Part shown: positions 1 through 64,000 of the stretch, piece by piece
Layout of the letters: each line of letters begins with the position of its first letter
Position numbering within the stretch: position 1 is the stretch's first letter
NCBI RefSeq assembly: GCF_000741205.1
Contig: NZ_JGYW01000005.1
Location: forward strand, 124,001 to 188,000
Source: Bifidobacterium gallicum DSM 20093 = LMG 11596
Lineage (GTDB): Bacteria; Actinomycetota; Actinomycetes; Actinomycetales; Bifidobacteriaceae
Direction: 5' to 3'
Length of the DNA: 64,000 nt
Made by a program: the position numbers and the translations under genes
Notes under the pieces: model-generated
Databases searched by the model: none
Told to the model about the DNA's origin: nothing
Seen by the model: only the letters and a program-made list of their open reading frames with translations

Positions 1-2
1 AC

Positions 3-380
3 AACGTTTCTTGTACGGCTGTGTTTGGGTATCGGGATGAGCATTTTGCCGATGCGTTTGTTGACCAGTATGCCGATGAACTGTTGAGTATCGACGAGTC
101 GCAAGGCAATGTGGTGACGTTGCTGGATCGTTTGGAACCCGCATTGAGCCAGGATTCGCGTGAGCACATCATTTTGACATGTGGCCCGTTGGGCATGATG
201 AAAGCTGTGGCCGCTTGGGCGCGTAACCGTGGCATTGCATGCCAAGTCAGCATGGAGCAGCGTATGGGATGCGGGTATGGCACGTGTGTGGTCTGTACGG
301 TCGACACGAAGGACGGTCGTAAGAAAGTATGTTCGGATGGTCCTGTGTTCCGCGCTGAGGACATGGGTTGGAACGAGTGA
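3..380 (+). CDS. pyrK: Dihydroorotate dehydrogenase B electron-transfer subunit, C-terminal part
   Basis: The gene is cut by the window start; about 125 C-terminal residues are visible. PyrK passes electrons from the PyrD FMN to NAD+ through FAD and a [2Fe-2S] cluster. The visible part has the GPLGMM segment of the ferredoxin-reductase nucleotide-binding lobe and then the cluster cysteines, spaced C-x4-C-x2-C with a fourth cysteine in KVCSDGP. It lies directly upstream of pyrD with a few bases of separation or overlap, as expected for the two subunits of a class 1B enzyme. Confidence 0.9.
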   Translation, partial: NVSCTAVFGYRDEHFADAFVDQYADELLSIDESQGNVVTLLDRLEPALSQDSREHIILTCGPLGMMKAVAAWARNRGIACQVSMEQRMGCGYGTCVVCTVDTKDGRKKVCSDGPVFRAEDMGWNE

Positions 381-400
381 ACAAAGCGGAGAATACAACG

Positions 401-1363
401 ATGACTGATATGAACCCCTCGCACAATGACGACATGAACTTGTATGCGCCACATCAGTGGCGTCACAGCACTGTGGTGGCCGGGGTGCCGTGGAAAAACC
501 CTGTGGGCACCGCGTCGGGCACGTTCCAATATGCGGCTGTACGCTATTTTTATGATGTCAGCCAGTTGGGCGCGGTCAGTACGAAAGGTGTGTCACCGGT
601 GCCGTGGGAGGGTAATCCGGGTGTGCGTACGGCTGAATCGCCGGCGGGTACGGTCAATGCTGTGGGTTTGCAAAATCCTGGTGTTGATACGTATCTCGTG
701 GATGAACTGCCGAAACTTAAAGCGGCTGGAGCCACTGTGGTGACGAATGTCGCCGGTCATAGTGATGACGAGTATGCCGAAGTGGTGGCCAAGCTTGCCG
801 ACTGTGACGCTGATATGTTGGAAATTAACGTGAGTTGTCCGAACGTGTCGGCTGGTGGCATTTCCGTTGGCACTGATCCTGTGGCGTTGAGCCGTTTGAT
901 TACGCGTTTGCGCAAGCTAACCGACAAACCGATGATTGTCAAGCTCACACCCAATGTTACTGATATCACGCTGATTGCGCGCGCAGCTGTGGAATCAGGA
1001 GCGGATGCGTTGAGCATGATTAACACGCTGCTAGGCATGCGTATCGATATCAACACGGGCGAACCGATTATTGAACATGTCACGGGCGGTTTGTCAGGAC
1101 CAGCTGTGTTCCCTGTGGGATTGGCTTGTGTTTGGCGTGTACGCAGCGTACTGCCGGATGTGCCGATCATTGGTATCGGCGGCATTGATTCGGGTGAAAA
1201 GGCTTTGGAATACCTGTATGCGGGCGCCAATGCTGTGGAAGTGGGTGGTGCCGCGTTGCTCGATCCGACAGCACCGATTCGTGTGGCTCGAGAACTGGAA
1301 CTGCTGCTCGACGAACGTCCTGACCTGGCTCACACATTGGCCAAGGGCGGCACGTGGCGTTGA
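401..1363 (+). CDS. pyrD: Dihydroorotate dehydrogenase catalytic subunit (class 1B)
   Basis: This is the FMN enzyme oxidising dihydroorotate to orotate in UMP synthesis, working as a cytoplasmic heterotetramer with PyrK. The product is 320 aa from ATG 401, chosen because GGAG lies about 9 nt upstream; a GTG at 377 overlapping the pyrK stop is the alternative. Visible motifs are [10 protein letters not shown] near the N-terminus, NVSCPNV with the catalytic cysteine typical of class 1 enzymes, VKLTPN, SGPAVFP, and the FMN-phosphate loop IIGIGGI followed by [12 protein letters not shown]. It sits between pyrK and pyrE. Confidence 0.95.
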
Positions 1364-1407
1364 ACCGCCACAACGACGCAACGACCATGCAATTGAAAGG
1401 AACCGTA

Positions 1408-2103
1408 ATGTCCGAACCGCTCGACCGTCGATTCACCCAATTCCTGCTTGAATCACAAGCGCTTAAATTCGGCGACTTCACACTCAAATCAGGACGACGC
1501 TCACCATATTTCATCAATGCTGGTGCGTTCAACGATGGCAGGAAGATCGCGACACTTGGCGCTTTTTACGCGGAAAAAATCCAAGCTGAAATTGTCAATG
1601 GGCATCTTTCAACGCGTATTGACACGATTTTCGGTCCCGCATACAAAGGCATTCCACTCGCTGTAGCAACCTCGATCGCGCTTGAGCTCAACCATGGGTC
1701 GACCGTAGGATACACGTTCGACCGCAAAGAGAAAAAAGACCATGGCGACGGTGGCACGATGGTCGGCAAGCCGCTTGAGGACGGCATGAACGTGCTGCTC
1801 GTTGACGACGTGATGACAGCCGGTACCGCAGTGCGTGAAGTCGTGCCGAAACTCAAGGCGCAAGCCGACATCAACATTGTCGGACTGATCCTGTCGGTTG
1901 ACCGCATGGAAAAAACGAAGGACTCCAATCTGTCCGCCGTTCAGGATGTCAGCCGTGAATTCGGTTTCGGCGTCTATGCGATCGCGAACGTCAAGGAAAT
2001 CTTCGCCGCAGGGCGCGAACTGACCAACGACGAAGGTGAACCCTACGTCAACGATGAAATCGCACAAGCCGCGGACGCATACCTGACGCAATACGGCGCG
2101 TAA
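1408..2103 (+). CDS. pyrE: Orotate phosphoribosyltransferase
   Basis: PyrE converts orotate plus PRPP to orotidine 5'-monophosphate, the step after PyrD. The 231-aa product starts at ATG 1408 behind the SD GAAAGGA; an earlier in-frame ATG lacks one. The PRPP-binding signature [13 protein letters not shown] is at about residues 130-142, and [12 protein letters not shown] near the N-terminus is typical of the family. It is the last gene of the visible pyr cluster and is followed by a strong hairpin. Confidence 0.95.
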
Positions 2104-2127
2104 CACGATAATAGAGCACCACACGAC

Positions 2128-2165
2128 GCCTACTTTGGTTACTCAGCAGAATAACCAAAGTAGGC
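2128..2165 (+). terminator. Hairpin after pyrE
   Basis: A perfect 14-bp inverted repeat (GCCTACTTTGGTTA and its complement) flanks a 10-nt loop, 25 nt after the pyrE stop. There is no clear T-run, so it could end or stabilise the pyr transcript. It may also serve the convergent minus-strand gene. Confidence 0.7.
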
Positions 2166-2365
2166 ACCATTCGTCTTTCGTGTGTACGTATATGTGTGAG
2201 ACTAGGAATAATACAACTCCACATGCGAAAAATGAGTGTTGTTAACCGATTGACAGACTGAAATTCGTTGCAATAGTCATGAAGAATTTGTAAATATAAA
2301 ATTAATGCAGAATATCAATTCATGCGCCTAAATTATCAATAAACAACAGATTGCGTTCATGATCA

Positions 2366-3265
2366 TCATTCTTTGCGTGGGTGGTGCTCAAAGAATAGAT
2401 GTGGATTGTCATAAGGGTGGTAATAGTCATTCCAACGTTCCAAAACATCACGCAACGGACTAGGAACAAACTCCAACGCACGCTTCGCGATATCGTCAGG
2501 AATGCCGTACGCCGCATGAGCGATACTGCCCGCGATTGCCGCCTGCGTATCACTGTCGCCACCCAATGAAACAGCATTACGCAATGCATCCTCAAAATCT
2601 ACGCTCTCAAGAAAGCACACAATTGCCTCAGGAACCGAACCCTGACACGACGCATCAAGACGGTACGATGGACGAATCCTATCAAGTGAAAGATCCAAAT
2701 TATATCCATAATGACGAATGACGAAATCCTGGATACGCCGCTTGCACTCTCGTGGATTATCAGCGATACTATGCGTCCATTCATCATGGCAGCCACCGAA
2801 ATAATAGCGTGCAAGAAAAATTGAATCCGCAACCGCCATACCACCCTTAACACCACGCTCATCATCATGCGTGACCTTAATCGAACGCTCAGCCAACTCA
2901 CGACCAACAATTGGCAAAAAACCTGTACGCGCCAAAAACCCGCAATCCATAACCCACGCGCACGGCGAAACCCTCATCGCTGAACCATTGCCGAAACTAC
3001 CGATAGGTTTGCGAGAATCAGAAAATACCCAACGCATGAACCGCGCACCATAGCCAACCGATGGAAACATACGCCCATACTTCTTCAACGCGTCAATGAA
3101 ATCATCATCATCGCCACCGTTCATGATTCCCTCGGCAATCGCGCATGTCATAACCGAATCATCAGTACACCTGCATTCATCGGTGAACAACGCAAAATCC
3201 TTCGATTTAATAGGAGAATGCTCAAACCTCGAACCGACAATATCGCCAACAATCGCACCAAACAT
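2366..3265 (-). CDS. ADP-ribosylglycohydrolase family protein
   Basis: This is a 299-aa protein of the ADP-ribosyl-acceptor hydrolase (DraG/ARH) family, which removes ADP-ribose from proteins or small acceptors using two Mg ions. It starts MFGAIVGDIVGSRFE, has the metal-binding TDDS motif near residue 35, GNGSAMR in the middle, and the second metal motif GGDSDTQA near residue 240, all in family order. The true substrate cannot be read from sequence. The gene and its regulator neighbour are visibly lower in G+C than the surrounding operons, which hints at accessory status. It runs towards pyrE. Confidence 0.85.
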   Translation of the reverse strand: MFGAIVGDIVGSRFEHSPIKSKDFALFTDECRCTDDSVMTCAIAEGIMNGGDDDDFIDALKKYGRMFPSVGYGARFMRWVFSDSRKPIGSFGNGSAMRVSPCAWVMDCGFLARTGFLPIVGRELAERSIKVTHDDERGVKGGMAVADSIFLARYYFGGCHDEWTHSIADNPRECKRRIQDFVIRHYGYNLDLSLDRIRPSYRLDASCQGSVPEAIVCFLESVDFEDALRNAVSLGGDSDTQAAIAGSIAHAAYGIPDDIAKRALEFVPSPLRDVLERWNDYYHPYDNPHLFFEHHPRKE

Positions 3266-3302
3266 ACCAACACCTCACACATACAGCGCAACACTGCGCC
3301 GC

Positions 3303-3647
3303 TCATTCACGACGATACACCAACTCATCCACGTGATCATTGGCAATGCGTACCAGGTCCGATAGGGGAGTGACGAAGGCACGACCCAACGAAGTCAGTC
3401 TGTAATATACCTGCGGCGGCTTCGCATGCTGCACCACACTGCGACGCACCACACCGTCACGCTCAAGATAACGCAACGTTTGTGACGCCATGCGCTCACT
3501 GATACCACCAACGGTGCGCACAATTTCACTGAATCGTAATGATTCGCGCGAAAGCGCGAGGATAATCAACATGCCCCATTTGCCGCTTATCACCGAAAGG
3601 CTGAACCGCGTAGGGCAGTTTTTATCAAAAATATCAATGTCTGCCAT
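3303..3647 (-). CDS. HxlR-type winged-helix transcriptional regulator
   Basis: This is a 114-aa MarR/HxlR-fold regulator. The N-terminal Cys in DKNCPTRF matches the redox- or electrophile-sensing cysteine common in this family, and the recognition region GISERMASQTLRYLERDGVV is followed by the wing PPQVYYRLTSLG. The start was placed at MADID (3647); longer starts back to 3704 would add an unlikely hydrophobic leader and run over the palindrome at 3678-3694. HxlR proteins usually control themselves and a nearby or divergent enzyme; here the nearest partner is the co-directional ADP-ribosylglycohydrolase. Confidence 0.85.
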   Translation of the reverse strand: MADIDIFDKNCPTRFSLSVISGKWGMLIILALSRESLRFSEIVRTVGGISERMASQTLRYLERDGVVRRSVVQHAKPPQVYYRLTSLGRAFVTPLSDLVRIANDHVDELVYRRE

Positions 3648-3677
3648 GTCGCTATTGTAACATACGAAAATATATAT

Positions 3678-3694
3678 ACTTACGAATAGTAAGT
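3678..3694. promoter_or_regulatory. Probable HxlR operator
   Basis: ACTTAC-GAATA-GTAAGT is a perfect 6-bp-arm inverted repeat about 30 nt upstream of the HxlR start. It lies in an A+T-rich stretch (TATATATACT) that could hold a promoter. Its size and dyad fit operators bound by HxlR-family dimers; binding by the adjacent regulator is inferred from position. Confidence 0.55.
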
Positions 3695-3935
3695 GTCTCA
3701 TCACACTGTTCCAGCCTATGCCTCAACTTTGCGTTAGCATAAATAAGCACCGAAAGCAGGGGTCTGATTGAGTGCCAACGCGATACCCCATGACGCAGCC
3801 ACTCGCGAATATCCATGAATGGCTGCACCGATACCGTTTCTGCTATTACTCGGTTATTGTCTGATGACGTCGTACGGCAAGCCATCATGACAGTGCACAT
3901 CGCAGTCTTGGATTGATGGTTAACCTCAAATCGAA

Positions 3936-4571
3936 TCAGCAGGTCACGCCGAGCTTACGAAGGTCATTGCGCGCTTGAGCGGAAGTAGAAAAAACAAGTC
4001 CGTTGAATCCCACGGCACGTGCGCCGTCAACGTTGCGTACGGTGTCGTCAAGAAAAACGGAACGTGCAGGGTCGAGGTCAAAACGGGCGATGGCGAGTTC
4101 ATAAATCGGGGCCTCAGGTTTATGTAGCCGCTCCGTGCCTGAAACGATAGTGTCGCGTAGGTGTTCAGCAAGCTCGGGGAAGCGTTCAAATGCGAAATGG
4201 AAAGTCTCTCCGGACCAGTTTGTCAAACCCCACAACCGGTAACCAGCCTTATCTAAATCCTCGAGTAACTCCAGGCTGCCATCGATCAGTGAGGGCAGCG
4301 CGTCACCATAATGGGCGATGTAATCCCGATAGACCTCAGCAATATCGGCACCTTGCTCACGAGCGATAATCGGCAGCACATCCTCAAGCAGCATGCCACC
4401 ATCCATCAAATCTTCGTAATGGAAGAAGCCAAGCAGATCGTCATCGGCACAAATGCGATCCACAAGGTCCGGATCATAGCGGCCTTCCAACGCGGCACGG
4501 CACTGCCAGTTGACAAGCACGCCACAAAAATCGAATACGATATCAGTGATAGGGGACTGGGAAGCGGTCAT
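3936..4571 (-). CDS. HAD superfamily hydrolase (subfamily IA)
   Basis: This 211-aa cytoplasmic phosphatase-like protein starts at 4571 behind AAGGAGG. Motif I is VFDFCGVLVN (nucleophile Asp, second Asp position replaced by Cys-Gly as in YihX-like members), motif II is LTNWS, motif III is the Lys in HKPEAPIY, and motif IV is VFLDDTVRNV. The helical cap lies between motifs I and II. Substrate unknown; sugar-phosphate phosphatase activity is typical for this group. Confidence 0.85.
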   Translation of the reverse strand: MTASQSPITDIVFDFCGVLVNWQCRAALEGRYDPDLVDRICADDDLLGFFHYEDLMDGGMLLEDVLPIIAREQGADIAEVYRDYIAHYGDALPSLIDGSLELLEDLDKAGYRLWGLTNWSGETFHFAFERFPELAEHLRDTIVSGTERLHKPEAPIYELAIARFDLDPARSVFLDDTVRNVDGARAVGFNGLVFSTSAQARNDLRKLGVTC

Positions 4572-4860
4572 ACCACGAACCCTCCTTGAACGCAATGTGG
4601 GCCGGACAGTGTTCCGACACCAGTAAGTCATCAACGGTTGTTGAGTCTAGCGCAACAGTGCATGTTGCTTGGAAAACGGTTGTGCATTGAGATAGTACAA
4701 CACAATATGATAACGTTGTCATCATTGCAGGAATTGACTGCAACGCCTCTCAACAATGACCACTTTCAACAGATGATTACGCTGTCATTGGCTCAAGGGA
4801 CGACGACGTCGCGAGATGAGAAGCATGGCCTTGTTCAACAATGCAGCCAAGGAGGGCTCC

Positions 4861-5694
4861 ATGCAGCAGGCAAATACCAATACACCGACCGTAGACGTGG
4901 AAGAACTGTTCGCACGCATGGCGCAATGGCCACAAGTCGAAGCCATCGCCCTGGGAGGATCGCGAGCGAGCGGCAACAACGATGCGCGTTCCGATTACGA
5001 CGTGTATGTCTATGTGAATGAACCCATCCCCGACGAACAACGCCACGAACTGCTGGAACAGTACTGTTCCGTGCTGGAAATCGGCAACCATTACTGGGAG
5101 ATGGAAGACAATTGCACACTCAATGACGGCATTGACATTGACATCCTGTACCGCGACATTGACGGGTTTATGGACGGCGTCGCCCAAGTGGTGGAACACG
5201 CCAATCCGTCCAACGGATACACGACGTGCATGTGGCACAACGTGATTACCAGCCGCACGGTGTTTGACCGCAACGGACGTCTGGAACAAGCGAAACAACG
5301 CTTTGACGTCGCCTACCCGGAAAACTTGCGTCGCGCGGTGGTGGAACGCAACATGAACCTGCTCAGCGGCACATTGCCCGCATACGACCATCAAATTGCC
5401 AAAGCCGCATCGCGCGGCGACACTGTCAATGTGATCAACCGTGTGGCAGCGTTCCTGGATTCATATTTTGACGCACTGTTCGCGCTCAATCGCGTCACGC
5501 ACCCGGGTGAGAAACGTATGCGCACGTTAGCGTTGCGTGATTGTGCAGCGCTTCCGGAACAGTTTGAAGAAAACCTGGACGCCTTGGTGCCGGCCATGCA
5601 CGCCGATGCTGACACGCTGAATGCTATGGTGGCCTCAATGGTGACGAATATGCAGCGGCTTGTGGCACAGCAGATGCCTGAGGATGCCAGCTGA
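4861..5694 (+). CDS. Nucleotidyltransferase-fold protein (DUF4037-like)
   Basis: This is a 277-aa protein with an N-terminal polymerase-beta-type nucleotidyltransferase core: GGSRAS near residue 35, then RSDYDVYVYV with the two metal-binding Asp residues, and a third acidic segment DIDILY near residue 90. The remainder is helical and resembles the DUF4037 group, some of which are antibiotic-modifying or minimal nucleotidyltransferases. ATG 4861 was chosen for its AAGGAGG at 6-nt spacing; the frame is open further upstream. The gene stands alone, so substrate and role are unknown. Confidence 0.75.
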   Translation: MQQANTNTPTVDVEELFARMAQWPQVEAIALGGSRASGNNDARSDYDVYVYVNEPIPDEQRHELLEQYCSVLEIGNHYWEMEDNCTLNDGIDIDILYRDIDGFMDGVAQVVEHANPSNGYTTCMWHNVITSRTVFDRNGRLEQAKQRFDVAYPENLRRAVVERNMNLLSGTLPAYDHQIAKAASRGDTVNVINRVAAFLDSYFDALFALNRVTHPGEKRMRTLALRDCAALPEQFEENLDALVPAMHADADTLNAMVASMVTNMQRLVAQQMPEDAS

Positions 5695-5901
5695 AACCAA
5701 TGCAGTGCAACCGGTATTGCATTGAGTGGCAACTCGTATCGATGCACGGGAGGGTGTACCACCATATGGGAGTCCGTGTTCACACGTCGTCATGGATGCA
5801 TGGACACGGCCTCCGGCGATATTGCGCTATTGCGAGGGTCAGACTGGCACCATGGCCATGAACGGCACGGGGGCAGTATGCTTCTGGGCGCCGTAGCACA
5901 A

Positions 5902-7713
5902 TCAGCACAACCGGCTGAACGCTTGAGGGAGCGCATCGACCACGTCGGTCGCCACAATGGGATGACCGCAATCCACGGGGGCTTCCTCAAAGTCTTCGAG
6001 TCCAAACAGTGAGGGTCGCATCCAACCACGCTGCTGTGCATCAGCGGCAAGCGCCGCGGCCAATCCATGCACGTAAGCTCCAGCAGCCACTACCTCACAG
6101 ATAGCAGTGGGGTTGTAGTCAATGATGTCGGCTTGCTGAGCGAGCAATGCTGCGATGACGCCGCCGAGCACATCGCCCGCGCCCGCTGTGGCCAATTGGG
6201 CTGGAGCGCGACCGGCTGCCACCACGCGGGGCGTTCCGGGTTGCACAACGAGTGTGATGGCACCTTTGATCAGCACGGTAGCTCCGGTCAAATCGGCTGC
6301 GATGCGCGCATGGCGCAATGGTGCTTGTTGCACTTGTTGTTCGGTGACGTCGTGTCCCAGACGCGTGAGCAGCCGTGCTAATTCACCGGCATGGGGGGTG
6401 AGGACGACTTGGGGTCCTACATGGGTTGGCAACATGTCCAACGCACCGGCGTCCACGACGATAGGCGGCATCAGTTCAGCTTGCGATAGGGAAGTCGAAT
6501 CTGATACGGCGGCCTGCATGGTGGGTTCGGATATTGACGAAGACTGTTGCGCATCGAGCGCATAGTGCGCTAGCAATGCCGCAATGGCCTCGCGTTGCAT
6601 GTCTTCATCCGCCCCGGCATCATGAGCTCCTGGCACGCCGGATCCCACGACCCAGGATTGCACATGGCCTTTGCCGATGGTGGCCTCCGCAAGTGTGTGG
6701 AGCACAAGATCCTGTGCTCGTGTGGGACCCATGTACCGTACCATGCCGATGTTGGACCGTGCAGCACCGCTGGCGGACAATACGGCGGCACCTGGGTAGC
6801 GTTGTGAACCGGTGATTAGGCCTACCACACCGCGCGCGTATTTGGCATCGCTCAAACGTACGGGACGGATGCAGGCGGCAGCATCGTCGGCACTCGTCAT
6901 TGTCACGAGCGCAGTGGCGTTGTCCAAATCAAAACCGAAGTCGACCAGTGAAACCGTACCGCATGCATACGAGGCCGGAGGCAACATGGCGCAGGGTTTC
7001 ATGGCACCAAACATCACAGTCAAATCAGCTGGGATATATGGACCATCAAGATTGCCGTCATCAACACCCACGCCGGATGGCGTGTCAACGGCGATTACGA
7101 TCGGATAGTGCTGTGCCATACCGTCAATGTCGTTGCGCACAGCGGTGGCAGGACGGTCCGGCGCACCGCATTCCACACCCAACGCTTGGGCCATGGCTGC
7201 CGGAATGCCATGTAATGGCCCTGACAAGCCGATTCCAGTCATGGCGTCGATCAGCACATGGGCATTATGGCAAAAACTGATGGCGCGTTCCAAGCGTTCA
7301 CCTGCTTCGCCCGCACTGAACCCGGCAGGAGAACCCGGAATATGGTTGTCCGGATCAAGCGTCCAAATATGGCCGCCCGACTGAATGAATGCCTGATATG
7401 CTTCTCGGTGTAATGAACGGCCTACGGCAATGGCTGTGACATGGTAACCATGGTGGGCCAGCACGGCTCCCGCATAGAGGCCGTCGCCACCATTGTCGCC
7501 AGCGCCGGCCAGCAATGCGATGCGTGTGGCTTCAGGCACCAACTGCAGGGTGTCAAGCATATGGCGCACGTTCTGTGCCACGGCAGCAGCCGCGGATTGC
7601 ATGAGCGGCACTCCTTGCCGCAGCAGCGGTTGTTCCATGGCGCGCACAGTGGCTACGTCATACGCGCCATGCACCAATGTGTGCAAATGGGTGGATTCAA
7701 GATGCTCATCCAT
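5902..7713 (-). CDS. nnr: Bifunctional NAD(P)H-hydrate epimerase / ADP-dependent dehydratase
   Basis: This 603-aa fusion repairs hydrated NAD(P)H. The N-terminal half (about residues 1-265) is the YjeF_N epimerase: LAGAGDNGGDGLYAGAVLA and the catalytic-Asp region AHVLIDAMTGIGLSGP. The C-terminal half is the ribokinase-like dehydratase: VVDAGALDML, LTPHAGELARL and the ADP-binding TAGAGDVLGGVIAALL. The start at 7713 has GAAAGGA upstream. Between the lobes (about residues 380-410) is a Ser/Gln-rich stretch that looks like a lineage-specific linker. The gene is monocistronic and divergent from bsh. Confidence 0.92.
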   Translation of the reverse strand: MDEHLESTHLHTLVHGAYDVATVRAMEQPLLRQGVPLMQSAAAAVAQNVRHMLDTLQLVPEATRIALLAGAGDNGGDGLYAGAVLAHHGYHVTAIAVGRSLHREAYQAFIQSGGHIWTLDPDNHIPGSPAGFSAGEAGERLERAISFCHNAHVLIDAMTGIGLSGPLHGIPAAMAQALGVECGAPDRPATAVRNDIDGMAQHYPIVIAVDTPSGVGVDDGNLDGPYIPADLTVMFGAMKPCAMLPPASYACGTVSLVDFGFDLDNATALVTMTSADDAAACIRPVRLSDAKYARGVVGLITGSQRYPGAAVLSASGAARSNIGMVRYMGPTRAQDLVLHTLAEATIGKGHVQSWVVGSGVPGAHDAGADEDMQREAIAALLAHYALDAQQSSSISEPTMQAAVSDSTSLSQAELMPPIVVDAGALDMLPTHVGPQVVLTPHAGELARLLTRLGHDVTEQQVQQAPLRHARIAADLTGATVLIKGAITLVVQPGTPRVVAAGRAPAQLATAGAGDVLGGVIAALLAQQADIIDYNPTAICEVVAAGAYVHGLAAALAADAQQRGWMRPSLFGLEDFEEAPVDCGHPIVATDVVDALPQAFSRLC

Positions 7714-8046
7714 GGGCGAGGTCCTTTCGCGGTGTCACAGTCATGCAACGTATATACGCCACATCATGCCAATCATTGCAATACTTTGCTCTTCGCGTGA
7801 AGTGTACATACGCCTGCGCGCACCGCTCGCACTAGCCACGTTGCGTAAGGCCTTGCAATACCACGCCTACACCAGCACAATACCGCATGCCGGCAGTGTC
7901 ACCACTCCGGATGCCATTGCTTTACCAGAGAACACTCAGAAATTCTTCAGAGTAGCGTTCCTACAATCAGGGCATCCACTCGATACGGCGCCACTGTGCG
8001 GCAATCACACGCATGATGGGGCGTCGAGAAAGAAAAGGGGCATGAT
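7714..8046. other. Divergent intergenic region between nnr and bsh
   Basis: This 333-bp region has no credible gene. It must hold the promoters of both divergent genes. Around 7936-7955 there is an imperfect dyad (ACTCaGAAaTTC...GAGT), which may be a regulatory site for bsh; this is weak evidence. An SD-like GAAAAGGGG precedes bsh. Confidence 0.4.
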
Positions 8047-8994
8047 ATGTGCACTGGCGTTCGTTTCACCGATGCTGACGGCAACCTGTATTTTGGCCGC
8101 AACCTGGACTGGACTGTTGATTACGGCGAGAAGGTGACGATGACACCAGCAGGTTTCACCTATCAAACCAAGTTCGGTGCGCCTGACGGCAAGCGCGCCG
8201 TGCTCGGCATGGGCATCACATGCGATGGCATTCCGCTGTACTTCGATTGTGCCAACGAGAATGGCTTGGCTGTTGGCGGCCTGAACTTCCCGGGTTATGC
8301 CCAGTATGAGGAAGGCCCTGTTGACGGCAAGACGAATGTGGCCGCCTATGAGTTCCCATTCTGGATCGCCCGCAACTTCGACACAGTCGATGAGGCTGAA
8401 GCGGCACTCAAGGATGTGGCCATCGTTGGTGTGCCTGTCAGCGACGAATATCCGGTTTCCATGTTGCACTGGATCATTGCGGACAAGGACCGTTCCATCA
8501 TCGTTGAATACATGGCTGACGGTTTGCATCTGTATCACAACCCGGTGGATGTGCTGACGAACCAGCCCACCTTCGGCTACCATCTGGAGAACCTGCGTAA
8601 CTACATGGGCGCCAAGCCTGAGTTCCCGGCCACTGAGACTTGGGACAAGCTTGAGCTCACTCCTTGGGGTTCCGGCACGAGCATGTTTGGCCTGCCTGGC
8701 GATTATTCTTCGCCGTCGCGTTTTGTGCGCGCCGCTTACGCGAACGCCCACTACCCGGATATGAAGGGTGAGAAGGACAATGTGCAGCGCTTGCTCAAGA
8801 CACTGCAGAACTCGGCCTTCATCCTTGGCGGCGCTGAAGTGGCCGGCGGCCAGTTCGAGAAGACGATTTACTCAAGCTGCTATTCGGCGCTGACCAATAC
8901 GTACTACTACAACACGTATGAGGATTACACGGTCAAGGCCCACGCATTGAGCGACTTCGACTTGACGAGCGACCAAATCCAGCAGGCTGCCTGA
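8047..8994 (+). CDS. bsh: Choloylglycine hydrolase (bile salt hydrolase)
   Basis: This 315-aa Ntn hydrolase deconjugates glycine- and taurine-linked bile salts in the cytoplasm. After Met removal Cys2 becomes the nucleophile; the start MCTGVRF and the triad-supporting Arg18 and Asp21 (GRNLDW) are visible, as are the downstream Asn in CANENGLAVGG, the Asn in LTNQPTFGYHLEN, and the Arg in SPSRFVRAAY. Length is normal for bifidobacterial enzymes (about 316). There is no signal peptide. The downstream neighbour is a CMD-family protein with its own SD. The gene suggests an animal-gut host. Confidence 0.95.
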   Translation: MCTGVRFTDADGNLYFGRNLDWTVDYGEKVTMTPAGFTYQTKFGAPDGKRAVLGMGITCDGIPLYFDCANENGLAVGGLNFPGYAQYEEGPVDGKTNVAAYEFPFWIARNFDTVDEAEAALKDVAIVGVPVSDEYPVSMLHWIIADKDRSIIVEYMADGLHLYHNPVDVLTNQPTFGYHLENLRNYMGAKPEFPATETWDKLELTPWGSGTSMFGLPGDYSSPSRFVRAAYANAHYPDMKGEKDNVQRLLKTLQNSAFILGGAEVAGGQFEKTIYSSCYSALTNTYYYNTYEDYTVKAHALSDFDLTSDQIQQAA

Positions 8995-9183
8995 GTTTTC
9001 CCAACTAGTCGCGACTTGCGATTGACGTTTACCAGAGGCGTGTCATCGGGATTGCAATCCCAGTGGCACGCCTCTGGTTGTATGCTCGGGAGGAACGCTT
9101 GCATGGTGCGGCATGGATGGTAGCCACACCATGCCAATGATGATGTATGCAATAACGGCATGCCGGATGGAGGAGACATAGCC

Positions 9184-9936
9184 ATGTTTGATGATCTCAA
9201 ACGGAGGATGAACAAATTCTGGAATGACGATCGCACGTTGGAACAGACTGACCCTGAATTCGTGGCACTGTTCTCCAATTTCGCCTATGACGAGGTAATC
9301 AATGATCCAGGTGCTACGCATCCCGACCTTGACGACCGTACCCGTTCGATGGCCATCATGGCGGCAATCATTGGTACTGGTGGTTTGGATGCATTTGAGA
9401 TGATGCTGCCCGTCTCATACAGCACAGGTCTGGATTCCGTGGCGCTCAAGGAAATCATCTACCAGTCCACTGCTTATGTCGGTTTTGCGCGCATGTTGCC
9501 GTTCCTGAAAAAGACGAATGAGTATCTCAACGCTGAGAACGTGCAACTGCCCTTGGCATCCGGTGCCACCGTGAACCATGATCAACGTGACCAAGCGGGT
9601 GAGGACTTGCAAGTTGCGATTTTTGGCGAAGGTATGCGTGGCTTCGCTTCCTCGGGAGCTGAGGATCGCCGTCACATCAATCGTTGGCTGTCCGCCAACT
9701 GTTTTGGCGACTATTACACGCGTCAAGGGTTGTCATTGCGTGAACGCGAGATGGTCACGCTGTGCTTCCTTGCCGGTCTTGGCGGCACAGAACCGCAAAT
9801 GAAAGCGCATACCGCCGGCAACATCGCCATTGGCAATTCACGCGAGTTCCTGATTGCCGTGATCTCACAAATCATGCCGTACATCGGCTATCCGCGCACA
9901 CTTAACGCGCTGGCCTGCCTGCCGGACCAGCAATAG
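9184..9936 (+). CDS. Carboxymuconolactone decarboxylase (CMD) family protein
   Basis: This 250-aa protein has two tandem CMD repeats: one around residues 25-110 (DDRTRSMAIMAAIIGTGGLDAFEMML) and a second around residues 165-245 (LSLREREMVTLCFLAGLGG). Family members include carboxymuconolactone decarboxylases and AhpD-like peroxidase partners. The CxxC of AhpD is absent, so a peroxidase role is unlikely. ATG 9184 follows GGAGGAGA. It lies downstream of bsh and ends at a bidirectional terminator. Confidence 0.8.
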   Translation: MFDDLKRRMNKFWNDDRTLEQTDPEFVALFSNFAYDEVINDPGATHPDLDDRTRSMAIMAAIIGTGGLDAFEMMLPVSYSTGLDSVALKEIIYQSTAYVGFARMLPFLKKTNEYLNAENVQLPLASGATVNHDQRDQAGEDLQVAIFGEGMRGFASSGAEDRRHINRWLSANCFGDYYTRQGLSLREREMVTLCFLAGLGGTEPQMKAHTAGNIAIGNSREFLIAVISQIMPYIGYPRTLNALACLPDQQ

Positions 9937-9981
9937 GCCACAACGAACGCGGAGCAACTCGTACCGCATAACAACACGTGG

Positions 9982-10018
9982 ACCCCAAACAGCCATCATG
10001 TCTGATGCTGTTTGGGGT
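9982..10018. terminator. Bidirectional terminator between convergent genes
   Basis: A 12-bp perfect stem (ACCCCAAACAGC with its complement) sits between the CMD gene and the convergent ABC-F gene. The loop can extend the pairing through CATCA/TGATG with one bulge. The stem is symmetric and could serve both strands. Confidence 0.75.
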
Positions 10019-10046
10019 TCACGCATGTTGTTCAACCGTGTTCGGG

Positions 10047-11648
10047 TTATTCTTCAGCCACCAACGACAAATAGGAGTCGTTCCACAAATCCTCATCGCC
10101 ATCAGGCATGATCAGCACGCGTTCGGGGTTCAATGCTTTGACGGCACCCTCATCGTGGGTCACGAGCACAATGGCGCCTTCATATTTGGCGATGGCTTTG
10201 AGGATTTCGTCACGCGATGCCGGATCGAGGTTGTTCGTCGGCTCGTCAAGCAACAACACATTGGCTCGTGACGTGACGAGTGTGGCGAGCGCCAATCGTG
10301 TCTTCTCACCGCCTGACAGTACGCGTGCCGGTTTGAATGCGTCATCGCCGGAGAATAGGAATGATCCCAGGATGGATCGTGCTTGGGTATCGGTTAATTC
10401 GGGTGCTACGGCTTGGAGGTTTTCCAGTACGGTACGGTCCAGGTCGAGTGTGTCGTGTTCTTGTGCGAAATAGCCGATTTTGCATCCGTGGCCGTAGTCG
10501 ACTGAGCCGGTGTCTGGTTGTTCTAGATGGGCGAGTAGACGTAATGTTGTGGTTTTGCCGGCGCCGTTATAGCCGAGGATGACTACGCGTGAGCCTTTGT
10601 CGATGGCCAGGTCCACGCCGGCGAATACGAGGTTGTCTCCGTATTCTTTGGAGATGTCTTTGGCTTCGATTGGTGTTTTGCCGCAGGGGGCTGGTTCTGG
10701 GAAGCGGATGTCGGCTACTTTTTCTTGTTTTTGTGCTTCGCTTGTTTCGGCTAGTAGGTTTTCTGCGCGGCGCCTCATGTTTTTTGCGGCTACGGCTTTG
10801 GTGGCTTTGGCGTGTAGGCGGATGCCTTGTTGCATGAGGCGGGCGGCTTTCTTTTCGGCCACTTCGCGTTCGCGGCGTCGGCGTTCTTCGTCGACTTCCA
10901 CTTGTTTCAGATACGATTTGTAGTCGAGTGAATACATGTCGATCATGCCGCGTTGCGCGTCGAGGCGCCAGACTTTGTTGACGACTTCGTCGAGTAGTTC
11001 TACTGAGTGGGAGATGACGAGGAATCCGCCTTCATATTTTTTCAGGTAGTCGCGTAGCCATTCGATTGAGTCGGCGTCCAAATGGTTGGTTGGTTCGTCC
11101 AGGATCAATGTGTCGGCGTTGGAGAACAGGATGCGTGCCAGTTCGATGCGACGGCGTTGTCCGCCGGATAGTGTGCCTAGTGGTTGGCTCATTACGTCTT
11201 GGGGTAGTCCAAGGCTTGTTGCCATGGTTATGGCTTCTGATTGTGCCGCGTATCCGCCGGCTTTTTCGAAGTCTTGCATGGCTTTGTCGTAGCGGTTCAT
11301 GGCTTTGGTCATGACGCTCGGGTCGGGATCGGTCATCTCTTTTTCGGCTTTGCGGATTCGCGTGATGATTGTGGCGATGTCTCGTGCGCTCATCATGCGG
11401 TCCAACGCTGTTTGTTCGGGGTCGGCGGCATGCGTGTCTTGCGGCAGGTATCCGAGTTTGCCTGAGACTCGCACTGTTCCGGCTGTGGGTAATGTTTCGC
11501 CTGTGATGACGCGGGTTAATGTGGTTTTGCCGGCTCCGTTGCGTCCGACCAAACCGATTTTGTCGCCTTTGGTCACGTGGAAATTTGTTGGGTGCAACAG
11601 TGTGCGCGCACCGATCTGTATTTCCAGTCCTTGCGCATCAATGGCCAT
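10047..11648 (-). CDS. ABC-F family ATPase
   Basis: This 533-aa soluble protein has two ABC domains and no membrane segments, as in ABC-F translation factors (Uup/EttA/Ard types). Domain 1 has Walker A GRNGAGKTT, signature LSGGQRRRIELA and Walker B LILDEPTNHLD. Domain 2 has GYNGAGKTT, LSGGEKTRLALA and VLLLDEPTNNLD. A basic, coiled-coil-like linker (about residues 235-320) between them fits the ribosome-contacting interdomain linker. The start at MAIDAQG (11648) was chosen; upstream codons lack similarity to the fold. Resistance versus housekeeping role cannot be decided. Confidence 0.9.
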   Translation of the reverse strand: MAIDAQGLEIQIGARTLLHPTNFHVTKGDKIGLVGRNGAGKTTLTRVITGETLPTAGTVRVSGKLGYLPQDTHAADPEQTALDRMMSARDIATIITRIRKAEKEMTDPDPSVMTKAMNRYDKAMQDFEKAGGYAAQSEAITMATSLGLPQDVMSQPLGTLSGGQRRRIELARILFSNADTLILDEPTNHLDADSIEWLRDYLKKYEGGFLVISHSVELLDEVVNKVWRLDAQRGMIDMYSLDYKSYLKQVEVDEERRRREREVAEKKAARLMQQGIRLHAKATKAVAAKNMRRRAENLLAETSEAQKQEKVADIRFPEPAPCGKTPIEAKDISKEYGDNLVFAGVDLAIDKGSRVVILGYNGAGKTTTLRLLAHLEQPDTGSVDYGHGCKIGYFAQEHDTLDLDRTVLENLQAVAPELTDTQARSILGSFLFSGDDAFKPARVLSGGEKTRLALATLVTSRANVLLLDEPTNNLDPASRDEILKAIAKYEGAIVLVTHDEGAVKALNPERVLIMPDGDEDLWNDSYLSLVAEE

Positions 11649-11850
11649 GTTCCACCGCTTTCTTGGGTTTATGCTGATTCTCTGTTCACTGCTTGCCGAC
11701 CGTCCATCATAGCGAACACGGTTGAACGGCGGTGTTGTGGGCGATGTCATGTTTTCTTGATTTTCACCGAATGTGCACGCGTTGAGCGGCTGGTTTATGG
11801 TAGGTTGGCTATGGTTGACGGTAGGGGGACATCATGTTCAAGGAGGAGTC

Positions 11851-12375
11851 ATGAATATTTATCAGACTGTGCCCGTGCGGGCTACTACCGATGTTACGTT
11901 GCGTTTGGTCAGTCCGGATGATGCCGAGTATCTGACCACTGTATATAGTGATCCGCAGGCTGTGGCGTTGATGAATGACGATAACTGTGATTTCGGGTTT
12001 TATATGCCGTCCCGGCAACAGATGGAAACGACCATTGCGTATTGGTTGGACCACTATCGTCAACGCAATTTTGTGCGTTTCACTGTGGTGTCGAATGTTA
12101 CGGCTCATGCGGTGGGCACGATTGAGGGGTTCGGGGGAGATACTGGCGTGCTGCGTATCGATTTGGCGCCGGCTTGGGAACAGCCTGATATTATTGGCCA
12201 ATTGCTGGACTATGCCGTTTCCACGTTCCGCTCGTATTTCGGTAACGTCCGTCTCGTCACCAAAGCGCGTCCTGGCGCGTCCGCGCGTCGTCTTGCGCTG
12301 CGTGACCATGGTTGGACGTCCATCGGCGCTTACCGCGGGTACGCTGATTATTACGCCATCTCACTGGAACGCTGA
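11851..12375 (+). CDS. GNAT-family N-acetyltransferase-like protein
   Basis: This 174-aa protein starts at ATG 11851 behind a strong AAGGAGGAG. The N-terminal beta strand TLRLVSPDDAEYLTTVYSDPQAV and the C-terminal KARPGASARRLALRDHGWTSIGAYRGY match the RimJ/RimL-type GNAT fold, in which a conserved Asn/Ser then a LxxxGF segment bind acetyl-CoA; here the sequence is diverged (SARRLALRDHGW). Substrate unknown. It is followed by a 56-aa membrane peptide gene in the same direction. Confidence 0.7.
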   Translation: MNIYQTVPVRATTDVTLRLVSPDDAEYLTTVYSDPQAVALMNDDNCDFGFYMPSRQQMETTIAYWLDHYRQRNFVRFTVVSNVTAHAVGTIEGFGGDTGVLRIDLAPAWEQPDIIGQLLDYAVSTFRSYFGNVRLVTKARPGASARRLALRDHGWTSIGAYRGYADYYAISLER

Positions 12376-12426
12376 TGGCCGCCCCATGTTGGATTACTCA
12401 CCAATGAATCGTCAAGGAGTCACTTC

Positions 12427-12597
12427 ATGAACCATGCACATTCATCTGTTCCGCAAGCCGCGCACGTCAATGTCCATGTGCGTCCGGCTACGAAAATCCA
12501 TCCGGGTTTGTTGGCGGCCGTCATTGGCGCCACGATCCTGTCATTGGCCGCCCTGTTCCATGCGGTGTTGGAAGTGGACGTCAACGTCGAACCGTGA
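12427..12597 (+). CDS. 56-aa predicted single-pass membrane peptide
   Basis: This short frame starts at ATG 12427 with AAGGAG 9 nt upstream and ends at TGA 12595. The His/Val-rich N-terminus (residues 1-25) is followed by a clear hydrophobic segment, LLAAVIGATILSLAALFHAVL (about 28-48), and a short acidic tail. It follows the GNAT gene by 51 nt and could be co-transcribed. No function is recognised. Confidence 0.55.
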   Translation: MNHAHSSVPQAAHVNVHVRPATKIHPGLLAAVIGATILSLAALFHAVLEVDVNVEP

Positions 12598-12617
12598 CCG
12601 GCTTAAGGTGTGGGCGT

Positions 12618-13235
12618 TTATTTGCCGCCCACACCGGCCCGTAGCGCTTCAATATCTCGCGGGTCCATGCGTTCTCGGAACATGTCCGTCACTTGTTGCA
12701 GCGTTTTGACGGCGTACGCCGGGCTGGTTGAGGGCAGCGCTGTCACCGGCAAGTCGATGCCGTCTTGGGCAAGTTTCGGCTTGCAGTATTTCTCATAGAG
12801 CTGCATGGCCTTCGTTCCGGCCGGATAAATATGGTCGATGTTGGAGCCTTGAATTATCGGCGCCAAATCAGCGGGGTGCACGTTGCGGATACTAGAGTCG
12901 GAAGCACCCAGGATGTCGCATGATTCCACGGTATCCCACAGCGCAAAACCATGACGCAATGCGAAAGCGCGGCGGGATTGTGCAGTGGTGCCTACACGGT
13001 CATCAGGATCGTCCGGGTTGGCGAACAAGGTTTGCATGATCGGCCAAAACCTGTTCTGCGGATGCATGTAGAAGAATCCAGCCTCCCGTGATTTCGGACT
13101 GGCCATGGTACCGAGGAACAGCACGCGTGAATGCTCGTTCCAGCAAGGACCGAACCCATGCTCCACATGCATCCAGGTGCCTTGGGATACCGGCTTGCGA
13201 CGACGCGTTGTAGTTGTCATATCCCGTTGCCTCAT
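12618..13235 (-). CDS. DNA-deoxyinosine glycosylase-like (uracil-DNA glycosylase fold)
   Basis: This 205-aa protein resembles family 6 UDG / hypoxanthine-DNA glycosylases. Visible motifs are RVLFLGTMASPKSREAGFFY, then HPQNRFWPIM, and the C-terminal LPSTSPA loop that intercalates in the DNA minor groove. Such enzymes remove deaminated adenine. The start at 13235 overlaps the stop of the upstream membrane-protein gene as ATGA, suggesting translational coupling; a second ATG at 13220 is possible. Specificity is inferred from the family. Confidence 0.8.
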   Translation of the reverse strand: MRQRDMTTTTRRRKPVSQGTWMHVEHGFGPCWNEHSRVLFLGTMASPKSREAGFFYMHPQNRFWPIMQTLFANPDDPDDRVGTTAQSRRAFALRHGFALWDTVESCDILGASDSSIRNVHPADLAPIIQGSNIDHIYPAGTKAMQLYEKYCKPKLAQDGIDLPVTALPSTSPAYAVKTLQQVTDMFRERMDPRDIEALRAGVGGK

Positions 13236-14266
13236 TCCTGCTGCGAAGTTGCAGCTTGTATATCATTCGCTTGTGCCGGAGGAGTGGGCGGCGTCAATGA
13301 TGGCGTCGTGCTTGCCGTATCCGTATCGGCCGATGCATCCATTTCATGGTCATTGTCATGGTCTTCAGCTGAAGTGTCCTGGTGGGCGGCGTCACGCTTC
13401 GCGAGGATTGTGGACACGGGTTCCCATGGTACGACCATATACAACACGGCCAAAGTGATAAGCACAATCACAACAATGGCCGTCACTTTGGAAACTGACA
13501 TGAGCCTAAAAGCAATCGCCAACAAACTCCAGACTGAAACAACGCCAAACAGCCAGACATGACGCTTGGCTTTCAACGCGCATGAGACACCAAGCAGCAG
13601 CGCAGCCAGAATCATCGTGAATATGCTCTGCGCCACAGCGGAGACGACACCGTCCACGGCCATGAATGACGTCACCATGCGGAAGATGTCGATGACGGTT
13701 TCCACGAGCAGCCAGGCGCCCAACACTTCAAACGCCCATTTCGCCCAGTGCGACGAATCGTGATGCACAGCCATGCGTCCTTCCTGCCAGCTGAGCAACG
13801 TCATCGCGATGATGCACAGCACCGCACCGGGCGCATTGCCCACATGCCAGCACACCACCCATCCGATGCTGCACAATGCAATAAGTACGGCCACGAGCGT
13901 GATCATGCTCAACGGCGTACGCAGCACAGGATGTGGGCGACGTTTGGCGTTGCCAAGACGAATCGCCCACAACGCCAGCAACGCAAACACGGCAATCCAC
14001 GCGAAACTGATCCACGGTTCAGGCGTGAAATACGACACTGCGTTCGAAGCGCGTTGCGCGCCCAGCACACCGAATTGCATGAGCGTCACAAACACGGCGA
14101 ACACCACCAACGCGGCCCATAGCACGACAAGGTCCACGTCACGAATCAGATGCCTATGATTATGTTGATTGCCTGTGCGGGAATGGGAATGCTCCTGCGC
14201 GTGTTGATTAGTTGAAGAGGTAACGTCGGCACGATGTTCACGTCCGGTATGGCTGTCGGTATTCAT
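13232..14266 (-). CDS. Polytopic membrane protein, function unknown
   Basis: This 344-aa protein starts at 14266 behind AAGGAG at 5-nt spacing. The N-terminal 40 residues are hydrophilic and His-rich, followed by about eight hydrophobic segments between residues 48 and 285, then an acidic Ala/Thr/Pro-rich cytosolic tail. A cardiolipin-synthase-like or TspO motif is not evident. It overlaps the downstream glycosylase gene by 4 nt, the only functional hint available. Confidence 0.7.
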   Translation of the reverse strand: MNTDSHTGREHRADVTSSTNQHAQEHSHSRTGNQHNHRHLIRDVDLVVLWAALVVFAVFVTLMQFGVLGAQRASNAVSYFTPEPWISFAWIAVFALLALWAIRLGNAKRRPHPVLRTPLSMITLVAVLIALCSIGWVVCWHVGNAPGAVLCIIAMTLLSWQEGRMAVHHDSSHWAKWAFEVLGAWLLVETVIDIFRMVTSFMAVDGVVSAVAQSIFTMILAALLLGVSCALKAKRHVWLFGVVSVWSLLAIAFRLMSVSKVTAIVVIVLITLAVLYMVVPWEPVSTILAKRDAAHQDTSAEDHDNDHEMDASADTDTASTTPSLTPPTPPAQANDIQAATSQQE

Positions 14267-14387
14267 CTTGGCTCCTTGTGGCATATGCGGTATGCCTTGA
14301 TTATCACGCGTTGAGATGGATGTTCACCTAGAGCCATGAAAGAACCCATCACTGTGCTGACGACACGTCACCACCAACCATCAACAA

Positions 14388-14403
14388 TCGAACATGTGTT
14401 CGA
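14388..14403. promoter_or_regulatory. LexA-binding SOS box upstream of uvrA
   Basis: TCGAACATGTGTTCGA is a 16-nt sequence with perfectly paired CGAAC/GTTCG half-sites, matching the actinobacterial/Gram-positive LexA consensus CGAAC-N4-GTTCG. It lies about 165-180 nt upstream of the chosen uvrA start and next to no other gene start, so SOS control of uvrA is the natural reading. Confidence 0.85.
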
Positions 14404-14567
14404 CTTTTGATCGGTTTCGAGGTATTGTTGAATATGGTTGCATGCCCTGAACTTGGACACCATCCGGCAATACCAGCCGACGGTCCGCAATGGCACTATG
14501 GTTTTGGAGGAATAGTTTGGCCACACGATCCGCATCGAAGCAATCTCCCGTCGTGGTGGAGCGCATC

Positions 14568-17504
14568 ATGGATAGTGATACGTTCCTAAGCCGCGAACTC
14601 AAAAAAGCCACATTGCACGAGCACGACGGTTCACTCGTCGCGCAACTCGACCGGTTGCCCAAAGATTTGAAAATCACCGTGCAGGGCGCCCGCGAACACA
14701 ATCTCAAGAACGCCAATCTTGAATTCCCACGCAACCGCATGGTTGTGTTTACGGGATTGTCGGGATCTGGCAAGTCATCCATGGCGTTCGACACGTTGTT
14801 CGCCGAAGGGCAGCGACGCTACGTCGAATCATTGTCGGCATACGCACGCCAGTTCCTCGGCCAAATGGACAAGCCTGACGTGGATTTCATCGAAGGGTTG
14901 AGTCCCGCTGTCTCCATCGACCAGAAAACCACGAACCGCAATCCACGTTCCACCGTGGGCACGATTACCGAAATTTACGATTACTTGCGACTGCTGTTTG
15001 CGCGCACAGGCATCCCGCATTGCCCGCAATGCGGAGCGCTGGTCAGCGCCCAAACACCACAGCAGATGGTGGACCAACTGTTGCGCCAACCCGAACGCAC
15101 ACGCTTCCAAATCCTGGCACCCGTGGTGCGCGGCCGCAAAGGCGAATTCCAGGATTTGCTCGAACTGCTGCGCGGCGACGGTTATGCGCGAGCGCTAATT
15201 GATGGTGAAATGCGCCAGTTGTCGGACGAAATCACGTTGACCAAGCAGAAGAAACATACGATTGAAGTGGTGATCGACCGTTTGGTGATCAAGAATGGTA
15301 TCCGTCAACGGTTGACCGATTCCGTCGAAACGGCATTGCGCCTGTCCCATGGCATCATGGTCGCTGACTTCGTTGATCGCGATGAAAACGACCCGGAGCG
15401 TCGCATTCCGTTTTCCGAACACCGGTCATGTCCGAACGGCCATCAGCTGGAACTTGACGAGATTGAACCGCGCACATTCTCGTTCAACGCGCCTTATGGC
15501 GCGTGTCCCGAATGCACAGGGTTGGGATTCAGTTTGGAAATCGATCCTGAACTGGTGGTGCCTGACCCTGACAAAACACTCAATGAAGGCGCTATTGAGC
15601 CATGGACGATGACCAAGACCACAGGGGATTATTATCGCCATCTGCTGGAAGGTTTGGCCCGTCAGATGGGCTTTGATCTGGATACGCCGTGGAAGGATTT
15701 GCCCCAAGAAGTGCGTCATGCCATTTTGCATGGCCGTGATTTTAAGGTTGAGGTCAGTTATCGCAACCGTTGGGGACGTATGCGCGAGTACTCCACGGGT
15801 TTTGAAGGTGTGATCCGTACGCTCATGCGCCGTCATGAGGAAACGGATTCCGACCAGATGAAACAGTATTACGAGTCGTATATGCGTGAAGTGCCATGTC
15901 CCGTATGTCAAGGACGCAGACTCAAGCCCGAAGTGCTGGCTGTGACGGTGGATGGCGAATCCATTGCCGACGTGTGTGACATGTCGGCGCAACAATCGTT
16001 GCAATGGATCACGAACCTTGAACTGAAAGGCGCGGCTGCACAAATCGCCAGTGAAGTCATCAAGGAAATCCGTTCACGACTTGGGTTCCTCAATGATGTC
16101 GGTTTGAATTATCTGACTTTGTCGCGTGCTGCCAAAACACTGTCGGGTGGTGAAGCGCAACGCATCCGTCTGGCCACCCAAATCGGTTCCGGCCTCGTGG
16201 GTGTGATGTATGTGCTTGACGAACCGTCCATTGGTCTGCATCAGCGTGACAACACGCGTCTGATTGACACGTTGCATCACTTGCGTGATTTGGGTAATAC
16301 GCTCGTGGTCGTTGAACATGATGAGGATACGATACGCAACGCCGATTGGGTGGTTGATATCGGCCCCGGTGCGGGTGAGCATGGTGGGGAAGTCGTCTAT
16401 TCGGGTCCCGCCAAGAATCTTGTCAAGGCGCCGCGTTCCATTACCGGCGATTATATTGCCGGACGCCGTTCCATCGCCGTACCCGACGTGCGGCGTACGG
16501 TGTCGAAATCGAAACGGCTCACCGTGGTTGGTGCGCGGGAAAACAATCTGAAAAACCTTACTGTGTCGTTCCCGTTGGGCGTCATGACCTGTGTGACGGG
16601 TGTGTCCGGTTCGGGCAAGTCCACGCTTGTCAATCAGATCCTGTATCCCGTGTTGGCTGACAAGCTCAATGGTGCACGCATTGTGCCGGGCAAGCATACG
16701 CGCGTGGAAGGCGTTGACCAGTGTGACAAAGTGATTCATGTCGACCAGAATCCGATTGGCCGCACACCACGGTCCAACCCGGCCACGTATACGGGCGTGT
16801 GGGACAAGATTCGCGCGTTGTTCGCCAAAACACCTGAAGCGCAAGTGCGCGGCTATGGTCCAGGACGGTTCTCGTTCAACGTGAAGGGAGGCCGGTGTGA
16901 AGCATGCCATGGTGACGGTACGCTCAAAATCGAAATGAACTTCCTGCCTGACGTGTATGTGCAATGCGAGGAATGCCATGGCAAACGCTATAACCGCGAA
17001 ACGTTAGAAGTCACTTACAACGGCAAGACTGTGGCCGACATTTTGGACATGCCGATCAGTGAGGCCGCGCAGTTTTTCAAGGCATATACGTCGATTTCAC
17101 GCTATCTTGACACACTCGTCGATGTGGGATTGGGCTATATCCGTTTGGGCCAGCCTGCCACCACGTTGTCGGGTGGCGAATCACAGCGCGTCAAGTTGGC
17201 CACCGAATTGCAGCGTCGTTCCACCGGCAAGACCGTGTATATTCTTGACGAACCGACCACAGGTTTGCATTTTGAAGACGTCAACAAGCTACTGCATGTG
17301 TTGCAAGGTTTGGTCGACAAAGGCAACACGGTGATTGTGATCGAGCATAATCTTGATGTCATCAAGAGTGCGGATTGGATTATCGACCTGGGTCCTGAAG
17401 GTGGCGATGGCGGTGGCACGATTGTGGCTGAAGGCACACCCGAACAGGTAACGCACATCGAGCAATCCTGGACAGGACGCTACCTCGAACCCATGTTGCG
17501 TTAA
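14568..17504 (+). CDS. uvrA: Excinuclease ABC subunit A
   Basis: UvrA is the damage-recognition ATPase of nucleotide excision repair. From ATG 14568 (TGGTGGAG upstream) the protein has 978 aa; the open frame extends to 14490. Visible are two Walker A loops (GLSGSGKSS near the N-terminus and GVSGSGKST in the C-terminal half), two signature motifs ([24 protein letters not shown]), and CxxC zinc modules including CPQCG, CPECTG and CEACHGDG...CEECHG. uvrC lies 34 nt downstream, suggesting one operon under the SOS box. Confidence 0.97.
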
Positions 17505-17538
17505 ACGTATTGGGCAGCACAGGAAAGGAACAGGCACG

Positions 17539-20064
17539 ATGGCAATATTCGAACGGCATGCCCCTGGCACGTGGCGTCGCACCGCCCAGGCATTGCTTGT
17601 CGAATCGCGTACTGAAGATGGCGGCAACGGTGTCAACGCCAATGGCGCGCCATTGCTTGGTGATTCGCGTGACCTGTTCCGTCCTAAAACTTCGCAGATT
17701 CCAGCCGAACCAGGCGTGTACAAGTGGCGTGATGGCCAGGGACGCGTCATCTATGTTGGCAAAGCGAAGAATTTACGCAATCGTCTGTCCAACTATTTTC
17801 AACCGCTACACCAATTGCATCCGCGTACACAAACCATGGTATTGACGGCACGTAGCCTCGAGTGGACGGTTGTCGGCACCGAATTGGAAGCGTTGACGCT
17901 GGAATACACGTGGATCAAGGAATTCGATCCACGGTTCAACGTCGTGTTCCGCGACGATAAAACCTACCCGTATTTGGCCGTCTCCGTGGGGGAGCGGATT
18001 GCGCGCACCTGGGTGACGCGCAGTCGCAAGCGTCGTGATACACGCTATTTCGGCCCGTATGCGAAAGTGTGGGATTTACGCAAGAGCCTTGATACGCTGT
18101 TGCGCACATTCCCGGTGCGCACATGCACACCGGCCGTGTTCAAAAAAGCACAGCTGACCAACCGTCCCTGCTTGTTGGCGTCCATTGGCAAATGTTCAGC
18201 GCCTTGTGTGGGCCGTATCAGCGCGCAAGACCATCGTCAGCTCGTCAGCCAATTGGTCGGTGTGCTCACTGGACGCATCGGCCAATCCTATATCGCCGAT
18301 CTCACGCGCCAAATGAAACAGGCAAGCCAGGATTTGGAGTTCGAAAAAGCCGCACGCTTGCGCGACCAGATCGGCATGTTACGTAACGTTGCCCAGCAAA
18401 ATGCTGTGGTGCTCGACCAGGACGTTGACGCTGACGTGTTCGGTATCGCATCCGACGAATTGGAAGCTTCAGTGCACGCGTTCTTTGTCAGGGGCGGATC
18501 AATCCGTGGCGAGCGCAATTGGAGCGTGGAACGCATTGAGGACGTGTCCGACGCCGATTTGCTGGCTGATTTGATTGTGCAAGCCTATTCGCAAATCATG
18601 CATGAGCAGCAAACCTCGCAAAGTGTCAGTATTGCCGCCGCATCCGATGATCAATCCATATTGACGGATGGTCAATACGATGATGAGGATGCCGACGACA
18701 CCGCTAATGATGGTGTCACTGTGCGGGAAGACGAGCATGCGGATACCACCCCGATGCCTGCCAGCAGTGCCGATCAGGATTCGGTCACACGAGTCACACC
18801 GGTCACGCCATCCACACAGGCCACGCATATTGTGGAGCATCGCCATGCCATGGGGTCCACGCAACAAGTCACCGCTGTGGATCGTGTGGCCCGAGCCCAG
18901 ACCACGCGTGAGCGTGTGAAGCGTTTGGAGCAAACGGGTCGTGCCGACTTGTTGGCTCCTATCGCTCCGATTCCACGTGAGGTTCTTGTACCATTGCTGC
19001 CCACTCGCGCGGATGAGCTTGAACGTTGGTTGTCGTCAATGCGTGGATCGGCGGTGAGCATTCGCGTGCCGCAACGTGGCTCGAAAAAGGATTTGATGCA
19101 ACGTGCGCAAGACAACGCGTCTCAAGCGTTGCAACGTAGCAAGATGAGCCGCATCAGCGATATGGCTGCCCGCACGGAGGCGATGAACGATGTGGCGCAA
19201 GCCTTGGGTCTTGCTGAAGCGCCGTTGCGCATTGAATGCTATGACATTTCCAACACGGTCGGTGGCGCTTATCAGGTTGCCTCGATGGTCGTGTTTGAGG
19301 ACGCGATGGCCAAGAAAAGCGAATACCGCCGGTTTGCGATTCGTGGTGATGATGGCAAGGGCGCGTTGGATGATTTGAGTGCGCTTTATGAGACGCTGAC
19401 GCGTCGTTTCCGCCATGGCAACATTGCTGGGGATACGGGTGAAAGTATTGACAATGAACGCCGTGTGCGCGACCAGCAGGCCAGTCAAGACCAGAACCGT
19501 CAATCGGACGGTGATGACGGCATGCAGTCATCCGATGGGCCGTCGACTGTGCAGCAGAACACGGATCGACGTCATTTTGCTTATAAACCGAACCTGATTG
19601 TTGTTGATGGCGGTTATCCGCAGGTGTTGGCGGCGGCCAAGGCGTTGCATGATTGCGGTGTGGACGATGTGGCCGTATGCGGATTGGCCAAACGTCTTGA
19701 AGAAGTGTGGGTACCCGACGATGATTACCCGATCATTCTCAAACGCCAATCCGAAGGCATGTATCTGTTGCAACGCGTGCGTGACGAATCGCATCGGTTT
19801 GCCATCACGTATCATCGTCAGGCCCGACGTAAAGGCGCGTTGCGTTCGGTCTTGGACGACATTCCCGGCATTGGGCCGTCCTATCAGAAAAAACTGTTGG
19901 CCCATTTCGGCTCGGTCCGTGCCATGCGTCAGGCGTCGCTGGAGGATTTGGAAGCGGTCAAAGGCGTTGGGAAAGCCAAAGCCAAGAGTATCTTTGACGC
20001 CTTGCATGCTCACGACAGTGATGGGAGCGACCAGGGAAATCAAGAAACCATGAAGCAAGCCTGA
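17539..20064 (+). CDS. uvrC: Excinuclease ABC subunit C, enlarged by two acidic inserts
   Basis: UvrC makes both incisions in nucleotide excision repair. The GIY-YIG nuclease is N-terminal (PGVYKWRD...VIYVGKAKNL, about residues 58-80), the UVR motif lies near 265-300 (DLEFEKAARLRDQI), the RNase H-like nuclease includes IECYDISN and LIVVDGG, and the C-terminal helix-hairpin-helix is IPGIGPSYQKKLL. At 841 aa it is well above the usual 600-690, because of a Asp/Thr-rich insert (about residues 365-450) and a second Gln/Asp/Ser-rich insert (about 635-675) just before the RNase H core resumes. Confidence 0.96.
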   Translation: MAIFERHAPGTWRRTAQALLVESRTEDGGNGVNANGAPLLGDSRDLFRPKTSQIPAEPGVYKWRDGQGRVIYVGKAKNLRNRLSNYFQPLHQLHPRTQTMVLTARSLEWTVVGTELEALTLEYTWIKEFDPRFNVVFRDDKTYPYLAVSVGERIARTWVTRSRKRRDTRYFGPYAKVWDLRKSLDTLLRTFPVRTCTPAVFKKAQLTNRPCLLASIGKCSAPCVGRISAQDHRQLVSQLVGVLTGRIGQSYIADLTRQMKQASQDLEFEKAARLRDQIGMLRNVAQQNAVVLDQDVDADVFGIASDELEASVHAFFVRGGSIRGERNWSVERIEDVSDADLLADLIVQAYSQIMHEQQTSQSVSIAAASDDQSILTDGQYDDEDADDTANDGVTVREDEHADTTPMPASSADQDSVTRVTPVTPSTQATHIVEHRHAMGSTQQVTAVDRVARAQTTRERVKRLEQTGRADLLAPIAPIPREVLVPLLPTRADELERWLSSMRGSAVSIRVPQRGSKKDLMQRAQDNASQALQRSKMSRISDMAARTEAMNDVAQALGLAEAPLRIECYDISNTVGGAYQVASMVVFEDAMAKKSEYRRFAIRGDDGKGALDDLSALYETLTRRFRHGNIAGDTGESIDNERRVRDQQASQDQNRQSDGDDGMQSSDGPSTVQQNTDRRHFAYKPNLIVVDGGYPQVLAAAKALHDCGVDDVAVCGLAKRLEEVWVPDDDYPIILKRQSEGMYLLQRVRDESHRFAITYHRQARRKGALRSVLDDIPGIGPSYQKKLLAHFGSVRAMRQASLEDLEAVKGVGKAKAKSIFDALHAHDSDGSDQGNQETMKQA

Positions 20065-20185
20065 CGCTTGGGTGACGTGTGGAGCGTACGGCATTGCGTA
20101 AGAAAAACGAACACGGACTCGACGCTAGGGTGTCTGGCGACTACGGTGGAACCGTCACAAAGCCGCCTGAAGTGAGGAACCATCC

Positions 20186-21106
20186 ATGGTCGAGCAACAT
20201 TGCGCCGTGCTGGGCAAGCCGATTGCCCATTCGCTCTCTCCCGTACTGCACGCCGCAGCCTATACGGCACTTGGACTGACCGACTGGACGTATGAACGTG
20301 TGGAAGTTGACGAAGCGGGCTTGCCGTCGTTTTTGAACTGTATTGATGACACGTGGCGCGGGCTGAGCCTGACAATGCCGTTGAAACGCACCATCCAGCC
20401 GTATGGTACGCCACGCAACGAATGGGCGTCACTGTTGAACGTGGCCAACACGGCAGTCTTGCGGTGGACACCTGATGCCGTACGTGAAATGGATTTGTAT
20501 AACACGGATGTCTACGGCATCGCCCGGGCGTTCCAACGATCCTTCATGGACCGTGGCACGGTGCCACCCAGAAACGCGAGCATGCTCGTACTCGGCAACG
20601 GCAACACGGCGGCGAGCGCGGTGGCGGCCGCAGTGATGATGGGATGCGTCAGCCGTGTGACCGTGGCGGCCCGGCACCCGGAAAAAACCGAAGCGTTACG
20701 GCATATCACGGCGGTGCAACCCGCAATCCGGGAACCCATCCAGTCCATTGGTCTTGAGGACGCGGCAGACCGGATGGCTGATGCTGATCTGATTGTGTCG
20801 ACGATTCCGGGTTTCGGTGCTGACATTGTGGCGCAACAGTGTACAGCGGCCAGCATGTCGGGCACGTTGTTGGATGTGGTGTACGCGCCGCGTGTCACCA
20901 AGCTTATGGACGTGGTCGGCAACGCTGGTGGCACGGTGATCAGCGGTACTGAAATGTTGTTGTACCAAGCCATCGCCCAAGTGTTGCTGATGACGGGAGT
21001 GGATGCCTCGTTCAACCCTGATCAGGTGATGTCTGGGCGAGGGGATTTGTTGAGTATGCTGGAAGGCGCCATGAGAACGGCGTTGGAGGAGGTCGTCAAC
21101 GAATGA
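20186..21106 (+). CDS. aroE: Shikimate dehydrogenase
   Basis: AroE reduces 3-dehydroshikimate to shikimate with NADPH. The 306-aa protein has the substrate site KPIAHSLSPVLHAAA near the N-terminus, the catalytic Lys in LTMPLK (about residue 70), the catalytic Asp in NTDVYG, and a Rossmann glycine motif LGNGNTAASA. It lies between uvrC and rapZ; its stop overlaps the rapZ start as ATGA. Confidence 0.93.
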   Translation: MVEQHCAVLGKPIAHSLSPVLHAAAYTALGLTDWTYERVEVDEAGLPSFLNCIDDTWRGLSLTMPLKRTIQPYGTPRNEWASLLNVANTAVLRWTPDAVREMDLYNTDVYGIARAFQRSFMDRGTVPPRNASMLVLGNGNTAASAVAAAVMMGCVSRVTVAARHPEKTEALRHITAVQPAIREPIQSIGLEDAADRMADADLIVSTIPGFGADIVAQQCTAASMSGTLLDVVYAPRVTKLMDVVGNAGGTVISGTEMLLYQAIAQVLLMTGVDASFNPDQVMSGRGDLLSMLEGAMRTALEEVVNE

Positions 21107-22017
21107 CAAGTCAGTCCGAGCACCATATGCTGCCAGAACCGTCTGAAGGATTTGATGTCATGCTCATCACGGGCATGAGCGGGGCGGGACGTTCGCAGGC
21201 TGCACACAGCTTGGAAGACATGGGTTGGTATGTGGTTGATAATCTGCCTCCCAAATTGCTCGTGCCGTTGGTGGACATGATGACGGCGTCTTCTCAAGGT
21301 AGCGTGCACCGTCTTGCCGCGGTGATTGACGTGCGGTCACGTGATTATTTCACGGATTTATCGGCGGTGCTTAGCCATTTGGACGATTTGGGTGTGCACA
21401 CGCGCATCATGTTTTTGGATGCGACTGATGCTGAACTGATCCGCCGGTTTGAAAAAGTGCGCCGCCCCCATCCGTTGCAGCAGGGAAGCCGGCTGATTGA
21501 CGGCATTGTTGAGGAACGTGAACTGCTGACGCATCTCAAAGAACGGGCGGACATTGAAATTGATACGACGAATCTGAGTATCCATCAGCTGTCCACGCAA
21601 CTCTATGATGCGATGGTGGGGTCGAATCCGAACACCGTGTCGGTGCATGTGTTCAGTTTCGGTTTCAAATATGGCATTCCGATTGACGCGGATTTTGTGG
21701 CGGACGTACGGTTCCTGCCCAACCCGTATTGGGTGCCGGAATTGCGGGAGATGACCGGACGTGACCGGCTCGTCGCCGATTATGTGCTGTCGAGTGACGG
21801 GGCGCAGGAGTTTTTGGACGTGTATGCTGAGGCGATCAACATTGCGATTCATGGGTTCGTCCAGGAAGACAAGCATTTTGTCACGGTGGCCATTGGCTGC
21901 ACGGGCGGTCAGCACCGTTCTGTGGCGATGAGTGAGGCATTGGCGAAACGGTTGCGTGCGTTCGGGCTGACGGTCAGTGTTTCAGCACGTGAACTTGATG
22001 CCCAGCATCAGGACTGA
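21103..22017 (+). CDS. rapZ: RapZ/YvcJ family nucleotide-binding protein
   Basis: This is a 304-aa P-loop protein with Walker A ITGMSGAGRSQAA at about residues 22-34 and the C-terminal GCTGGQHRSVAMSEAL that is typical of the family. E. coli RapZ is an RNA-binding adaptor controlling glmS; in Gram-positives (YvcJ) the ligand and role are less clear. ATG 21103 overlaps aroE by 4 nt, implying coupling. The rapZ-whiA pairing is conserved in Actinobacteria. Confidence 0.93.
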   Translation: MTSQSEHHMLPEPSEGFDVMLITGMSGAGRSQAAHSLEDMGWYVVDNLPPKLLVPLVDMMTASSQGSVHRLAAVIDVRSRDYFTDLSAVLSHLDDLGVHTRIMFLDATDAELIRRFEKVRRPHPLQQGSRLIDGIVEERELLTHLKERADIEIDTTNLSIHQLSTQLYDAMVGSNPNTVSVHVFSFGFKYGIPIDADFVADVRFLPNPYWVPELREMTGRDRLVADYVLSSDGAQEFLDVYAEAINIAIHGFVQEDKHFVTVAIGCTGGQHRSVAMSEALAKRLRAFGLTVSVSARELDAQHQD

Positions 22018-22051
22018 CACATTGATTTTTCCTGGCGTGTCGTTTAGGTTG

Positions 22052-22075
22052 GAATTCGAGTTGCCACTCGAATTC
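22052..22075. terminator. Hairpin between rapZ and whiA
   Basis: A 10-bp perfect inverted repeat (GAATTCGAGT / ACTCGAATTC) flanks a TGCC tetraloop. It lies 35 nt after the rapZ stop without a T-tract. It may be an attenuator or operator instead of a full terminator. Confidence 0.5.
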
Positions 22076-22199
22076 GAGTGAGACTGACGGGGTGCCTGTT
22101 GTCCAACTCATTGAGTACACCAGATATCCGGCTATCATGGCGACACGCCGAATATCAGCCATCCCGCAGAGAGCATTTTCCATGAAGTAGGAGGACCTT

Positions 22200-23150
22200 T
22201 TGGCACTTCTCGATGAGGTCAAGAGCGAACTGTCCCAAATTGATAGTGAGCTACCTGCAGCTAGTCAGGCTCAGGCCACCGCAATGATCCGCTTTGGTGG
22301 CGGACTACGGCTTGTCCAGCGTCAGATCCTCGTTCAGGCACACTTTGATTCCCTTGAGGCCGCACAATGGTTGCAGAACGCGATTCGCAACCTGTATGGC
22401 CATGAGGCGTTGCTGTCGCCAATCGAACGCCCGACACCTACGGGCACTATCCGGCGTTATCAGGTGCTCGTGGAACGTGGCGGCGCCGCTTTGGCATTGC
22501 AAACGGGTTTGCTGGACCGTCGCAAGCATGTGGTCATGGGACTTCCCAATGAGATTGTCAATGGCAATATCGCGCAAATCAAAAGCGCTTGGCGTGGCGC
22601 GTTCCTCGCGCACGGCGACATTTCCGACCCGGGCAAAGCATCCTATTTGGAAATCGTTTGCCCCACGCATGAAGCCGCCATGTCTCTGGTCGCTTCAGCC
22701 CACCGTTTGGGCATTACGGCTCGTCCGCGCCAGGTACGCAGTTCCGAACGCGTCACACTTAAGGACGCTGATGCGATTGAACGCATGCTGATCCTCATGG
22801 GGGCGCCACGTTCAGCACGTGAATGGACGGGCAAGCGTTCTGATGGTGAGGCTCGTGGCAAAGCGAACCGTCTGGCCAATTTTGATGATGCGAACATGCG
22901 TCGTTCCGCCAAAGCCGCTGCTGAAGCGTGTGAAAAAGTACGGCACGCTTTCGATTTGCTTGGCGATGAGATTCCCGAAAACTTGCGTGCCGCCGGCCAG
23001 CTGCGTCTCGACCATCCCGATTCCAGTTTGGAGGAACTGGGACGTTTGGCTGATCCGCAAATCACGAAGGACGCTGTTGCTGGTCGAATCCGCCGTCTGC
23101 TGCAACTGTCCGACAAGACTGAGAAAGCACGCGCCCGCGAAGCACGCTGA
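22200..23150 (+). CDS. whiA: Sporulation/cell-division regulator WhiA
   Basis: This 316-aa DNA-binding protein has a LAGLIDADG-like N-terminal fold and a C-terminal helix-turn-helix ([33 protein letters not shown]). The start codon is TTG at 22200, fixed by GGAGG 6 nt upstream and by the family start [11 protein letters not shown]. In non-sporulating actinobacteria WhiA is linked to division and chromosome segregation. A large hairpin follows. Confidence 0.93.
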
Positions 23151-23204
23151 GTTGGTGAAAGCACTGGGAACATTGCAAACACCAACACGAACCTAGCGTT
23201 GATC

Positions 23205-23246
23205 AATGGCTCGGATCCACGCCATGTGCCAAGGATCCGAGCCATT
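23205..23246. terminator. Terminator-like hairpin after whiA
   Basis: The arms AATGGCTCGGATCC and its perfect complement pair over 14 bp around a 14-nt loop, 55 nt after the whiA stop. No T-run follows on the plus strand. It separates whiA from the pgk promoter region. Confidence 0.65.
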
Positions 23247-23447
23247 GTCGTACGTGCGGCCGCACAGCGGTGTGGTACTGCGCTGGCCATCTGCCGCACG
23301 ATTGCGCGTTTCGCAGGCTGGCACGCACCCGTGGCGTTCCGTCAGCGCAATGCGCAGTAGTTCATGATGGTGCGTATTATGCTGAGGAAGTGGCATCACT
23401 GCCATTCCCCGCGGCCGCACGGCCACGGACAGGAAAGGAAACGATAC

Positions 23448-24653
23448 ATGAAGACACTCAAGGATCTCGGCGATCTCAAGGGCAAGCGCGTGCTCGTGCG
23501 TGCCGATTTCAATGTTCCGCTCGACGGCACGACCATCACCGATGACGGCCGTATCAAGGCTGCCCTGCCTACGATTGAAGCGCTGCGTGACGCTGGCGCC
23601 AAAGTGATTTTGATGGCCCACCTGGGTCGTCCGAAGGGCCAGGTTGTGCCGGCGCTGTCGCTGGCTCCTGTGGCCGCCCGTTTGAGCGAACTGCTCGGCT
23701 GCCCGGTCGAGTTGGCTTCCGACACGTACGGTGAGGACGCCCAAGCCAAGGTTGCCGCCATGAAGGACGGCGACGTGGTGCTGCTCGAAAACGTGCGTTT
23801 CAACCCTGAAGAGACCAGCAAGGACGAGGCTGAGCGCGCCGAGTACGCCAAGAAGATCGCGGCTCTGGGCGACGTGTTCGTGTCCGACGGTTTTGGCGTG
23901 GTGCACCGCGCCCAGGGTTCGAACTTTGACGTGGCCAAGGATCTGCCGGCTGCCGCTGGCAAGCTCGTCGAAAAGGAAGTCAAGGCACTGTCCCGCGCGG
24001 TCAACGATCCGGCCCGTCCGCTGACCGTGGTGCTTGGCGGTTCGAAGGTTTCCGACAAGCTCGGCGTGATTTCGAACCTGCTTGACAAGGCCGACCGTCT
24101 CGTCATCGGTGGCGGCATGGTGTTCACGTTCCTCAAGGCCGAAGGTTATGAGGTTGGCACGTCGCTGCTTGAGGAAGACCAGATCGACACGGTCAAGGGC
24201 TACATCGAGACCGCCAAGAAGAACGGCGTGGAACTCGTGCTTCCCGTCGACATCGTCGTCAACAAGGGCTTCCCGGCTGGTGACACCCCGATCGACCCGA
24301 AGGTCGTGCCGGCTGACCAGATTCCGTCCGACATGATGGGTCTTGACATTGGTCCCGAATCCTGCAAGCTGTTCCACGACAAGATTGTCGATTCCAAGAC
24401 CGTCGTGTGGAACGGCCCGATGGGCGTGTTCGAAATCCCGCAGTTCGCTGAAGGTACGCGCGCTGTGGCCCAGGCGCTTGTCGACGCTACCGAGCATGGT
24501 GCGTTCACGATTGTCGGTGGCGGCGATTCCGCTTCGGCCGTGCGCAACCTCGGCTTCCCGGAGGATGGTTTCTCGCACATCTCCACGGGTGGCGGCGCTT
24601 CGCTCGAATTCCTTGAGGGCAAGCAGCTGCCGGGCCTGACGGTGCTCGACTGA
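23448..24653 (+). CDS. pgk: Phosphoglycerate kinase
   Basis: Pgk makes ATP from 1,3-bisphosphoglycerate in the lower part of the bifid shunt. The 401-aa protein begins at ATG 23448 behind AGGAAAGGA. Motifs are [24 protein letters not shown], the hinge region KVSDKLGV, and the ATP loop [12 protein letters not shown] followed by [16 protein letters not shown]. Codon choice is strongly biased to GGC/CTG/AAG, as expected for an abundant enzyme. Confidence 0.97.
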
Positions 24654-24661
24654 TATCCGTT

Positions 24662-24715
24662 CACTGTCTTAAACCTGGATGCCATGCGCTTTTGGCATCC
24701 AGGTTTAAGACAGTG
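24662..24715 (+). terminator. Perfect 23-bp hairpin between pgk and tpiA
   Basis: Two 23-nt arms (24662-24684 and 24693-24715) pair perfectly around an 8-nt loop, starting 9 nt after the pgk stop. A T-rich stretch follows at 24731-24743. It is longer than a typical intrinsic terminator and may also be a processing or stability element that sets pgk above tpiA. Confidence 0.8.
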
Positions 24716-24769
24716 CCCGCGTATCGCCTGTATTTTCTTTTTTGATTCATGCATGAAGGATGGTAGGTC

Positions 24770-25591
24770 ATGACCTCTTCGCCAATGCAGCGCGTTCCTA
24801 TGGTGGCAGGCAACTGGAAGATGAACTTTGACCATCGTGAAGCCACAGCCTTCGTGCAAAAACTCGCATGGAACTTGAAAAACCGCAAGTTCCGCTATGA
24901 CCGTTGCGAAGTGGCGTTGTTCCCATCATTCACCTCATTGCGCAGCGTGCAAGTGCTCGTGCAATCCGACCGGTTGCGCATCCACTATGGTGCGCAAAAC
25001 GTGTCGGTCACCTCACAAGGCGCGTTCACCGGCGATGTGTCAGCCGACATGTTGGCCGCTTTGGGATGTGAATACGTGATTGTGGGCCATTCGGAACGGC
25101 GCAAATACCATCCTGAAGACGATGCGAACATTGTGGACCAGGTGAGGGCCGTGTTGGCTGACGACATGGTGCCGATCCTGTGCGTGGGGGAGAGCTTTGA
25201 GGAACGGCGCCAAGGTATTGAACTTGATTTCGCGGTCGGTCAGGTACACGATGTGACGCGTGACCTGTCTGATGAAGAAGCGTCCCGCATGATTGTGGCA
25301 TACGAACCTGTATGGGCCATTGGCACCGGCATGGTGGCCACACCGCAATCCGCTCAGGATGCGGCCCATGCGATTCGTGAAAGTTTACGCAAGCAGTTCG
25401 GTGACCAGGTGGCCGACACCGTGCGCGTGCTGTATGGCGGTTCAGTCACCTCGAAGAATGCGGTGGAACTCATCGGCGAACCCGATGTGGACGGCTTCCT
25501 GATTGGTGGGGCAGCGCTTGACGTCAACGAACTGACTCATATTTGCATGCAAACATTGCAAGCCACATCAGGGGCGTATCGTCGCCGCTGA
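24770..25591 (+). CDS. tpiA: Triosephosphate isomerase
   Basis: TpiA interconverts dihydroxyacetone phosphate and glyceraldehyde 3-phosphate. The 273-aa protein has VAGNWKMN with the substrate-binding Asn and Lys, the catalytic His in IVGHSERR, the catalytic Glu in AYEPVWAIGTG (flexible loop), and LYGGSVTSKN. The N-terminus carries a short extension MTSSPMQR. It lies downstream of pgk beyond the long hairpin. Confidence 0.97.
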   Translation: MTSSPMQRVPMVAGNWKMNFDHREATAFVQKLAWNLKNRKFRYDRCEVALFPSFTSLRSVQVLVQSDRLRIHYGAQNVSVTSQGAFTGDVSADMLAALGCEYVIVGHSERRKYHPEDDANIVDQVRAVLADDMVPILCVGESFEERRQGIELDFAVGQVHDVTRDLSDEEASRMIVAYEPVWAIGTGMVATPQSAQDAAHAIRESLRKQFGDQVADTVRVLYGGSVTSKNAVELIGEPDVDGFLIGGAALDVNELTHICMQTLQATSGAYRRR

Positions 25592-25734
25592 ATTTCGTGC
25601 ATGGTCGGGCTGACACATACACAAACTGGTCAGATGCGCTGATTTTCCACGAGCTTTTCACAATTTGGGGGGTCTATTGTTCGTGAGGATGCGCTATGGT
25701 AGAGGACAGTTAGAAACCGAACTGGAGGTTACAA

Positions 25735-25992
25735 GTGGAAGCACTTGCCGTTGTTAAACTCGTTCTGCAGATTCTGCTTGTGCTGCTGAGCCTGCTGCTC
25801 ACCCTGCTGATCCTGATGCATAAGGGCAAGGGCGGCGGCCTGTCCGACATGTTTGGTGGCGGACTGACGCAGAACGCTGGTTCCTCAGGTGTGGCTGAGA
25901 AGAACCTGAACCGTTGGACTGTGATTATCGCATTGGTCTGGGTGGCCATCATCATCACACTTGGCTTGTTCACGAAGTTTGGCATCGCCTGA
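25735..25992 (+). CDS. secG: Preprotein translocase subunit SecG
   Basis: This 85-aa protein is the small accessory subunit of the SecYEG channel. It has two transmembrane segments (about residues 3-28 and 62-82) with the conserved cytosolic GKGGGLSDMFGGG between them. The start is GTG 25735 with GGAGG at 7-nt spacing. Position after tpiA is conserved in actinobacteria. Confidence 0.93.
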   Translation: MEALAVVKLVLQILLVLLSLLLTLLILMHKGKGGGLSDMFGGGLTQNAGSSGVAEKNLNRWTVIIALVWVAIIITLGLFTKFGIA

Positions 25993-26013
25993 TTGCAACA
26001 ACCATATGGTTCA

Positions 26014-26043
26014 ATCCCGCAGCATGACGCTGCGGGATTTTTG
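26014..26043 (+). terminator. Intrinsic terminator after secG
   Basis: ATCCCGCAGC-ATGAC-GCTGCGGGAT forms a perfect 10-bp stem with a 5-nt loop, followed by TTTTTG. It closes the pgk-tpiA-secG block. Confidence 0.9.
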
Positions 26044-26130
26044 TATGGTGCGAGCGATATATGGTCAGGCCCATTCCATACACTCGAACCGTACAACGCC
26101 GGTAGAGGTGGTAAGGAGTGGCGGGTTCCG

Positions 26131-26973
26131 ATGCGGTCGCACATGCTTGATGACGCAACGATGGTGGTAGTGGATTTGGACGGCACGTTGCTGCATGACG
26201 CACCCACGTTTGAAGAACGCGACCTTTCACCGTACAGCGAGCAGACAATCGAGGAATTGCATAAGCAACACATTCCCTTCGCAATCGCCACGGCACGGCC
26301 CGTGTCCACGGCGCTACCGTTTGTTGAACGACTCCAGCCAGACGCATGCGTGTATCTCAATGGCGCGTTGATCGATTTGGATCCCGCACATTCCACATTC
26401 GCGTCATTGAATCAGCCGGCACACGCGTTGCCGCCGACGACTAGGCTGATCGGGTTCCCCTCGCCGATGGCCGCGCAACTGTGCTTGCAGATGCTTGAAG
26501 TGTTTCCGGATTTGGAAATCGGCATTGTCATGGACGATGTGCGCTATACATCGTTTGACATTTCGAAATATTGGAAGACACAAACCTGGCAGTACACCGA
26601 TTTCACTGATGTGCCAGATGGCACAGTAGCCAAAATCATCGTATTCCCCAAGCCGGAACAATGGGATACAGTGTTGGCGATGGTACCCGCATCGATGGAT
26701 GTGCATGTGTCGGAAGGCACGTTGTTGATGATTACGCATCAGGATGCCAACAAGGAACACGCGTTGCGCGTGTTGGGGGAGCAGTGGCAGGTGCATACCG
26801 ACTACATGGTCACGTTTGGTGACGACATCATCGACATCAACATGATGCGTCAATCGGGACACGGGGTGGCTGTCGCCAACGCCGTCCCGCAAGTACTGGA
26901 TATCGCGGATGAGGTCTGCGAGTCCAACAATGATGATGGGGTAGCCAAGTGGCTACGCAACCATATGTCATGA
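26131..26973 (+). CDS. HAD-superfamily (Cof-type, IIB) phosphatase
   Basis: This 280-aa protein has motif I VVVDLDGTLLHD near residue 12, motif II ATARP, and motif IV GDDIIDINMMRQSGHGVAVANA near the C-terminus, separated by an alpha/beta cap; this is the YidA/Cof layout acting on sugar phosphates or cofactors. ATG 26131 was preferred because the AAGGAG at 26112 lies upstream, although spacing is long (13 nt); ATG 26143 is possible. It ends just before the AGTTCAAT box array. Confidence 0.85.
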   Translation: MRSHMLDDATMVVVDLDGTLLHDAPTFEERDLSPYSEQTIEELHKQHIPFAIATARPVSTALPFVERLQPDACVYLNGALIDLDPAHSTFASLNQPAHALPPTTRLIGFPSPMAAQLCLQMLEVFPDLEIGIVMDDVRYTSFDISKYWKTQTWQYTDFTDVPDGTVAKIIVFPKPEQWDTVLAMVPASMDVHVSEGTLLMITHQDANKEHALRVLGEQWQVHTDYMVTFGDDIIDINMMRQSGHGVAVANAVPQVLDIADEVCESNNDDGVAKWLRNHMS

Positions 26974-26983
26974 ACCACACTGC

Positions 26984-27217
26984 GTTCAATTACATATGGT
27001 TCAATTGCATGAAGTTTAATTGCATAGAGTTCAATGGAACGGCTTATGACTTGAACTATCTTTTGAACTATCTATAAGTCAAGTTCAATATAATTGAACT
27101 GAGTTAAGTTCAATCTCCAAGAATTGAACTAATCATATACTGATACATAGTTGTTTTGAACTGAACCTGTTGATACAGTATTGAACTGTTGGTGACAATC
27201 GTCATCATCAGTTCAAT
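26984..27217. promoter_or_regulatory. Array of 13 AGTTCAAT-type boxes upstream of the HTH-aminotransferase gene
   Basis: Boxes begin at 26984, 26999, 27014 and 27029 (four direct copies of GTTCAAT/GTTTAAT spaced exactly 15 nt), then in inverted sense at 27051 and 27063, as the perfect palindrome AGTTCAATATAATTGAACT at 27082-27100, as a second dyad 27107-27130 with an 8-nt spacer, and at 27156, 27180 and 27210. The whole non-coding gap to the next ORF is filled by them, in an A+T-rich context. A cooperative operator for the adjacent HTH protein is the likely reading. Confidence 0.75.
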
Positions 27218-27230
27218 GAAGGTGAAAAAC

Positions 27231-28853
27231 ATGGCCACATTCCAGGAACGGCTCATCATGGCAATGGATGCCAAACGGTTGCGCCAGATTGATATTGTCA
27301 ACGCCGCTCAGGCACAAGGCATGAAACTCGGCAAAAGCCATGTCAGCCAATATGTGAGCGGTAAAACCATACCGCGATCCGACATTATGTCGTTTCTGGC
27401 CTCAACACTCGGAGTGGACCAAGAATGGTTGAGCGGCCATGAACTCGAGTCCACAGCAATCACCGACACTGAACCCCAACAGTTCAATACAGAAGAGATT
27501 GAACTTAATGGCAATATGCAAGTTCAAAAAGAATCACGCCACCATGAGCCGAATCATATTGAACTTGTAGGGGAGCGGCCTGATGAATCAGTGCCCGTTC
27601 CTGCACCATCACCTCGGCATACGGGCAAGGAGACCACGATGCGTACGTTCAACAAATCCACCAAACTTGACAATGTGCTCTACGATGTGCGCGGTCCGGT
27701 GGTACAGGAAGCGGCACGCATGGAAGCCACAGGCACAAACGTGCTCAAGCTCAACATTGGCAATCCGGCACCGTTCGGATTCCGCACTCCTGACGAAGTT
27801 GTTTACGACATGGCCAGCCAATTGACCGAGTCGGAAGGGTATTCCGATTCCAAGGGCCTGTTTTCCGCACGCAAAGCCATCATGCAATACGCGCAGCTCA
27901 AGAACCTGCCGAACGTGACCATTGACAGCATCTATACAGGCAATGGCGTATCCGAACTGATCAACTTGAGTATGTCCGCATTGCTTGACACTGGCGATGA
28001 AGTGTTGCTGCCAAGCCCGGATTATCCGTTGTGGACGGCATGCGTCACGTTGGCCGGCGGCACACCCGTGCATTATGTCTGCGATGAGCAGTCGGACTGG
28101 TTCCCGGATATCGAAGACATGCGCAGCAAGATCACGGACAAGACCAAAGCCATTGTCATCATCAATCCGAACAATCCGACGGGCGCACTGTATCCCGTGG
28201 AAGTGCTGCAGCAAATCGTGGATTTGGCCCGCGAGCATCAGCTGATGATTTTCTCCGACGAGATTTATGACCGTCTCGTCATGGATGGGCTCCAGCACAC
28301 ATCCATCGCATCATTGGCTCCTGACTTGTTCTGCGTCACCTATTCCGGATTGTCCAAATCGCATATGATCGCCGGGTACCGTATTGGTTGGATGATTCTG
28401 AGCGGCAACACGCGCATCGGACGCGATTACATTGAGGGCTTGAACATGCTGACGAACATGCGTATTTGCTCGAATGTGCCCGCGCAGTCAATCGTGCAAA
28501 CCGCGTTGGGCGGCCATCAAAGCGTCAACGATTACCTGGTGCCTGGCGGACGCATCTACGAGCAGCGCGAATACATTTACGAAGCGTTGAATGCAATCCC
28601 AGGCATCACCGCCGTCAAACCGAAAGCCGCGTTCTACATCTTCCCGAAGATTGACACGAAACGCTTCCACATGACTGACGACGTGCAATTCGCTTTGGAC
28701 CTGTTGAAGGAAGAAAAAGTACTCGTGGTGCAGGGGACAGGCTTCAACTGGCACGAGCCCGATCATTTCCGCGTCGTATATTTGCCGCGCGTTGAAGTGC
28801 TACGCACCGCCGTTGACAAGATCGGACACTTCTTCTCAACCTATCGTCAATAA
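27231..28853 (+). CDS. HTH (XRE-like)-aminotransferase fusion protein
   Basis: The product has 540 aa. Residues 1-70 are an XRE-type helix-turn-helix (RLRQIDIVNAAQAQG...SHVSQYVSGKTIPRSDIMSFLASTLGV). Residues 71-136 form a polar linker. Residues 137-540 are a fold-type I PLP aminotransferase of the AlaA/AlaT (alanine-pyruvate) type: NPNNPTGALYP, SDEIYDRLVMDG, the Schiff-base Lys376 in YSGLSKSHMIAGYRIGW, and the C-terminal FRVVYLPR arginine. The start at ATG 27231 has GAAGGTGA upstream. A second start at 27639 would release the enzyme alone. PLP- or amino-acid-sensing autoregulation is inferred. Confidence 0.85.
   Translation: MATFQERLIMAMDAKRLRQIDIVNAAQAQGMKLGKSHVSQYVSGKTIPRSDIMSFLASTLGVDQEWLSGHELESTAITDTEPQQFNTEEIELNGNMQVQKESRHHEPNHIELVGERPDESVPVPAPSPRHTGKETTMRTFNKSTKLDNVLYDVRGPVVQEAARMEATGTNVLKLNIGNPAPFGFRTPDEVVYDMASQLTESEGYSDSKGLFSARKAIMQYAQLKNLPNVTIDSIYTGNGVSELINLSMSALLDTGDEVLLPSPDYPLWTACVTLAGGTPVHYVCDEQSDWFPDIEDMRSKITDKTKAIVIINPNNPTGALYPVEVLQQIVDLAREHQLMIFSDEIYDRLVMDGLQHTSIASLAPDLFCVTYSGLSKSHMIAGYRIGWMILSGNTRIGRDYIEGLNMLTNMRICSNVPAQSIVQTALGGHQSVNDYLVPGGRIYEQREYIYEALNAIPGITAVKPKAAFYIFPKIDTKRFHMTDDVQFALDLLKEEKVLVVQGTGFNWHEPDHFRVVYLPRVEVLRTAVDKIGHFFSTYRQ
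27481..27565. promoter_or_regulatory. Four AGTTCAAT boxes inside the linker-coding region
   Basis: AGTTCAAT at 27481, ATTGAACT at 27498 (dyad, 9-nt spacer), AGTTCAA at 27521 and ATTGAACT at 27558 repeat the upstream box inside the coding sequence between the HTH and enzyme domains. They encode the odd peptide pattern QFN/IEL/VQK/IEL. Their presence on both sides of the HTH-coding part suggests looping or control of an internal promoter. Confidence 0.6.
27625..27641 (+). promoter_or_regulatory. Internal Shine-Dalgarno and start codon for a free aminotransferase
   Basis: CAAGGAG sits 6 nt before the in-frame ATG at 27639 (codon 137 of the fusion), exactly where the aminotransferase domain begins (MRTFNKSTKLDN). 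Translation from here would give a 404-aa enzyme of normal AlaA/AlaT length. It is the best-matched SD of the locus. Confidence 0.65.
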
Positions 28854-28910
28854 CTATGACGCCATCGCGTAGGACATGCCACCGATGAGAGGATTGGACT
28901 AGGGAAGAAC

Positions 28911-28955
28911 ACTGGTTGCGTATCGATCACACGATGATGCGCAACCAGTTTTTTT
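28911..28955 (+). terminator. Intrinsic terminator after the aminotransferase gene
   Basis: ACTGGTTGCG and CGCAACCAGT form a 10-bp stem around an 19-nt loop with further inner pairing (ATCG/CGAT), followed directly by a run of seven T. Confidence 0.9.
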
Positions 28956-29451
28956 GTATGGCATCCCCGATACATGACATGAAAATATATCATCAAACTT
29001 CACCGCATAGTCGATATTGAATAAATATTTATTACTTTGAATAGGCGCATTCTGAATGTTTTTACTAGGTTCATTGCGTCGGGCATATCATTTATTATGC
29101 GCGGTTTAGACGCAGTGAACTCAAGAATTGACATGTCGAAAAATCAGAAATAATAATTGTTACTCAATACAACCAAATATCGTTACGGTACGGCCACGCC
29201 GAACCGGCACAGGACGCAGCATACCAGCAAACCAGTCCGATCAATCACAGCATTGCAATATAAGCGAGTGGGTAGCCGAACAGGTGTGAGGGAGAGGAAA
29301 AACGGGACCCACACTCATCCGACTCTATCAAATCTGACATAACGTACCTTATCGGATATTTATGGGCGGAAGGAAACACGAGTCTCCAAGCCATACCAAT
29401 GTCGGAATACCACGTAACATGTGCGGTCATACAGAACTCGTTCCAGCAAAA
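28956..29451. other. A+T-rich intergenic stretch without a credible gene
   Basis: About 500 bp between the terminator after the aminotransferase gene and the minus-strand terminator at 29452. It includes a 14-nt palindrome AATAAATATTTATT at 29020-29033. The short open frames here lack SD sequences and protein-like composition. I see no RNA gene. Confidence 0.4.
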
Positions 29452-29490
29452 GAAAAACGGACGGCGCCTGTACCAGCCAGATACCGTCCG
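29452..29490 (-). terminator. Intrinsic terminator of the minus-strand HAD gene
   Basis: Read on the minus strand, CGGACGG and CCGTCCG pair over 7 bp and are followed by TTTTTC. It lies about 26 nt beyond the stop of the phosphatase gene at 29516. Confidence 0.75.
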
Positions 29491-29515
29491 CACAGCAAAT
29501 CAGCCGACAGTCGAC

Positions 29516-30229
29516 TTACGCAAAGTAATCGTTGACTGCGTCAGCAAGTTCGCTCGTGGTGTCGATAACACGATACGCACCATGCTGCTTGAGTTCGCCA
29601 GGTTCGGCGTAACCCCAACCGCAGCCCAAGCAGTCAATACCACAGGCCTTGGCACCGTCAACATCGGTCCAACGATCACCAACCATCAACGCACGGTCAC
29701 CAGCCTGCGGATCGAAACCCATGCTCTCGAACGCGTACCGGATGACCTGGTCCTTGTCAATACGCGACGTGTCACGGCTCGCACCATACACAGCGTCAAC
29801 CATCTGATCAAGATGGAAATGCTCAGCGATAGGTTTGGCCTGATATTCCGGCTTGCACGTGGCAATAGCCAACACATAACCTTCGTCACGCAACTTGGCC
29901 AACTGCTCAGGGATACCCTCATACACCGTGTTATAGAGGTTGCCGGGAACCAGATGACCCGGATTGTTCGGATCGTCAAACGCGGGTTCCTCACTGTAAT
30001 AATGACGGTACACGCGCACGGCTTCATCAAGCTTGTCGTCAGGAATATGGTTACGCTTCATCGATTCGATGATGGCGGGACCAATGAAACGATGCAGTTC
30101 GGCATCATCCGGAACCGGACAACCAACAGCCTCAAACGCCTTGACCACACAACCGATAATGCCAGGATCGGACTTGGTCAATGTTCCATCAAGGTCAAGC
30201 AGAACTACTTTCTTCGGATGCTGTGCCAT
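29516..30229 (-). CDS. Phosphoglycolate phosphatase-like HAD hydrolase
   Basis: This 237-aa protein has motif I VVLLDLDGTLTKSDPGI, a helical cap with the RFIGPAI signature, motif II IATCKPE, motif III Lys in the DKDQVI segment, and motif IV VGDRWTDVDGAKACG. This is the Gph/PpaX layout. The start MAQHPKK at 30229 was chosen because GGGGAG lies upstream; a GTG at 30241 is too close to it. Substrate (phosphoglycolate, pyrophosphate or other) is not determined. Confidence 0.85.
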   Translation of the reverse strand: MAQHPKKVVLLDLDGTLTKSDPGIIGCVVKAFEAVGCPVPDDAELHRFIGPAIIESMKRNHIPDDKLDEAVRVYRHYYSEEPAFDDPNNPGHLVPGNLYNTVYEGIPEQLAKLRDEGYVLAIATCKPEYQAKPIAEHFHLDQMVDAVYGASRDTSRIDKDQVIRYAFESMGFDPQAGDRALMVGDRWTDVDGAKACGIDCLGCGWGYAEPGELKQHGAYRVIDTTSELADAVNDYFA

Positions 30230-30317
30230 CGGATACAGCACTCCCCTCTCTCTATGGTCAACTACCTCTCACCAACACGAAAAATTCCCGCCCCATATGG
30301 TGACGGGAACAACGGCA

Positions 30318-30665
30318 TCACTCGTAGTCCGGGAACCAGCCCTCATGATGCATTTTGAGACGCTTGTCGAGCAAATCGGACAATTCCTCAACGCTACGAC
30401 GTTCCAGCAGCATGTCCCAATGCGTACGCGTCGGCTTGGCAATCTCATTCGCTTCAGTGTCATCCCCATCTTCACGATGGGCTACGGAACCGCAACGGCA
30501 CTCCCACTCGGCGGGAAGATCAGCGCCTTCAGCGAACGGAAGGATGGTGCGATGGCCTTTCTCGCAAACGTACGACACTTCCACACGCGCCGCAAATTCA
30601 ACGTTGTCGTCGCTCTCCAACGACTTGGCACCGATGCTCATGCCACGCAGGCTGCGCTCTGCCAT
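30318..30665 (-). CDS. rbpA: RNA polymerase-binding protein RbpA
   Basis: This 115-aa actinobacterial transcription factor binds group 1 sigma factors and stabilises the open promoter complex. The N-terminal MAERSLRGMSIGAKSLESD, the central Cys/His zinc region (YVCEKGH...WECRCGS), the basic linker and the C-terminal sigma-interaction domain PTRTHWDMLLERRSVEELSDLL are all visible in mycobacterial RbpA order. The start has GAGGAGGA upstream. It lies between gph-like and helY. Confidence 0.94.
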   Translation of the reverse strand: MAERSLRGMSIGAKSLESDDNVEFAARVEVSYVCEKGHRTILPFAEGADLPAEWECRCGSVAHREDGDDTEANEIAKPTRTHWDMLLERRSVEELSDLLDKRLKMHHEGWFPDYE

Positions 30666-30840
30666 TGATTCCTCCTCAACATGACGATTACTTGTCTACG
30701 CTACAAAACACTTGGGACGTGCAACTTATTCCACGGTGTATGCCACTGCGGCATACCAACTTGCGTGATGTGAGATGACGCAAAGCGATGCGTGGCGCAC
30801 CAAGCGGGAACACAGCCCAGTGCGCCACAGTATCAACGGA

Positions 30841-33432
30841 TCAGTCCACACCCGAATATGCGACAATGCCACGGTTGACACGTTCATACGCTTCACGCGC
30901 CGTATCAGCCAGCTGCGCGCCATCAGGACCCATGTACTCCTGGGCTACGGAAATCTGCTGCAACACATCAGCCAAACGCTTGGCATTGCGCACAAAATCA
31001 CCGCCCGTCAATTCACTGTCATGCAACACTTCAGCCAGCGAATCACCAGACGCCCATTCATAGACAATGTCGCTGATACCGAAGTCCAGCATCGGCAAAT
31101 CACGCGTCATGCCAGCGTCTTCGCACAGCACATTCAACCGAGAATCCAACAGCTTGAGCTCGGTGACGGCATCGGCGACACGACCATGGGCACCACCCGG
31201 ATAATAACGCGGTTCACCGCCCGCTCCCCTACGCGCCTCATAGACAATGGACGACAGCACACCGGCCAGCTCAGCGGCTGTCAGGTCTTCCAGCACACCA
31301 TTGTCAATCGCTTCAGCAAGCAACAGGTCGCGCTCGCTATACAGGCGACGCAGCAGTTGGCCGCTTTCGGTCAACGTGTAATCACGGTGTCCATCACGAT
31401 CCGCCGGTTCCAAATATCCCAGCGACGCCAGAATCGTGCAGATGCGGTCGAACTGGCGCGCCACGGAACCAGTGCGCGTCTCATAGCGCTCCTCAAGACG
31501 CTCAAGCTCACGCATTTCACGCGCCCAACGATGCCCCCAACGAAGATGCTCTTCAAAATCAGGGCATTGATGGGCGGGATGCTGCGCTTCAAGCTGCTTC
31601 AAATCGGCAATACGCTTGTCCAATTGGCGGAAGGCGCGCGAACGGGCCTCGTTGTTTGCGAACTGCGCTGTTTTGAGCGCTTTACGTTCCTTCTTCTGCA
31701 TGTCGGACAGTTGCATACGCATGCGCATGAGCTCACGGAAGTCCCCGTGTTCACACGCGAACGACTGTTCATAGGCGGCAATGGATGCTTTGAGCTTGTC
31801 GAGATTGGCCTCCAGCTTCCACGACGATTCATTGGCTTCCCATTGGGCAAACGAGTGGTCCAATGTGGTGCGCGCAGTCTCGTAATCGCTGGAATTCAAC
31901 AGGTTCACGGCCATGTTGAACGTGGGTTTGAAACTTGAATGCAGCGGATACACGCGCTTGCTGGACAATGCTGCCGCAGTCTCAGGTTTGAATCCGCGGT
32001 AGTCCACGACAACAGCATGACCAATCGTATCGATGCCGCGGCGTCCTGCACGGCCCGTCAACTGCGTGTACTCCCCTGGTGTCAAACCGACAATGCCGGT
32101 TCCGTCATATTTTTCAAGTTTCTCGAGCACTACGGAACGTGCAGGCATGTTGATGCCCAACGCCAACGTTTCCGTAGCGAACACGACCTTGATCAGACCC
32201 TCTTCAAACAAGCGCTCGACAATCTGGCGGAACAACGCGACCATACCGGCATGATGCGGAGCGAATCCCTCTTCGAGCGCATAGCGGAAACGCGAGAATT
32301 GCAGGGTTTTCAAATCCTCATGCGTCAATTGGCCTTGAATCATCTCGTCAACAATCTGACGGATGCGACGCGCCTCATCATCAGTGGTCAACTGCAGTCC
32401 CGCATTCAAGCAATGCTCCACAGCCTCATCACAGCCGTTACGCGAGAAAATGAAATAAATTGCGGGCAACAATCCCAGGAAGTTGAGTTCGTCCACCACG
32501 GCCCAACGTTTCGGAATATACCGTTCAGCCTGCGCACCACGTGAACGGCCGTTGGGACGATGGCCAAAACGGCCACGCCGTTTGGGACGTTCATGCTCCA
32601 AGCGCTGTTCGGCACGATGATCGAATTCACTCAAACGCGCGACCAAACGGCCATTGATCTTGGTGGTCTGATGGCCATCCTCGTCGAAACGGTACAAATC
32701 AAACAACTCAGGTTCGGTACGCGGGTCCTTTTGAATCATCACATGCTGCTCGAGCGGCACAGGACGCAATTCAGAGACAACCAGCTTGGTTTCACCACGT
32801 ACGGAAGCGATCCACTTGGCGAAATCCTCAACATTGGATACCGTGGCCGACAGTCCCACAATCCGCACGCTTTGCGGCAAATGAATGATGACCTCTTCCC
32901 ACACGGGGCCACGGAACTTGTCCGCCAGGAAATGCACTTCATCAAGCACCACATAACGCAACGCGTTCAACGTGGAGGAATGCTCATAGAGCATGTTGCG
33001 CAACACTTCCGTGGTCATCACCACAATGTCGGCTTCCGAGTTGATCGAGGTATCTCCCGTAAGCAAGCCGACCTTTTCTGCACCGTATACGGCGACAAGA
33101 TCGTGATACTTCTGGTTGCTCAACGCTTTGATCGGCGTTGTGTAGAACGCTTTGGCATTGCGATGCTGCGCCAAGAACACAGCGAAATCGGCAACTACTG
33201 TTTTACCGGCGCCGGTCGGGGCAGCAACCAGCACGTTGCTGCCATCTTCCAACGCTTCATTCGCTTCCATCTGGAACCCGTCAAGGTCAAATGGCATTTT
33301 CTCAGCAAATTCGTATGCCACCGACGCACGCGTACGCTGCACGCGCTGGAAACGCCGGTAGCGTTCCGCAGGCGATTCCTGCTCGGGTTCGTTGACGGGT
33401 GTGGTGGATGGTGTTCGACGATGTCGGCTCAT
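30841..33432 (-). CDS. helY: HelY-like Ski2/Mtr4-family DEAD/DEAH helicase
   Basis: This 863-aa superfamily 2 helicase shows motif I APTGAGKT (about residue 71), motif II DEVH (about 165), motif III SATVSN, and motifs V-VI LALGINMPAR and QLTGRAGRRG. The C-terminal helical half resembles actinobacterial HelY and eukaryotic Mtr4/Ski2 RNA helicases, so RNA processing is the likely role. The start follows the upstream small gene by 6 nt, so the two are probably coupled; the same order with a WYL regulator is common in Actinobacteria. Confidence 0.9.
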   Translation of the reverse strand: MSRHRRTPSTTPVNEPEQESPAERYRRFQRVQRTRASVAYEFAEKMPFDLDGFQMEANEALEDGSNVLVAAPTGAGKTVVADFAVFLAQHRNAKAFYTTPIKALSNQKYHDLVAVYGAEKVGLLTGDTSINSEADIVVMTTEVLRNMLYEHSSTLNALRYVVLDEVHFLADKFRGPVWEEVIIHLPQSVRIVGLSATVSNVEDFAKWIASVRGETKLVVSELRPVPLEQHVMIQKDPRTEPELFDLYRFDEDGHQTTKINGRLVARLSEFDHRAEQRLEHERPKRRGRFGHRPNGRSRGAQAERYIPKRWAVVDELNFLGLLPAIYFIFSRNGCDEAVEHCLNAGLQLTTDDEARRIRQIVDEMIQGQLTHEDLKTLQFSRFRYALEEGFAPHHAGMVALFRQIVERLFEEGLIKVVFATETLALGINMPARSVVLEKLEKYDGTGIVGLTPGEYTQLTGRAGRRGIDTIGHAVVVDYRGFKPETAAALSSKRVYPLHSSFKPTFNMAVNLLNSSDYETARTTLDHSFAQWEANESSWKLEANLDKLKASIAAYEQSFACEHGDFRELMRMRMQLSDMQKKERKALKTAQFANNEARSRAFRQLDKRIADLKQLEAQHPAHQCPDFEEHLRWGHRWAREMRELERLEERYETRTGSVARQFDRICTILASLGYLEPADRDGHRDYTLTESGQLLRRLYSERDLLLAEAIDNGVLEDLTAAELAGVLSSIVYEARRGAGGEPRYYPGGAHGRVADAVTELKLLDSRLNVLCEDAGMTRDLPMLDFGISDIVYEWASGDSLAEVLHDSELTGGDFVRNAKRLADVLQQISVAQEYMGPDGAQLADTAREAYERVNRGIVAYSGVD

Positions 33433-33438
33433 TTTTCT

Positions 33439-33768
33439 TTACGCATTCGGTAGGTCATTGAACTGTTCCCACTGCTCCCACGTGCGCGCATAGCGTTCCC
33501 GACGGGCCTGACGACGGCGGATTACACCAGCGTGGGCGTCGGCATATGCGTTTGACGCCTCCTCAAGTGGTCGGGTGAACATTGCGGCTGGACGTGGAGC
33601 GTGAGCATCCGTGTCCACAGTCATACGAGCCATACGTTTGCTCACTTGATTACCCAAGGCGGAAGCAATGCGCGCTGCACGCACAGCATGACGGATCGCA
33701 TACACGGCACCAATGATCAGCATAGCCAGCCAGAAAGCGGCCAAAACCAGCCAAATCCACCAAGGCAT
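33439..33768 (-). CDS. Small single-pass membrane protein
   Basis: This 109-aa protein has one N-terminal transmembrane segment (about residues 3-25, WIWLVLAAFWLAMLIIGAVYA) and a long basic, Arg-rich cytosolic tail ending RRRQARRERYARTWEQWEQF. The start at 33768 has AAGGAGGGG. Its stop is 6 nt before helY. No function is recognised. Confidence 0.75.
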   Translation of the reverse strand: MPWWIWLVLAAFWLAMLIIGAVYAIRHAVRAARIASALGNQVSKRMARMTVDTDAHAPRPAAMFTRPLEEASNAYADAHAGVIRRRQARRERYARTWEQWEQFNDLPNA

Positions 33769-33798
33769 AATCCCCTCCTTGCAGTGGTACCGTCACTA

Positions 33799-35724
33799 TC
33801 AGTCGTCAGCATCGTCAGCTGCACCGACGACGCTCAGTTCACGCTGTGCTCGCGCAATAATCATTGTACGGAGTGTTTCGGGGGCAACAGCCACAATATG
33901 CCGAGCGTGAGCAATGCAGAACGCCACAAACCAGGAATCGGACCTGATGGTCAAATGCACTTTCTCACCGTCACCACAGGGTTCCACCGTCGCATCAGAC
34001 AGCGTCTTGATGAACTCGAGGTGTGGTTGATCGGTGATGAACACGGCCGGTGTGCCATTGTCAATGGCCCAACGACGCAACTCGCTGACCGATACGTCAG
34101 GAATTTGGGGTTCGCTCAACGGTTTGACAATACGCGCATGCTCAATGCGGGCCAAACGCAGGATCTGCCAGATGCGCGGCTCCCCTGTCACCTTGTTCAG
34201 CGTCTCATCCTTGTGCACGAGACTGCGCTTGTCTTCGGGCGCAACATCAGCCACATCAGTCCATACGGCCGCATAATACACGCCTTCGTCCACGAAAATT
34301 TTGGCAGGGGCGACGAGCTTGCGGAACATGTTGCCGGCACCGTCACGATATTCCATATCGAGCAGCGCATGGTTGTCGATAGCCGATTTGACCACGGAGA
34401 AACTGAACGGTTCAGCCTCATAACCAGTCAAGCTCAACCATGGCGTGTCCCCTGGCGTCACATGGGCGCGCATACGCTCATTGAGTGATTCAGCCTGGGC
34501 ACGCTGGTCGGCTGGCAGCAAACGCGAATGGGCCAAATAATTGACCGATGCCGTCAGCATGCTCATGTACTGCGGCGAAATGCCCGCCAAACGTTCCAAG
34601 CCCAATGAATTCGTTGCTGACACAATGCCTTCGGCGTCCATCAATGACCAATCGATATCGAAGAATTGGCTGCCTGCCATCTCGCCATCATCAGACACCG
34701 TGGTCAACGTGTTGATGTCTTTATGGATGACATTGACCGACTTGCGCATTTCATCATCGCTCTTGGGCACACCGATGAAACGCACCGCCAGCTCATCAAG
34801 CGAGTATTCCTCACCCAGATGGGCTGACAGGAACAGCATCAGACGCAGACGGCGATCCACTTCGCTGCCGGTTTGGAACGAACTCTTCTTGGCATGGTTC
34901 TTTTGCGACGCTTCCAGGTCATCGTCTTCGTCACCAGTGTTCGAGCTGATGGACTTCGCGCGGACCGTGGCGCTGGACTTGCCTTCGGAATCGTCAGCCA
35001 ACGCGAAGTTGATTGCAGCGTTCAGGCGGCGACGGTAAGCGTCCACAGCCTCTTGGGGACTGACGATATGCGCATTGGGATGCTCAAGCAGGAACATCGC
35101 CAAGTCATCGGAATCCGAATAGGCGACATTGAGCAATTCGCCACCGTCCATCACCTTGGCGGCGAAACGACGTGAATCGATTTCCTTGACCAGGCTTTCA
35201 GGAATATGCTGCGTGCCCAAACCAGGTGCAATGGAATCCAGGCCCAAACCCGGAATCGGCGTTTGCGGCACACGCGGTGCCGTACGGGACACGTGGGCCG
35301 GCTCAGGTTCTTCGGCCATCGACGAGATGGACACCGAACGGGCCAAATAGTTGGCTGCAGCCAATACAGGCATGTCTTCGGGTTCGAAATGCAAGCGGAT
35401 ACGCGGTTCACTACCGAGTTGCAAACGGTATGACGCAAAATCCTGGCCTTCGGACTTTGAGGAGTACTCGGGTTGGCGTGATTCAATGGCGATGCCCATG
35501 GCCGCCAGCTTGGCGCGGTCGCGTTGGAATTGCTTGGCAAACGCTGCCTTGGCGGCCTGATCAGCCAATTCACCATACGAATCAGCGTATGCCTTCACAC
35601 GCTGCGCAATCTGACGAGATGTGAGCCATTGGGGGAACGCGGAAGACAATACTGCCAACACATCGAGTTCGTGTTTGCCCCACTTATCCGAGAAGCGGCG
35701 CCTTCCGTTACTTCCTTCTGCCAT
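33799..35724 (-). CDS. WYL-domain regulator, PafB-PafC-like fusion
   Basis: This 641-aa protein has an N-terminal winged HTH (KHELDVLAVLSSAFPQWLTSRQIAQRVKAY, then FQRDRAKLAAMGI), a second HTH near residues 290-345 (RRLRLMLFLSAHLGEEYSLDELAVRFIGV), and a C-terminal WYL-like segment (LLDMEYRDGAG...VYYAAVWTDV, the WYL core reading YYA). This matches head-to-tail PafB and PafC, which in mycobacteria form a heterodimer activating LexA-independent DNA-damage genes. Adjacent helY supports the family. The linker between the halves is acidic and low-complexity. Confidence 0.82.
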   Translation of the reverse strand: MAEGSNGRRRFSDKWGKHELDVLAVLSSAFPQWLTSRQIAQRVKAYADSYGELADQAAKAAFAKQFQRDRAKLAAMGIAIESRQPEYSSKSEGQDFASYRLQLGSEPRIRLHFEPEDMPVLAAANYLARSVSISSMAEEPEPAHVSRTAPRVPQTPIPGLGLDSIAPGLGTQHIPESLVKEIDSRRFAAKVMDGGELLNVAYSDSDDLAMFLLEHPNAHIVSPQEAVDAYRRRLNAAINFALADDSEGKSSATVRAKSISSNTGDEDDDLEASQKNHAKKSSFQTGSEVDRRLRLMLFLSAHLGEEYSLDELAVRFIGVPKSDDEMRKSVNVIHKDINTLTTVSDDGEMAGSQFFDIDWSLMDAEGIVSATNSLGLERLAGISPQYMSMLTASVNYLAHSRLLPADQRAQAESLNERMRAHVTPGDTPWLSLTGYEAEPFSFSVVKSAIDNHALLDMEYRDGAGNMFRKLVAPAKIFVDEGVYYAAVWTDVADVAPEDKRSLVHKDETLNKVTGEPRIWQILRLARIEHARIVKPLSEPQIPDVSVSELRRWAIDNGTPAVFITDQPHLEFIKTLSDATVEPCGDGEKVHLTIRSDSWFVAFCIAHARHIVAVAPETLRTMIIARAQRELSVVGAADDADD

Positions 35725-35875
35725 TAAGTCCTACCGTATCGTTATTGTTTTGGTTATACGTGCACGTTGGAGTGCACAACTGGTTCTCTATGATAATGCC
35801 TTTTTGCGTGTTGCATTCACATTTCCTAGAATTTCTTGGAAATCGAACGGCAACACGCATGGACGAACGCCGATG

Positions 35876-37303
35876 TTATAGCCACTCATCCGGCTCTACG
35901 CCTTGCGGCCCCACATATTCACCATTCGGAACATAATTTGGTTTGCCGCCATCCTCCAGCTTGGCATCCCCATAGAAACTCACATTACGGCCGAACGTCC
36001 AATCCCCTTCAATCGTAATGGAGTTCGCCGCGGCCACGGAAGGCACGGAATACGGGAACCGTTCATCAAAATCATGGATGTTCTTGTAATAGCGCGGGTC
36101 AAGCGACACGCTCGGGAAAATGTAGTTGCCATCTTCCATCTCATACAAATCAGTCAAATGGAACCGGTCGGAACGCATAATGAACAAATCATCCGTGGTC
36201 TTGACGGGGAGGAAACGCATGCGGTCCACGAGCACGCAGGTCGCTCCCTCGAACAAGGATACCGCCGCGCCCATCGCCGTCTCCAATTGCATGACAGGTG
36301 TCGAATCGGGATCCGTGGGATCAACCGTCTTCTGGTTGCGGATCACTGGCAGCGGCAACACGCCATGATATTGCTCCAGCAACGCTTTGAGCGCATCCAC
36401 GCGCACCCAGATGTTGTTCGTGTTGAAATACGGATGCATCGTGATATCCATCGCATTGGCACGGTCCTGCGGATGCACTTGGGTCATTTCACGCAGCACC
36501 AAACGGCCCGTACGCTTGTCAATGACCAGATGGCCACCCTTGCGGTCCGCATGCGTCCGCTTGGCGACTTCAATCATGATTGGCGCGCCGGTATTTTCAA
36601 AATGCTGCGCAAGTGTCTGCGAAGGACGAGCGCCAAGATTGTCGGAATTTGAAATGAACAGGTATTTGAAACCATGCTCTTCCAACGAATCCAACAATCC
36701 CGACTCATAAATCGTCGAGAACAAATCTCCGTGGCCTGGCGGGCACCATTCCAACTCGGGATTTGACGGATACTCCACAGGCAAACCGGTGGCGATGTCG
36801 ATCTTGGGCTCTCGATGCTGCAAGATTTCCATCGGAACGCCTTCCTGATGGAATTTCTTGTTGCCGCGCAACACAGCCATTGTGTCGGCTGATGTACGGA
36901 ACGAATTCATCAGGGTCAATGGCAGTTCAACGCCCAAACGCTTGCGGGCCACGAGGACCTGTCCCAAGATAATGTCGAGGAAACGCATCTGACGGGCCTT
37001 GTGACGACGGACCGGCAGCAACGACTTGGCGCAATCCAAGCCCATAGACGTGCCCAATCCCCCGTTGAGCTTCAAAAAAGCCGTCTTCGCAAACGCACCC
37101 ACCGCCTGGTCATGGTCGATGGTCTCATAGACATCATGGAAACTCGGCACATCAGACAAGCACTCCACATCAATCTCACGGATCCAACTTGTGGAGTCAT
37201 TGTTCTGCCATTCGTTATACAGATGCTCAAACTGGGCAATAGCCACTTCGCTGAGCCCTTGATCACGCATCTTGGCAGCTGAACGCTCGAATAGCTCCGC
37301 CAT
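35876..37303 (-). CDS. UTP-glucose-1-phosphate uridylyltransferase (eukaryote-type UDPGP family)
   Basis: This 475-aa enzyme makes UDP-glucose for the Leloir and lacto-N-biose/galactose routes. It is the eukaryote-like UDPGP type, not the bacterial GalU: KLNGGLGTSMG near residue 100, the CAKSLLPVR segment, CPPGHGDLFSTIY, FISNSDNLGA, and a C-terminal left-handed beta-helix-like tail. MAELFERS at 37303 was taken as start; the frame is open to 37372. tRNA-Pro lies upstream on the other strand. Confidence 0.92.
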   Translation of the reverse strand: MAELFERSAAKMRDQGLSEVAIAQFEHLYNEWQNNDSTSWIREIDVECLSDVPSFHDVYETIDHDQAVGAFAKTAFLKLNGGLGTSMGLDCAKSLLPVRRHKARQMRFLDIILGQVLVARKRLGVELPLTLMNSFRTSADTMAVLRGNKKFHQEGVPMEILQHREPKIDIATGLPVEYPSNPELEWCPPGHGDLFSTIYESGLLDSLEEHGFKYLFISNSDNLGARPSQTLAQHFENTGAPIMIEVAKRTHADRKGGHLVIDKRTGRLVLREMTQVHPQDRANAMDITMHPYFNTNNIWVRVDALKALLEQYHGVLPLPVIRNQKTVDPTDPDSTPVMQLETAMGAAVSLFEGATCVLVDRMRFLPVKTTDDLFIMRSDRFHLTDLYEMEDGNYIFPSVSLDPRYYKNIHDFDERFPYSVPSVAAANSITIEGDWTFGRNVSFYGDAKLEDGGKPNYVPNGEYVGPQGVEPDEWL

Positions 37304-37574
37304 GGTCACCCTTTCCATCCAAGGTCGTTCTGTTATAGAAAACGGCTTGCTCATACAGAAATTATTACGCAATTGTTTCTGTTATGATCGCATTCTACTC
37401 ATCAACGCATCACCTCAGGGGATTGTGACACGTAATCTTCGCAACAACACCAGTTGTTCCATTGACCGATGCAGAACCATACACGTTTTATGAAAAAAAT
37501 TCCACTCAACCAAACATCACAAACGTTTGCATCCGTTCAACGCTGAATCCGACACGCGCATACGACCTGCGATT

Positions 37575-37602
37575 TTGACACTGGCGCTCGCAATGGTATA
37601 TT
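37575..37602 (+). promoter_or_regulatory. Promoter of tRNA-Pro
   Basis: TTGACA (37575-37580) and TATATT (37597-37602) are separated by 16 nt, with the tRNA beginning 38 nt further on. Confidence 0.65.
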
Positions 37603-37640
37603 TCCTACTCGGTGCTTCACGGAGCAATCCTGAGACACAT

Positions 37641-37926
<286 letters not shown>

Positions 37927-37937
37927 GCGACATCATT

Positions 37938-38087
37938 CTATACATCATACATGCAGGGACTGTAGGCGATGCCGAAAGCCGTCGCCACTGTGGACACCGC
38001 TCCTGCGATCGCGAGCAGTTGGGTACCCCATTTGCACACGTTGTTGTTGTTCATTTGTTCGGCGACGGTGACGAATGTGTCTGCCAT
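37938..38087 (-). CDS. 49-aa phage-region protein, possibly truncated
   Basis: The start at 38087 has AAGGAG at 5-nt spacing and overlaps the end of the upstream tail gene region. The N-terminus MADTFVTVAEQMN is polar and the rest, CKWGTQLLAIAGAVSTVATAFGIA, is hydrophobic. It stops 12 bp from the left repeat, so it may be the start of a longer tail gene cut off by the island end, or a genuine short peptide. Confidence 0.5.
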   Translation of the reverse strand: MADTFVTVAEQMNNNNVCKWGTQLLAIAGAVSTVATAFGIAYSPCMYDV

Positions 38088-38088
38088 G

Positions 38089-38491
38089 TCAGCTCCTTGG
38101 TTGTGGACGCATGCTCAGGGTGATGGTGGCGGTCATTCTGGTCACGCCTGTCATGCTGCTGTTGATTTGGGTGAACATGGTCAGTGTGGATGTGTCCACG
38201 TAGCCCAGTTCGTTGCTGTCGCCTTGCAGGGCGGTGAGGCTTGGTTCGATGGTTTGTATGGTTTCCACGGCCGCTGCAGGGTTGGGGCGTACACGTCGAT
38301 GTCCAATGCCTGGTTTCGCGTGTAGTCGTCGTAGAAGCCTCCGGGGATTGCGCTGATGACGAGCAATGGCAGGTGTTCGCGCAGGCTTTCCGGGGGGGTT
38401 GGCTTGTGCAGGTGAGGTTGGTGGGCGGGTTGTGTTCCATGATCCATGCCATGAGCATGGGTATGGGTTGTGCCCATTGGTAGTGGATCAT
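38089..38491 (-). pseudogene. Phage tail-terminator-like gene, frameshifted twice
   Basis: Three frames must be joined to make one protein: the start MIHYQWAQPIPMLMAWIMEHN (38491), a middle ESLREHLPLLVISAIPGGFYDDYTRN, and an end containing ALQGDSNELGYVDTSTLTMF and ITLSMRPQPRS. Length (about 133 aa) and place after the gp10-like gene fit a tail terminator or minor tail completion protein. One break coincides with a run of seven C on the minus strand (near 38391), so a sequencing error is possible for that site. Confidence 0.6.
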
Positions 38492-38501
38492 TGGTGGTTT
38501 T

Positions 38502-38822
38502 TTACAGGCGGCTTACCACTCGGCGGAGGAACCCTTTTTTCGGGTAGCGTCTGCTGCCGTATTCCTTTTCGCTGGCGGTTTCGTCGCCGATGATGACGCG
38601 CGCGTAGGGGCGTTTCATCCTTGTGGGGGCTTTGACGCCGGGGCGGGTGTCTCCGGTTTGTACGCGCACGCTTGCCGCGTAGTCGGGGTTGTCGTCTTTG
38701 AACGCTTCGAGTTGTACCAGCGGGGCTAGCCGGCGTGCGGTGGCGTTCAGGGCGCGTCGCACGTCAGGGTTGGTGAGCAGCTGTTGTCGCACCCATTGGC
38801 GGTCGATGGTGGTGTGTGCCAT
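38502..38822 (-). CDS. HK97 gp10-like head-tail joining protein
   Basis: This 106-aa basic protein starts at 38822 behind GGGGGAT. The pattern TARRLAPLVQLEAFKDDNPDYAASVRVQTG ... ARVIIGDETASEKEYGSRRYPKKGFLRRVV follows the gp10/virion head-tail component family. Gene order (connector, closure, gp10-like, terminator) supports it. It is intact although its neighbours are broken. Confidence 0.65.
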   Translation of the reverse strand: MAHTTIDRQWVRQQLLTNPDVRRALNATARRLAPLVQLEAFKDDNPDYAASVRVQTGDTRPGVKAPTRMKRPYARVIIGDETASEKEYGSRRYPKKGFLRRVVSRL

Positions 38823-38823
38823 G

Positions 38824-39162
38824 TCATCCCCCGTCGTCGCGGGTCACGAGCACTTCCCTATTCCACCGTGTGGGGCTGATTCCGCCGTCGATTGGCAGCG
38901 GGTCGCCGGTGACGTGCCAGATGCGGTCGCGTGCGCGGATGTCGCAGCCGCGCAACGTTTTGGCGTAGACGCGTGGGAAGTACATGACGAGTGTGGTTTC
39001 CAATGCGTCCGGTGTGGTCGAGTCGTCCACGGTGGTGCCGGTTTGCGGGTTGAGGAGCACATTGTCGACGTGTTCCTTGTCCCATTCGACCATTGGTGTG
39101 CCGTACGGGTCGTGTCCGGTGGTGTGCGGGCGCAGCACGGTCACGGTTTCACCCTTGATCAT
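38824..39162 (-). CDS. Phage head-closure-like protein
   Basis: This 112-aa protein (MIKGETVTVLRPHTTGHDPYG) has a beta-rich sequence with DNVLLNPQTGTTVDD, ALETTLVMYFPRVYAKTLRGCDIRARDRIWHVTGDPLPIDGG typical of head-closure/stopper proteins of Siphoviridae. It overlaps the upstream connector gene by 14 nt, as in compact phage operons. Confidence 0.65.
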   Translation of the reverse strand: MIKGETVTVLRPHTTGHDPYGTPMVEWDKEHVDNVLLNPQTGTTVDDSTTPDALETTLVMYFPRVYAKTLRGCDIRARDRIWHVTGDPLPIDGGISPTRWNREVLVTRDDGG

Positions 39163-39544
39163 GGTCCACCAGCGTTCCGCTCATCATGTCCAGGCTGCCG
39201 TACCGGTTGCGGTTGCGTCGCAGTTGAGCTTCCTCGCTGGGCCATAGGCGCGGGTCTCCGGACGCGTTCGAGAAGGCGAACGATTTGGAAAACGCGCCTG
39301 CTGTCTGGGTCATGTTGCTGGCGCCGGCAGGCGCGCCGTTGGCGTCTGATTCCATCGTGAGGCGTACCACGGAGCAGCAGATGCGTTCCAGCGTTGTTGC
39401 GCTGTCCGTACGCCACCCCGAGTACGTGCGGATCAGGTCGGATGCGTAGTCGATGAGTTTGCCGACTTTCACCCGTTCTGTTTCGTCCAATGGGCGCCAT
39501 GAGGCGGCGAGGTCTTCGCATGTGGCGAACGGTTCGCTGGCCAT
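39149..39544 (-). CDS. Phage head-tail connector (Gp19/Gp15-like)
   Basis: This 131-aa helical protein starts at ATG 39544 (a GTG at 39553 overlapping the capsid stop is the alternative). CEDLAASWRPLDETERVKVGKLIDYASDLIRTYSG and ERICCSVVRLTME resemble Gp19/Gp15/Gp42-type connectors. The C-terminus overlaps the closure gene. Confidence 0.68.
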   Translation of the reverse strand: MASEPFATCEDLAASWRPLDETERVKVGKLIDYASDLIRTYSGWRTDSATTLERICCSVVRLTMESDANGAPAGASNMTQTAGAFSKSFAFSNASGDPRLWPSEEAQLRRNRNRYGSLDMMSGTLVDHDQG

Positions 39545-39549
39545 GGCCG

Positions 39550-40549
39550 TCACTTGCCGTTTGAGGGTTGTTCCGTTACGGTCGGGGTTTTCACGGTCAG
39601 CACTGCGTGCGCCTTCTCGTTGCCGTACTCCAAACCGATTTCACCGTAGAGCTGCACCTTATCTGACGCGCCCGTCTTGGCCAACGGTTCGACGAAGAAA
39701 TGGCCCTTGCCAGGGATTTCAAGGAAACGCGGCGCGAGCTGATCCAAGGACAGGACGAGCATCTTGTCCTTGAGCACGAGCGAGTCGAGCATGATGTTGC
39801 AACGGCCGAAGTCCGTCTCGATGGTCTGCAGGCTCACGCCGCCCACGTTGCGGGTCTCTTCCTTGTAGCCGGCATCCTTGATGAAGATGCGCGTCAGGGC
39901 GCGCTTGAGGTCGGAGTTGACGACGATGGTGCGCGTCTCGGCCTCGCGGATACCACCATTGTCCCACGCCATCTGCATCAGGTCGAGCACGTCGTCCTCG
40001 GAGAGGGTCTTCGCGGCATGAGTGCTGGTCACCGTGTTCGTGGTGATCGCCTCGAGCAGGCCACGCGTGCGGCGCGGCCTGGTGTTGTCGTCCGGGTTCC
40101 TGATAGGTGCCCTGGATGAAGGAGAGTTCCACGTCGCGGGCGACCTGCTTGAGCGCCTGCTGGATCTGCCAAGTCATCTCGTCGGCCGGCACGATCGTGC
40201 CGCCGATGTCGATGGTCTTGGCTCCCTCCACGCTGGCCTGCGAGGTCGCGGCCTGCTTCGTGTAGGACAGGTCGACGGCCTCTTGGTGGATTTCGAGCAC
40301 GTTGGACGCGTTGAAGCACACGCGCTCCTCGCCCTCCGGCGCGTCCGCACCCTCGACACGCTGGCGCTCGGAATCGGCGTCGCGCAGGTCGTAGCCCTGT
40401 CAGGAGAAACGCGTGCTCTTGGTGGGCCTTCCGCCGGTCAGGCCTCCGATGGAGGACAATAGTGGCGTGTCCTCACGGGAAGCGGCGAACCGTTCGCCCA
40501 CGTAGTTGGGCAGGTTGTAGGTGGTGCCCATACCTGTGATGTCGGGCAT
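39550..40549 (-). pseudogene. Phage major capsid protein gene with stop and frameshift
   Basis: The N-terminus MPDITGMGTTYNLPNYVGE starts at 40549 behind AAAGGA. An in-frame TGA at 40398-40400 interrupts KSTRFS-*-QGYDLRD, where a Trp codon is one base away. About 100 codons later the frame shifts near 40095-40110 (TYQ to NPDDNTRPRR) and the rest (LLEAITTNTVTSTHAAKTL ... KVQLYGEIGLEYGNEKAH) is intact to 39550. Together this is one protein of about 330 aa resembling the SU10/DUF5309 major capsid family. Confidence 0.8.
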
Positions 40550-40570
40550 GATGGTTCCTTTCCATGATTG

Positions 40571-41170
40571 TTAGTGTTGTGCGAGCTTGAAGGTCTTGAG
40601 CCGTCCCGCCAGCGCCCAGTCGCCCTTGGCTTCGGCGGTGCGGATCTGCTCGTCAAGGCTGCGCATCGCACTGGATGCGGGATGCTCGCCTTCAGTGACG
40701 TGTTGGCGTCGTGGCGCCGGTCCGCTCGCCGAGGCGAGCTTGGCGACCTTCTGCGCCGCCATATCAATGGCTTTCTCGTTCGCACCGGACACAAGGTACG
40801 CATATTCGGCCGGCACGCCATGCTTGACGCACGCGGACTGGATGAGCATCGCATGCTGCGATTCGGCGTATTTGGCTTGGAGCGCTTCCAGATCGGCCAC
40901 AGTCCGCTCCAACTCGGTTTTGTTCGCGGCTTCAATCTCGTCGAGACGAGCCGCCTTGGTTTTCATGTCCTCGTAGTCGGCGTACTCGCGGCGCACCCGG
41001 CCAATATGCTTCTCGACAATCGCGTCAATCTGCGCTTGCGTGTACTCGCGGGTCTCTTCACGTGGCTCGCCAGCGTCCGCGTCGCTTCCTGAACCGGCGT
41101 CCAGGTCCGGCTCGACGATGGTGCGCACATTATGAAGCTTGCTGAACGCGTGCCAATACTGTTTGAACAT
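40571..41170 (-). CDS. Phage capsid scaffolding protein
   Basis: This 199-aa protein is acidic and coiled-coil-rich (about residues 45-110: QAQIDAIVEKHIGRVRREYADYEDMKTKAARLDEIEAAN in part). Its position directly upstream of the major capsid gene, with GAGGAGCAATC before ATG 41170, is typical of DUF4355-like scaffolds. It appears intact. Confidence 0.75.
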   Translation of the reverse strand: MFKQYWHAFSKLHNVRTIVEPDLDAGSGSDADAGEPREETREYTQAQIDAIVEKHIGRVRREYADYEDMKTKAARLDEIEAANKTELERTVADLEALQAKYAESQHAMLIQSACVKHGVPAEYAYLVSGANEKAIDMAAQKVAKLASASGPAPRRQHVTEGEHPASSAMRSLDEQIRTAEAKGDWALAGRLKTFKLAQH

Positions 41171-41286
41171 GATTGCTCCTCGATAATGAGTGATGGGCCG
41201 GCTTGAGTCCGCCGTGGACATGGAATGATCCACACAAGGATGAAGGCGCGTGCGTGACGCCTCCCACACGAAAACGTGCGGCGGAG

Positions 41287-41368
41287 CAGCTGGAGCGGGG
41301 TTCGAACCCGCAAAGGCGAATGCCACCCGGCACAAGGCCGGCCCCGTCGACCGCTTGGATATCCAGCC
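41287..41368 (-). tRNA. tRNA-like gene in the phage late region (anticodon TTG?)
   Basis: On the minus strand GGCTGGA pairs with TCCAGCT over 7 bp (one G-T), the T arm is a perfect GCGGG-TTCGAAC-CCCGC, the D loop contains AAGCGGT, and GCCGG-CCTTGTG-CCGGG forms an anticodon arm with four good pairs. The variable arm GGC-ATTC-GCC is longer than class I. Position 33 would be C, not T, and pair 27-43 is G-G, so it may be a degenerate or unusual Gln(TTG) tRNA. No CCA is encoded. Confidence 0.55.
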
Positions 41369-41378
41369 AGAAAACACA

Positions 41379-41402
41379 AAGGCCACCCCGTAGGATGGCC
41401 TT
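41379..41402 (-). terminator. Terminator after the toxin-immunity block
   Basis: On the minus strand AAGGCCA and TGGCCTT pair over 7 bp, followed by TGTGTTTTC. It lies 19 nt beyond the stop of the first DUF2513 gene and separates the toxin-immunity cargo from the tRNA-like gene and scaffold. Confidence 0.65.
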
Positions 41403-41420
41403 CAGAAAAAACAAGATGAA

Positions 41421-41783
41421 TTATTGCATGAGCATGTCGGTGGCGACACGCACCGCCAACGCCTTGACGGTGTCAAGGGTGGCGCTACCCACGGTCTTGG
41501 CGATGCGCGTCTTGGCCCCGCTCCACACCGTGTCGTCACGGATCGCGTCGAGGAAATCGTTGCCCTCCCACGTCAACGGGCCTACACTGGCACGCACAAT
41601 GCGGCCCCCGATCATACGCGACACGTCCACCTGCGCCAAACCGGCCTGACCAATCAAATCGATGTGATACGCGACCTGCTCAAATGGGCTCTCATCGGTC
41701 ACCAGCACGCTTGCGTCCAACGGCAAGTCGGAATCACCCACCTCGAGCAGGATCCGACGCACCAAATCCATATCACGACGCAT
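41421..41783 (-). CDS. DUF2513 family protein, copy 1
   Basis: This 120-aa protein starts MRRDMDLVRRILLEVGDSD with AAGGA 8 nt upstream. DUF2513 proteins are small phage-borne winged-helix-like proteins (VAYHIDLIGQAGL ... RIVRASVGPLTWEGNDFLDAIRDD) of unknown role. A near-identical copy lies 666 bp upstream in the transcript. It overlaps the preceding small gene by 11 nt. The C-terminus diverges from copy 2 after about residue 105. Confidence 0.75.
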   Translation of the reverse strand: MRRDMDLVRRILLEVGDSDLPLDASVLVTDESPFEQVAYHIDLIGQAGLAQVDVSRMIGGRIVRASVGPLTWEGNDFLDAIRDDTVWSGAKTRIAKTVGSATLDTVKALAVRVATDMLMQ

Positions 41784-42060
41784 GTGTGGCATCCTTCTTG
41801 AGAAGCTTGCGGCACGCTTCTAACCCGTAGCTATCAGGTTCAAGATAAGGCAACGTATGTTCCAAGACCTTTCTAGGAATATCCAAACCATAGTCATTCG
41901 CATAGAACACCGCTCCGTCCAACGCTATGCCAGGTTCGCCGGCATAGTAGTCGCGCATTACATCCTCAACCGCATCCACATGGCCGGAATCGAGCAGTTT
42001 CTGAACATACAGGCAGAAAAGAACATCAGCGTCCGTCTCCTGCTTAATGTCAAGTTTCAC
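41773..42060 (-). CDS. Small acidic protein, candidate immunity protein 2
   Basis: This 95-aa protein starts at GTG 42060 behind AAAGGAG at 8-nt spacing. It is acidic and helical (ETDADVLFCLYVQKLLDSG, AVEDVMRDYYAG). Its last residues CRKLLKKDATHAS resemble the end of the other small protein (CRRPLKKGGADAS at 42439). The pairing small acidic gene then DUF2513 occurs twice, so it may be an orphan immunity gene retained from an earlier toxin. This is inference. Confidence 0.5.
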   Translation of the reverse strand: MKLDIKQETDADVLFCLYVQKLLDSGHVDAVEDVMRDYYAGEPGIALDGAVFYANDYGLDIPRKVLEHTLPYLEPDSYGLEACRKLLKKDATHAS

Positions 42061-42101
42061 TCGTCCGTCTCCTTTCCACATAGGCGCTGGTTATCTTGCC
42101 C

Positions 42102-42449
42102 TTACCATTGGTCGACACGCAAATGGGCAATGACGGTGTCAATGGTGGCGCTACCCACGGTCTTGGCGATGCGCGTCTTGACCCGGCGCCACACCGTGTC
42201 GTCGCGAATCGCGTCGAGGTACTCGTTGCCCTCCCACGTCAACGGGCCGATGCCAGCGCGCACGATGCGATCGCCAATCATACGCGACACATCAACCCAC
42301 ACCAGACCCGCCTGCCCGATCAGATCGATATGATACGCGACCTGCTCGAATGGATACTCATCGGTCACCAATGCGTTCGCATCCAACGGCAAGTCGGAAT
42401 CACCCACCTCCAACAGGATACGACGCACCAAATCCATATCACGACGCAT
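42102..42449 (-). CDS. DUF2513 family protein, copy 2
   Basis: This 115-aa protein starts MRRDMDLVRRILLEVGDSDLP, matching copy 1 almost residue for residue until IAKTVGSATIDTV; DNA identity is high over about 310 bp at a constant 666-bp offset. It overlaps the upstream candidate immunity gene by 11 nt. The arrangement is small acidic protein then DUF2513, as in the next module. Confidence 0.75.
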   Translation of the reverse strand: MRRDMDLVRRILLEVGDSDLPLDANALVTDEYPFEQVAYHIDLIGQAGLVWVDVSRMIGDRIVRAGIGPLTWEGNEYLDAIRDDTVWRRVKTRIAKTVGSATIDTVIAHLRVDQW

Positions 42450-42738
42450 CGGCACCACCTTTCTTGAGTGGGCGGCGACAAACCAGCATCGCATCATCCA
42501 TGTCTTCGAGCCCGTCAAATTGGTCAAGCAGCGCTTCGAGAACCGGAACGGGAAGAGGGATATCATGCTGTGCAATACTCATGAACGCATCGTACATTCC
42601 CAGCCAACTACTATCGCAACGCTGGGAGTTTTTTGCGAAATGCGCTTCTTTCTCGAAGCCGACTTTCTCGAGGACGGCGCATAGCCAATCACACAGGCCA
42701 TCAAACGAAAAATCGGATGGCATCGATTCGACTGACAT
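42439..42738 (-). CDS. Candidate immunity protein for the EndoU toxin
   Basis: This 99-aa acidic protein starts at 42738 behind GGAGG at 7-nt spacing and follows the toxin stop by 23 nt. It has a helical look (FDGLCDWLCAVLEKVGFEKEAHFAKNSQ, VLEALLDQFDGLED). Polymorphic-toxin operons place the cognate immunity gene directly after the toxin, so that role is inferred from position, small size and acidity; no family was recognised. Confidence 0.55.
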   Translation of the reverse strand: MSVESMPSDFSFDGLCDWLCAVLEKVGFEKEAHFAKNSQRCDSSWLGMYDAFMSIAQHDIPLPVPVLEALLDQFDGLEDMDDAMLVCRRPLKKGGADAS

Positions 42739-42761
42739 GAATACGCCTCCCCATACGTGAA

Positions 42762-43628
42762 TTAGGTAACGACAGGAAACGCTGTAATAATATTACCCTT
42801 CGGACCAAGACGGACGCAATACTCAACACCATCTACTGATCCGAGTATTGCCATGCCGACCTTGTCTCCAGTCTCGATCACCTTTCTAATGATGAGTGCC
42901 ACACCTTCAGGATTGCATCTGCTTGGGAACATAGGTTTTCCCGCAATCCACCCATACCCGCTTAGATGACCTCCGCCATACTCATACTTTTTCGTCTTCC
43001 TGTCCCTCTGTCTATCACCATATAGAATATGCGCCCAATGTTTGGGCGTCAGTGATGGAAGCCCCTTGATCCAGACATCAGGAACCGGTGCGGGCTGCTC
43101 GGGTGGCATTTTCCATTCGAGGTTGTTTGCTGCGATGAACCGTTCGGCCAATGAGGCGCGGTAGTCTTGCCATGTGGCAAGGTTGAGGTCTCCCACGCTG
43201 GCCTTGCTCTTCGTGGCCTTGTCGTGGGTGTAGCCGTGCACGCCGTCGGTGTATTCGTCCGGCTTCAGTCGTCGCATCGCCTCCAGAATCCTGTCGCGTT
43301 GGCTGAACGCGTCGAGTTTCGCAGCCCATGCCGGAGGGTCGGCTTTGCCTTCCACGGCATCGACGGCATGCTGGTATTGGTCCCTCATCGCGTCCGGGTC
43401 GTAGCCGGCGATGACCTGGCGCTTCGCTTCCCATGACGGGCATGGCATGCACCCGCAGTTATCGTGCAGGGCCGCACGAGCGGTGTTGGCGGGGTGGTAG
43501 TCGAAGCCGCGCGAGGCGATCATCGTGCAGTACGCGCAGCACTTGCCATGTGGCACGACCGCGTAGCGCGGGTGGAGCGGATCGTGCGCGACACAAGACA
43601 TGACGGTGTCGCGCCCGTAGTACTTCAT
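42762..43628 (-). CDS. MuF-type minor head protein with C-terminal EndoU RNase-like toxin domain
   Basis: This 288-aa protein joins a phage minor head (MuF/VG15-like) remnant, residues 1-65 with the zinc pattern HGKCCAYC ... HDNCGC, a charged middle, and an EndoU-like C-terminal domain, residues 190-288. The latter shows HWAHILYGD (His200), GGGHLSGYG (His221), KPMFPSRC and GNIITAFPVV (Thr282), the order of the EndoU catalytic motifs in CdiA and MuF toxins. Base composition becomes more A+T-rich at the start of the toxin domain, suggesting domain swapping. The N-terminus looks truncated where it meets the terminase. Confidence 0.75.
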   Translation of the reverse strand: MKYYGRDTVMSCVAHDPLHPRYAVVPHGKCCAYCTMIASRGFDYHPANTARAALHDNCGCMPCPSWEAKRQVIAGYDPDAMRDQYQHAVDAVEGKADPPAWAAKLDAFSQRDRILEAMRRLKPDEYTDGVHGYTHDKATKSKASVGDLNLATWQDYRASLAERFIAANNLEWKMPPEQPAPVPDVWIKGLPSLTPKHWAHILYGDRQRDRKTKKYEYGGGHLSGYGWIAGKPMFPSRCNPEGVALIIRKVIETGDKVGMAILGSVDGVEYCVRLGPKGNIITAFPVVT

Positions 43629-44762
43629 TCACCGGTCAATGGCATTGTGCAGGAACCGGTACATCATCTCCGGGTCATCCCACAGCACGCCGGCCTTCCA
43701 GCGTATCGAGTCCTGCACGGCCTGTGATGGGAACCCCTCGCCCAGCATGCCCCGGTAGCGGGTGTCACCGGTGTTGCGCGCACGCACCTGCATATACCAT
43801 TCCGACGCGGCCGTGGCGGCGATGTCACCGTACGAGTCCACCAAGGCGGCCACCAGCTCGACCAGCAGGTCGCGCGCGTTGGTGACGGTGACGTGTACGT
43901 GGCGTTTGACCAGGTCCGGGACGATGCTCATCGCCGGGCTCATCGAGTCGATCACGATCGCGGACGCCTTCGTCCACTTGTCGGCGAGCCAGTCGACGGC
44001 CCACGCGGTGCCCTGGGCGCGCACGTCGGCGTATTCCTGCAGGTTGACCATCGCGGTGCCGCCCTGGTCGTGCTTGATGGCCACCGCGATGGACAGCATG
44101 GGCCGGTCGGGTGGCATGTCCACGCCGAAGCTGACGCGCCCGTCCATGTTCGGCTCCTGGACGTTGCCGTGCGCCCACTCGTCCTCGCCGATCGCGGCGA
44201 GCACGGTATCGGTGTCCCACACGCCCAAGGCCTCACGGCGGAAGGCGTCCTCGGCGAGGGTCTTCCTCAGGCGCAGGATGCTTTGCAGCGTGTGGTGCGT
44301 GTCAAGGATTGGGAGCGGGGTCTTCCTCAGGCGCAGGATGCTTTGCTCGCTGGTGCGCTTGGGATAGCTGGGGTTGGCGCGCGCCCACTGCCCACGGTCG
44401 TCCAAATCGCAGCCCGGTTCGGTGCTCAACTCCGCGTAGGCCACGCCCGCCACGCCGGCCAACGCGTTGGCGCGCTTGTCGGCGAACACCTCGGATGGGT
44501 CGCCGGGCATGGGCGGGTTGCCCAGGAACACCACCAACTGGTCGGGCGCCGTGTTTATCACGGGTACGAGGTTGTCCAGGGCGCGCACGGTGAGGATCTG
44601 CGCCTCGTCGAACACCTCTACGTCCGCGCCATGCAGACCTCGGCCGAAGCCGTGCTCGCGCGCGCCGAACGCGATGAGGATGCTGTTGTTGAACCGGATT
44701 TCCTGCTGCAGCTGGTCGATTTCATCATCGACAAGCTGGACAGGTGCAAAAAGCCTAAACAT
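43629..44762 (-). pseudogene. Phage terminase large subunit, N-terminus lost
   Basis: The remaining 377 codons begin inside the ATPase: the Walker B-type VEVFDEAQIL is present (about residue 50), as is VVFLGNPPMPGDPSEVF, but the Walker A part (about 150 residues) is missing. The nuclease half shows SFGVDMPPD, AIVIDSMSPAM. A 29-bp sequence is repeated 60 bp apart (44258-44286, 44318-44346), doubling the peptide QSILRLRKT. The end runs into the MuF gene where a portal gene should be. Confidence 0.75.
44258..44346. repeat. Pair of 29-bp direct repeats within the terminase
   Basis: Identical 29-bp copies at 44258-44286 and 44318-44346 are offset by exactly 60 bp, so the frame is kept; the 31 bp between them look unrelated. 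It reads as an in-frame 20-codon insertion (QSILRLRKTPLPILDTHHTL). Confidence 0.85.
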
Positions 44763-44836
44763 CGCAAGAAATGAAAAAGGGATTCCAGGTATACCAACTA
44801 TCTAGAATCCCTCCAACCCATCCAACCGCATCCACC

Positions 44837-44992
44837 ATGAAATATCAACTCAACATAGCAAGTTACGCCATCATGGCCATCGCCACGGCATGTGGAGCGT
44901 TTACCGCATTCCACCCAGCCGTCATCGCCGTCATGGCCATCGCCACAGGGACCATCGGCTGCGCAGGCATCATAAGGGGGCGAGAACCATGA
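44837..44992 (+). CDS. Small membrane protein of the phage region
   Basis: This 51-aa protein (MKYQLNIASYAIMAIATACG) has two hydrophobic stretches with the sequence MAIAT repeated 20 residues apart, from DNA copies of TCATGGCCATCGCCAC at 44871 and 44931. It overlaps the next gene as ATGA. Possibly a holin-like or accessory lysis protein; no SD is obvious. Confidence 0.45.
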   Translation: MKYQLNIASYAIMAIATACGAFTAFHPAVIAVMAIATGTIGCAGIIRGREP

Positions 44993-45186
44993 CTGAACGA
45001 TACCTCGGCATCAAGGAAGTCAGCGAGCGCCTCGGTATCACCAATGCATCCGCAAAAGGCTACCGGCTTCCCGAATCCGACGTGATGATAGGCCGCACGC
45101 GCGGTTGGAAACCCGAGACTATCGACGCGTGGAACGCCGCACGCCCGGGCCGCGGCATTGGCGGCGGAAGGCCGAGAAAACAATAA
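44989..45186 (+). CDS. Small MerR/excisionase-like HTH protein
   Basis: This 65-aa protein has a helix-turn-helix MTERYLGIKEVSERLGITNASAKGYRLPESDV followed by GWKPETIDAWNAARPG, the pattern of AlpA/excisionase-type winged helices. It overlaps the upstream gene by 4 nt. With no integrase left it is probably an orphan or a small regulator. Confidence 0.6.
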   Translation: MTERYLGIKEVSERLGITNASAKGYRLPESDVMIGRTRGWKPETIDAWNAARPGRGIGGGRPRKQ

Positions 45187-45195
45187 AGGAAGCCG

Positions 45196-45303
45196 AACCT
45201 GATCTACCCCGGACAGCAGCTGCGCTACTAGGCAGCTGTCATACCGACTGCGGCCTTCGACACCACGCCGGAGGCCGCCACTCCCATACCCAAACCAACC
45301 TAA
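45196..45303 (+). pseudogene. LysM-domain end of a lost phage endolysin
   Basis: The frame reads NLIYPGQQLRY, the consensus end of a LysM peptidoglycan-binding domain, then TAG at 45239 (or its neighbour) and further residues to TAA 45301. It directly precedes the holin gene, where the endolysin C-terminus is expected. Everything upstream of it has been deleted, joining it to the HTH gene. Confidence 0.6.
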
Positions 45304-45314
45304 GGAGAACATTC

Positions 45315-45587
45315 ATGGACATTTCCGCAGCGACCACCCTCGCCGCCGGCATCGTCGCCCTCGTCGCGCCCGCCTTGGTGCAGGCGTTCAAGAAATACAT
45401 CCCCGCCGACTACGTGGGCTTGACCAGCCTCGTCGTAAGCGTCCTGCTCGGCGTCATCGCCATCGCCGCAACCAACGGCTTCCACGGCTACGGCTGGGGC
45501 ATCGTCCTCACCGGCGTCATCGGCGTCGCGCAAGCCGTCTACACCTTGGTGAACCAAGCGTTCAACGGCAAGCTGAGCAAGAGCTAG
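45315..45587 (+). CDS. Holin-like membrane protein
   Basis: This 90-aa protein (MDISAATTLAAGIVALVAPALVQAFKKYIPADYVG in part) has three hydrophobic segments at about residues 5-22, 34-52 and 60-78, a charged KKY between the first two and a basic C-terminus. It starts behind AAGGAGAAC. Length and layout fit phage holins that release the endolysin; the LysM remnant upstream supports a former lysis cassette. Confidence 0.7.
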   Translation: MDISAATTLAAGIVALVAPALVQAFKKYIPADYVGLTSLVVSVLLGVIAIAATNGFHGYGWGIVLTGVIGVAQAVYTLVNQAFNGKLSKS

Positions 45588-45621
45588 TGAACGAATAGTA
45601 AGTAAGGCCGTCCGTCTGACA

Positions 45622-46845
45622 CTACATTGATGTTCCGCCCGTCGGATGGTCTTCTTCGACCGCTGAGCGTACTAGCATTCTCCCGTTCTCGACATGAACT
45701 TGATTTTCCCGGAACGGCACAATTACGTAGGCGGTACCTTCCTTACGGGGTATGACTCCTATCATGAGATCGGCACGTTTAACGGCATCCCATACCTTTG
45801 TGGTCATCGTGGGATCTCCCTTGAATACTCGTCGAGTGACCTCAATCTCTTTGAATCCCGCAGGGAGCGCGGCTTGCTGTCCAATACCCAACTCACAGAT
45901 GAATGTATCTCCTACAAGAAGTGTCATCTTGTCGTCGTTCCATGAATAAATGCCGTGGAATCGGTCTACTAGCTGCCCGTCCGCCTTACATAGGATTATG
46001 GTGGCGCGCTGTTGCGGATTCAACGCCCATGCGGTTTCCGTCATAGACGACACATCCACAGCATTGGGCATGTCCTTGGGTCTCACTCCATCTGGTATCT
46101 GTGTCCCTTGCGGAAGCATGTACATGTTTTCTGCGACTCGTTCTGAATCCTCGTCGGCAGCCACCACCTGTTCCTCCCATGCCTTTGGATCAATGCCGAA
46201 TCCGAAATCTCGATTGAGTGCCGTAATCAGATTCAGCATGTTGACGATGATGATAGACAGTTGCGAAAAGAACGAAGTGCCGGCATAATACCGGTCTCGG
46301 TACGAGAGTGCCGTCGCTTCTGCCTTTCGGCCTTGGGGATCGGTGTGCACCAGATCTGAATATAGCCATGCCTCGCCAATCAGCAGATCAGACATAGGTT
46401 CGCCTTGCGGAACATCATTCGTGTCGAACATCTGTATGGAATATGAGGTGCCGCCATCCTTGTCCCGTAGATGTGCGAAATGCGCCTTGCACTCGTCGAA
46501 GCATTTCTGCGCCGTTTCACTCATTTTCCGTGCGCCCAAGCACATTGTCACGGATCTGAACACCTTGTCCAGATAGACCGGTTCTCGTTCCAGAATGCAA
46601 GGACGGGTGCGCGCGGCAAGGGATTCAAAGACCTCTTGGTCTGGCATGTGATACTTGAGTCTTATTGGTTCTCCCTCTCGGCGCTGGATTGTGAATGTCG
46701 GATTGACATACTTGAGCACAGACTGATCCTTCACCATTGAATGGGCGGCAACGCGTCTTGCTCGGACGACAAAGCGGCGCAGAGTGTCTTTTGCCTCATC
46801 GATGTCAATCGGGTGTCGGGGTTTCGCTTGTTTTCCCTTTGCCAC
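45622..46845 (-). CDS. 407-aa protein of unknown function divergent from the methyltransferase
   Basis: The start is GTG 46845 with GGAGG at about 6-nt spacing. No known fold is recognised. The N-terminus is basic (AKGKQAKPRHP), with residues 150-230 containing LIGEAWLYSDLV and a hydrophobic helix FFSQLSIIIVNMLNLITAL, then a mixed alpha/beta C-terminal half (IYSWNDDKMTLLVGDTFICELGIG, LMIGVIPRKEGTAYVIVPF). It shares the 133-bp divergent promoter region with the restriction-modification genes, so a defence or control role is possible; that is inference. Confidence 0.55.
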   Translation of the reverse strand: MAKGKQAKPRHPIDIDEAKDTLRRFVVRARRVAAHSMVKDQSVLKYVNPTFTIQRREGEPIRLKYHMPDQEVFESLAARTRPCILEREPVYLDKVFRSVTMCLGARKMSETAQKCFDECKAHFAHLRDKDGGTSYSIQMFDTNDVPQGEPMSDLLIGEAWLYSDLVHTDPQGRKAEATALSYRDRYYAGTSFFSQLSIIIVNMLNLITALNRDFGFGIDPKAWEEQVVAADEDSERVAENMYMLPQGTQIPDGVRPKDMPNAVDVSSMTETAWALNPQQRATIILCKADGQLVDRFHGIYSWNDDKMTLLVGDTFICELGIGQQAALPAGFKEIEVTRRVFKGDPTMTTKVWDAVKRADLMIGVIPRKEGTAYVIVPFRENQVHVENGRMLVRSAVEEDHPTGGTSM

Positions 46846-46978
46846 TGCTTGCCTCCATTCTTCCGCACGACACGGTGTGAACCTTGGACCTTATTGGAAC
46901 GTGGTGTCGTATGCTTAATTGTCATCCACTATACACCGCTGGGAATTTTTGTCAGCATAATGATATATATTCTTCCCT

Positions 46979-48307
46979 ATGAGTAATCTGATTCCCCAAA
47001 AGACCATTGATGACGCCGACGAGCTTATCTCCAAGCTGCGCGAGAGCATGACCCGACGCCAGCTGGCCGAATCGCTCGGCCTGTCCACGTCCACCGTGGA
47101 GCGTTGGGAGTCGGGCAAGGTCCAGTGCAAACCGGCCTATGTTCCCGCGTTGCAGGAGCTGTACTATGGCACCACGCACGAGACCGGCACTGACTTTCGC
47201 ACTATAGATCTGTTCGCCGGCATCGGCGGCATCCGCCGTGGCTTCGCGACCGCCGGCGGCCATGCCGTGTTCTCTTCGGAGTGGAACGAGTTCTCCACGC
47301 GCACCTACCGCACCAACTACGGGTTCGCCGAGACCATGGCCGGCGACATCACGCAGGTGGACGCGAACGACATCCCCGACTGCGACGTGGTGCTCGCCGG
47401 CTTCCCTTGCCAGCCGTTCAGTCTGGCCGGCGTCTCGAAGAAGCGCAGCCTCGGACGCGAGACCGGGTTCCGCGACAAGACGCAGGGCACCCTGTTCTTC
47501 GACGTGGCCCGCATCATCGCCGCCAAGCGTCCCGCCGCGTTCCTCCTGGAGAACGTGAAGAACCTCACCTCGCATGACCGAGGCCGCACGTTCAAGGTCA
47601 TCCTCGACGCTTTGCAGAACGAGCTCGGCTACGAGGTCCACTGGAAGGTCGTCGACGGCCAGCACTTCGTACCCCAGCATCGTGAACGCATCTACATCGT
47701 CGGATTCTGCTCCAAGACCGACTTCACATGGGACGACCTGAAGTTCCCGGATCATCAGCCGATTCTTGCCGACATCCTCCACAAGACCGACGGAACGGAG
47801 CCTTATCTGCCGTGGGATGGCGACAAGTACTTCGACTTCGAGCACCAGAAGGTACAGGACAAGTACACGCTCACTCCACGTCTGTGGCAGTACCTCCAAG
47901 ACTACAGGAAGAAGCACGAAGCCCTCGGGCATGGATTCGGCTACGGGCTCGTAACCCCGGACATGGTGTCGCGTACCCTATCCGCCCGCTACCACAAGGA
48001 CGGCAGCGAGATCCTCGTCGCCCAAGGTGACGAGCGTCCTCGCCGTCTGACGCCGCGCGAGTGCGCCCGTCTCATGGGCTACCCGGATGACTTCCGCATC
48101 CCGGTGTCGGACACACAGGCCTACCGGCAGTTCGGCAACAGCGTGGTCGTGCCCGCCATCGCCGAGGTCGCGCGCATCATGCGCCCCCACATCCTCAAAG
48201 TCATGTCCGAAGGCGACCAAGGCACGATTTTGAACGATGCAGAAAAGTCCGTGGACGAGATCCAGAAGGCGCGAGAGCTTGCCATTGCCGGAGCCGGCGA
48301 GAACTAG
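46979..48307 (+). CDS. Dcm/EcoRII-type DNA (cytosine-5) methyltransferase with N-terminal HTH
   Basis: This 442-aa enzyme has an HTH at residues 13-50 ([22 protein letters not shown]), motif [14 protein letters not shown], motif [10 protein letters not shown] with catalytic Cys144, motif VI ENVKNL, motif [15 protein letters not shown] and motif [13 protein letters not shown]. The target-recognition region ([35 protein letters not shown]) parallels E. coli Dcm closely, suggesting CCWGG or CCNGG. HTH-bearing methyltransferases of this group (EcoRII, SsoII) repress their own gene. No SD is seen; TATATT lies 8-13 nt before the ATG, so the mRNA may be leaderless. Confidence 0.92.
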
Positions 48308-48313
48308 TCCTGA

Positions 48314-48338
48314 AATGGCCGGTGTCGTGCCGGCCATT
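48314..48338 (+). terminator. Hairpin between methyltransferase and endonuclease genes
   Basis: AATGGCCGG and CCGGCCATT pair over 9 bp around a 7-nt loop, 7 nt after the methyltransferase stop. No T-run follows. It would lower read-through into the endonuclease gene, so that nuclease is made from its own promoter. Confidence 0.55.
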
Positions 48339-48366
48339 GTCCGTTGTTCGCGGGTATCGTAGTTGC

Positions 48367-49785
48367 ATGTGCGATACCCACGTCAATGAGGCCCGTCAAT
48401 GGTACGACACGGCCGACATCAGCCGAGTCAACGAACTGCTCACCAACACCGGTGCAAGCAGCATCTGGGTCAAGCGACTCGTTGCAAACAACAACTCGAA
48501 GCAGCAGGTGTATCTGGCGGGAGATCCGTCTGATCTGTCATTCCTTCCCTTGGGAGAGCCGTCATACACTCCAACCAAGTCACAGAAAAAGAAGGCCGGC
48601 AATCCAGTCATCCAGATTCCCGTGACGTGGCAGTGGGTCACGCCGAATGGTCAATTCGACGCTCCCAACGCGAAGCTCTGCTATTATCCGCAATACCCGG
48701 AAGTGCGCTTCTCCGGGTTCCTTCAAGGGTGCAAGGAAGCCCCGTCGGAATTGTTGAGCGAAACGAGGCGCGGCCATGAGGTCAACCGTTGCCTGTTCCT
48801 AGGCCCGGTGAAGAACGCGTCCGGCGAGGTCGTCCGAGTGGTGGCTCTCGTGGTCGGCGCTGACTCCCCAGCGGCGCAGTACGTGCTTGGCATGGAGACC
48901 TTCGAGGCGGGGCATCTGTGCCCGATTGTCTACCAGTCGCAACGGCAGCGTGACGAGTTCTCCGTACTCGAACAGGCCTTGGCGAATATCGTCGGCCGCA
49001 AGATTACTCCGTGGCGACTCAACAACGACGGCGCCATCGTCAGGCCATACATCGCCCCCAACGCTCCCGGTCTCACTCTGGAAGCGGAACTAGGCGTGGG
49101 TGAGAATGCCATCCCCGGGCCAGACTTCGACATCTGGGAGCTTAAAGCCATCAAACAGAAGTCCTTGGAACGCCGCTACAACCACAAAGTCACGCTCTTC
49201 ACTCCCCAGCCCGATCTTCCCGAAACAGGGCGCCTGTCCACGGTTGACTTCGTACTCAAGTATGGACATGTGCACACCATCGATGAAGACGGCAACCCGA
49301 CCAGCTACTACTTCACTTCTGGTGACATTCAGCGCGAAGGCGAGGACAAGCCAAGTGCGAAACTCGAACTAGTTCTGGAAGGCTTCACCGACGCGAAGCA
49401 CTTCGATCCCAACGGCATGATCGCCCTCTACGAGAAGGGCACAAGGAACCTTGCCGCCGGATGGTCGTACCTGAAACTGCTCGGTCACTGGCAGCGCAAG
49501 CACAACCGCGCCGCATACGTACCTTACCTGCGCGAGGACGAGGACGGCAACACCTTGGTCGAGTTCGGCCCACTCATCACCCTCGGCATCTCCACCAGCT
49601 TCGGTCTATTCCTCCAAGCGTTCAAAGACGGCAAGGCCGTCTACGACCCCGGCGACAAGGCAACCCTTGCGGGCGACAAGTGGACTCCGCATGCCCGCAG
49701 CCAGTTCCGCATCAACCTCAATGACATCGCTACCATCTATCAGGAAGTGCGCGAAGTCGATATACGAGACCCAGAAACATTCTGA
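48367..49785 (+). CDS. Type II restriction endonuclease, MvaI/BcnI-like
   Basis: From ATG 48367 the protein has 472 aa. Its centre carries LGVGENAIPGPDFDIWELKAIKQ, a PD-(D/E)xK core with Asp253, Glu258 and Lys260, followed by KVTLFTPQPD, as in MvaI/BcnI family enzymes that cut CCWGG/CCSGG as monomers. The N-terminal 190 residues (DUF-like, with SYTPTKSQKKKAGNP) are additional. No SD is visible. Placement directly after a Dcm-like methyltransferase supports a CCNGG-type specificity; the exact site is not determined. Confidence 0.78.
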   Translation: MCDTHVNEARQWYDTADISRVNELLTNTGASSIWVKRLVANNNSKQQVYLAGDPSDLSFLPLGEPSYTPTKSQKKKAGNPVIQIPVTWQWVTPNGQFDAPNAKLCYYPQYPEVRFSGFLQGCKEAPSELLSETRRGHEVNRCLFLGPVKNASGEVVRVVALVVGADSPAAQYVLGMETFEAGHLCPIVYQSQRQRDEFSVLEQALANIVGRKITPWRLNNDGAIVRPYIAPNAPGLTLEAELGVGENAIPGPDFDIWELKAIKQKSLERRYNHKVTLFTPQPDLPETGRLSTVDFVLKYGHVHTIDEDGNPTSYYFTSGDIQREGEDKPSAKLELVLEGFTDAKHFDPNGMIALYEKGTRNLAAGWSYLKLLGHWQRKHNRAAYVPYLREDEDGNTLVEFGPLITLGISTSFGLFLQAFKDGKAVYDPGDKATLAGDKWTPHARSQFRINLNDIATIYQEVREVDIRDPETF

Positions 49786-49822
49786 TTTAATGAAGACAAG
49801 TCACTTTTGATGAGAAGAAAGG

Positions 49823-50386
49823 ATGAGAAAGAAGACAGCGGCTGTTGTCCTAAGTATTCTGACAGTTGTGTCGCTCGCTGCTTGCGGCGGCACGGACACT
49901 AAGGCGGATTCGTCATCCAAAGACAGCCCAAACCAATTCTTCGTCTAGCGCCGAGGCGCAGCCTCTGGCTAGCGGGTTGTCGGGAACGTGCACGGGGGAC
50001 AACGACCATCTACAGAGCGTCACTTTGAGCACAATGGGACAATACTCAGCGTGGAGATTCCTAATCCGCTAATGGACGCCAATGAGTCCGTGATGTATTC
50101 AATCATGTTCACCGATTCGGAAACTGGGTATATGACTCAAGCGGGCTTCAAAAACGTATTCTCGACGAATGAGTATTCGCGGTTCGTTTTTGACATGAAT
50201 ACCTCCGAGCAAAAGAACTATCCGGGAACCTTTGCTTCAGATTTCACGACTGAAAAGTTCTCCACCAACCTGCCCGATCCGGCCATAAAGGGTGGGAAAG
50301 GCACAAAATGGACCGCCACTTTGACCGTGGATGGAGAAGATGTGGCGACTTGTCCTAGCGATGGCAGTGAAGCCACACTTGAATAG
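49823..50386 (+). pseudogene. Lipoprotein gene with two compensating frameshifts
   Basis: The start at 49823 gives a signal peptide ending in a lipobox (LTVVSLAACGGTD, Cys as the lipid site). The frame ends at TAG 49946, while the second frame carries on as SSSSAEAQPLASGLSGTCTGDND, and the first frame resumes as TILSVEIPNPLMDANESVMYSIMFTDSETGY to 50386. Joined, this is a secreted lipoprotein of about 185 aa. Phage-borne lipoproteins often act in superinfection exclusion; here that is only a guess. Confidence 0.7.
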
Positions 50387-50467
50387 CCTCAACCGTCTGA
50401 TGCGCACGCAAGTGGCATGAGGTGCTGTTCCCCAGTCATCGGGGAGTCCCGGCCTAATCTCTGTAGT

Positions 50468-50500
50468 CTGAATCGTATCTGAGGCTCAGACGCGATTCAG
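50468..50500. repeat. Inverted repeat near the right attachment repeat
   Basis: CTGAATCG and CGATTCAG pair over 8 bp with an inner CTGA/TCAG pair. Further GAATC-containing motifs occur between 50540 and 50620 (CGAATC several times). Such sequences next to an attachment site could be integrase arm-binding sites, but the integrase is gone. Confidence 0.4.
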
Positions 50501-50634
50501 ACACGATGACCCCTGAGAACGGCGAAATCAGTGGTAATCAACGAATCTGGCGAAGGTAACAGAACCGACGTCATTGCAACGAAAACGCACCTAACGAATC
50601 TCACAGAAACCAGCGAATCAACCCTTCAAACTAG

Positions 50635-50880
50635 CAAGGGGTCGCGGGTTCAAATCCCGCCGGCCCGACTTGGAACGTTGGAATTCCAACGGTTTTCACA
50701 AGTCGGTATATTGTTTGAAATCAGTTAGCGGAACGATTCGGAACAACGGCGGCTTTCTTGTGGTCTTTCCTCAGTCATGAACGGGTCACGCGCTGCATTA
50801 ATCCCCACTAATATTCTTTACGACAGATGACACAAAAAACATCCCTCCCTTGCTATAATAGGAAGAGGCGTTTTTCACAT
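50635..50880 (+). repeat. Right 246-bp direct repeat with tRNA-Pro 3' half
   Basis: It contains the tRNA-Pro 3' half (not a complete tRNA) and about 210 bp matching the left copy, including the palindrome after the tRNA. Near its end it has TTGCTATAATAGG, a better -10 (TATAAT) than the left copy. It marks the right island border. Confidence 0.95.
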
Positions 50881-50888
50881 TTTCCTAT

Positions 50889-51134
50889 TTGAGTAAGCTT
50901 CAGGAACGTACGTATTTGGACACCAGTACTCTCACATTGCTTGCAGCACTATTAGCGACTGGATTAACTGTCGATGAGATGAGACCATGGATTTATCCTC
51001 ATCTTTGTACCCATGCGTACAGCTTCTTGGGGTTCGAAGGTGCTCTGGAGTCGGTTGATCGATTGAAATCGGGACAGAGCATGCCTTATCTCAAGGAATT
51101 GCTGGGAAGGATTGATCATGCCGTCAGTGCTTGA
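50889..51134 (+). CDS. Unrecognised 81-aa reading frame right of the island
   Basis: The frame (first codon TTG 50889) begins 9 bp after the right repeat, without an SD, so the gene may be cut at its 5' end by the attachment event. The sequence is protein-like (TYLDTSTLTLLAALLATGLTVDEM, ESVDRLKSGQSMPYLKELLGRID) and overlaps the next frame by 17 nt. No family recognised. It could also be an accidental open frame. Confidence 0.4.
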   Translation: MSKLQERTYLDTSTLTLLAALLATGLTVDEMRPWIYPHLCTHAYSFLGFEGALESVDRLKSGQSMPYLKELLGRIDHAVSA

Positions 51135-51708
51135 CATGATGGTTCATGATTTGCGAATTCCGCGGCTACCCTAGGAGCGGGACTCGACGCTGGTCAATCA
51201 TGCCGTATTCACATCATTACGGTTCTGGATGCAAGCCATTTGTATTGATGACGGATACGGTGGCACCTTGGGTGTTATTCAAGATAGTGCCGAGCATAAA
51301 GTCCTGCAATGGATTGATTCAATGTCCTCATTGTATCCATCTGTCGCCACCATAATGAATAAGCCATTAGTTCATACATATTGCAATGCATTGATTACTG
51401 TGGGTGATATAGTCCAAACCTCTGATCACACGTTACGCTGCACTGCACCACATTCGGAAAACATAACGCCTACACTGCGCACCACACTAGGATTCGCCGA
51501 CCCCACTGCCAATCGTGACGATTGCGCCATAGTATCGGGGTCATTGTTCTTATACGACACTCATTACAACTCCACCATACCGATTACCGAACAATATGAA
51601 CTACGATCGATACCTCCCAATCTTCAAATCAGCATCATAGGCATTTGTCTGACGCTTGGCTCATGTTGTGCAGCTGGCCATTGCAAGTGGATGGGAAGCA
51701 GATATTGA
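51118..51708 (+). pseudogene. Unrecognised gene interrupted by a TAG codon
   Basis: ATG 51118 overlaps the end of the previous frame. After 18 codons (MPSVLDMMVHDLRIPRLP) there is TAG at 51172-51174, then the same frame runs on to 51708 (STLVNHAVFTSLRFWMQAICIDDGYGG, IGICLTLGSCCAAGH). One base change would restore a 196-aa protein. Two overlapping genes next to a mobile border suggest a small accessory or toxin-antitoxin-like pair, unproven. Confidence 0.4.
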
Positions 51709-51842
51709 TGACTTATCGCGGGCTGCCGGAATCGTGGGCAATGAAAGTTAATCGGAATCCCCTCCCTGCATAAACTCATAGGTCGTGTAACTAGTTCTTC
51801 TTATTCTAGTACAATCTAGCATTCTGTGATACATTAGAGAGT

Positions 51843-52442
51843 ATGAATCTTTCGGAATACGCACGCAAGCACGGCATTCAGTACCGTGCGGCTTGGAACC
51901 GCTACAAGGCGGGAAAAATCAAGGGTGCGTATCAGGACGAGGTGGGACACATCATCATCCCCGACCCGGAAGAAAACATGCTCATGGACGCGGCTGTGTA
52001 CTCCCGCGTCCCAGACGGTCCCAAACGGCACACCCGGCTTGCCGCACAGCAGGAGCGTGTGGAGCGGTGGGCGGTAAAGAACGGCTACCGCGTCGCCGTG
52101 TCCGTTGCGGAGGTCGGTTCCGGTGTGAACGACAAACGCCGCAAGCTCACCGCGTTGCTCAAGCGTGATGACTGGGGCACGCTGATTGTCGAACACAAGG
52201 ACAGGCTTACCCGGTTCGGTTTCAACTGGTTCAGGCTGTTTCTCGAACAGCGGGGGCGGCGCATTGTCGTCGTCAACGAGAACGACAACGACCGTGCCGA
52301 CCTCGTGGCCGACCTCATTGCCATCATCTATTCGTTCTGCGCCCGCCTATATGGACAGCGCCGTAGCGAGCACGCCAAGAAGATGACGCGGGTGGTTGAA
52401 CAGGCCGAAGCGGAACGCAACGGCGAGGTGAACCATGAGTAG
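51843..52442 (+). CDS. tnpA: IS607-type serine recombinase (TnpA)
   Basis: This 199-aa protein has a MerR-like N-terminal DNA-binding helix set (MNLSEYARKHGIQYRAAWNRYKAGKIKG) followed by the serine-recombinase core with catalytic Ser in AVYSRVPDG and the conserved VEHKDRLTRFGF. IS607 transposases place the DNA-binding domain before the catalytic domain, as here. Its stop overlaps the tnpB start by 8 nt. Confidence 0.9.
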   Translation: MNLSEYARKHGIQYRAAWNRYKAGKIKGAYQDEVGHIIIPDPEENMLMDAAVYSRVPDGPKRHTRLAAQQERVERWAVKNGYRVAVSVAEVGSGVNDKRRKLTALLKRDDWGTLIVEHKDRLTRFGFNWFRLFLEQRGRRIVVVNENDNDRADLVADLIAIIYSFCARLYGQRRSEHAKKMTRVVEQAEAERNGEVNHE

Positions 52443-53880
52443 CAAACCCGGCACCATATACTCTGCCTACCACACCTCGCAATGGGCAACCAAAACCAAG
52501 GTGAACGCCATCGTCGCAATGCTCCCCCTCTGGCAAGACGGGTTGAAGACCGTCGCCGCCATGTGGCAACGCGAATGGCATACCACCGGCAAGCTTCCGC
52601 GCTGGATTGACACGAAACCGCTGGGTGGCGGATTGTCCCAGCGACAGTGGGATTCCGTGTCCCGCCAGTACCGTGGCATGTTGGTATCGTGGATGGAACT
52701 GGCCGAGAACAGGTTCCGCGGTATCGTGCGCGACAGCACGCTCGATGAACCGCTGAAAATCGAGTTGTTCCGCATCGACCTCAAGCACGCATGGTACGAA
52801 CCCGGAGACGATGAAGCCCATTGGCTTGCACGTCGGATCATGAAGCGCGTCCGTCATGTCATGCGACTGCCCGACCCAGCGCATTGCCGCACCATGTCCT
52901 TGGACGGGAAAATCGCCGTCATCGAACAGCCGCATACCGCCACCCGGTTCCGCTACTGGGCGCGAATCAGCACACTCGAAAAAGACCGTCCCGTCCGTAT
53001 CCCCCTGAATACCGACCCCCGCATGGAGGAACATCTCGCCAACGGCACGGAAACACTTGCGAACCACCTGCAACTGCAAGTCACTGGAAACGGTAAGCTT
53101 GTCCCGCACCTGCTCACCACCCGACCCGAAACCAATCCCCGCGAGGACGGGGACGTGCTCGGACTGGATTGGGGCATGTGTTCACTGTTCGCCACGTCCG
53201 AAGGCCGGGTGCACGGCTTGAAACTCTACGCATGGCTCAAAAAACGCGACGAAGAACTCGTTAACCTCACGAAGGCGCTACAGGCATCCGGTATCAAACC
53301 ATCCCGGTCGAAACGCTACCGCAACCTCAACCGACGCATACGTAACTACGTGGCCAACGAAACCAACCGCGTCCTCAATCTCATAGCCGACGAACAGGTA
53401 CGTGAACTCGTGGTCGAAGACCTCGACTTCCGCTCCCCACGGCTCGGCAAGGACATGAACCGTCTCGTATCCCGCGCCGGACGCAACGCCGTCAACCAGA
53501 AACTCAAGGCACTCAAGGAACGCGAAGGCATCACCATCACCAAGGTGAACCCCGCCTACACCTCACAGACCTGCCCCTCGTGCGGGTGCGTGGACAAACG
53601 CAACCGCACCAAACAAAGCGTCTTCCACTGCGTGTGCTGTGGAAGAACCGGGCAAGCCGACATTATCGCCAGCCGCAACATACTCGCGCGACGTTCACGC
53701 AAGGATGGATGGCGACGTATCAGCAAAACCCAAGTCCGGGAACAGCTCGCTCAGGAGCATTCCCAGCGACGACACCGGCACGGCAACAAATGCCAAGCCG
53801 GAACGCCGACAACGAGTACGGCTACCGCACACACCCACCCCGCTCCTGCGGGGCGCATTGGCGGTCAAGAAAACCGATAG
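52435..53880 (+). CDS. tnpB: TnpB RNA-guided nuclease of the IS607 element
   Basis: This 481-aa protein has the RuvC-like triad Asp in LGLDWGMC, Glu in LVVEDLDF and Asp in GQADIIASRNI, and the zinc ribbon CPSCGCVDKRN ... CVCCGR. TnpB cuts DNA guided by an RNA transcribed from the element's 3' end and favours element retention. All catalytic residues are present, so it may be active. Its first codons overlap tnpA. Confidence 0.9.
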   Translation: MSSKPGTIYSAYHTSQWATKTKVNAIVAMLPLWQDGLKTVAAMWQREWHTTGKLPRWIDTKPLGGGLSQRQWDSVSRQYRGMLVSWMELAENRFRGIVRDSTLDEPLKIELFRIDLKHAWYEPGDDEAHWLARRIMKRVRHVMRLPDPAHCRTMSLDGKIAVIEQPHTATRFRYWARISTLEKDRPVRIPLNTDPRMEEHLANGTETLANHLQLQVTGNGKLVPHLLTTRPETNPREDGDVLGLDWGMCSLFATSEGRVHGLKLYAWLKKRDEELVNLTKALQASGIKPSRSKRYRNLNRRIRNYVANETNRVLNLIADEQVRELVVEDLDFRSPRLGKDMNRLVSRAGRNAVNQKLKALKEREGITITKVNPAYTSQTCPSCGCVDKRNRTKQSVFHCVCCGRTGQADIIASRNILARRSRKDGWRRISKTQVREQLAQEHSQRRHRHGNKCQAGTPTTSTATAHTHPAPAGRIGGQENR

Positions 53881-53900
53881 TCATAAAAATACTCTCGATT
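53770..53900 (+). ncRNA. Possible omega/re-RNA at the tnpB 3' end
   Basis: TnpB guide RNAs overlap the end of the gene and run past it. A clean hairpin CCCCGC-TCCT-GCGGGG lies at 53838-53853 within the last tnpB codons, and GCCG/CGGC pairing lies before it. The RNA end, which defines the guide, cannot be placed without the element border; limits given are approximate. Confidence 0.3.
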
Positions 53901-53985
53901 TTCATACTCTAGATAGGCAATGCATATGCCTCACATATAAGCGCAATATCATAATGTTTGTCTTGCGCTGGTTAAGCTTATTAAT

Positions 53986-54020
53986 ATAGCGACCCATGCA
54001 GGACCTGCACAGGTCGCTAT
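53986..54020 (-). terminator. Terminator of the minus-strand SDR gene
   Basis: ATAGCGACC and GGTCGCTAT form a 9-bp stem. On the minus strand it follows the SDR stop by about 22 nt and is followed by ATTAATAAGC, which is only moderately T-rich. Confidence 0.6.
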
Positions 54021-54042
54021 GCATCAGCAACTGTATCGCCAA

Positions 54043-54678
54043 TCAGACTTGTGCCACGGCTTCAGCAATCGGGATATCACCATTGGACATCATGATGATC
54101 TTGCGATATGTGTTCGGCTTGTCCAACACGGCGGCGAGCACTGCGGCCACGTCGCCGATGCTATTGGTTGTGGAGTGCTGCACGCCGAACGCAACTTTGC
54201 CTGTGGCCGGCTCTTCCACCAGATTGCATGGCTGCACAATCGTATAGTTCAAATCCGTGCGCGTCATGAGCCACTGGTCGGCGAAGAACTTTGCGATATT
54301 GTAATTGGTGATGTTGCGCAAATTCGGGTCATCCCATTTGCTCGGCTCATCAGCGAACATGGAACTTAACAGAATGAACCGTTTGATGCCCACCTGCTGG
54401 ACGGCCATCATGAGCTTGACCGCGCCGAACGCATCAGTCTGCAACAAATCCTTGCCACGCGATCCGGCAACGAAATAGACAGCGTCAACCCCATGAAGGT
54501 CTTCAGCCAACTGTTCCACTGGCGCATGAAGATCAAGCGTCATAGCAGTGACATGGTCCTGTCCCGCGAATTGTTCAGGATGGCGCGACGCGGCCACCAC
54601 GTCATTGCCTTGCTCAACAAGGTCACGTGTCAACAACGTGCCCACACGACCTGATGCCCCTGCCACAAATACTCGCAT
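54043..54678 (-). CDS. NAD(P)-binding protein, atypical SDR (NmrA/YwnB-like)
   Basis: This 211-aa Rossmann-fold protein starts at 54678 behind AAGGAGGAG. The nucleotide motif VAGASGRVGTLLTRDL is at residues 5-20, followed by YFVAGSRGKDLL and NYNIAKFFADQWLM (Tyr/Lys position modified). Such proteins are NADPH-dependent reductases or redox-sensing regulators. Gene is monocistronic; substrate unknown. Confidence 0.8.
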   Translation of the reverse strand: MRVFVAGASGRVGTLLTRDLVEQGNDVVAASRHPEQFAGQDHVTAMTLDLHAPVEQLAEDLHGVDAVYFVAGSRGKDLLQTDAFGAVKLMMAVQQVGIKRFILLSSMFADEPSKWDDPNLRNITNYNIAKFFADQWLMTRTDLNYTIVQPCNLVEEPATGKVAFGVQHSTTNSIGDVAAVLAAVLDKPNTYRKIIMMSNGDIPIAEAVAQV

Positions 54679-55056
54679 ATACTCCTCCTTGACCATAAGC
54701 CCATATGCAACAGCTAAGGATGCAGCCACTACCGGTGTACCCTGCCCACCATCTCCGCGCAATCCGCCGTCGCCAGACTAGTGAAGCGCGAGAACAACGT
54801 CTCACGCATAGATGCTTCCACTCTACATTCCACTATTTTCCCCATCGCGAACCCCCCTCAACAAACAAGGCGGCATCTGCCTTGCAAAGTAACAACAGTG
54901 CCAACAATCCCACTATATGGAATCAATGTTCACCACTAGGCAAGATGACCGATAGAACAACCATATCGCAGCATGCTGTTCATAGAATATGGCCAACCCA
55001 ACTATCACACGACATAACGCCATAGACACCAACCACACCACAGAACGGGAGCACGC
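54679..55056. other. Intergenic region between SDR gene and ldh
   Basis: 378 bp that should contain the divergent promoters of both genes. Apart from the SD sequences (AAGGAGGAG on minus, GGGAG before ldh on plus) I see no gene, repeat or clear operator. Confidence 0.35.
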
Positions 55057-56028
55057 ATGGGAACAGTCACCAGCATCGGCATCATCGGCATGGGCCACGT
55101 CGGCGCACATGTAGCCAACAGCCTCATCTTGCAAGGCATCGCCGATGAACTCATCATGACCGACATCTGCTCGGGCGAACACAGCAAACAAGCCAAACTT
55201 GACGCTGAAGTGCAAGACCTGGGCGACTCGTTGGCATTCTGCCCGCACAACGTGGCATTGGTCAACGCCGGCGAAGACTATGCGCAACTCGCCCAATGCG
55301 ACATCATCGTCAACGCCGCAGGAGATGTACAACGCTCCGCCATCGACCGCGACGGCGAACTGTTCTACACGACCGATACGGCAAAACGCTTCATCGAACC
55401 CATCACCAACGCCGGATTCCAAGGCATCTGGGTCACGATCGCCAACCCGTGCGACGTGGTCGCCACAGAAATCTGGAAAATCTCCGGCATTGATGCCAAC
55501 CGCGTCATCGGCACGGGCACAGCCCTCGACTCAAGCCGGTTGAAATATGCACTGTCCCGCGTTACCGGATATGACCAGCATTCCATATGCGCCTACATGC
55601 TTGGCGAACATGGCGCCAGCATGTTCGCTGCCTGGAGCACCGTCAACATTGGCGGCAAACCATTGGCGCAACTGCAAGCCGAGCAGCCTGAACGATTCGC
55701 CATGGCGCTTGCCGAAATTGAAGATCTGGCACGTCAAGGCGGCTACAAAACCTACGCCGGCAAGCAGTGCACCGAATTCGCCGTAGCCGACGCGGCCGCA
55801 CGCATCGTACGCGCCATCGTGTCCAACGAGCATTACATCACGCCATGCTCCACACTGATGACCGGCCAATACGGTGAGAGCGGCCTGTTCACGTCACTGC
55901 CGTGCGTCATTGGCGCCGATGGTGTAGAAGAGGTCATGCACTTGGATTTGACCGATGAGGAAATCGACAAATTCCATGCTAGCTGCGCCCACGTGCGCGA
56001 CAACTTGACGCGCGTAGGTTTGGCATAA
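55057..56028 (+). CDS. L-lactate/2-hydroxyacid dehydrogenase family protein
   Basis: This 323-aa NAD-dependent enzyme has the dinucleotide motif IGMGHVGAHVA, the active-site Arg in DSSRLKYALS and catalytic His in LGEHGASM. The mobile-loop segment AAGDVQRSAI differs from the classical ldh loop and resembles L-2-hydroxyisocaproate dehydrogenases, so the natural substrate may be a branched 2-oxo acid as well as pyruvate. GGGAG precedes the start. It runs towards the cmk-der gene and ends at a shared terminator. Confidence 0.82.
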   Translation: MGTVTSIGIIGMGHVGAHVANSLILQGIADELIMTDICSGEHSKQAKLDAEVQDLGDSLAFCPHNVALVNAGEDYAQLAQCDIIVNAAGDVQRSAIDRDGELFYTTDTAKRFIEPITNAGFQGIWVTIANPCDVVATEIWKISGIDANRVIGTGTALDSSRLKYALSRVTGYDQHSICAYMLGEHGASMFAAWSTVNIGGKPLAQLQAEQPERFAMALAEIEDLARQGGYKTYAGKQCTEFAVADAAARIVRAIVSNEHYITPCSTLMTGQYGESGLFTSLPCVIGADGVEEVMHLDLTDEEIDKFHASCAHVRDNLTRVGLA

Positions 56029-56105
56029 CCTAGGCAAGGACTTCACTGCATCCGCCAGGCAACCATTGGGTTGCGCAGGAACCCCAACACCATTGCCGCC
56101 AATCA

Positions 56106-56161
56106 AAAACCCAAGGGTTGTGACAGCTCGACCATGCTCCAGCCGCCAACCCTTGGGTTTT
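56106..56161. terminator. Bidirectional terminator between ldh and cmk-der
   Basis: AAAACCCAAGGGTT and AACCCTTGGGTTTT pair perfectly over 14 bp around a 28-nt loop. The outer A/T run gives a T-tail on both strands, fitting convergent genes. Confidence 0.85.
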
Positions 56162-56254
56162 CAATATGCTTTTTTCATTGTCCATGACTGCCCATGACTG
56201 CCCTCATCTTGCCCGCTTATCGCTCAGGCTACAGGCCCAGACAGCATGGGAAGG

Positions 56255-58384
56255 TTACTTGCGCTTCTTTTTCTCACGCACGTTCACGGAAATCTGAATA
56301 GGAGAACCCTCAAATCCAAACTCCTCACGCAACTGGCGTTCCAAATACCGGCGGTAACCATGCTCAATGAACCCCGTGGCGAAAATCACAAACCGTGGCG
56401 GACGTGACGAAGCCTGCGTAGCGAACAGGATGCGCGGCTGCTTGCCACCACGCAACGGATGCGGGTGGGCGGCCTGGATACGGCCCAGGAACGCGTTGAG
56501 CTTGCCGGTCGGAATGCGCTTGTCCCAGGATTCCAGAGCCTGTGTCATCGCACGGGACAGACGGTTCGTATGCCACCCTGTTTTGGCTGACAAATTGACA
56601 CGCTGCGCCCACGTGACACGCTCAAACTCCGTCTTCCACAAGCGTTCCATGCGCTGACGATCAAAATCGTCCATCAGATCCCACTTGTTGAACACCAGCA
56701 CCACGGCACGTCCCGCATCCACAGCCGTGCTCATCACCTTGAGATCCTGATCCGAAATCGGCTGCGACGCGTCAAACAACACGAGCGCCAGTTCGGAACG
56801 TTCGATAGCCGCTTGCGTTCGCAACGATGAATAATATTCAGCCCCCGACAGCTTGTGCTGACGGCGCTTGATACCCGCCGTATCAATAAACAGGTAATCC
56901 TGTCCGTCAATATCCACGATTTCGTCGACAGGATCGCGCGTCGTACCAGCCAAATCATTGACGACGGCACGTTCGGAATGCGACAGCTGATTGAGCAAAC
57001 TGGACTTGCCCACGTTCGGACGTCCCACCAAAGCGACACGACGCAACCCGGTCGGCGTCAGGAATCCGCTCGTGCGCTCGGCTTGACGCAACTTGTCAAG
57101 TGCGGCGTCCAGCAAGTCACCGACTCCCCTGCCGTGCATGGCTGAAATCGGGAACGGCTCGCCAAGACCGAGCTTCCAAAACTCGGAAGCCGCATATTCG
57201 GCTGTCTGGTCATCGGCTTTGTTGACAGCGACCGTCACCGGTTTGCCTGACGCACGCAACATGCGCACGATACGCTCGTCACTGGCCGTCAAACCAACCT
57301 GACCGTCAACCACGAGGATCACGGCGTCCGCAAGCTCCACCGCAATCTGCGCTTGGGAAGCGATAGCCGATTCGATGCCCTCAACGTCAGCTTCCCATCC
57401 GCCCGTGTCCACGAGTTTGAAATCCGTACCCGCCCATTCGGCATCATAGGAGACACGGTCACGAGTGACTCCAGGCGTATCTTCTACCACGGCGGCACGT
57501 CGGCCGAGAATACGGTTCACGAGCGTCGACTTGCCGACGTTCGGACGTCCCACCACTGCGAGCACACCCACAGCCTTGGCCTGGGCTTCACGTTCCTCAC
57601 CCAGGAATGACGACCCGTCAATCAGGCCTTCGTCGCCCTCATCAAGTTCATAGCCTTCCAGATTCGCGGAATACTCGGCATATGCCTGCTCTTCCTCGGC
57701 ATCTTCCACCAGGCCGATCAGCACGTCCAACGTCTGTTCAAACGTCAAATCGGAATTGTCAACCGTCGTCACACCCTCAGACGCCGTCATGAACGACGTC
57801 ACCTTGGCGTCCATCTGGTCGCGCGCCTGCACATCCTCGGCGCCCACGCCTTTGGCAGCCTGCCTGTTACGACGGGCCTGGCGCACGTCTTCACGGGCCG
57901 TCAGCAGCACACGCACCTCAGCGTCGGGGGCCACCACAGTCGTGATGTCACGTCCTTCAGCCACTATGCCGCGGCCTTGACTGAACGATTCCTCCGGACC
58001 TTGCGCGGCGATGTAGGCGCGTTGGGCGGCAATCAGGATATGACGCACGGCAATGATGTTGGACACTTTGCTGACATGCTTGGACACTTGCGACGAGCGG
58101 ATCTCTTCGGTCACGTCACGGCCGTCAATGCTCACCTTGGGTGCATCCGGATCGACCGTGATATCAATATGGTCGCCCGTAAACAACTCGCCCACCATTT
58201 CGGTCACGAGTTGTTCATTGATTATTTCCGCATCCAGGTCAATACCCTGTTCCATGCACCATAACGCACACGCCCGGTACATGGCGCCCGTATCCAAGTA
58301 GGCGTATCCGAAATACTTCGCCAACGCTTTCGCGGACGAGGACTTGCCGACGCCGGCAGGCCCATCCATAGCCACGGTAATCAC
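56255..58384 (-). CDS. cmk-der: Fused cytidylate kinase-GTPase Der
   Basis: This 709-aa fusion has cytidylate kinase in residues 1-230 (P-loop [33 protein letters not shown]) and the ribosome-assembly GTPase Der in residues 270-709, with two G domains ([13 protein letters not shown] and [13 protein letters not shown], each followed by [16 protein letters not shown] and NKAD/NKWD) and the C-terminal KH-like domain. An acidic linker joins them. The start is GTG 58384, overlapping the rluB stop as GTGA. The fusion is known from several actinobacteria. Confidence 0.95.
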
Positions 58385-59157
58385 AGACCCACCGCCTTCG
58401 ACAAGGAACGCACCTCAGCATCGGAGAGCACACGGTACGAACCGGGTTTCAAATCACCCAACTTGATCGGACCAATCTGCGTGCGCACCAGACGGCGAAC
58501 CGGGAATCCGATCGCGCCAAAAATACGGCGCACAATACGATTCTTGCCCGAATGCAACACCACCTTGACAATCGTGGTCTCACGGTTCGCGTCAATGATC
58601 GAACACTGGTCGAGCTTGATCCAGCCATCATCGAGTTGCACACCCGTACGCACGAGACGGCGGCACACATTGCCGCTCAAATGGCCGTCCAACGTCACCA
58701 CATAGGTTTTGGCGACCTCGTAACGCGGATGCATGACGTGCTGGCTGAGCTCGCCATCATTCGTCATCAAAATCAGGCCTTCCGAATCATAATCCAAACG
58801 GCCCATATGGAAAATACGCTCATACTTGTCACCCACAATGTCGCGCAACGTGTAACGGCCCTTCGGGTCGTCCATCGTCGACAACACGCGCTTGGGCTTG
58901 TTGAGCGCCAATGTGACATGACGGTTGTTCAGACGGATACGCGAACCGTCAACGCGCACTTCCTGACGTTTCGGATCGACACGAGAACCCAGTTCAGTCA
59001 CCAGTTCCCCATCGACTTCAACACGTCCGTCAAGGATCATTTCCTCACATTTGCGGCGTGAACCGAATCCTGCCTGCGCGAGAATCTTCTGCAGTCGAAT
59101 CCCCTCATTATTACCCGACTCATGAGCTTTCTTGGCTTGGCTATATGCGTGTGGCAT
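58381..59157 (-). CDS. rluB: Ribosomal large subunit pseudouridine synthase (RluB-like)
   Basis: This 258-aa enzyme has an N-terminal S4 RNA-binding domain ([21 protein letters not shown], about residues 22-65) and a RsuA-family catalytic core with the active Asp in [19 protein letters not shown]. It modifies 23S rRNA. The RluB-(Scp)-Cmk-Der order is typical of Gram-positives; it overlaps cmk-der by 4 nt. Confidence 0.9.
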
Positions 59158-59355
59158 CGTTCTCCCAACGTGGCCATGACACCCCGACAGATCACACTGC
59201 TTGGACGGGGGTATCGGTTGAATAAGGACTGCGCACCAACTTTTCCCAGCAATCGGTAAGATAGCCGGCTAGTATGGTGCAGCATGGGCCATCGCGCTAG
59301 GGCGGCGGCCGGACGAAGCAATCTTCGTTCCGTTGAGAAATTATAAAGGACCAAC

Positions 59356-60393
59356 ATGACTGCATTTACTTCAGAGCCTATGCCAATGCTCCAGTCTGAC
59401 GATTCGGAGCCCGCATCGGCACCGATGCGCCATTCACTGTGGGCGCGCGTGCTCGCCGAATTCGCAGGAAGCCTGATCATCTGCTTCGCCATCTACATGA
59501 TGCTCTCGCTCGGCACGGCGTTCTACGGCACCGACATGGCGTTCGTCGCCGTTGGCGTGGGTGTCATCTATGCCGCTGTCACCTTCATCTTCGCCAAAAT
59601 CTCCGGCGGCCAGTTCAACCCGGCCATCACCGTGGCCGCCATGCTGACCTCAAAGACACGCGTGCTCGATGGCATCCTCTACATCATCGCCCAAATCATT
59701 GGCGCCATCTGCGCGGGCGGCCTGTTCGCATGGATCATCCCAACCTCCGAGCAAGTCACCGCGTCCGCCTGGTACACGATGGTGATCAACGGTTTCGGTG
59801 AAGGCTCCTCGATGGCTTCGCAGCTGAGCCAGCTCGGCATTGATTTCAACATCACCATGGCCATCATCGTTGAACTCGTGGCTTCGATCATTGTGGTCGC
59901 TACCGCCGTGGTCACGATGAAGAAGAATGGTGTGGCCAAGCGTTCGCATAGCGTGGCCATGGGCATCGCCTATGCTGCCGCAACCGCCATGTCGTTCCCA
60001 GTCACGGGCGCTTCCATCAACCCTGTGCGCGCCACTGGCATCGCCATCTTCGCCCATGGCAAGGGATTGGCCAAGGAGCCGCTCACGCAGCTGTGGGTAT
60101 TCTGGGTTTGCGCGATTCTGGCTGCCGCTGTGGTGGCGCTCGTCATCATTGTGTCGCAAATCATCGCCGGCTCGCAGGGCAATGCGACACTGGCCGATGC
60201 CGATCCTGCCGCCGTGGCGTTGACTGCGGCTCAGAAGCCGGTCGCAACGCAAGATTATCAGGATGTTGCCGCGCAAGACGACAATGTCACGCTGACTGAA
60301 GAGGAAGCTGACCTTGCCTCTCCGTACGGCTATGTTGCCAAAGCCAATGAAACGGTCGAGTCATACGGTCAGCAGCCGAATACTCAGGCCTAA
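59356..60393 (+). CDS. MIP/aquaporin-family channel
   Basis: This 345-aa protein has six transmembrane segments with the two pore half-helix motifs: NPA in GGQFNPAITVA and a variant NPV in GASINPVRATG. The altered second motif leaves water versus glycerol selectivity open. A roughly 70-residue acidic, Ala/Gln-rich C-terminal tail follows, unusual for the family. The N-terminal 25 residues are acidic. The 3' end overlaps the convergent DUF3017 gene by 33 bp. Confidence 0.88.
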   Translation: MTAFTSEPMPMLQSDDSEPASAPMRHSLWARVLAEFAGSLIICFAIYMMLSLGTAFYGTDMAFVAVGVGVIYAAVTFIFAKISGGQFNPAITVAAMLTSKTRVLDGILYIIAQIIGAICAGGLFAWIIPTSEQVTASAWYTMVINGFGEGSSMASQLSQLGIDFNITMAIIVELVASIIVVATAVVTMKKNGVAKRSHSVAMGIAYAAATAMSFPVTGASINPVRATGIAIFAHGKGLAKEPLTQLWVFWVCAILAAAVVALVIIVSQIIAGSQGNATLADADPAAVALTAAQKPVATQDYQDVAAQDDNVTLTEEEADLASPYGYVAKANETVESYGQQPNTQA

Positions 60394-60645
60394 GGCAAAC
60401 AGCACGATTCCAAAGCCGATGCCACATACCGTGTCAAAGGCTACGGAACGGATTTTCCAGGGGCTGTGTTCGCGCATGACTGCGCGGACCAGCCCCGTTA
60501 TCATGGCCGTCACACCCAGTACGAGTGTGGCGGCCATGATATATCCAAACGCAGCGATAATGGCGGCCACCACTACGACAACAGCCACCGCCCATTCAAA
60601 CCATGGTTTGCCTTCATGTTCTTCCGACACGAACGGGTGGCCCAT
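60361..60645 (-). CDS. DUF3017-like small membrane protein
   Basis: The start at 60645 (MGHPFVSEE) is decided by GGAGG at 6-nt spacing; upstream Met codons lie before that SD. The 94-aa product has three hydrophobic segments (about residues 17-33, 37-56, 74-91). DUF3017 proteins are small actinobacterial membrane proteins of unknown role. It lies after purH on the same strand beyond a terminator. Confidence 0.7.
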   Translation of the reverse strand: MGHPFVSEEHEGKPWFEWAVAVVVVVAAIIAAFGYIMAATLVLGVTAMITGLVRAVMREHSPWKIRSVAFDTVCGIGFGIVLFALGLSIRLLTV

Positions 60646-60686
60646 GTGATCCTCCATTAGCAACGCGTTTCAACCGTACCTATGAT

Positions 60687-60734
60687 AAACGGGTCCGGTG
60701 TGCGGCTGACATCAGTCGCACACCGGACCCGTTT
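60687..60734 (-). terminator. Long hairpin after purH
   Basis: An 18-bp perfect stem (AAACGGGTCCGGTGTGCG with its complement) can extend by inner CTGA/TCAG pairing. It lies between purH and the DUF3017 gene on the minus strand, so it ends or attenuates the purH transcript. Confidence 0.85.
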
Positions 60735-60830
60735 GCCATCCAATGCGCTCTACCCTACTCGCATGCATTCATAAATGCCGGTGTTGAGCAAAGCAATCAT
60801 GGTTGGATTGCCACTGGATTATGCGGTGAA

Positions 60831-62456
60831 TCAGTGGAAGAAGTGGCGCGTACCCGTGGTGTACATCGTCACACCGGCTTGGCGTGCCGCTTCGAACACT
60901 TCCTCATCACGGATCGAACCACCCGGCTGCACAATGGCTTTCACACCGGCATCAATCAGGATTTGCGCACCATCAGCGAATGGGAAGAACGCGTCGGATG
61001 CGGCCACTGCGCCTTGAGTGCGATTGCGGCCCTCATCCAGCGTGTTCGCGCGTTCCACCGCCAGGTTGGCGGAATCCACGCGGTTGACCTGTCCCATGCC
61101 AATACCGACAGTGGCTTCATCCTGCGCGATGAGAATCGCATTCGACTTGACGCAGCGGATTGCACGCCATGCGAACTCAAGATCCTTGAGTGTGGCTTCG
61201 TCAGCCGGCTCACCTGCAACAAGTGTCCACGTCTTCGGATCGTCACCTTCAGCATCAATCAGATCAGTGGACTGCATGAGAAGACCACCATCAATCTGAC
61301 GGAACTGCTGCGCGTTGATGGCCGGTTCTGCCACTTTGAGGATACGCAGGTTCTTCTTCTTGGTCTGCAACAGTTCCAAGGCCGCCGGCTCATAATCGGG
61401 AGCCACAATCACCTCGGTGAAAATGGGACGGACCTGCTCGGCCATTTCCATCGTCACCGTGGAGTTGGCTGCGATCACGCCACCATAAGCGCTCATCGGG
61501 TCGCACGCATGGGCCTTGCGATGCGCCTCGGCTACGGTCTGGCCAATGGCCAAACCGCAAGGATTGTTATGCTTGACGACAGCGACAGCGATCTGTCCGC
61601 GGAAATCCCATACGGCACGCCATGCCGCATCGGCATCCACATAATTGTTGTAGCTCATGGGCTTGCCGCCAAGCTGTTCGGCATGGGCGAAGCCGGCGGT
61701 ATCAAGCGGATCAGTGTACAACGCCGCCTGCTGATGCGGGTTTTCACCATAGCGCAGCACGCGGGCACGGTCCCAAGTGCGCGTGAACGTGGCAGGGAAC
61801 GTATCGGTGTCCTGAGCCTCATCTTGCGGTGCGCCATCGGAGGCAATGGTTGCGGGCTTGGTCCAATTGGCGCTCGTCCACTCGTTGATGGTAGCGTCAT
61901 AAGCCGCCGTATGGGCGAAAGCCTTGCCAGCCAGCCAGCGACGTTCCTCAAGCGAGAAGCCTTGGCCATTCTCAATGCGTGCGGCTACCAGCGCATAATC
62001 GGCCGGATCGGTCACAATCGCCACCGTCGCACTATTCTTCGCGGCGCCACGCACCATCGACGGTCCGCCAATATCGATCTTTTCGATAATGGCGTCCTTG
62101 TCTGCACCGGAACGCACGGTATCCGCAAACGGATACAGATTGACCACAACCAGGTCGAACGGCTTGATGCCGAATTGCTCTAACTGTGCCGCATGGTCGG
62201 CGTTCGTCATGTCGGCAAGGATGCCGGCGTGGATATGCGGATCCAATGTTTTGACTCGACCGTCGAGGCATTCGGGGAATCCGGTGACCTGGCTGACCTC
62301 GGTGACATTCACACCAAGCTCCGCCAGACGATGTGCGGGTGATCCCGTGGAAACAACTTCAGTACCGGCTGCGATGAAGGCCTTGGCGAGAACCTCAATG
62401 CCTTCCTTATGGAAGACCGATACGAGGGCTCGTCGTAATGGTCGGTTCGTTGTCAC
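60831..62456 (-). CDS. purH: Bifunctional AICAR transformylase / IMP cyclohydrolase
   Basis: This 541-aa enzyme does the last two steps to IMP. The N-terminal IMP cyclohydrolase shows [49 protein letters not shown]. The C-terminal transformylase shows [13 protein letters not shown] (NPHQ motif), [20 protein letters not shown] and the end [30 protein letters not shown]. Its start overlaps the upstream DUF6350 gene by 50 bp. Confidence 0.97.
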
Positions 62457-63951
62457 CGTTGTGCTCCTTCATAGTGGGGTTCGAATTGACCACACGAGGC
62501 GTGTGGACTTTTCTCTTCTCTTCTTCTTCGGGTTCTGCCGATGCTGTCGCACCAGCGGAAATCTGTTGCCGTGCACGTCGCGCCATCAACACACGCACGC
62601 CGAATACGGCGGCTGCGACCACCACAGCGCACAACCACGCCGCGAACAACCCGATAGCGGTTGGTCGCGCCACGGCATACGTCGATGCTGTCACATCCAC
62701 ACCAACATGGGCAAGGCGATTCTCACCCAGTGCACCATCGGAAACGCCAAACAGCACGCTTAACGTCAAACAGACTATGGCGGCGATCATGCAGAACGCG
62801 CCAGCCGCATAGGCGCAATTGACACATTGCCGCATGCCGTCATCCCATGGTGAAGGCTGGCCGGACCGCTGATCTTGTGCCTTGTCATTGTTGGTGGCTG
62901 GTTCGCGGGTTCGCGTGTTCTTCGTCGATCCGCTATGGCTTTCTACGACACGGGCGGCATTGCTCCGGTTGGTTGAGTCATGTCGATGCGTACGGAAATC
63001 AGCGGAAAATATGGGAAAACCACGACGCAACACAAACACCGACAATCCCACGACCGCACTGATCACCAACGGCAAAGACAAGAACAACGAACGCAGGGCG
63101 TCGCTGTGCACCGCCGTGGGGAACAAACCGAACACGGGTAGTGCCGGCAGTCCTTTGATTGAGCCTTGCCACAGTGAGAACGTGGCCAGGGACCCGATAT
63201 GGAACCCCGCGCCGAACAGCCAGGACAATGCCCACAACCACAAGTTGGGCAGCCAAGCCAACGCCATGATGAACACGATGACGCGAGAGCCGTTCTGCAT
63301 GGCAAGCTGGTTGCAAATATTGCCCATGCCCTGGGCACCCATCGCCACCCAACAAATCAACGTGACCAGGCCGCACAGCAGATAAGCGCCCAACAGGATG
63401 CATGCACAACGCAAGCCGGCCATCAATGTATGGCGCAGCGGTTTGGAGACATGCGTATGCAAATACAACTTGACACGCCCCACAGTCAACGATCCCGGCA
63501 CCGTACCCCATACAAACCCCAACGTGAACACGAGAGCGGTTTTGACCATGATGAGCCCGGTGGAATCCACGAGCAATGACGTGGCGGACCGTGTCAATGC
63601 CAGTTGCAATCCCACCCAAACCACAACGCCGCAAATCCATGCGGCCACGGAATCGAGTTTAAACCGGATCGTGAACGCGCGGATCAGCACAATCATCAGG
63701 AAAGTCAGCAGCAACGGCATGATCGTTGTAGTCAGCGAATCCGTGTGCAAGCCCACGCCTTGGGTGAGCATCATCACCATTTGCGTCAACGGAACCGTTG
63801 AAGACGACAGATTGACGCCACTTTCTTCCATGGACACGATCAGCAACGCCAATGCAAGAAAACATCCCAATGGCAGGCAGAATACGGCCAGGGAAACGGC
63901 GGAGGCCGCCGCTCCCCTCAGACATTGTTGCAGCGCACGGTTGTTCATCAT
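62407..63951 (-). CDS. DUF6350-type polytopic membrane protein
   Basis: This 514-aa protein has about ten transmembrane segments (first near residues 14-38), a polar Ser/Thr/Asn-rich loop at about 330-370, and a charged C-terminal tail. Such proteins sit beside purH in many actinobacteria; function is unknown. The start overlaps the sucD stop as ATGA and its last 50 bp overlap the purH start, implying a coupled sucD-DUF6350-purH unit. Confidence 0.75.
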
Positions 63952-64000
63952 GACAGCTGGGCCAACACCTCACGCATCAGGCGCGCAGCCTCACTCGGTG
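63948..64000 (-). CDS. sucD: Succinyl-CoA synthetase alpha subunit, last codons (partial)
   Basis: Only the C-terminal 17 residues are in the window: [16 protein letters not shown] then TGA at 63948. This is the typical end of SucD (TPSEAARLMREIL). The stop overlaps the next gene as ATGA. The identification rests on a short match and on the known sucCD-purH order in bifidobacteria. Confidence 0.6.
   Translation of the reverse strand, partial: PSEAARLMREVLAQLS

Follow-up and report, generated by a model that had tools for sequence, protein, structure and literature searches.

A transaminase fused to a phage-CI-type helix-turn-helix domain probably represses its own gene through an array of AGTTCAAT half-sites

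We propose, at a probability of roughly 80%, that an enzyme carrying a phage-CI-type helix-turn-helix (HTH) domain represses its own gene through an array of AGTTCAAT half-sites, as read from the sequences of the 64,000-nucleotide stretch of DNA analysed here (the window) and of its relatives. In some relatives, the fusion probably turns down an amino-acid transporter gene as well as its own. A preliminary description of the locus had taken the boxes for an autoregulatory array, and this reading is supported by the conservation of the boxes as a set (96/96 fused loci of the window's family), by their concentration at the locus, and by their absence where the HTH is missing. The features of the locus are as follows (strand is omitted where a feature involves both).

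26983..27035, + strand: four boxes in direct orientation at 15-nt intervals (26983, 26998, 27013, and 27028), the first three with one mismatch (CGTTCAAT, GGTTCAAT, AGTTTAAT)
27050..27069, - strand: two boxes, 12 nt apart, with one mismatch each
27082..27100: two boxes forming a perfect 19-bp dyad, with the spacing of the TP901-1 OL operator as given in PMC4941734
27107..27130: another pair of convergent boxes (27107 +, 27123 -)
27151..27156, + strand: putative -35 element TTGTTT, a weak match, 17 bp ahead of the putative -10
27155..27162, - strand: box over the putative -35/spacer region
27174..27179, + strand: putative extended -10 element (TGA-TACAGT), directly adjoining a box
27180..27187, - strand: box that would cover the inferred transcription start
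27210..27217, + strand: last upstream box, right before the Shine-Dalgarno-like AAGGTG
27231..28853, + strand: HTH-AlaA fusion gene, 540 amino acids, its probable ATG start assigned by homology and by the Shine-Dalgarno-like AAGGTG; the open frame begins at TTG 27189
27231..27446, + strand: CI/XRE-type HTH, residues 1-72, with the segment GKSHVSQYV; a TP901-1 CI match and a weak HTH_3 match
27481..27565: four linker-coding boxes (27481 +, 27498 -, 27521 +, 27558 -)
27639..28850, + strand: aminotransferase domain of the AlaA type, conserved GLSK lysine included

The closest PDB HTH by sequence is the N-terminal domain of phage TP901-1 CI (E value of 1.4e-8, residues 6-72). HTH_3, the sole Pfam HTH match, scored 18.4 bits, under its cut-off of 23, and no GntR match was found in Pfam at E values up to 1. 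Residues 170-531 match Aminotran_1_2 (Pfam), and the C-terminal dimerisation and multimerisation domains of the TP901-1 type are thus not found in the fusion. The alignment of the enzyme half with AlaA (PDB 4cvq; E value of 4e-169) runs end to end, and the GLSK lysine of the enzyme half, which we take to be the PLP-binding lysine, is invariant across 43 aligned sequences. Among the best 25 of 94 NCBIfam families, the top match, PRK08363, scored 367 bits versus 534, below the curated alanine aminotransferase cut-off. The enzyme half is apparently a catalytically intact, AlaA-type glutamate-pyruvate transaminase. The linker between the two halves ranges from 17 to ~159 residues among relatives (with domain boundaries set by our analysis), and its length and variability suggest that it is probably flexible.

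The gene is separated by 257 bp from its upstream neighbour, a HAD-type hydrolase gene (Pfam Hydrolase_3) whose stop is at 26973; the gap runs from there to the ATG at 27231. This gap holds 13 AGTTCAAT-like boxes with ≤1 mismatch, 7 of them exact, and the linker-coding segment 27481-27565 holds 4 more (3 exact), so that the preliminary description's counts of 13 and 4 are borne out at ≤1 mismatch. The perfect 19-nt dyad that it reported is also present. It had begun the array at 26984; the first box in fact starts one base earlier, at 26983, and the gap boxes extend to 27217. Its 15-nt direct spacing of the first four boxes stands, but these are not identical copies, since three of them have one mismatch. 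Start-to-start spacings across the gap are 15, 15, 15, 22, 12, 20, 11, 14, 16, 32, 25, and 30 nt.

In 5,000 dinucleotide shuffles of the gap, boxes with ≤1 mismatch averaged 0.68 (maximum of 5, versus 13 observed) and exact boxes averaged 0.03 (maximum of 2, versus 7 observed). For the linker (27465-27600), 0.007 exact boxes were expected and 3 were observed, a number that 0/5,000 shuffles reached; at ≤1 mismatch, 4 boxes were observed versus 0.19 expected, with 1/5,000 shuffles reaching 4. Elsewhere in the window, 257-bp stretches (taken in 20-bp steps, with starts >700 bp from 27000) had at most 2 boxes. The claim of an unusual density is therefore upheld by both comparisons. A genome-wide count, which the preliminary description had suggested, placed 6 of the 8 direct box pairs within ~30 bp, 4 of the 13 convergent pairs within ~30 bp, and 5/5 matches to a direct-triple pattern at the array locus; box pairs and triples are thus concentrated there in the window's own genome.

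Boxes follow the HTH among relatives. We analysed 96 fused loci in the window's family, the window's own included, and all 96 had at least 3 cores, with 3 to 12 cores per 300 nt upstream versus a shuffle expectation of 0.25. Each locus count was reached by <1% of 300 shuffles, and GTTCAA ranks first among hexamers upstream of these genes; the 96 loci are related sequences rather than 96 independent events, and relatedness inflates all counts. As the preliminary description had predicted, the boxes are conserved as a set in every fused orthologue while their number and spacing vary. In the genus, 83/112 genomes had a match to the protein at E values up to 1e-60 and 29 did not. One of the 83 (G077, locus L083) has a broken orthologue, in two matching pieces ~750 nt apart. 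The linker of another locus (L064) seems frame-shifted relative to that of the similar L033 and then returns to the enzyme frame, and three boxes at G018:C1:532664-532711 follow closely on the fused gene, before the next long frame.

The motif is not limited to Bifidobacterium: the same fusion and motif occur in Lachnospiraceae, in other Clostridia, and in other families of the window's phylum. A Clostridia-type set was assembled by searching named genomes with a fused protein from a faecal scaffold and taking the best 80 of 568 relatives, whose record titles name Blautia, Mediterraneibacter, Eisenbergiella, "Lachnospiraceae bacterium," and similar. Among these best 80, at least one core was found in 79/79 assessable loci and at least 3 in 70; L168, which was not assessable, was left out. 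Seventy-eight loci had 1 to 5 cores (at least 3 in 69), L153 with only 185 nt upstream, and L149 had 4 cores in 139 nt. In eight Clostridia-type genomes, the direct-triple pattern matched 7 times, 5 times at the fused gene and twice elsewhere in one genome, as placed by position and sequence. A Candidatus Eisenbergiella metagenome-assembled genome has two fused copies (L121 and L146), each with its own boxes. In the other families of the window's phylum, presumably Coriobacteriia, 20/20 fused homologues had 3 to 6 cores; these are 20 of 21 long-frame homologues, G507 having been left out. In one faecal fused homologue (L112), a single in-frame linker stop at 565-567 separates the HTH and enzyme frames.

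Unfused homologues provided controls. Twenty of the 51 remaining matches were taken, one per genome, and 19 were parsed; in all 18 that were correctly placed, no cores were found in 300 nt, a stretch that was counted from the enzyme domain and may include some coding sequence. The nineteenth, L234, has a mis-set start with one core inside the gene and was excluded. The controls are 51 to 59% identical to the window's protein and mostly GC-rich, and two with a GC content of 0.49 to 0.50 likewise had no cores. Two unfused genes come from the window's own family: L097 had 0 cores in 1,398 nt, and L098 had 1 core at -391, within a neighbouring frame. In a quick enzyme-domain tree of 174 rows, a fully supported branch separates the controls from the fused genes plus L097 and L098; the basal order of the fused side is not settled in this tree, and long branches were flagged. 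The preliminary description had named boxes at a like density without the gene as evidence against itself, and what we found upstream of unfused homologues was their absence.

The boxes occupy preferred positions relative to promoter-like elements in two of the three groups. In the window's family, a TAnnnT element is followed without a gap by a TTGAAC box 56 times versus 5.9 expected per offset, and a -10-like element lies within 0 to 2 nt of a box in 70/96 loci, while a box is placed as a -35 in only 13/96. In Clostridia-type loci, a box lies 16 to 18 bp ahead of a -10-like element in 73/78 cases, and 74 boxes lie exactly 17 bp ahead, where the average per gap is 9.3; the box would thus also serve as the -35. 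Because TTGAAC resembles a -35 hexamer, one box in each Clostridia-type locus could simply be part of the promoter. Among the 20 other-family loci, the -35 or -10-abutting rule held in only 1/20.

Direct TTGAAC pairs were phased near 10.5 bp, with an R of 0.52 for 314 Clostridia-type pairs and 0.33 for 379 pairs in the window's family; at 9 and 13 bp, R was 0.05 to 0.08. In the window's family, convergent (R of 0.14) and divergent (R of 0.27) pairs showed no clear phasing at 10.5 bp. The cooperative element of the preliminary description thus fits the direct pairs, whose phasing agrees with cooperative binding. Taken together, box positions and phasing favour side-by-side binding and promoter occlusion.

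The preliminary description had centred the array on one gene; in one group of relatives, a CycA-like permease gene carries the same array. In genome G044, a triple array (L235, 1664-1707) precedes an amino-acid permease gene; in NCBIfam, this permease best matches the D-serine/D-alanine/glycine transporter (319 bits, well short of the cut-off of 732), and orthologues of this permease were found in 107/112 genus genomes. We compared 70 permease loci (the 30 best, then 20 plus 20; L240-L309), counting cores no more than 450 nt from a conserved motif. In the 47 genomes with the fused gene, 21 permeases had 3 to 6 cores, 3 had one, and 23 had none; in genomes without it, 0/23 had cores, versus 5.5 expected. 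G044's own permease array lies further out and is not among the 21. All 21 boxed permeases fall within the top 29 by score among the relatives of one protein; these genomes may form one clade and hence reflect a single event. In 16/21 of them, a -10-like element lies immediately next to a box, just as it does at the fused gene.

No boxes were found at the CycA-like permease of the window's own genome. Other box pairs and dyads in that genome are scattered, and we set aside a regulon there beyond the fused gene; the strongest other dyad (L085, one mismatch) lies in a long coding frame and was likewise set aside. At least five other direct-triple arrays, those fetched (L235-L239), occur in genus genomes. 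That of L239 is within a coding frame and that of L238 within a short tandem repeat. In L236 (1694-1754), five direct boxes precede a frame that we take to encode orotate phosphoribosyltransferase, and in L237 (1553-1615), three direct boxes lie in the interval that separates a LacI-like regulator from a transporter-like gene.

The linker boxes appear to be under selection of their own. The 96 family linkers contain 104 cores, versus 19.8 from synonymous codon draws (the largest of 500 draws gave 32), and the cores occur in all five stop-free frame/strand readings, which points to selection on the DNA rather than on the peptide. This excess, and the location of many window boxes far upstream of the putative promoter, would suit a protein that activates its own gene or an array that mainly loops the promoter to the linker-coding segment. 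We nevertheless consider activation or looping unlikely, since boxes overlap the -10/+1 region or the -35, as suits occlusion, and linker boxes are sparse in most loci. At least 3 are present in only 13/96 family loci (fewer than 3 in 83/96), so they cannot be the core mechanism, and looping in that role, an idea that these boxes had prompted in the preliminary description, was set aside given how lineage-specific they are; the linker-box label needs three changes when mapped onto a tree with 94 family rows. The linkers of the Clostridia-type loci (best 80 of 568 relatives) have 6 cores in total, and the 20 other-family linkers have 4.

Two linker boxes share perfect inverted identity with upstream boxes, over 15 nt (27178-27192 and 27476-27490) and 14 nt (27104-27117 and 27495-27508), which exceeds that of shuffled flanks (top two, 0.001), so copies may be templated. 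Such copying is what an RNA-level element or a spreading repeat with no regulatory role might leave behind, an explanation to which we give hardly any weight: no Rfam match was found at gathering scores in 26900-29000, the boxes are found on both strands at variable spacing and at preferred places relative to promoter-like elements, and among the tested genomes a second gene carries them only where the fused gene exists. Slightly less improbable, though still very doubtful, is that another regulator binds the boxes and the fused HTH is incidental. Binding by the fused HTH is itself a prediction from sequence, and on one unverified faecal contig (L110), the 175 nt upstream of the fused gene contain no core. 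Against this, boxes track the HTH across two phyla and are missing where it is missing, the half-site agrees with the specificity reported for a related CI in PMC8516035, and the window's own genome encodes no second HTH of this type at E values up to 1. We therefore retain repression of the fused gene by its own product as the preferred reading.

Under autorepression, the fusion's HTH would bind AGTTCAAT half-sites. Transaminases of the AlaA fold usually form dimers; with such a fold and a probably flexible linker, one dimeric protein could engage a pair of half-sites whose spacing and orientation vary. Several proteins could bind side by side along one helix face, and with the array lying over the core promoter, accumulating enzyme would shut off its own transcription. 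In one group of relatives, the fusion would also sit on the promoter of the CycA-like permease and so would act there as an alanine-homeostasis repressor. Repression may be modulated by substrate or PLP. Going beyond this locus, the data could describe a class of enzyme-repressors in at least 2 phyla and many gut bacteria, in which a transaminase senses alanine or pyruvate status and directly governs alanine synthesis, as well as alanine/serine/glycine uptake in one lineage. In this class, half-sites would have spread into coding sequence, and the DNA sites of the protein would set part of its own linker peptide; we put this wider proposal at a little under even odds. Under the preferred reading, AGTTCAAT half-sites would be an operator code for an alanine-metabolism gene in bifidobacteria-like and Lachnospiraceae-type bacteria, and a protein linker would appear to be shaped by DNA-level selection for operator sites.

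No published account of an HTH-AlaA fusion or its sites was found, as judged by titles and the starts of abstracts in a search of mostly openly available papers. The nearest known system on the DNA-binding side is TP901-1 CI, which resembles the fusion in HTH sequence, in a KSxxSQYV segment, in the AGTTCA half-site, and in the 19-bp dyad spacing. As reported, its half-site consensus is AGTTCAYR (PMC8516035), its OL operator is 19 bp with AGTTCA and its complement 7 bp apart (PMC4941734), its linker comprises residues 81-89, and it partially auto-represses its promoter (PMC7250872). The window half-site ends in AT, whereas the reported CI consensus ends in YR; CI is described with three operators, whereas the window has many half-sites, mostly outside such a dyad, and the CI-type 19-bp spacing is rare in the window's family (3 convergent pairs). 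Where CI has C-terminal dimerisation and multimerisation domains, the fusion has a transaminase. A deposited CI variant, 3zhi, reads SAYVAS where 3zhm reads SQYVNS, which suggests to us that those who designed the variant regarded these residues as contacting DNA.

On the enzyme side, AlaA (PDB 4cvq, which presumably comes from Escherichia coli) matches the fusion's enzyme domain end to end, GLSK lysine included. Its 431-residue chain aligns from its residue 19-26 onward, however, and therefore has no room for a fusion-type HTH. BzdR is described as a regulator that arose in evolution when a DNA-binding domain was attached to an enzyme; in that case the enzyme turned into a regulator, whereas the catalytic residues of the fusion look intact, and the enzyme domain of BzdR is reportedly a different one. 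In overall design, the fusion parallels the MocR/GabR regulators, in which, according to PMC5320631, an HTH is joined to a C-terminal domain of aminotransferase fold, here represented by Aminotran_1_2. The MocR HTH is of the winged GntR family, whereas that of the fusion is CI/XRE type, and the enzyme half of the fusion resembles AlaA and retains its lysine. The protein would thus join a phage-repressor-type DNA reader to an apparently working enzyme, a MocR-like design made from different parts.
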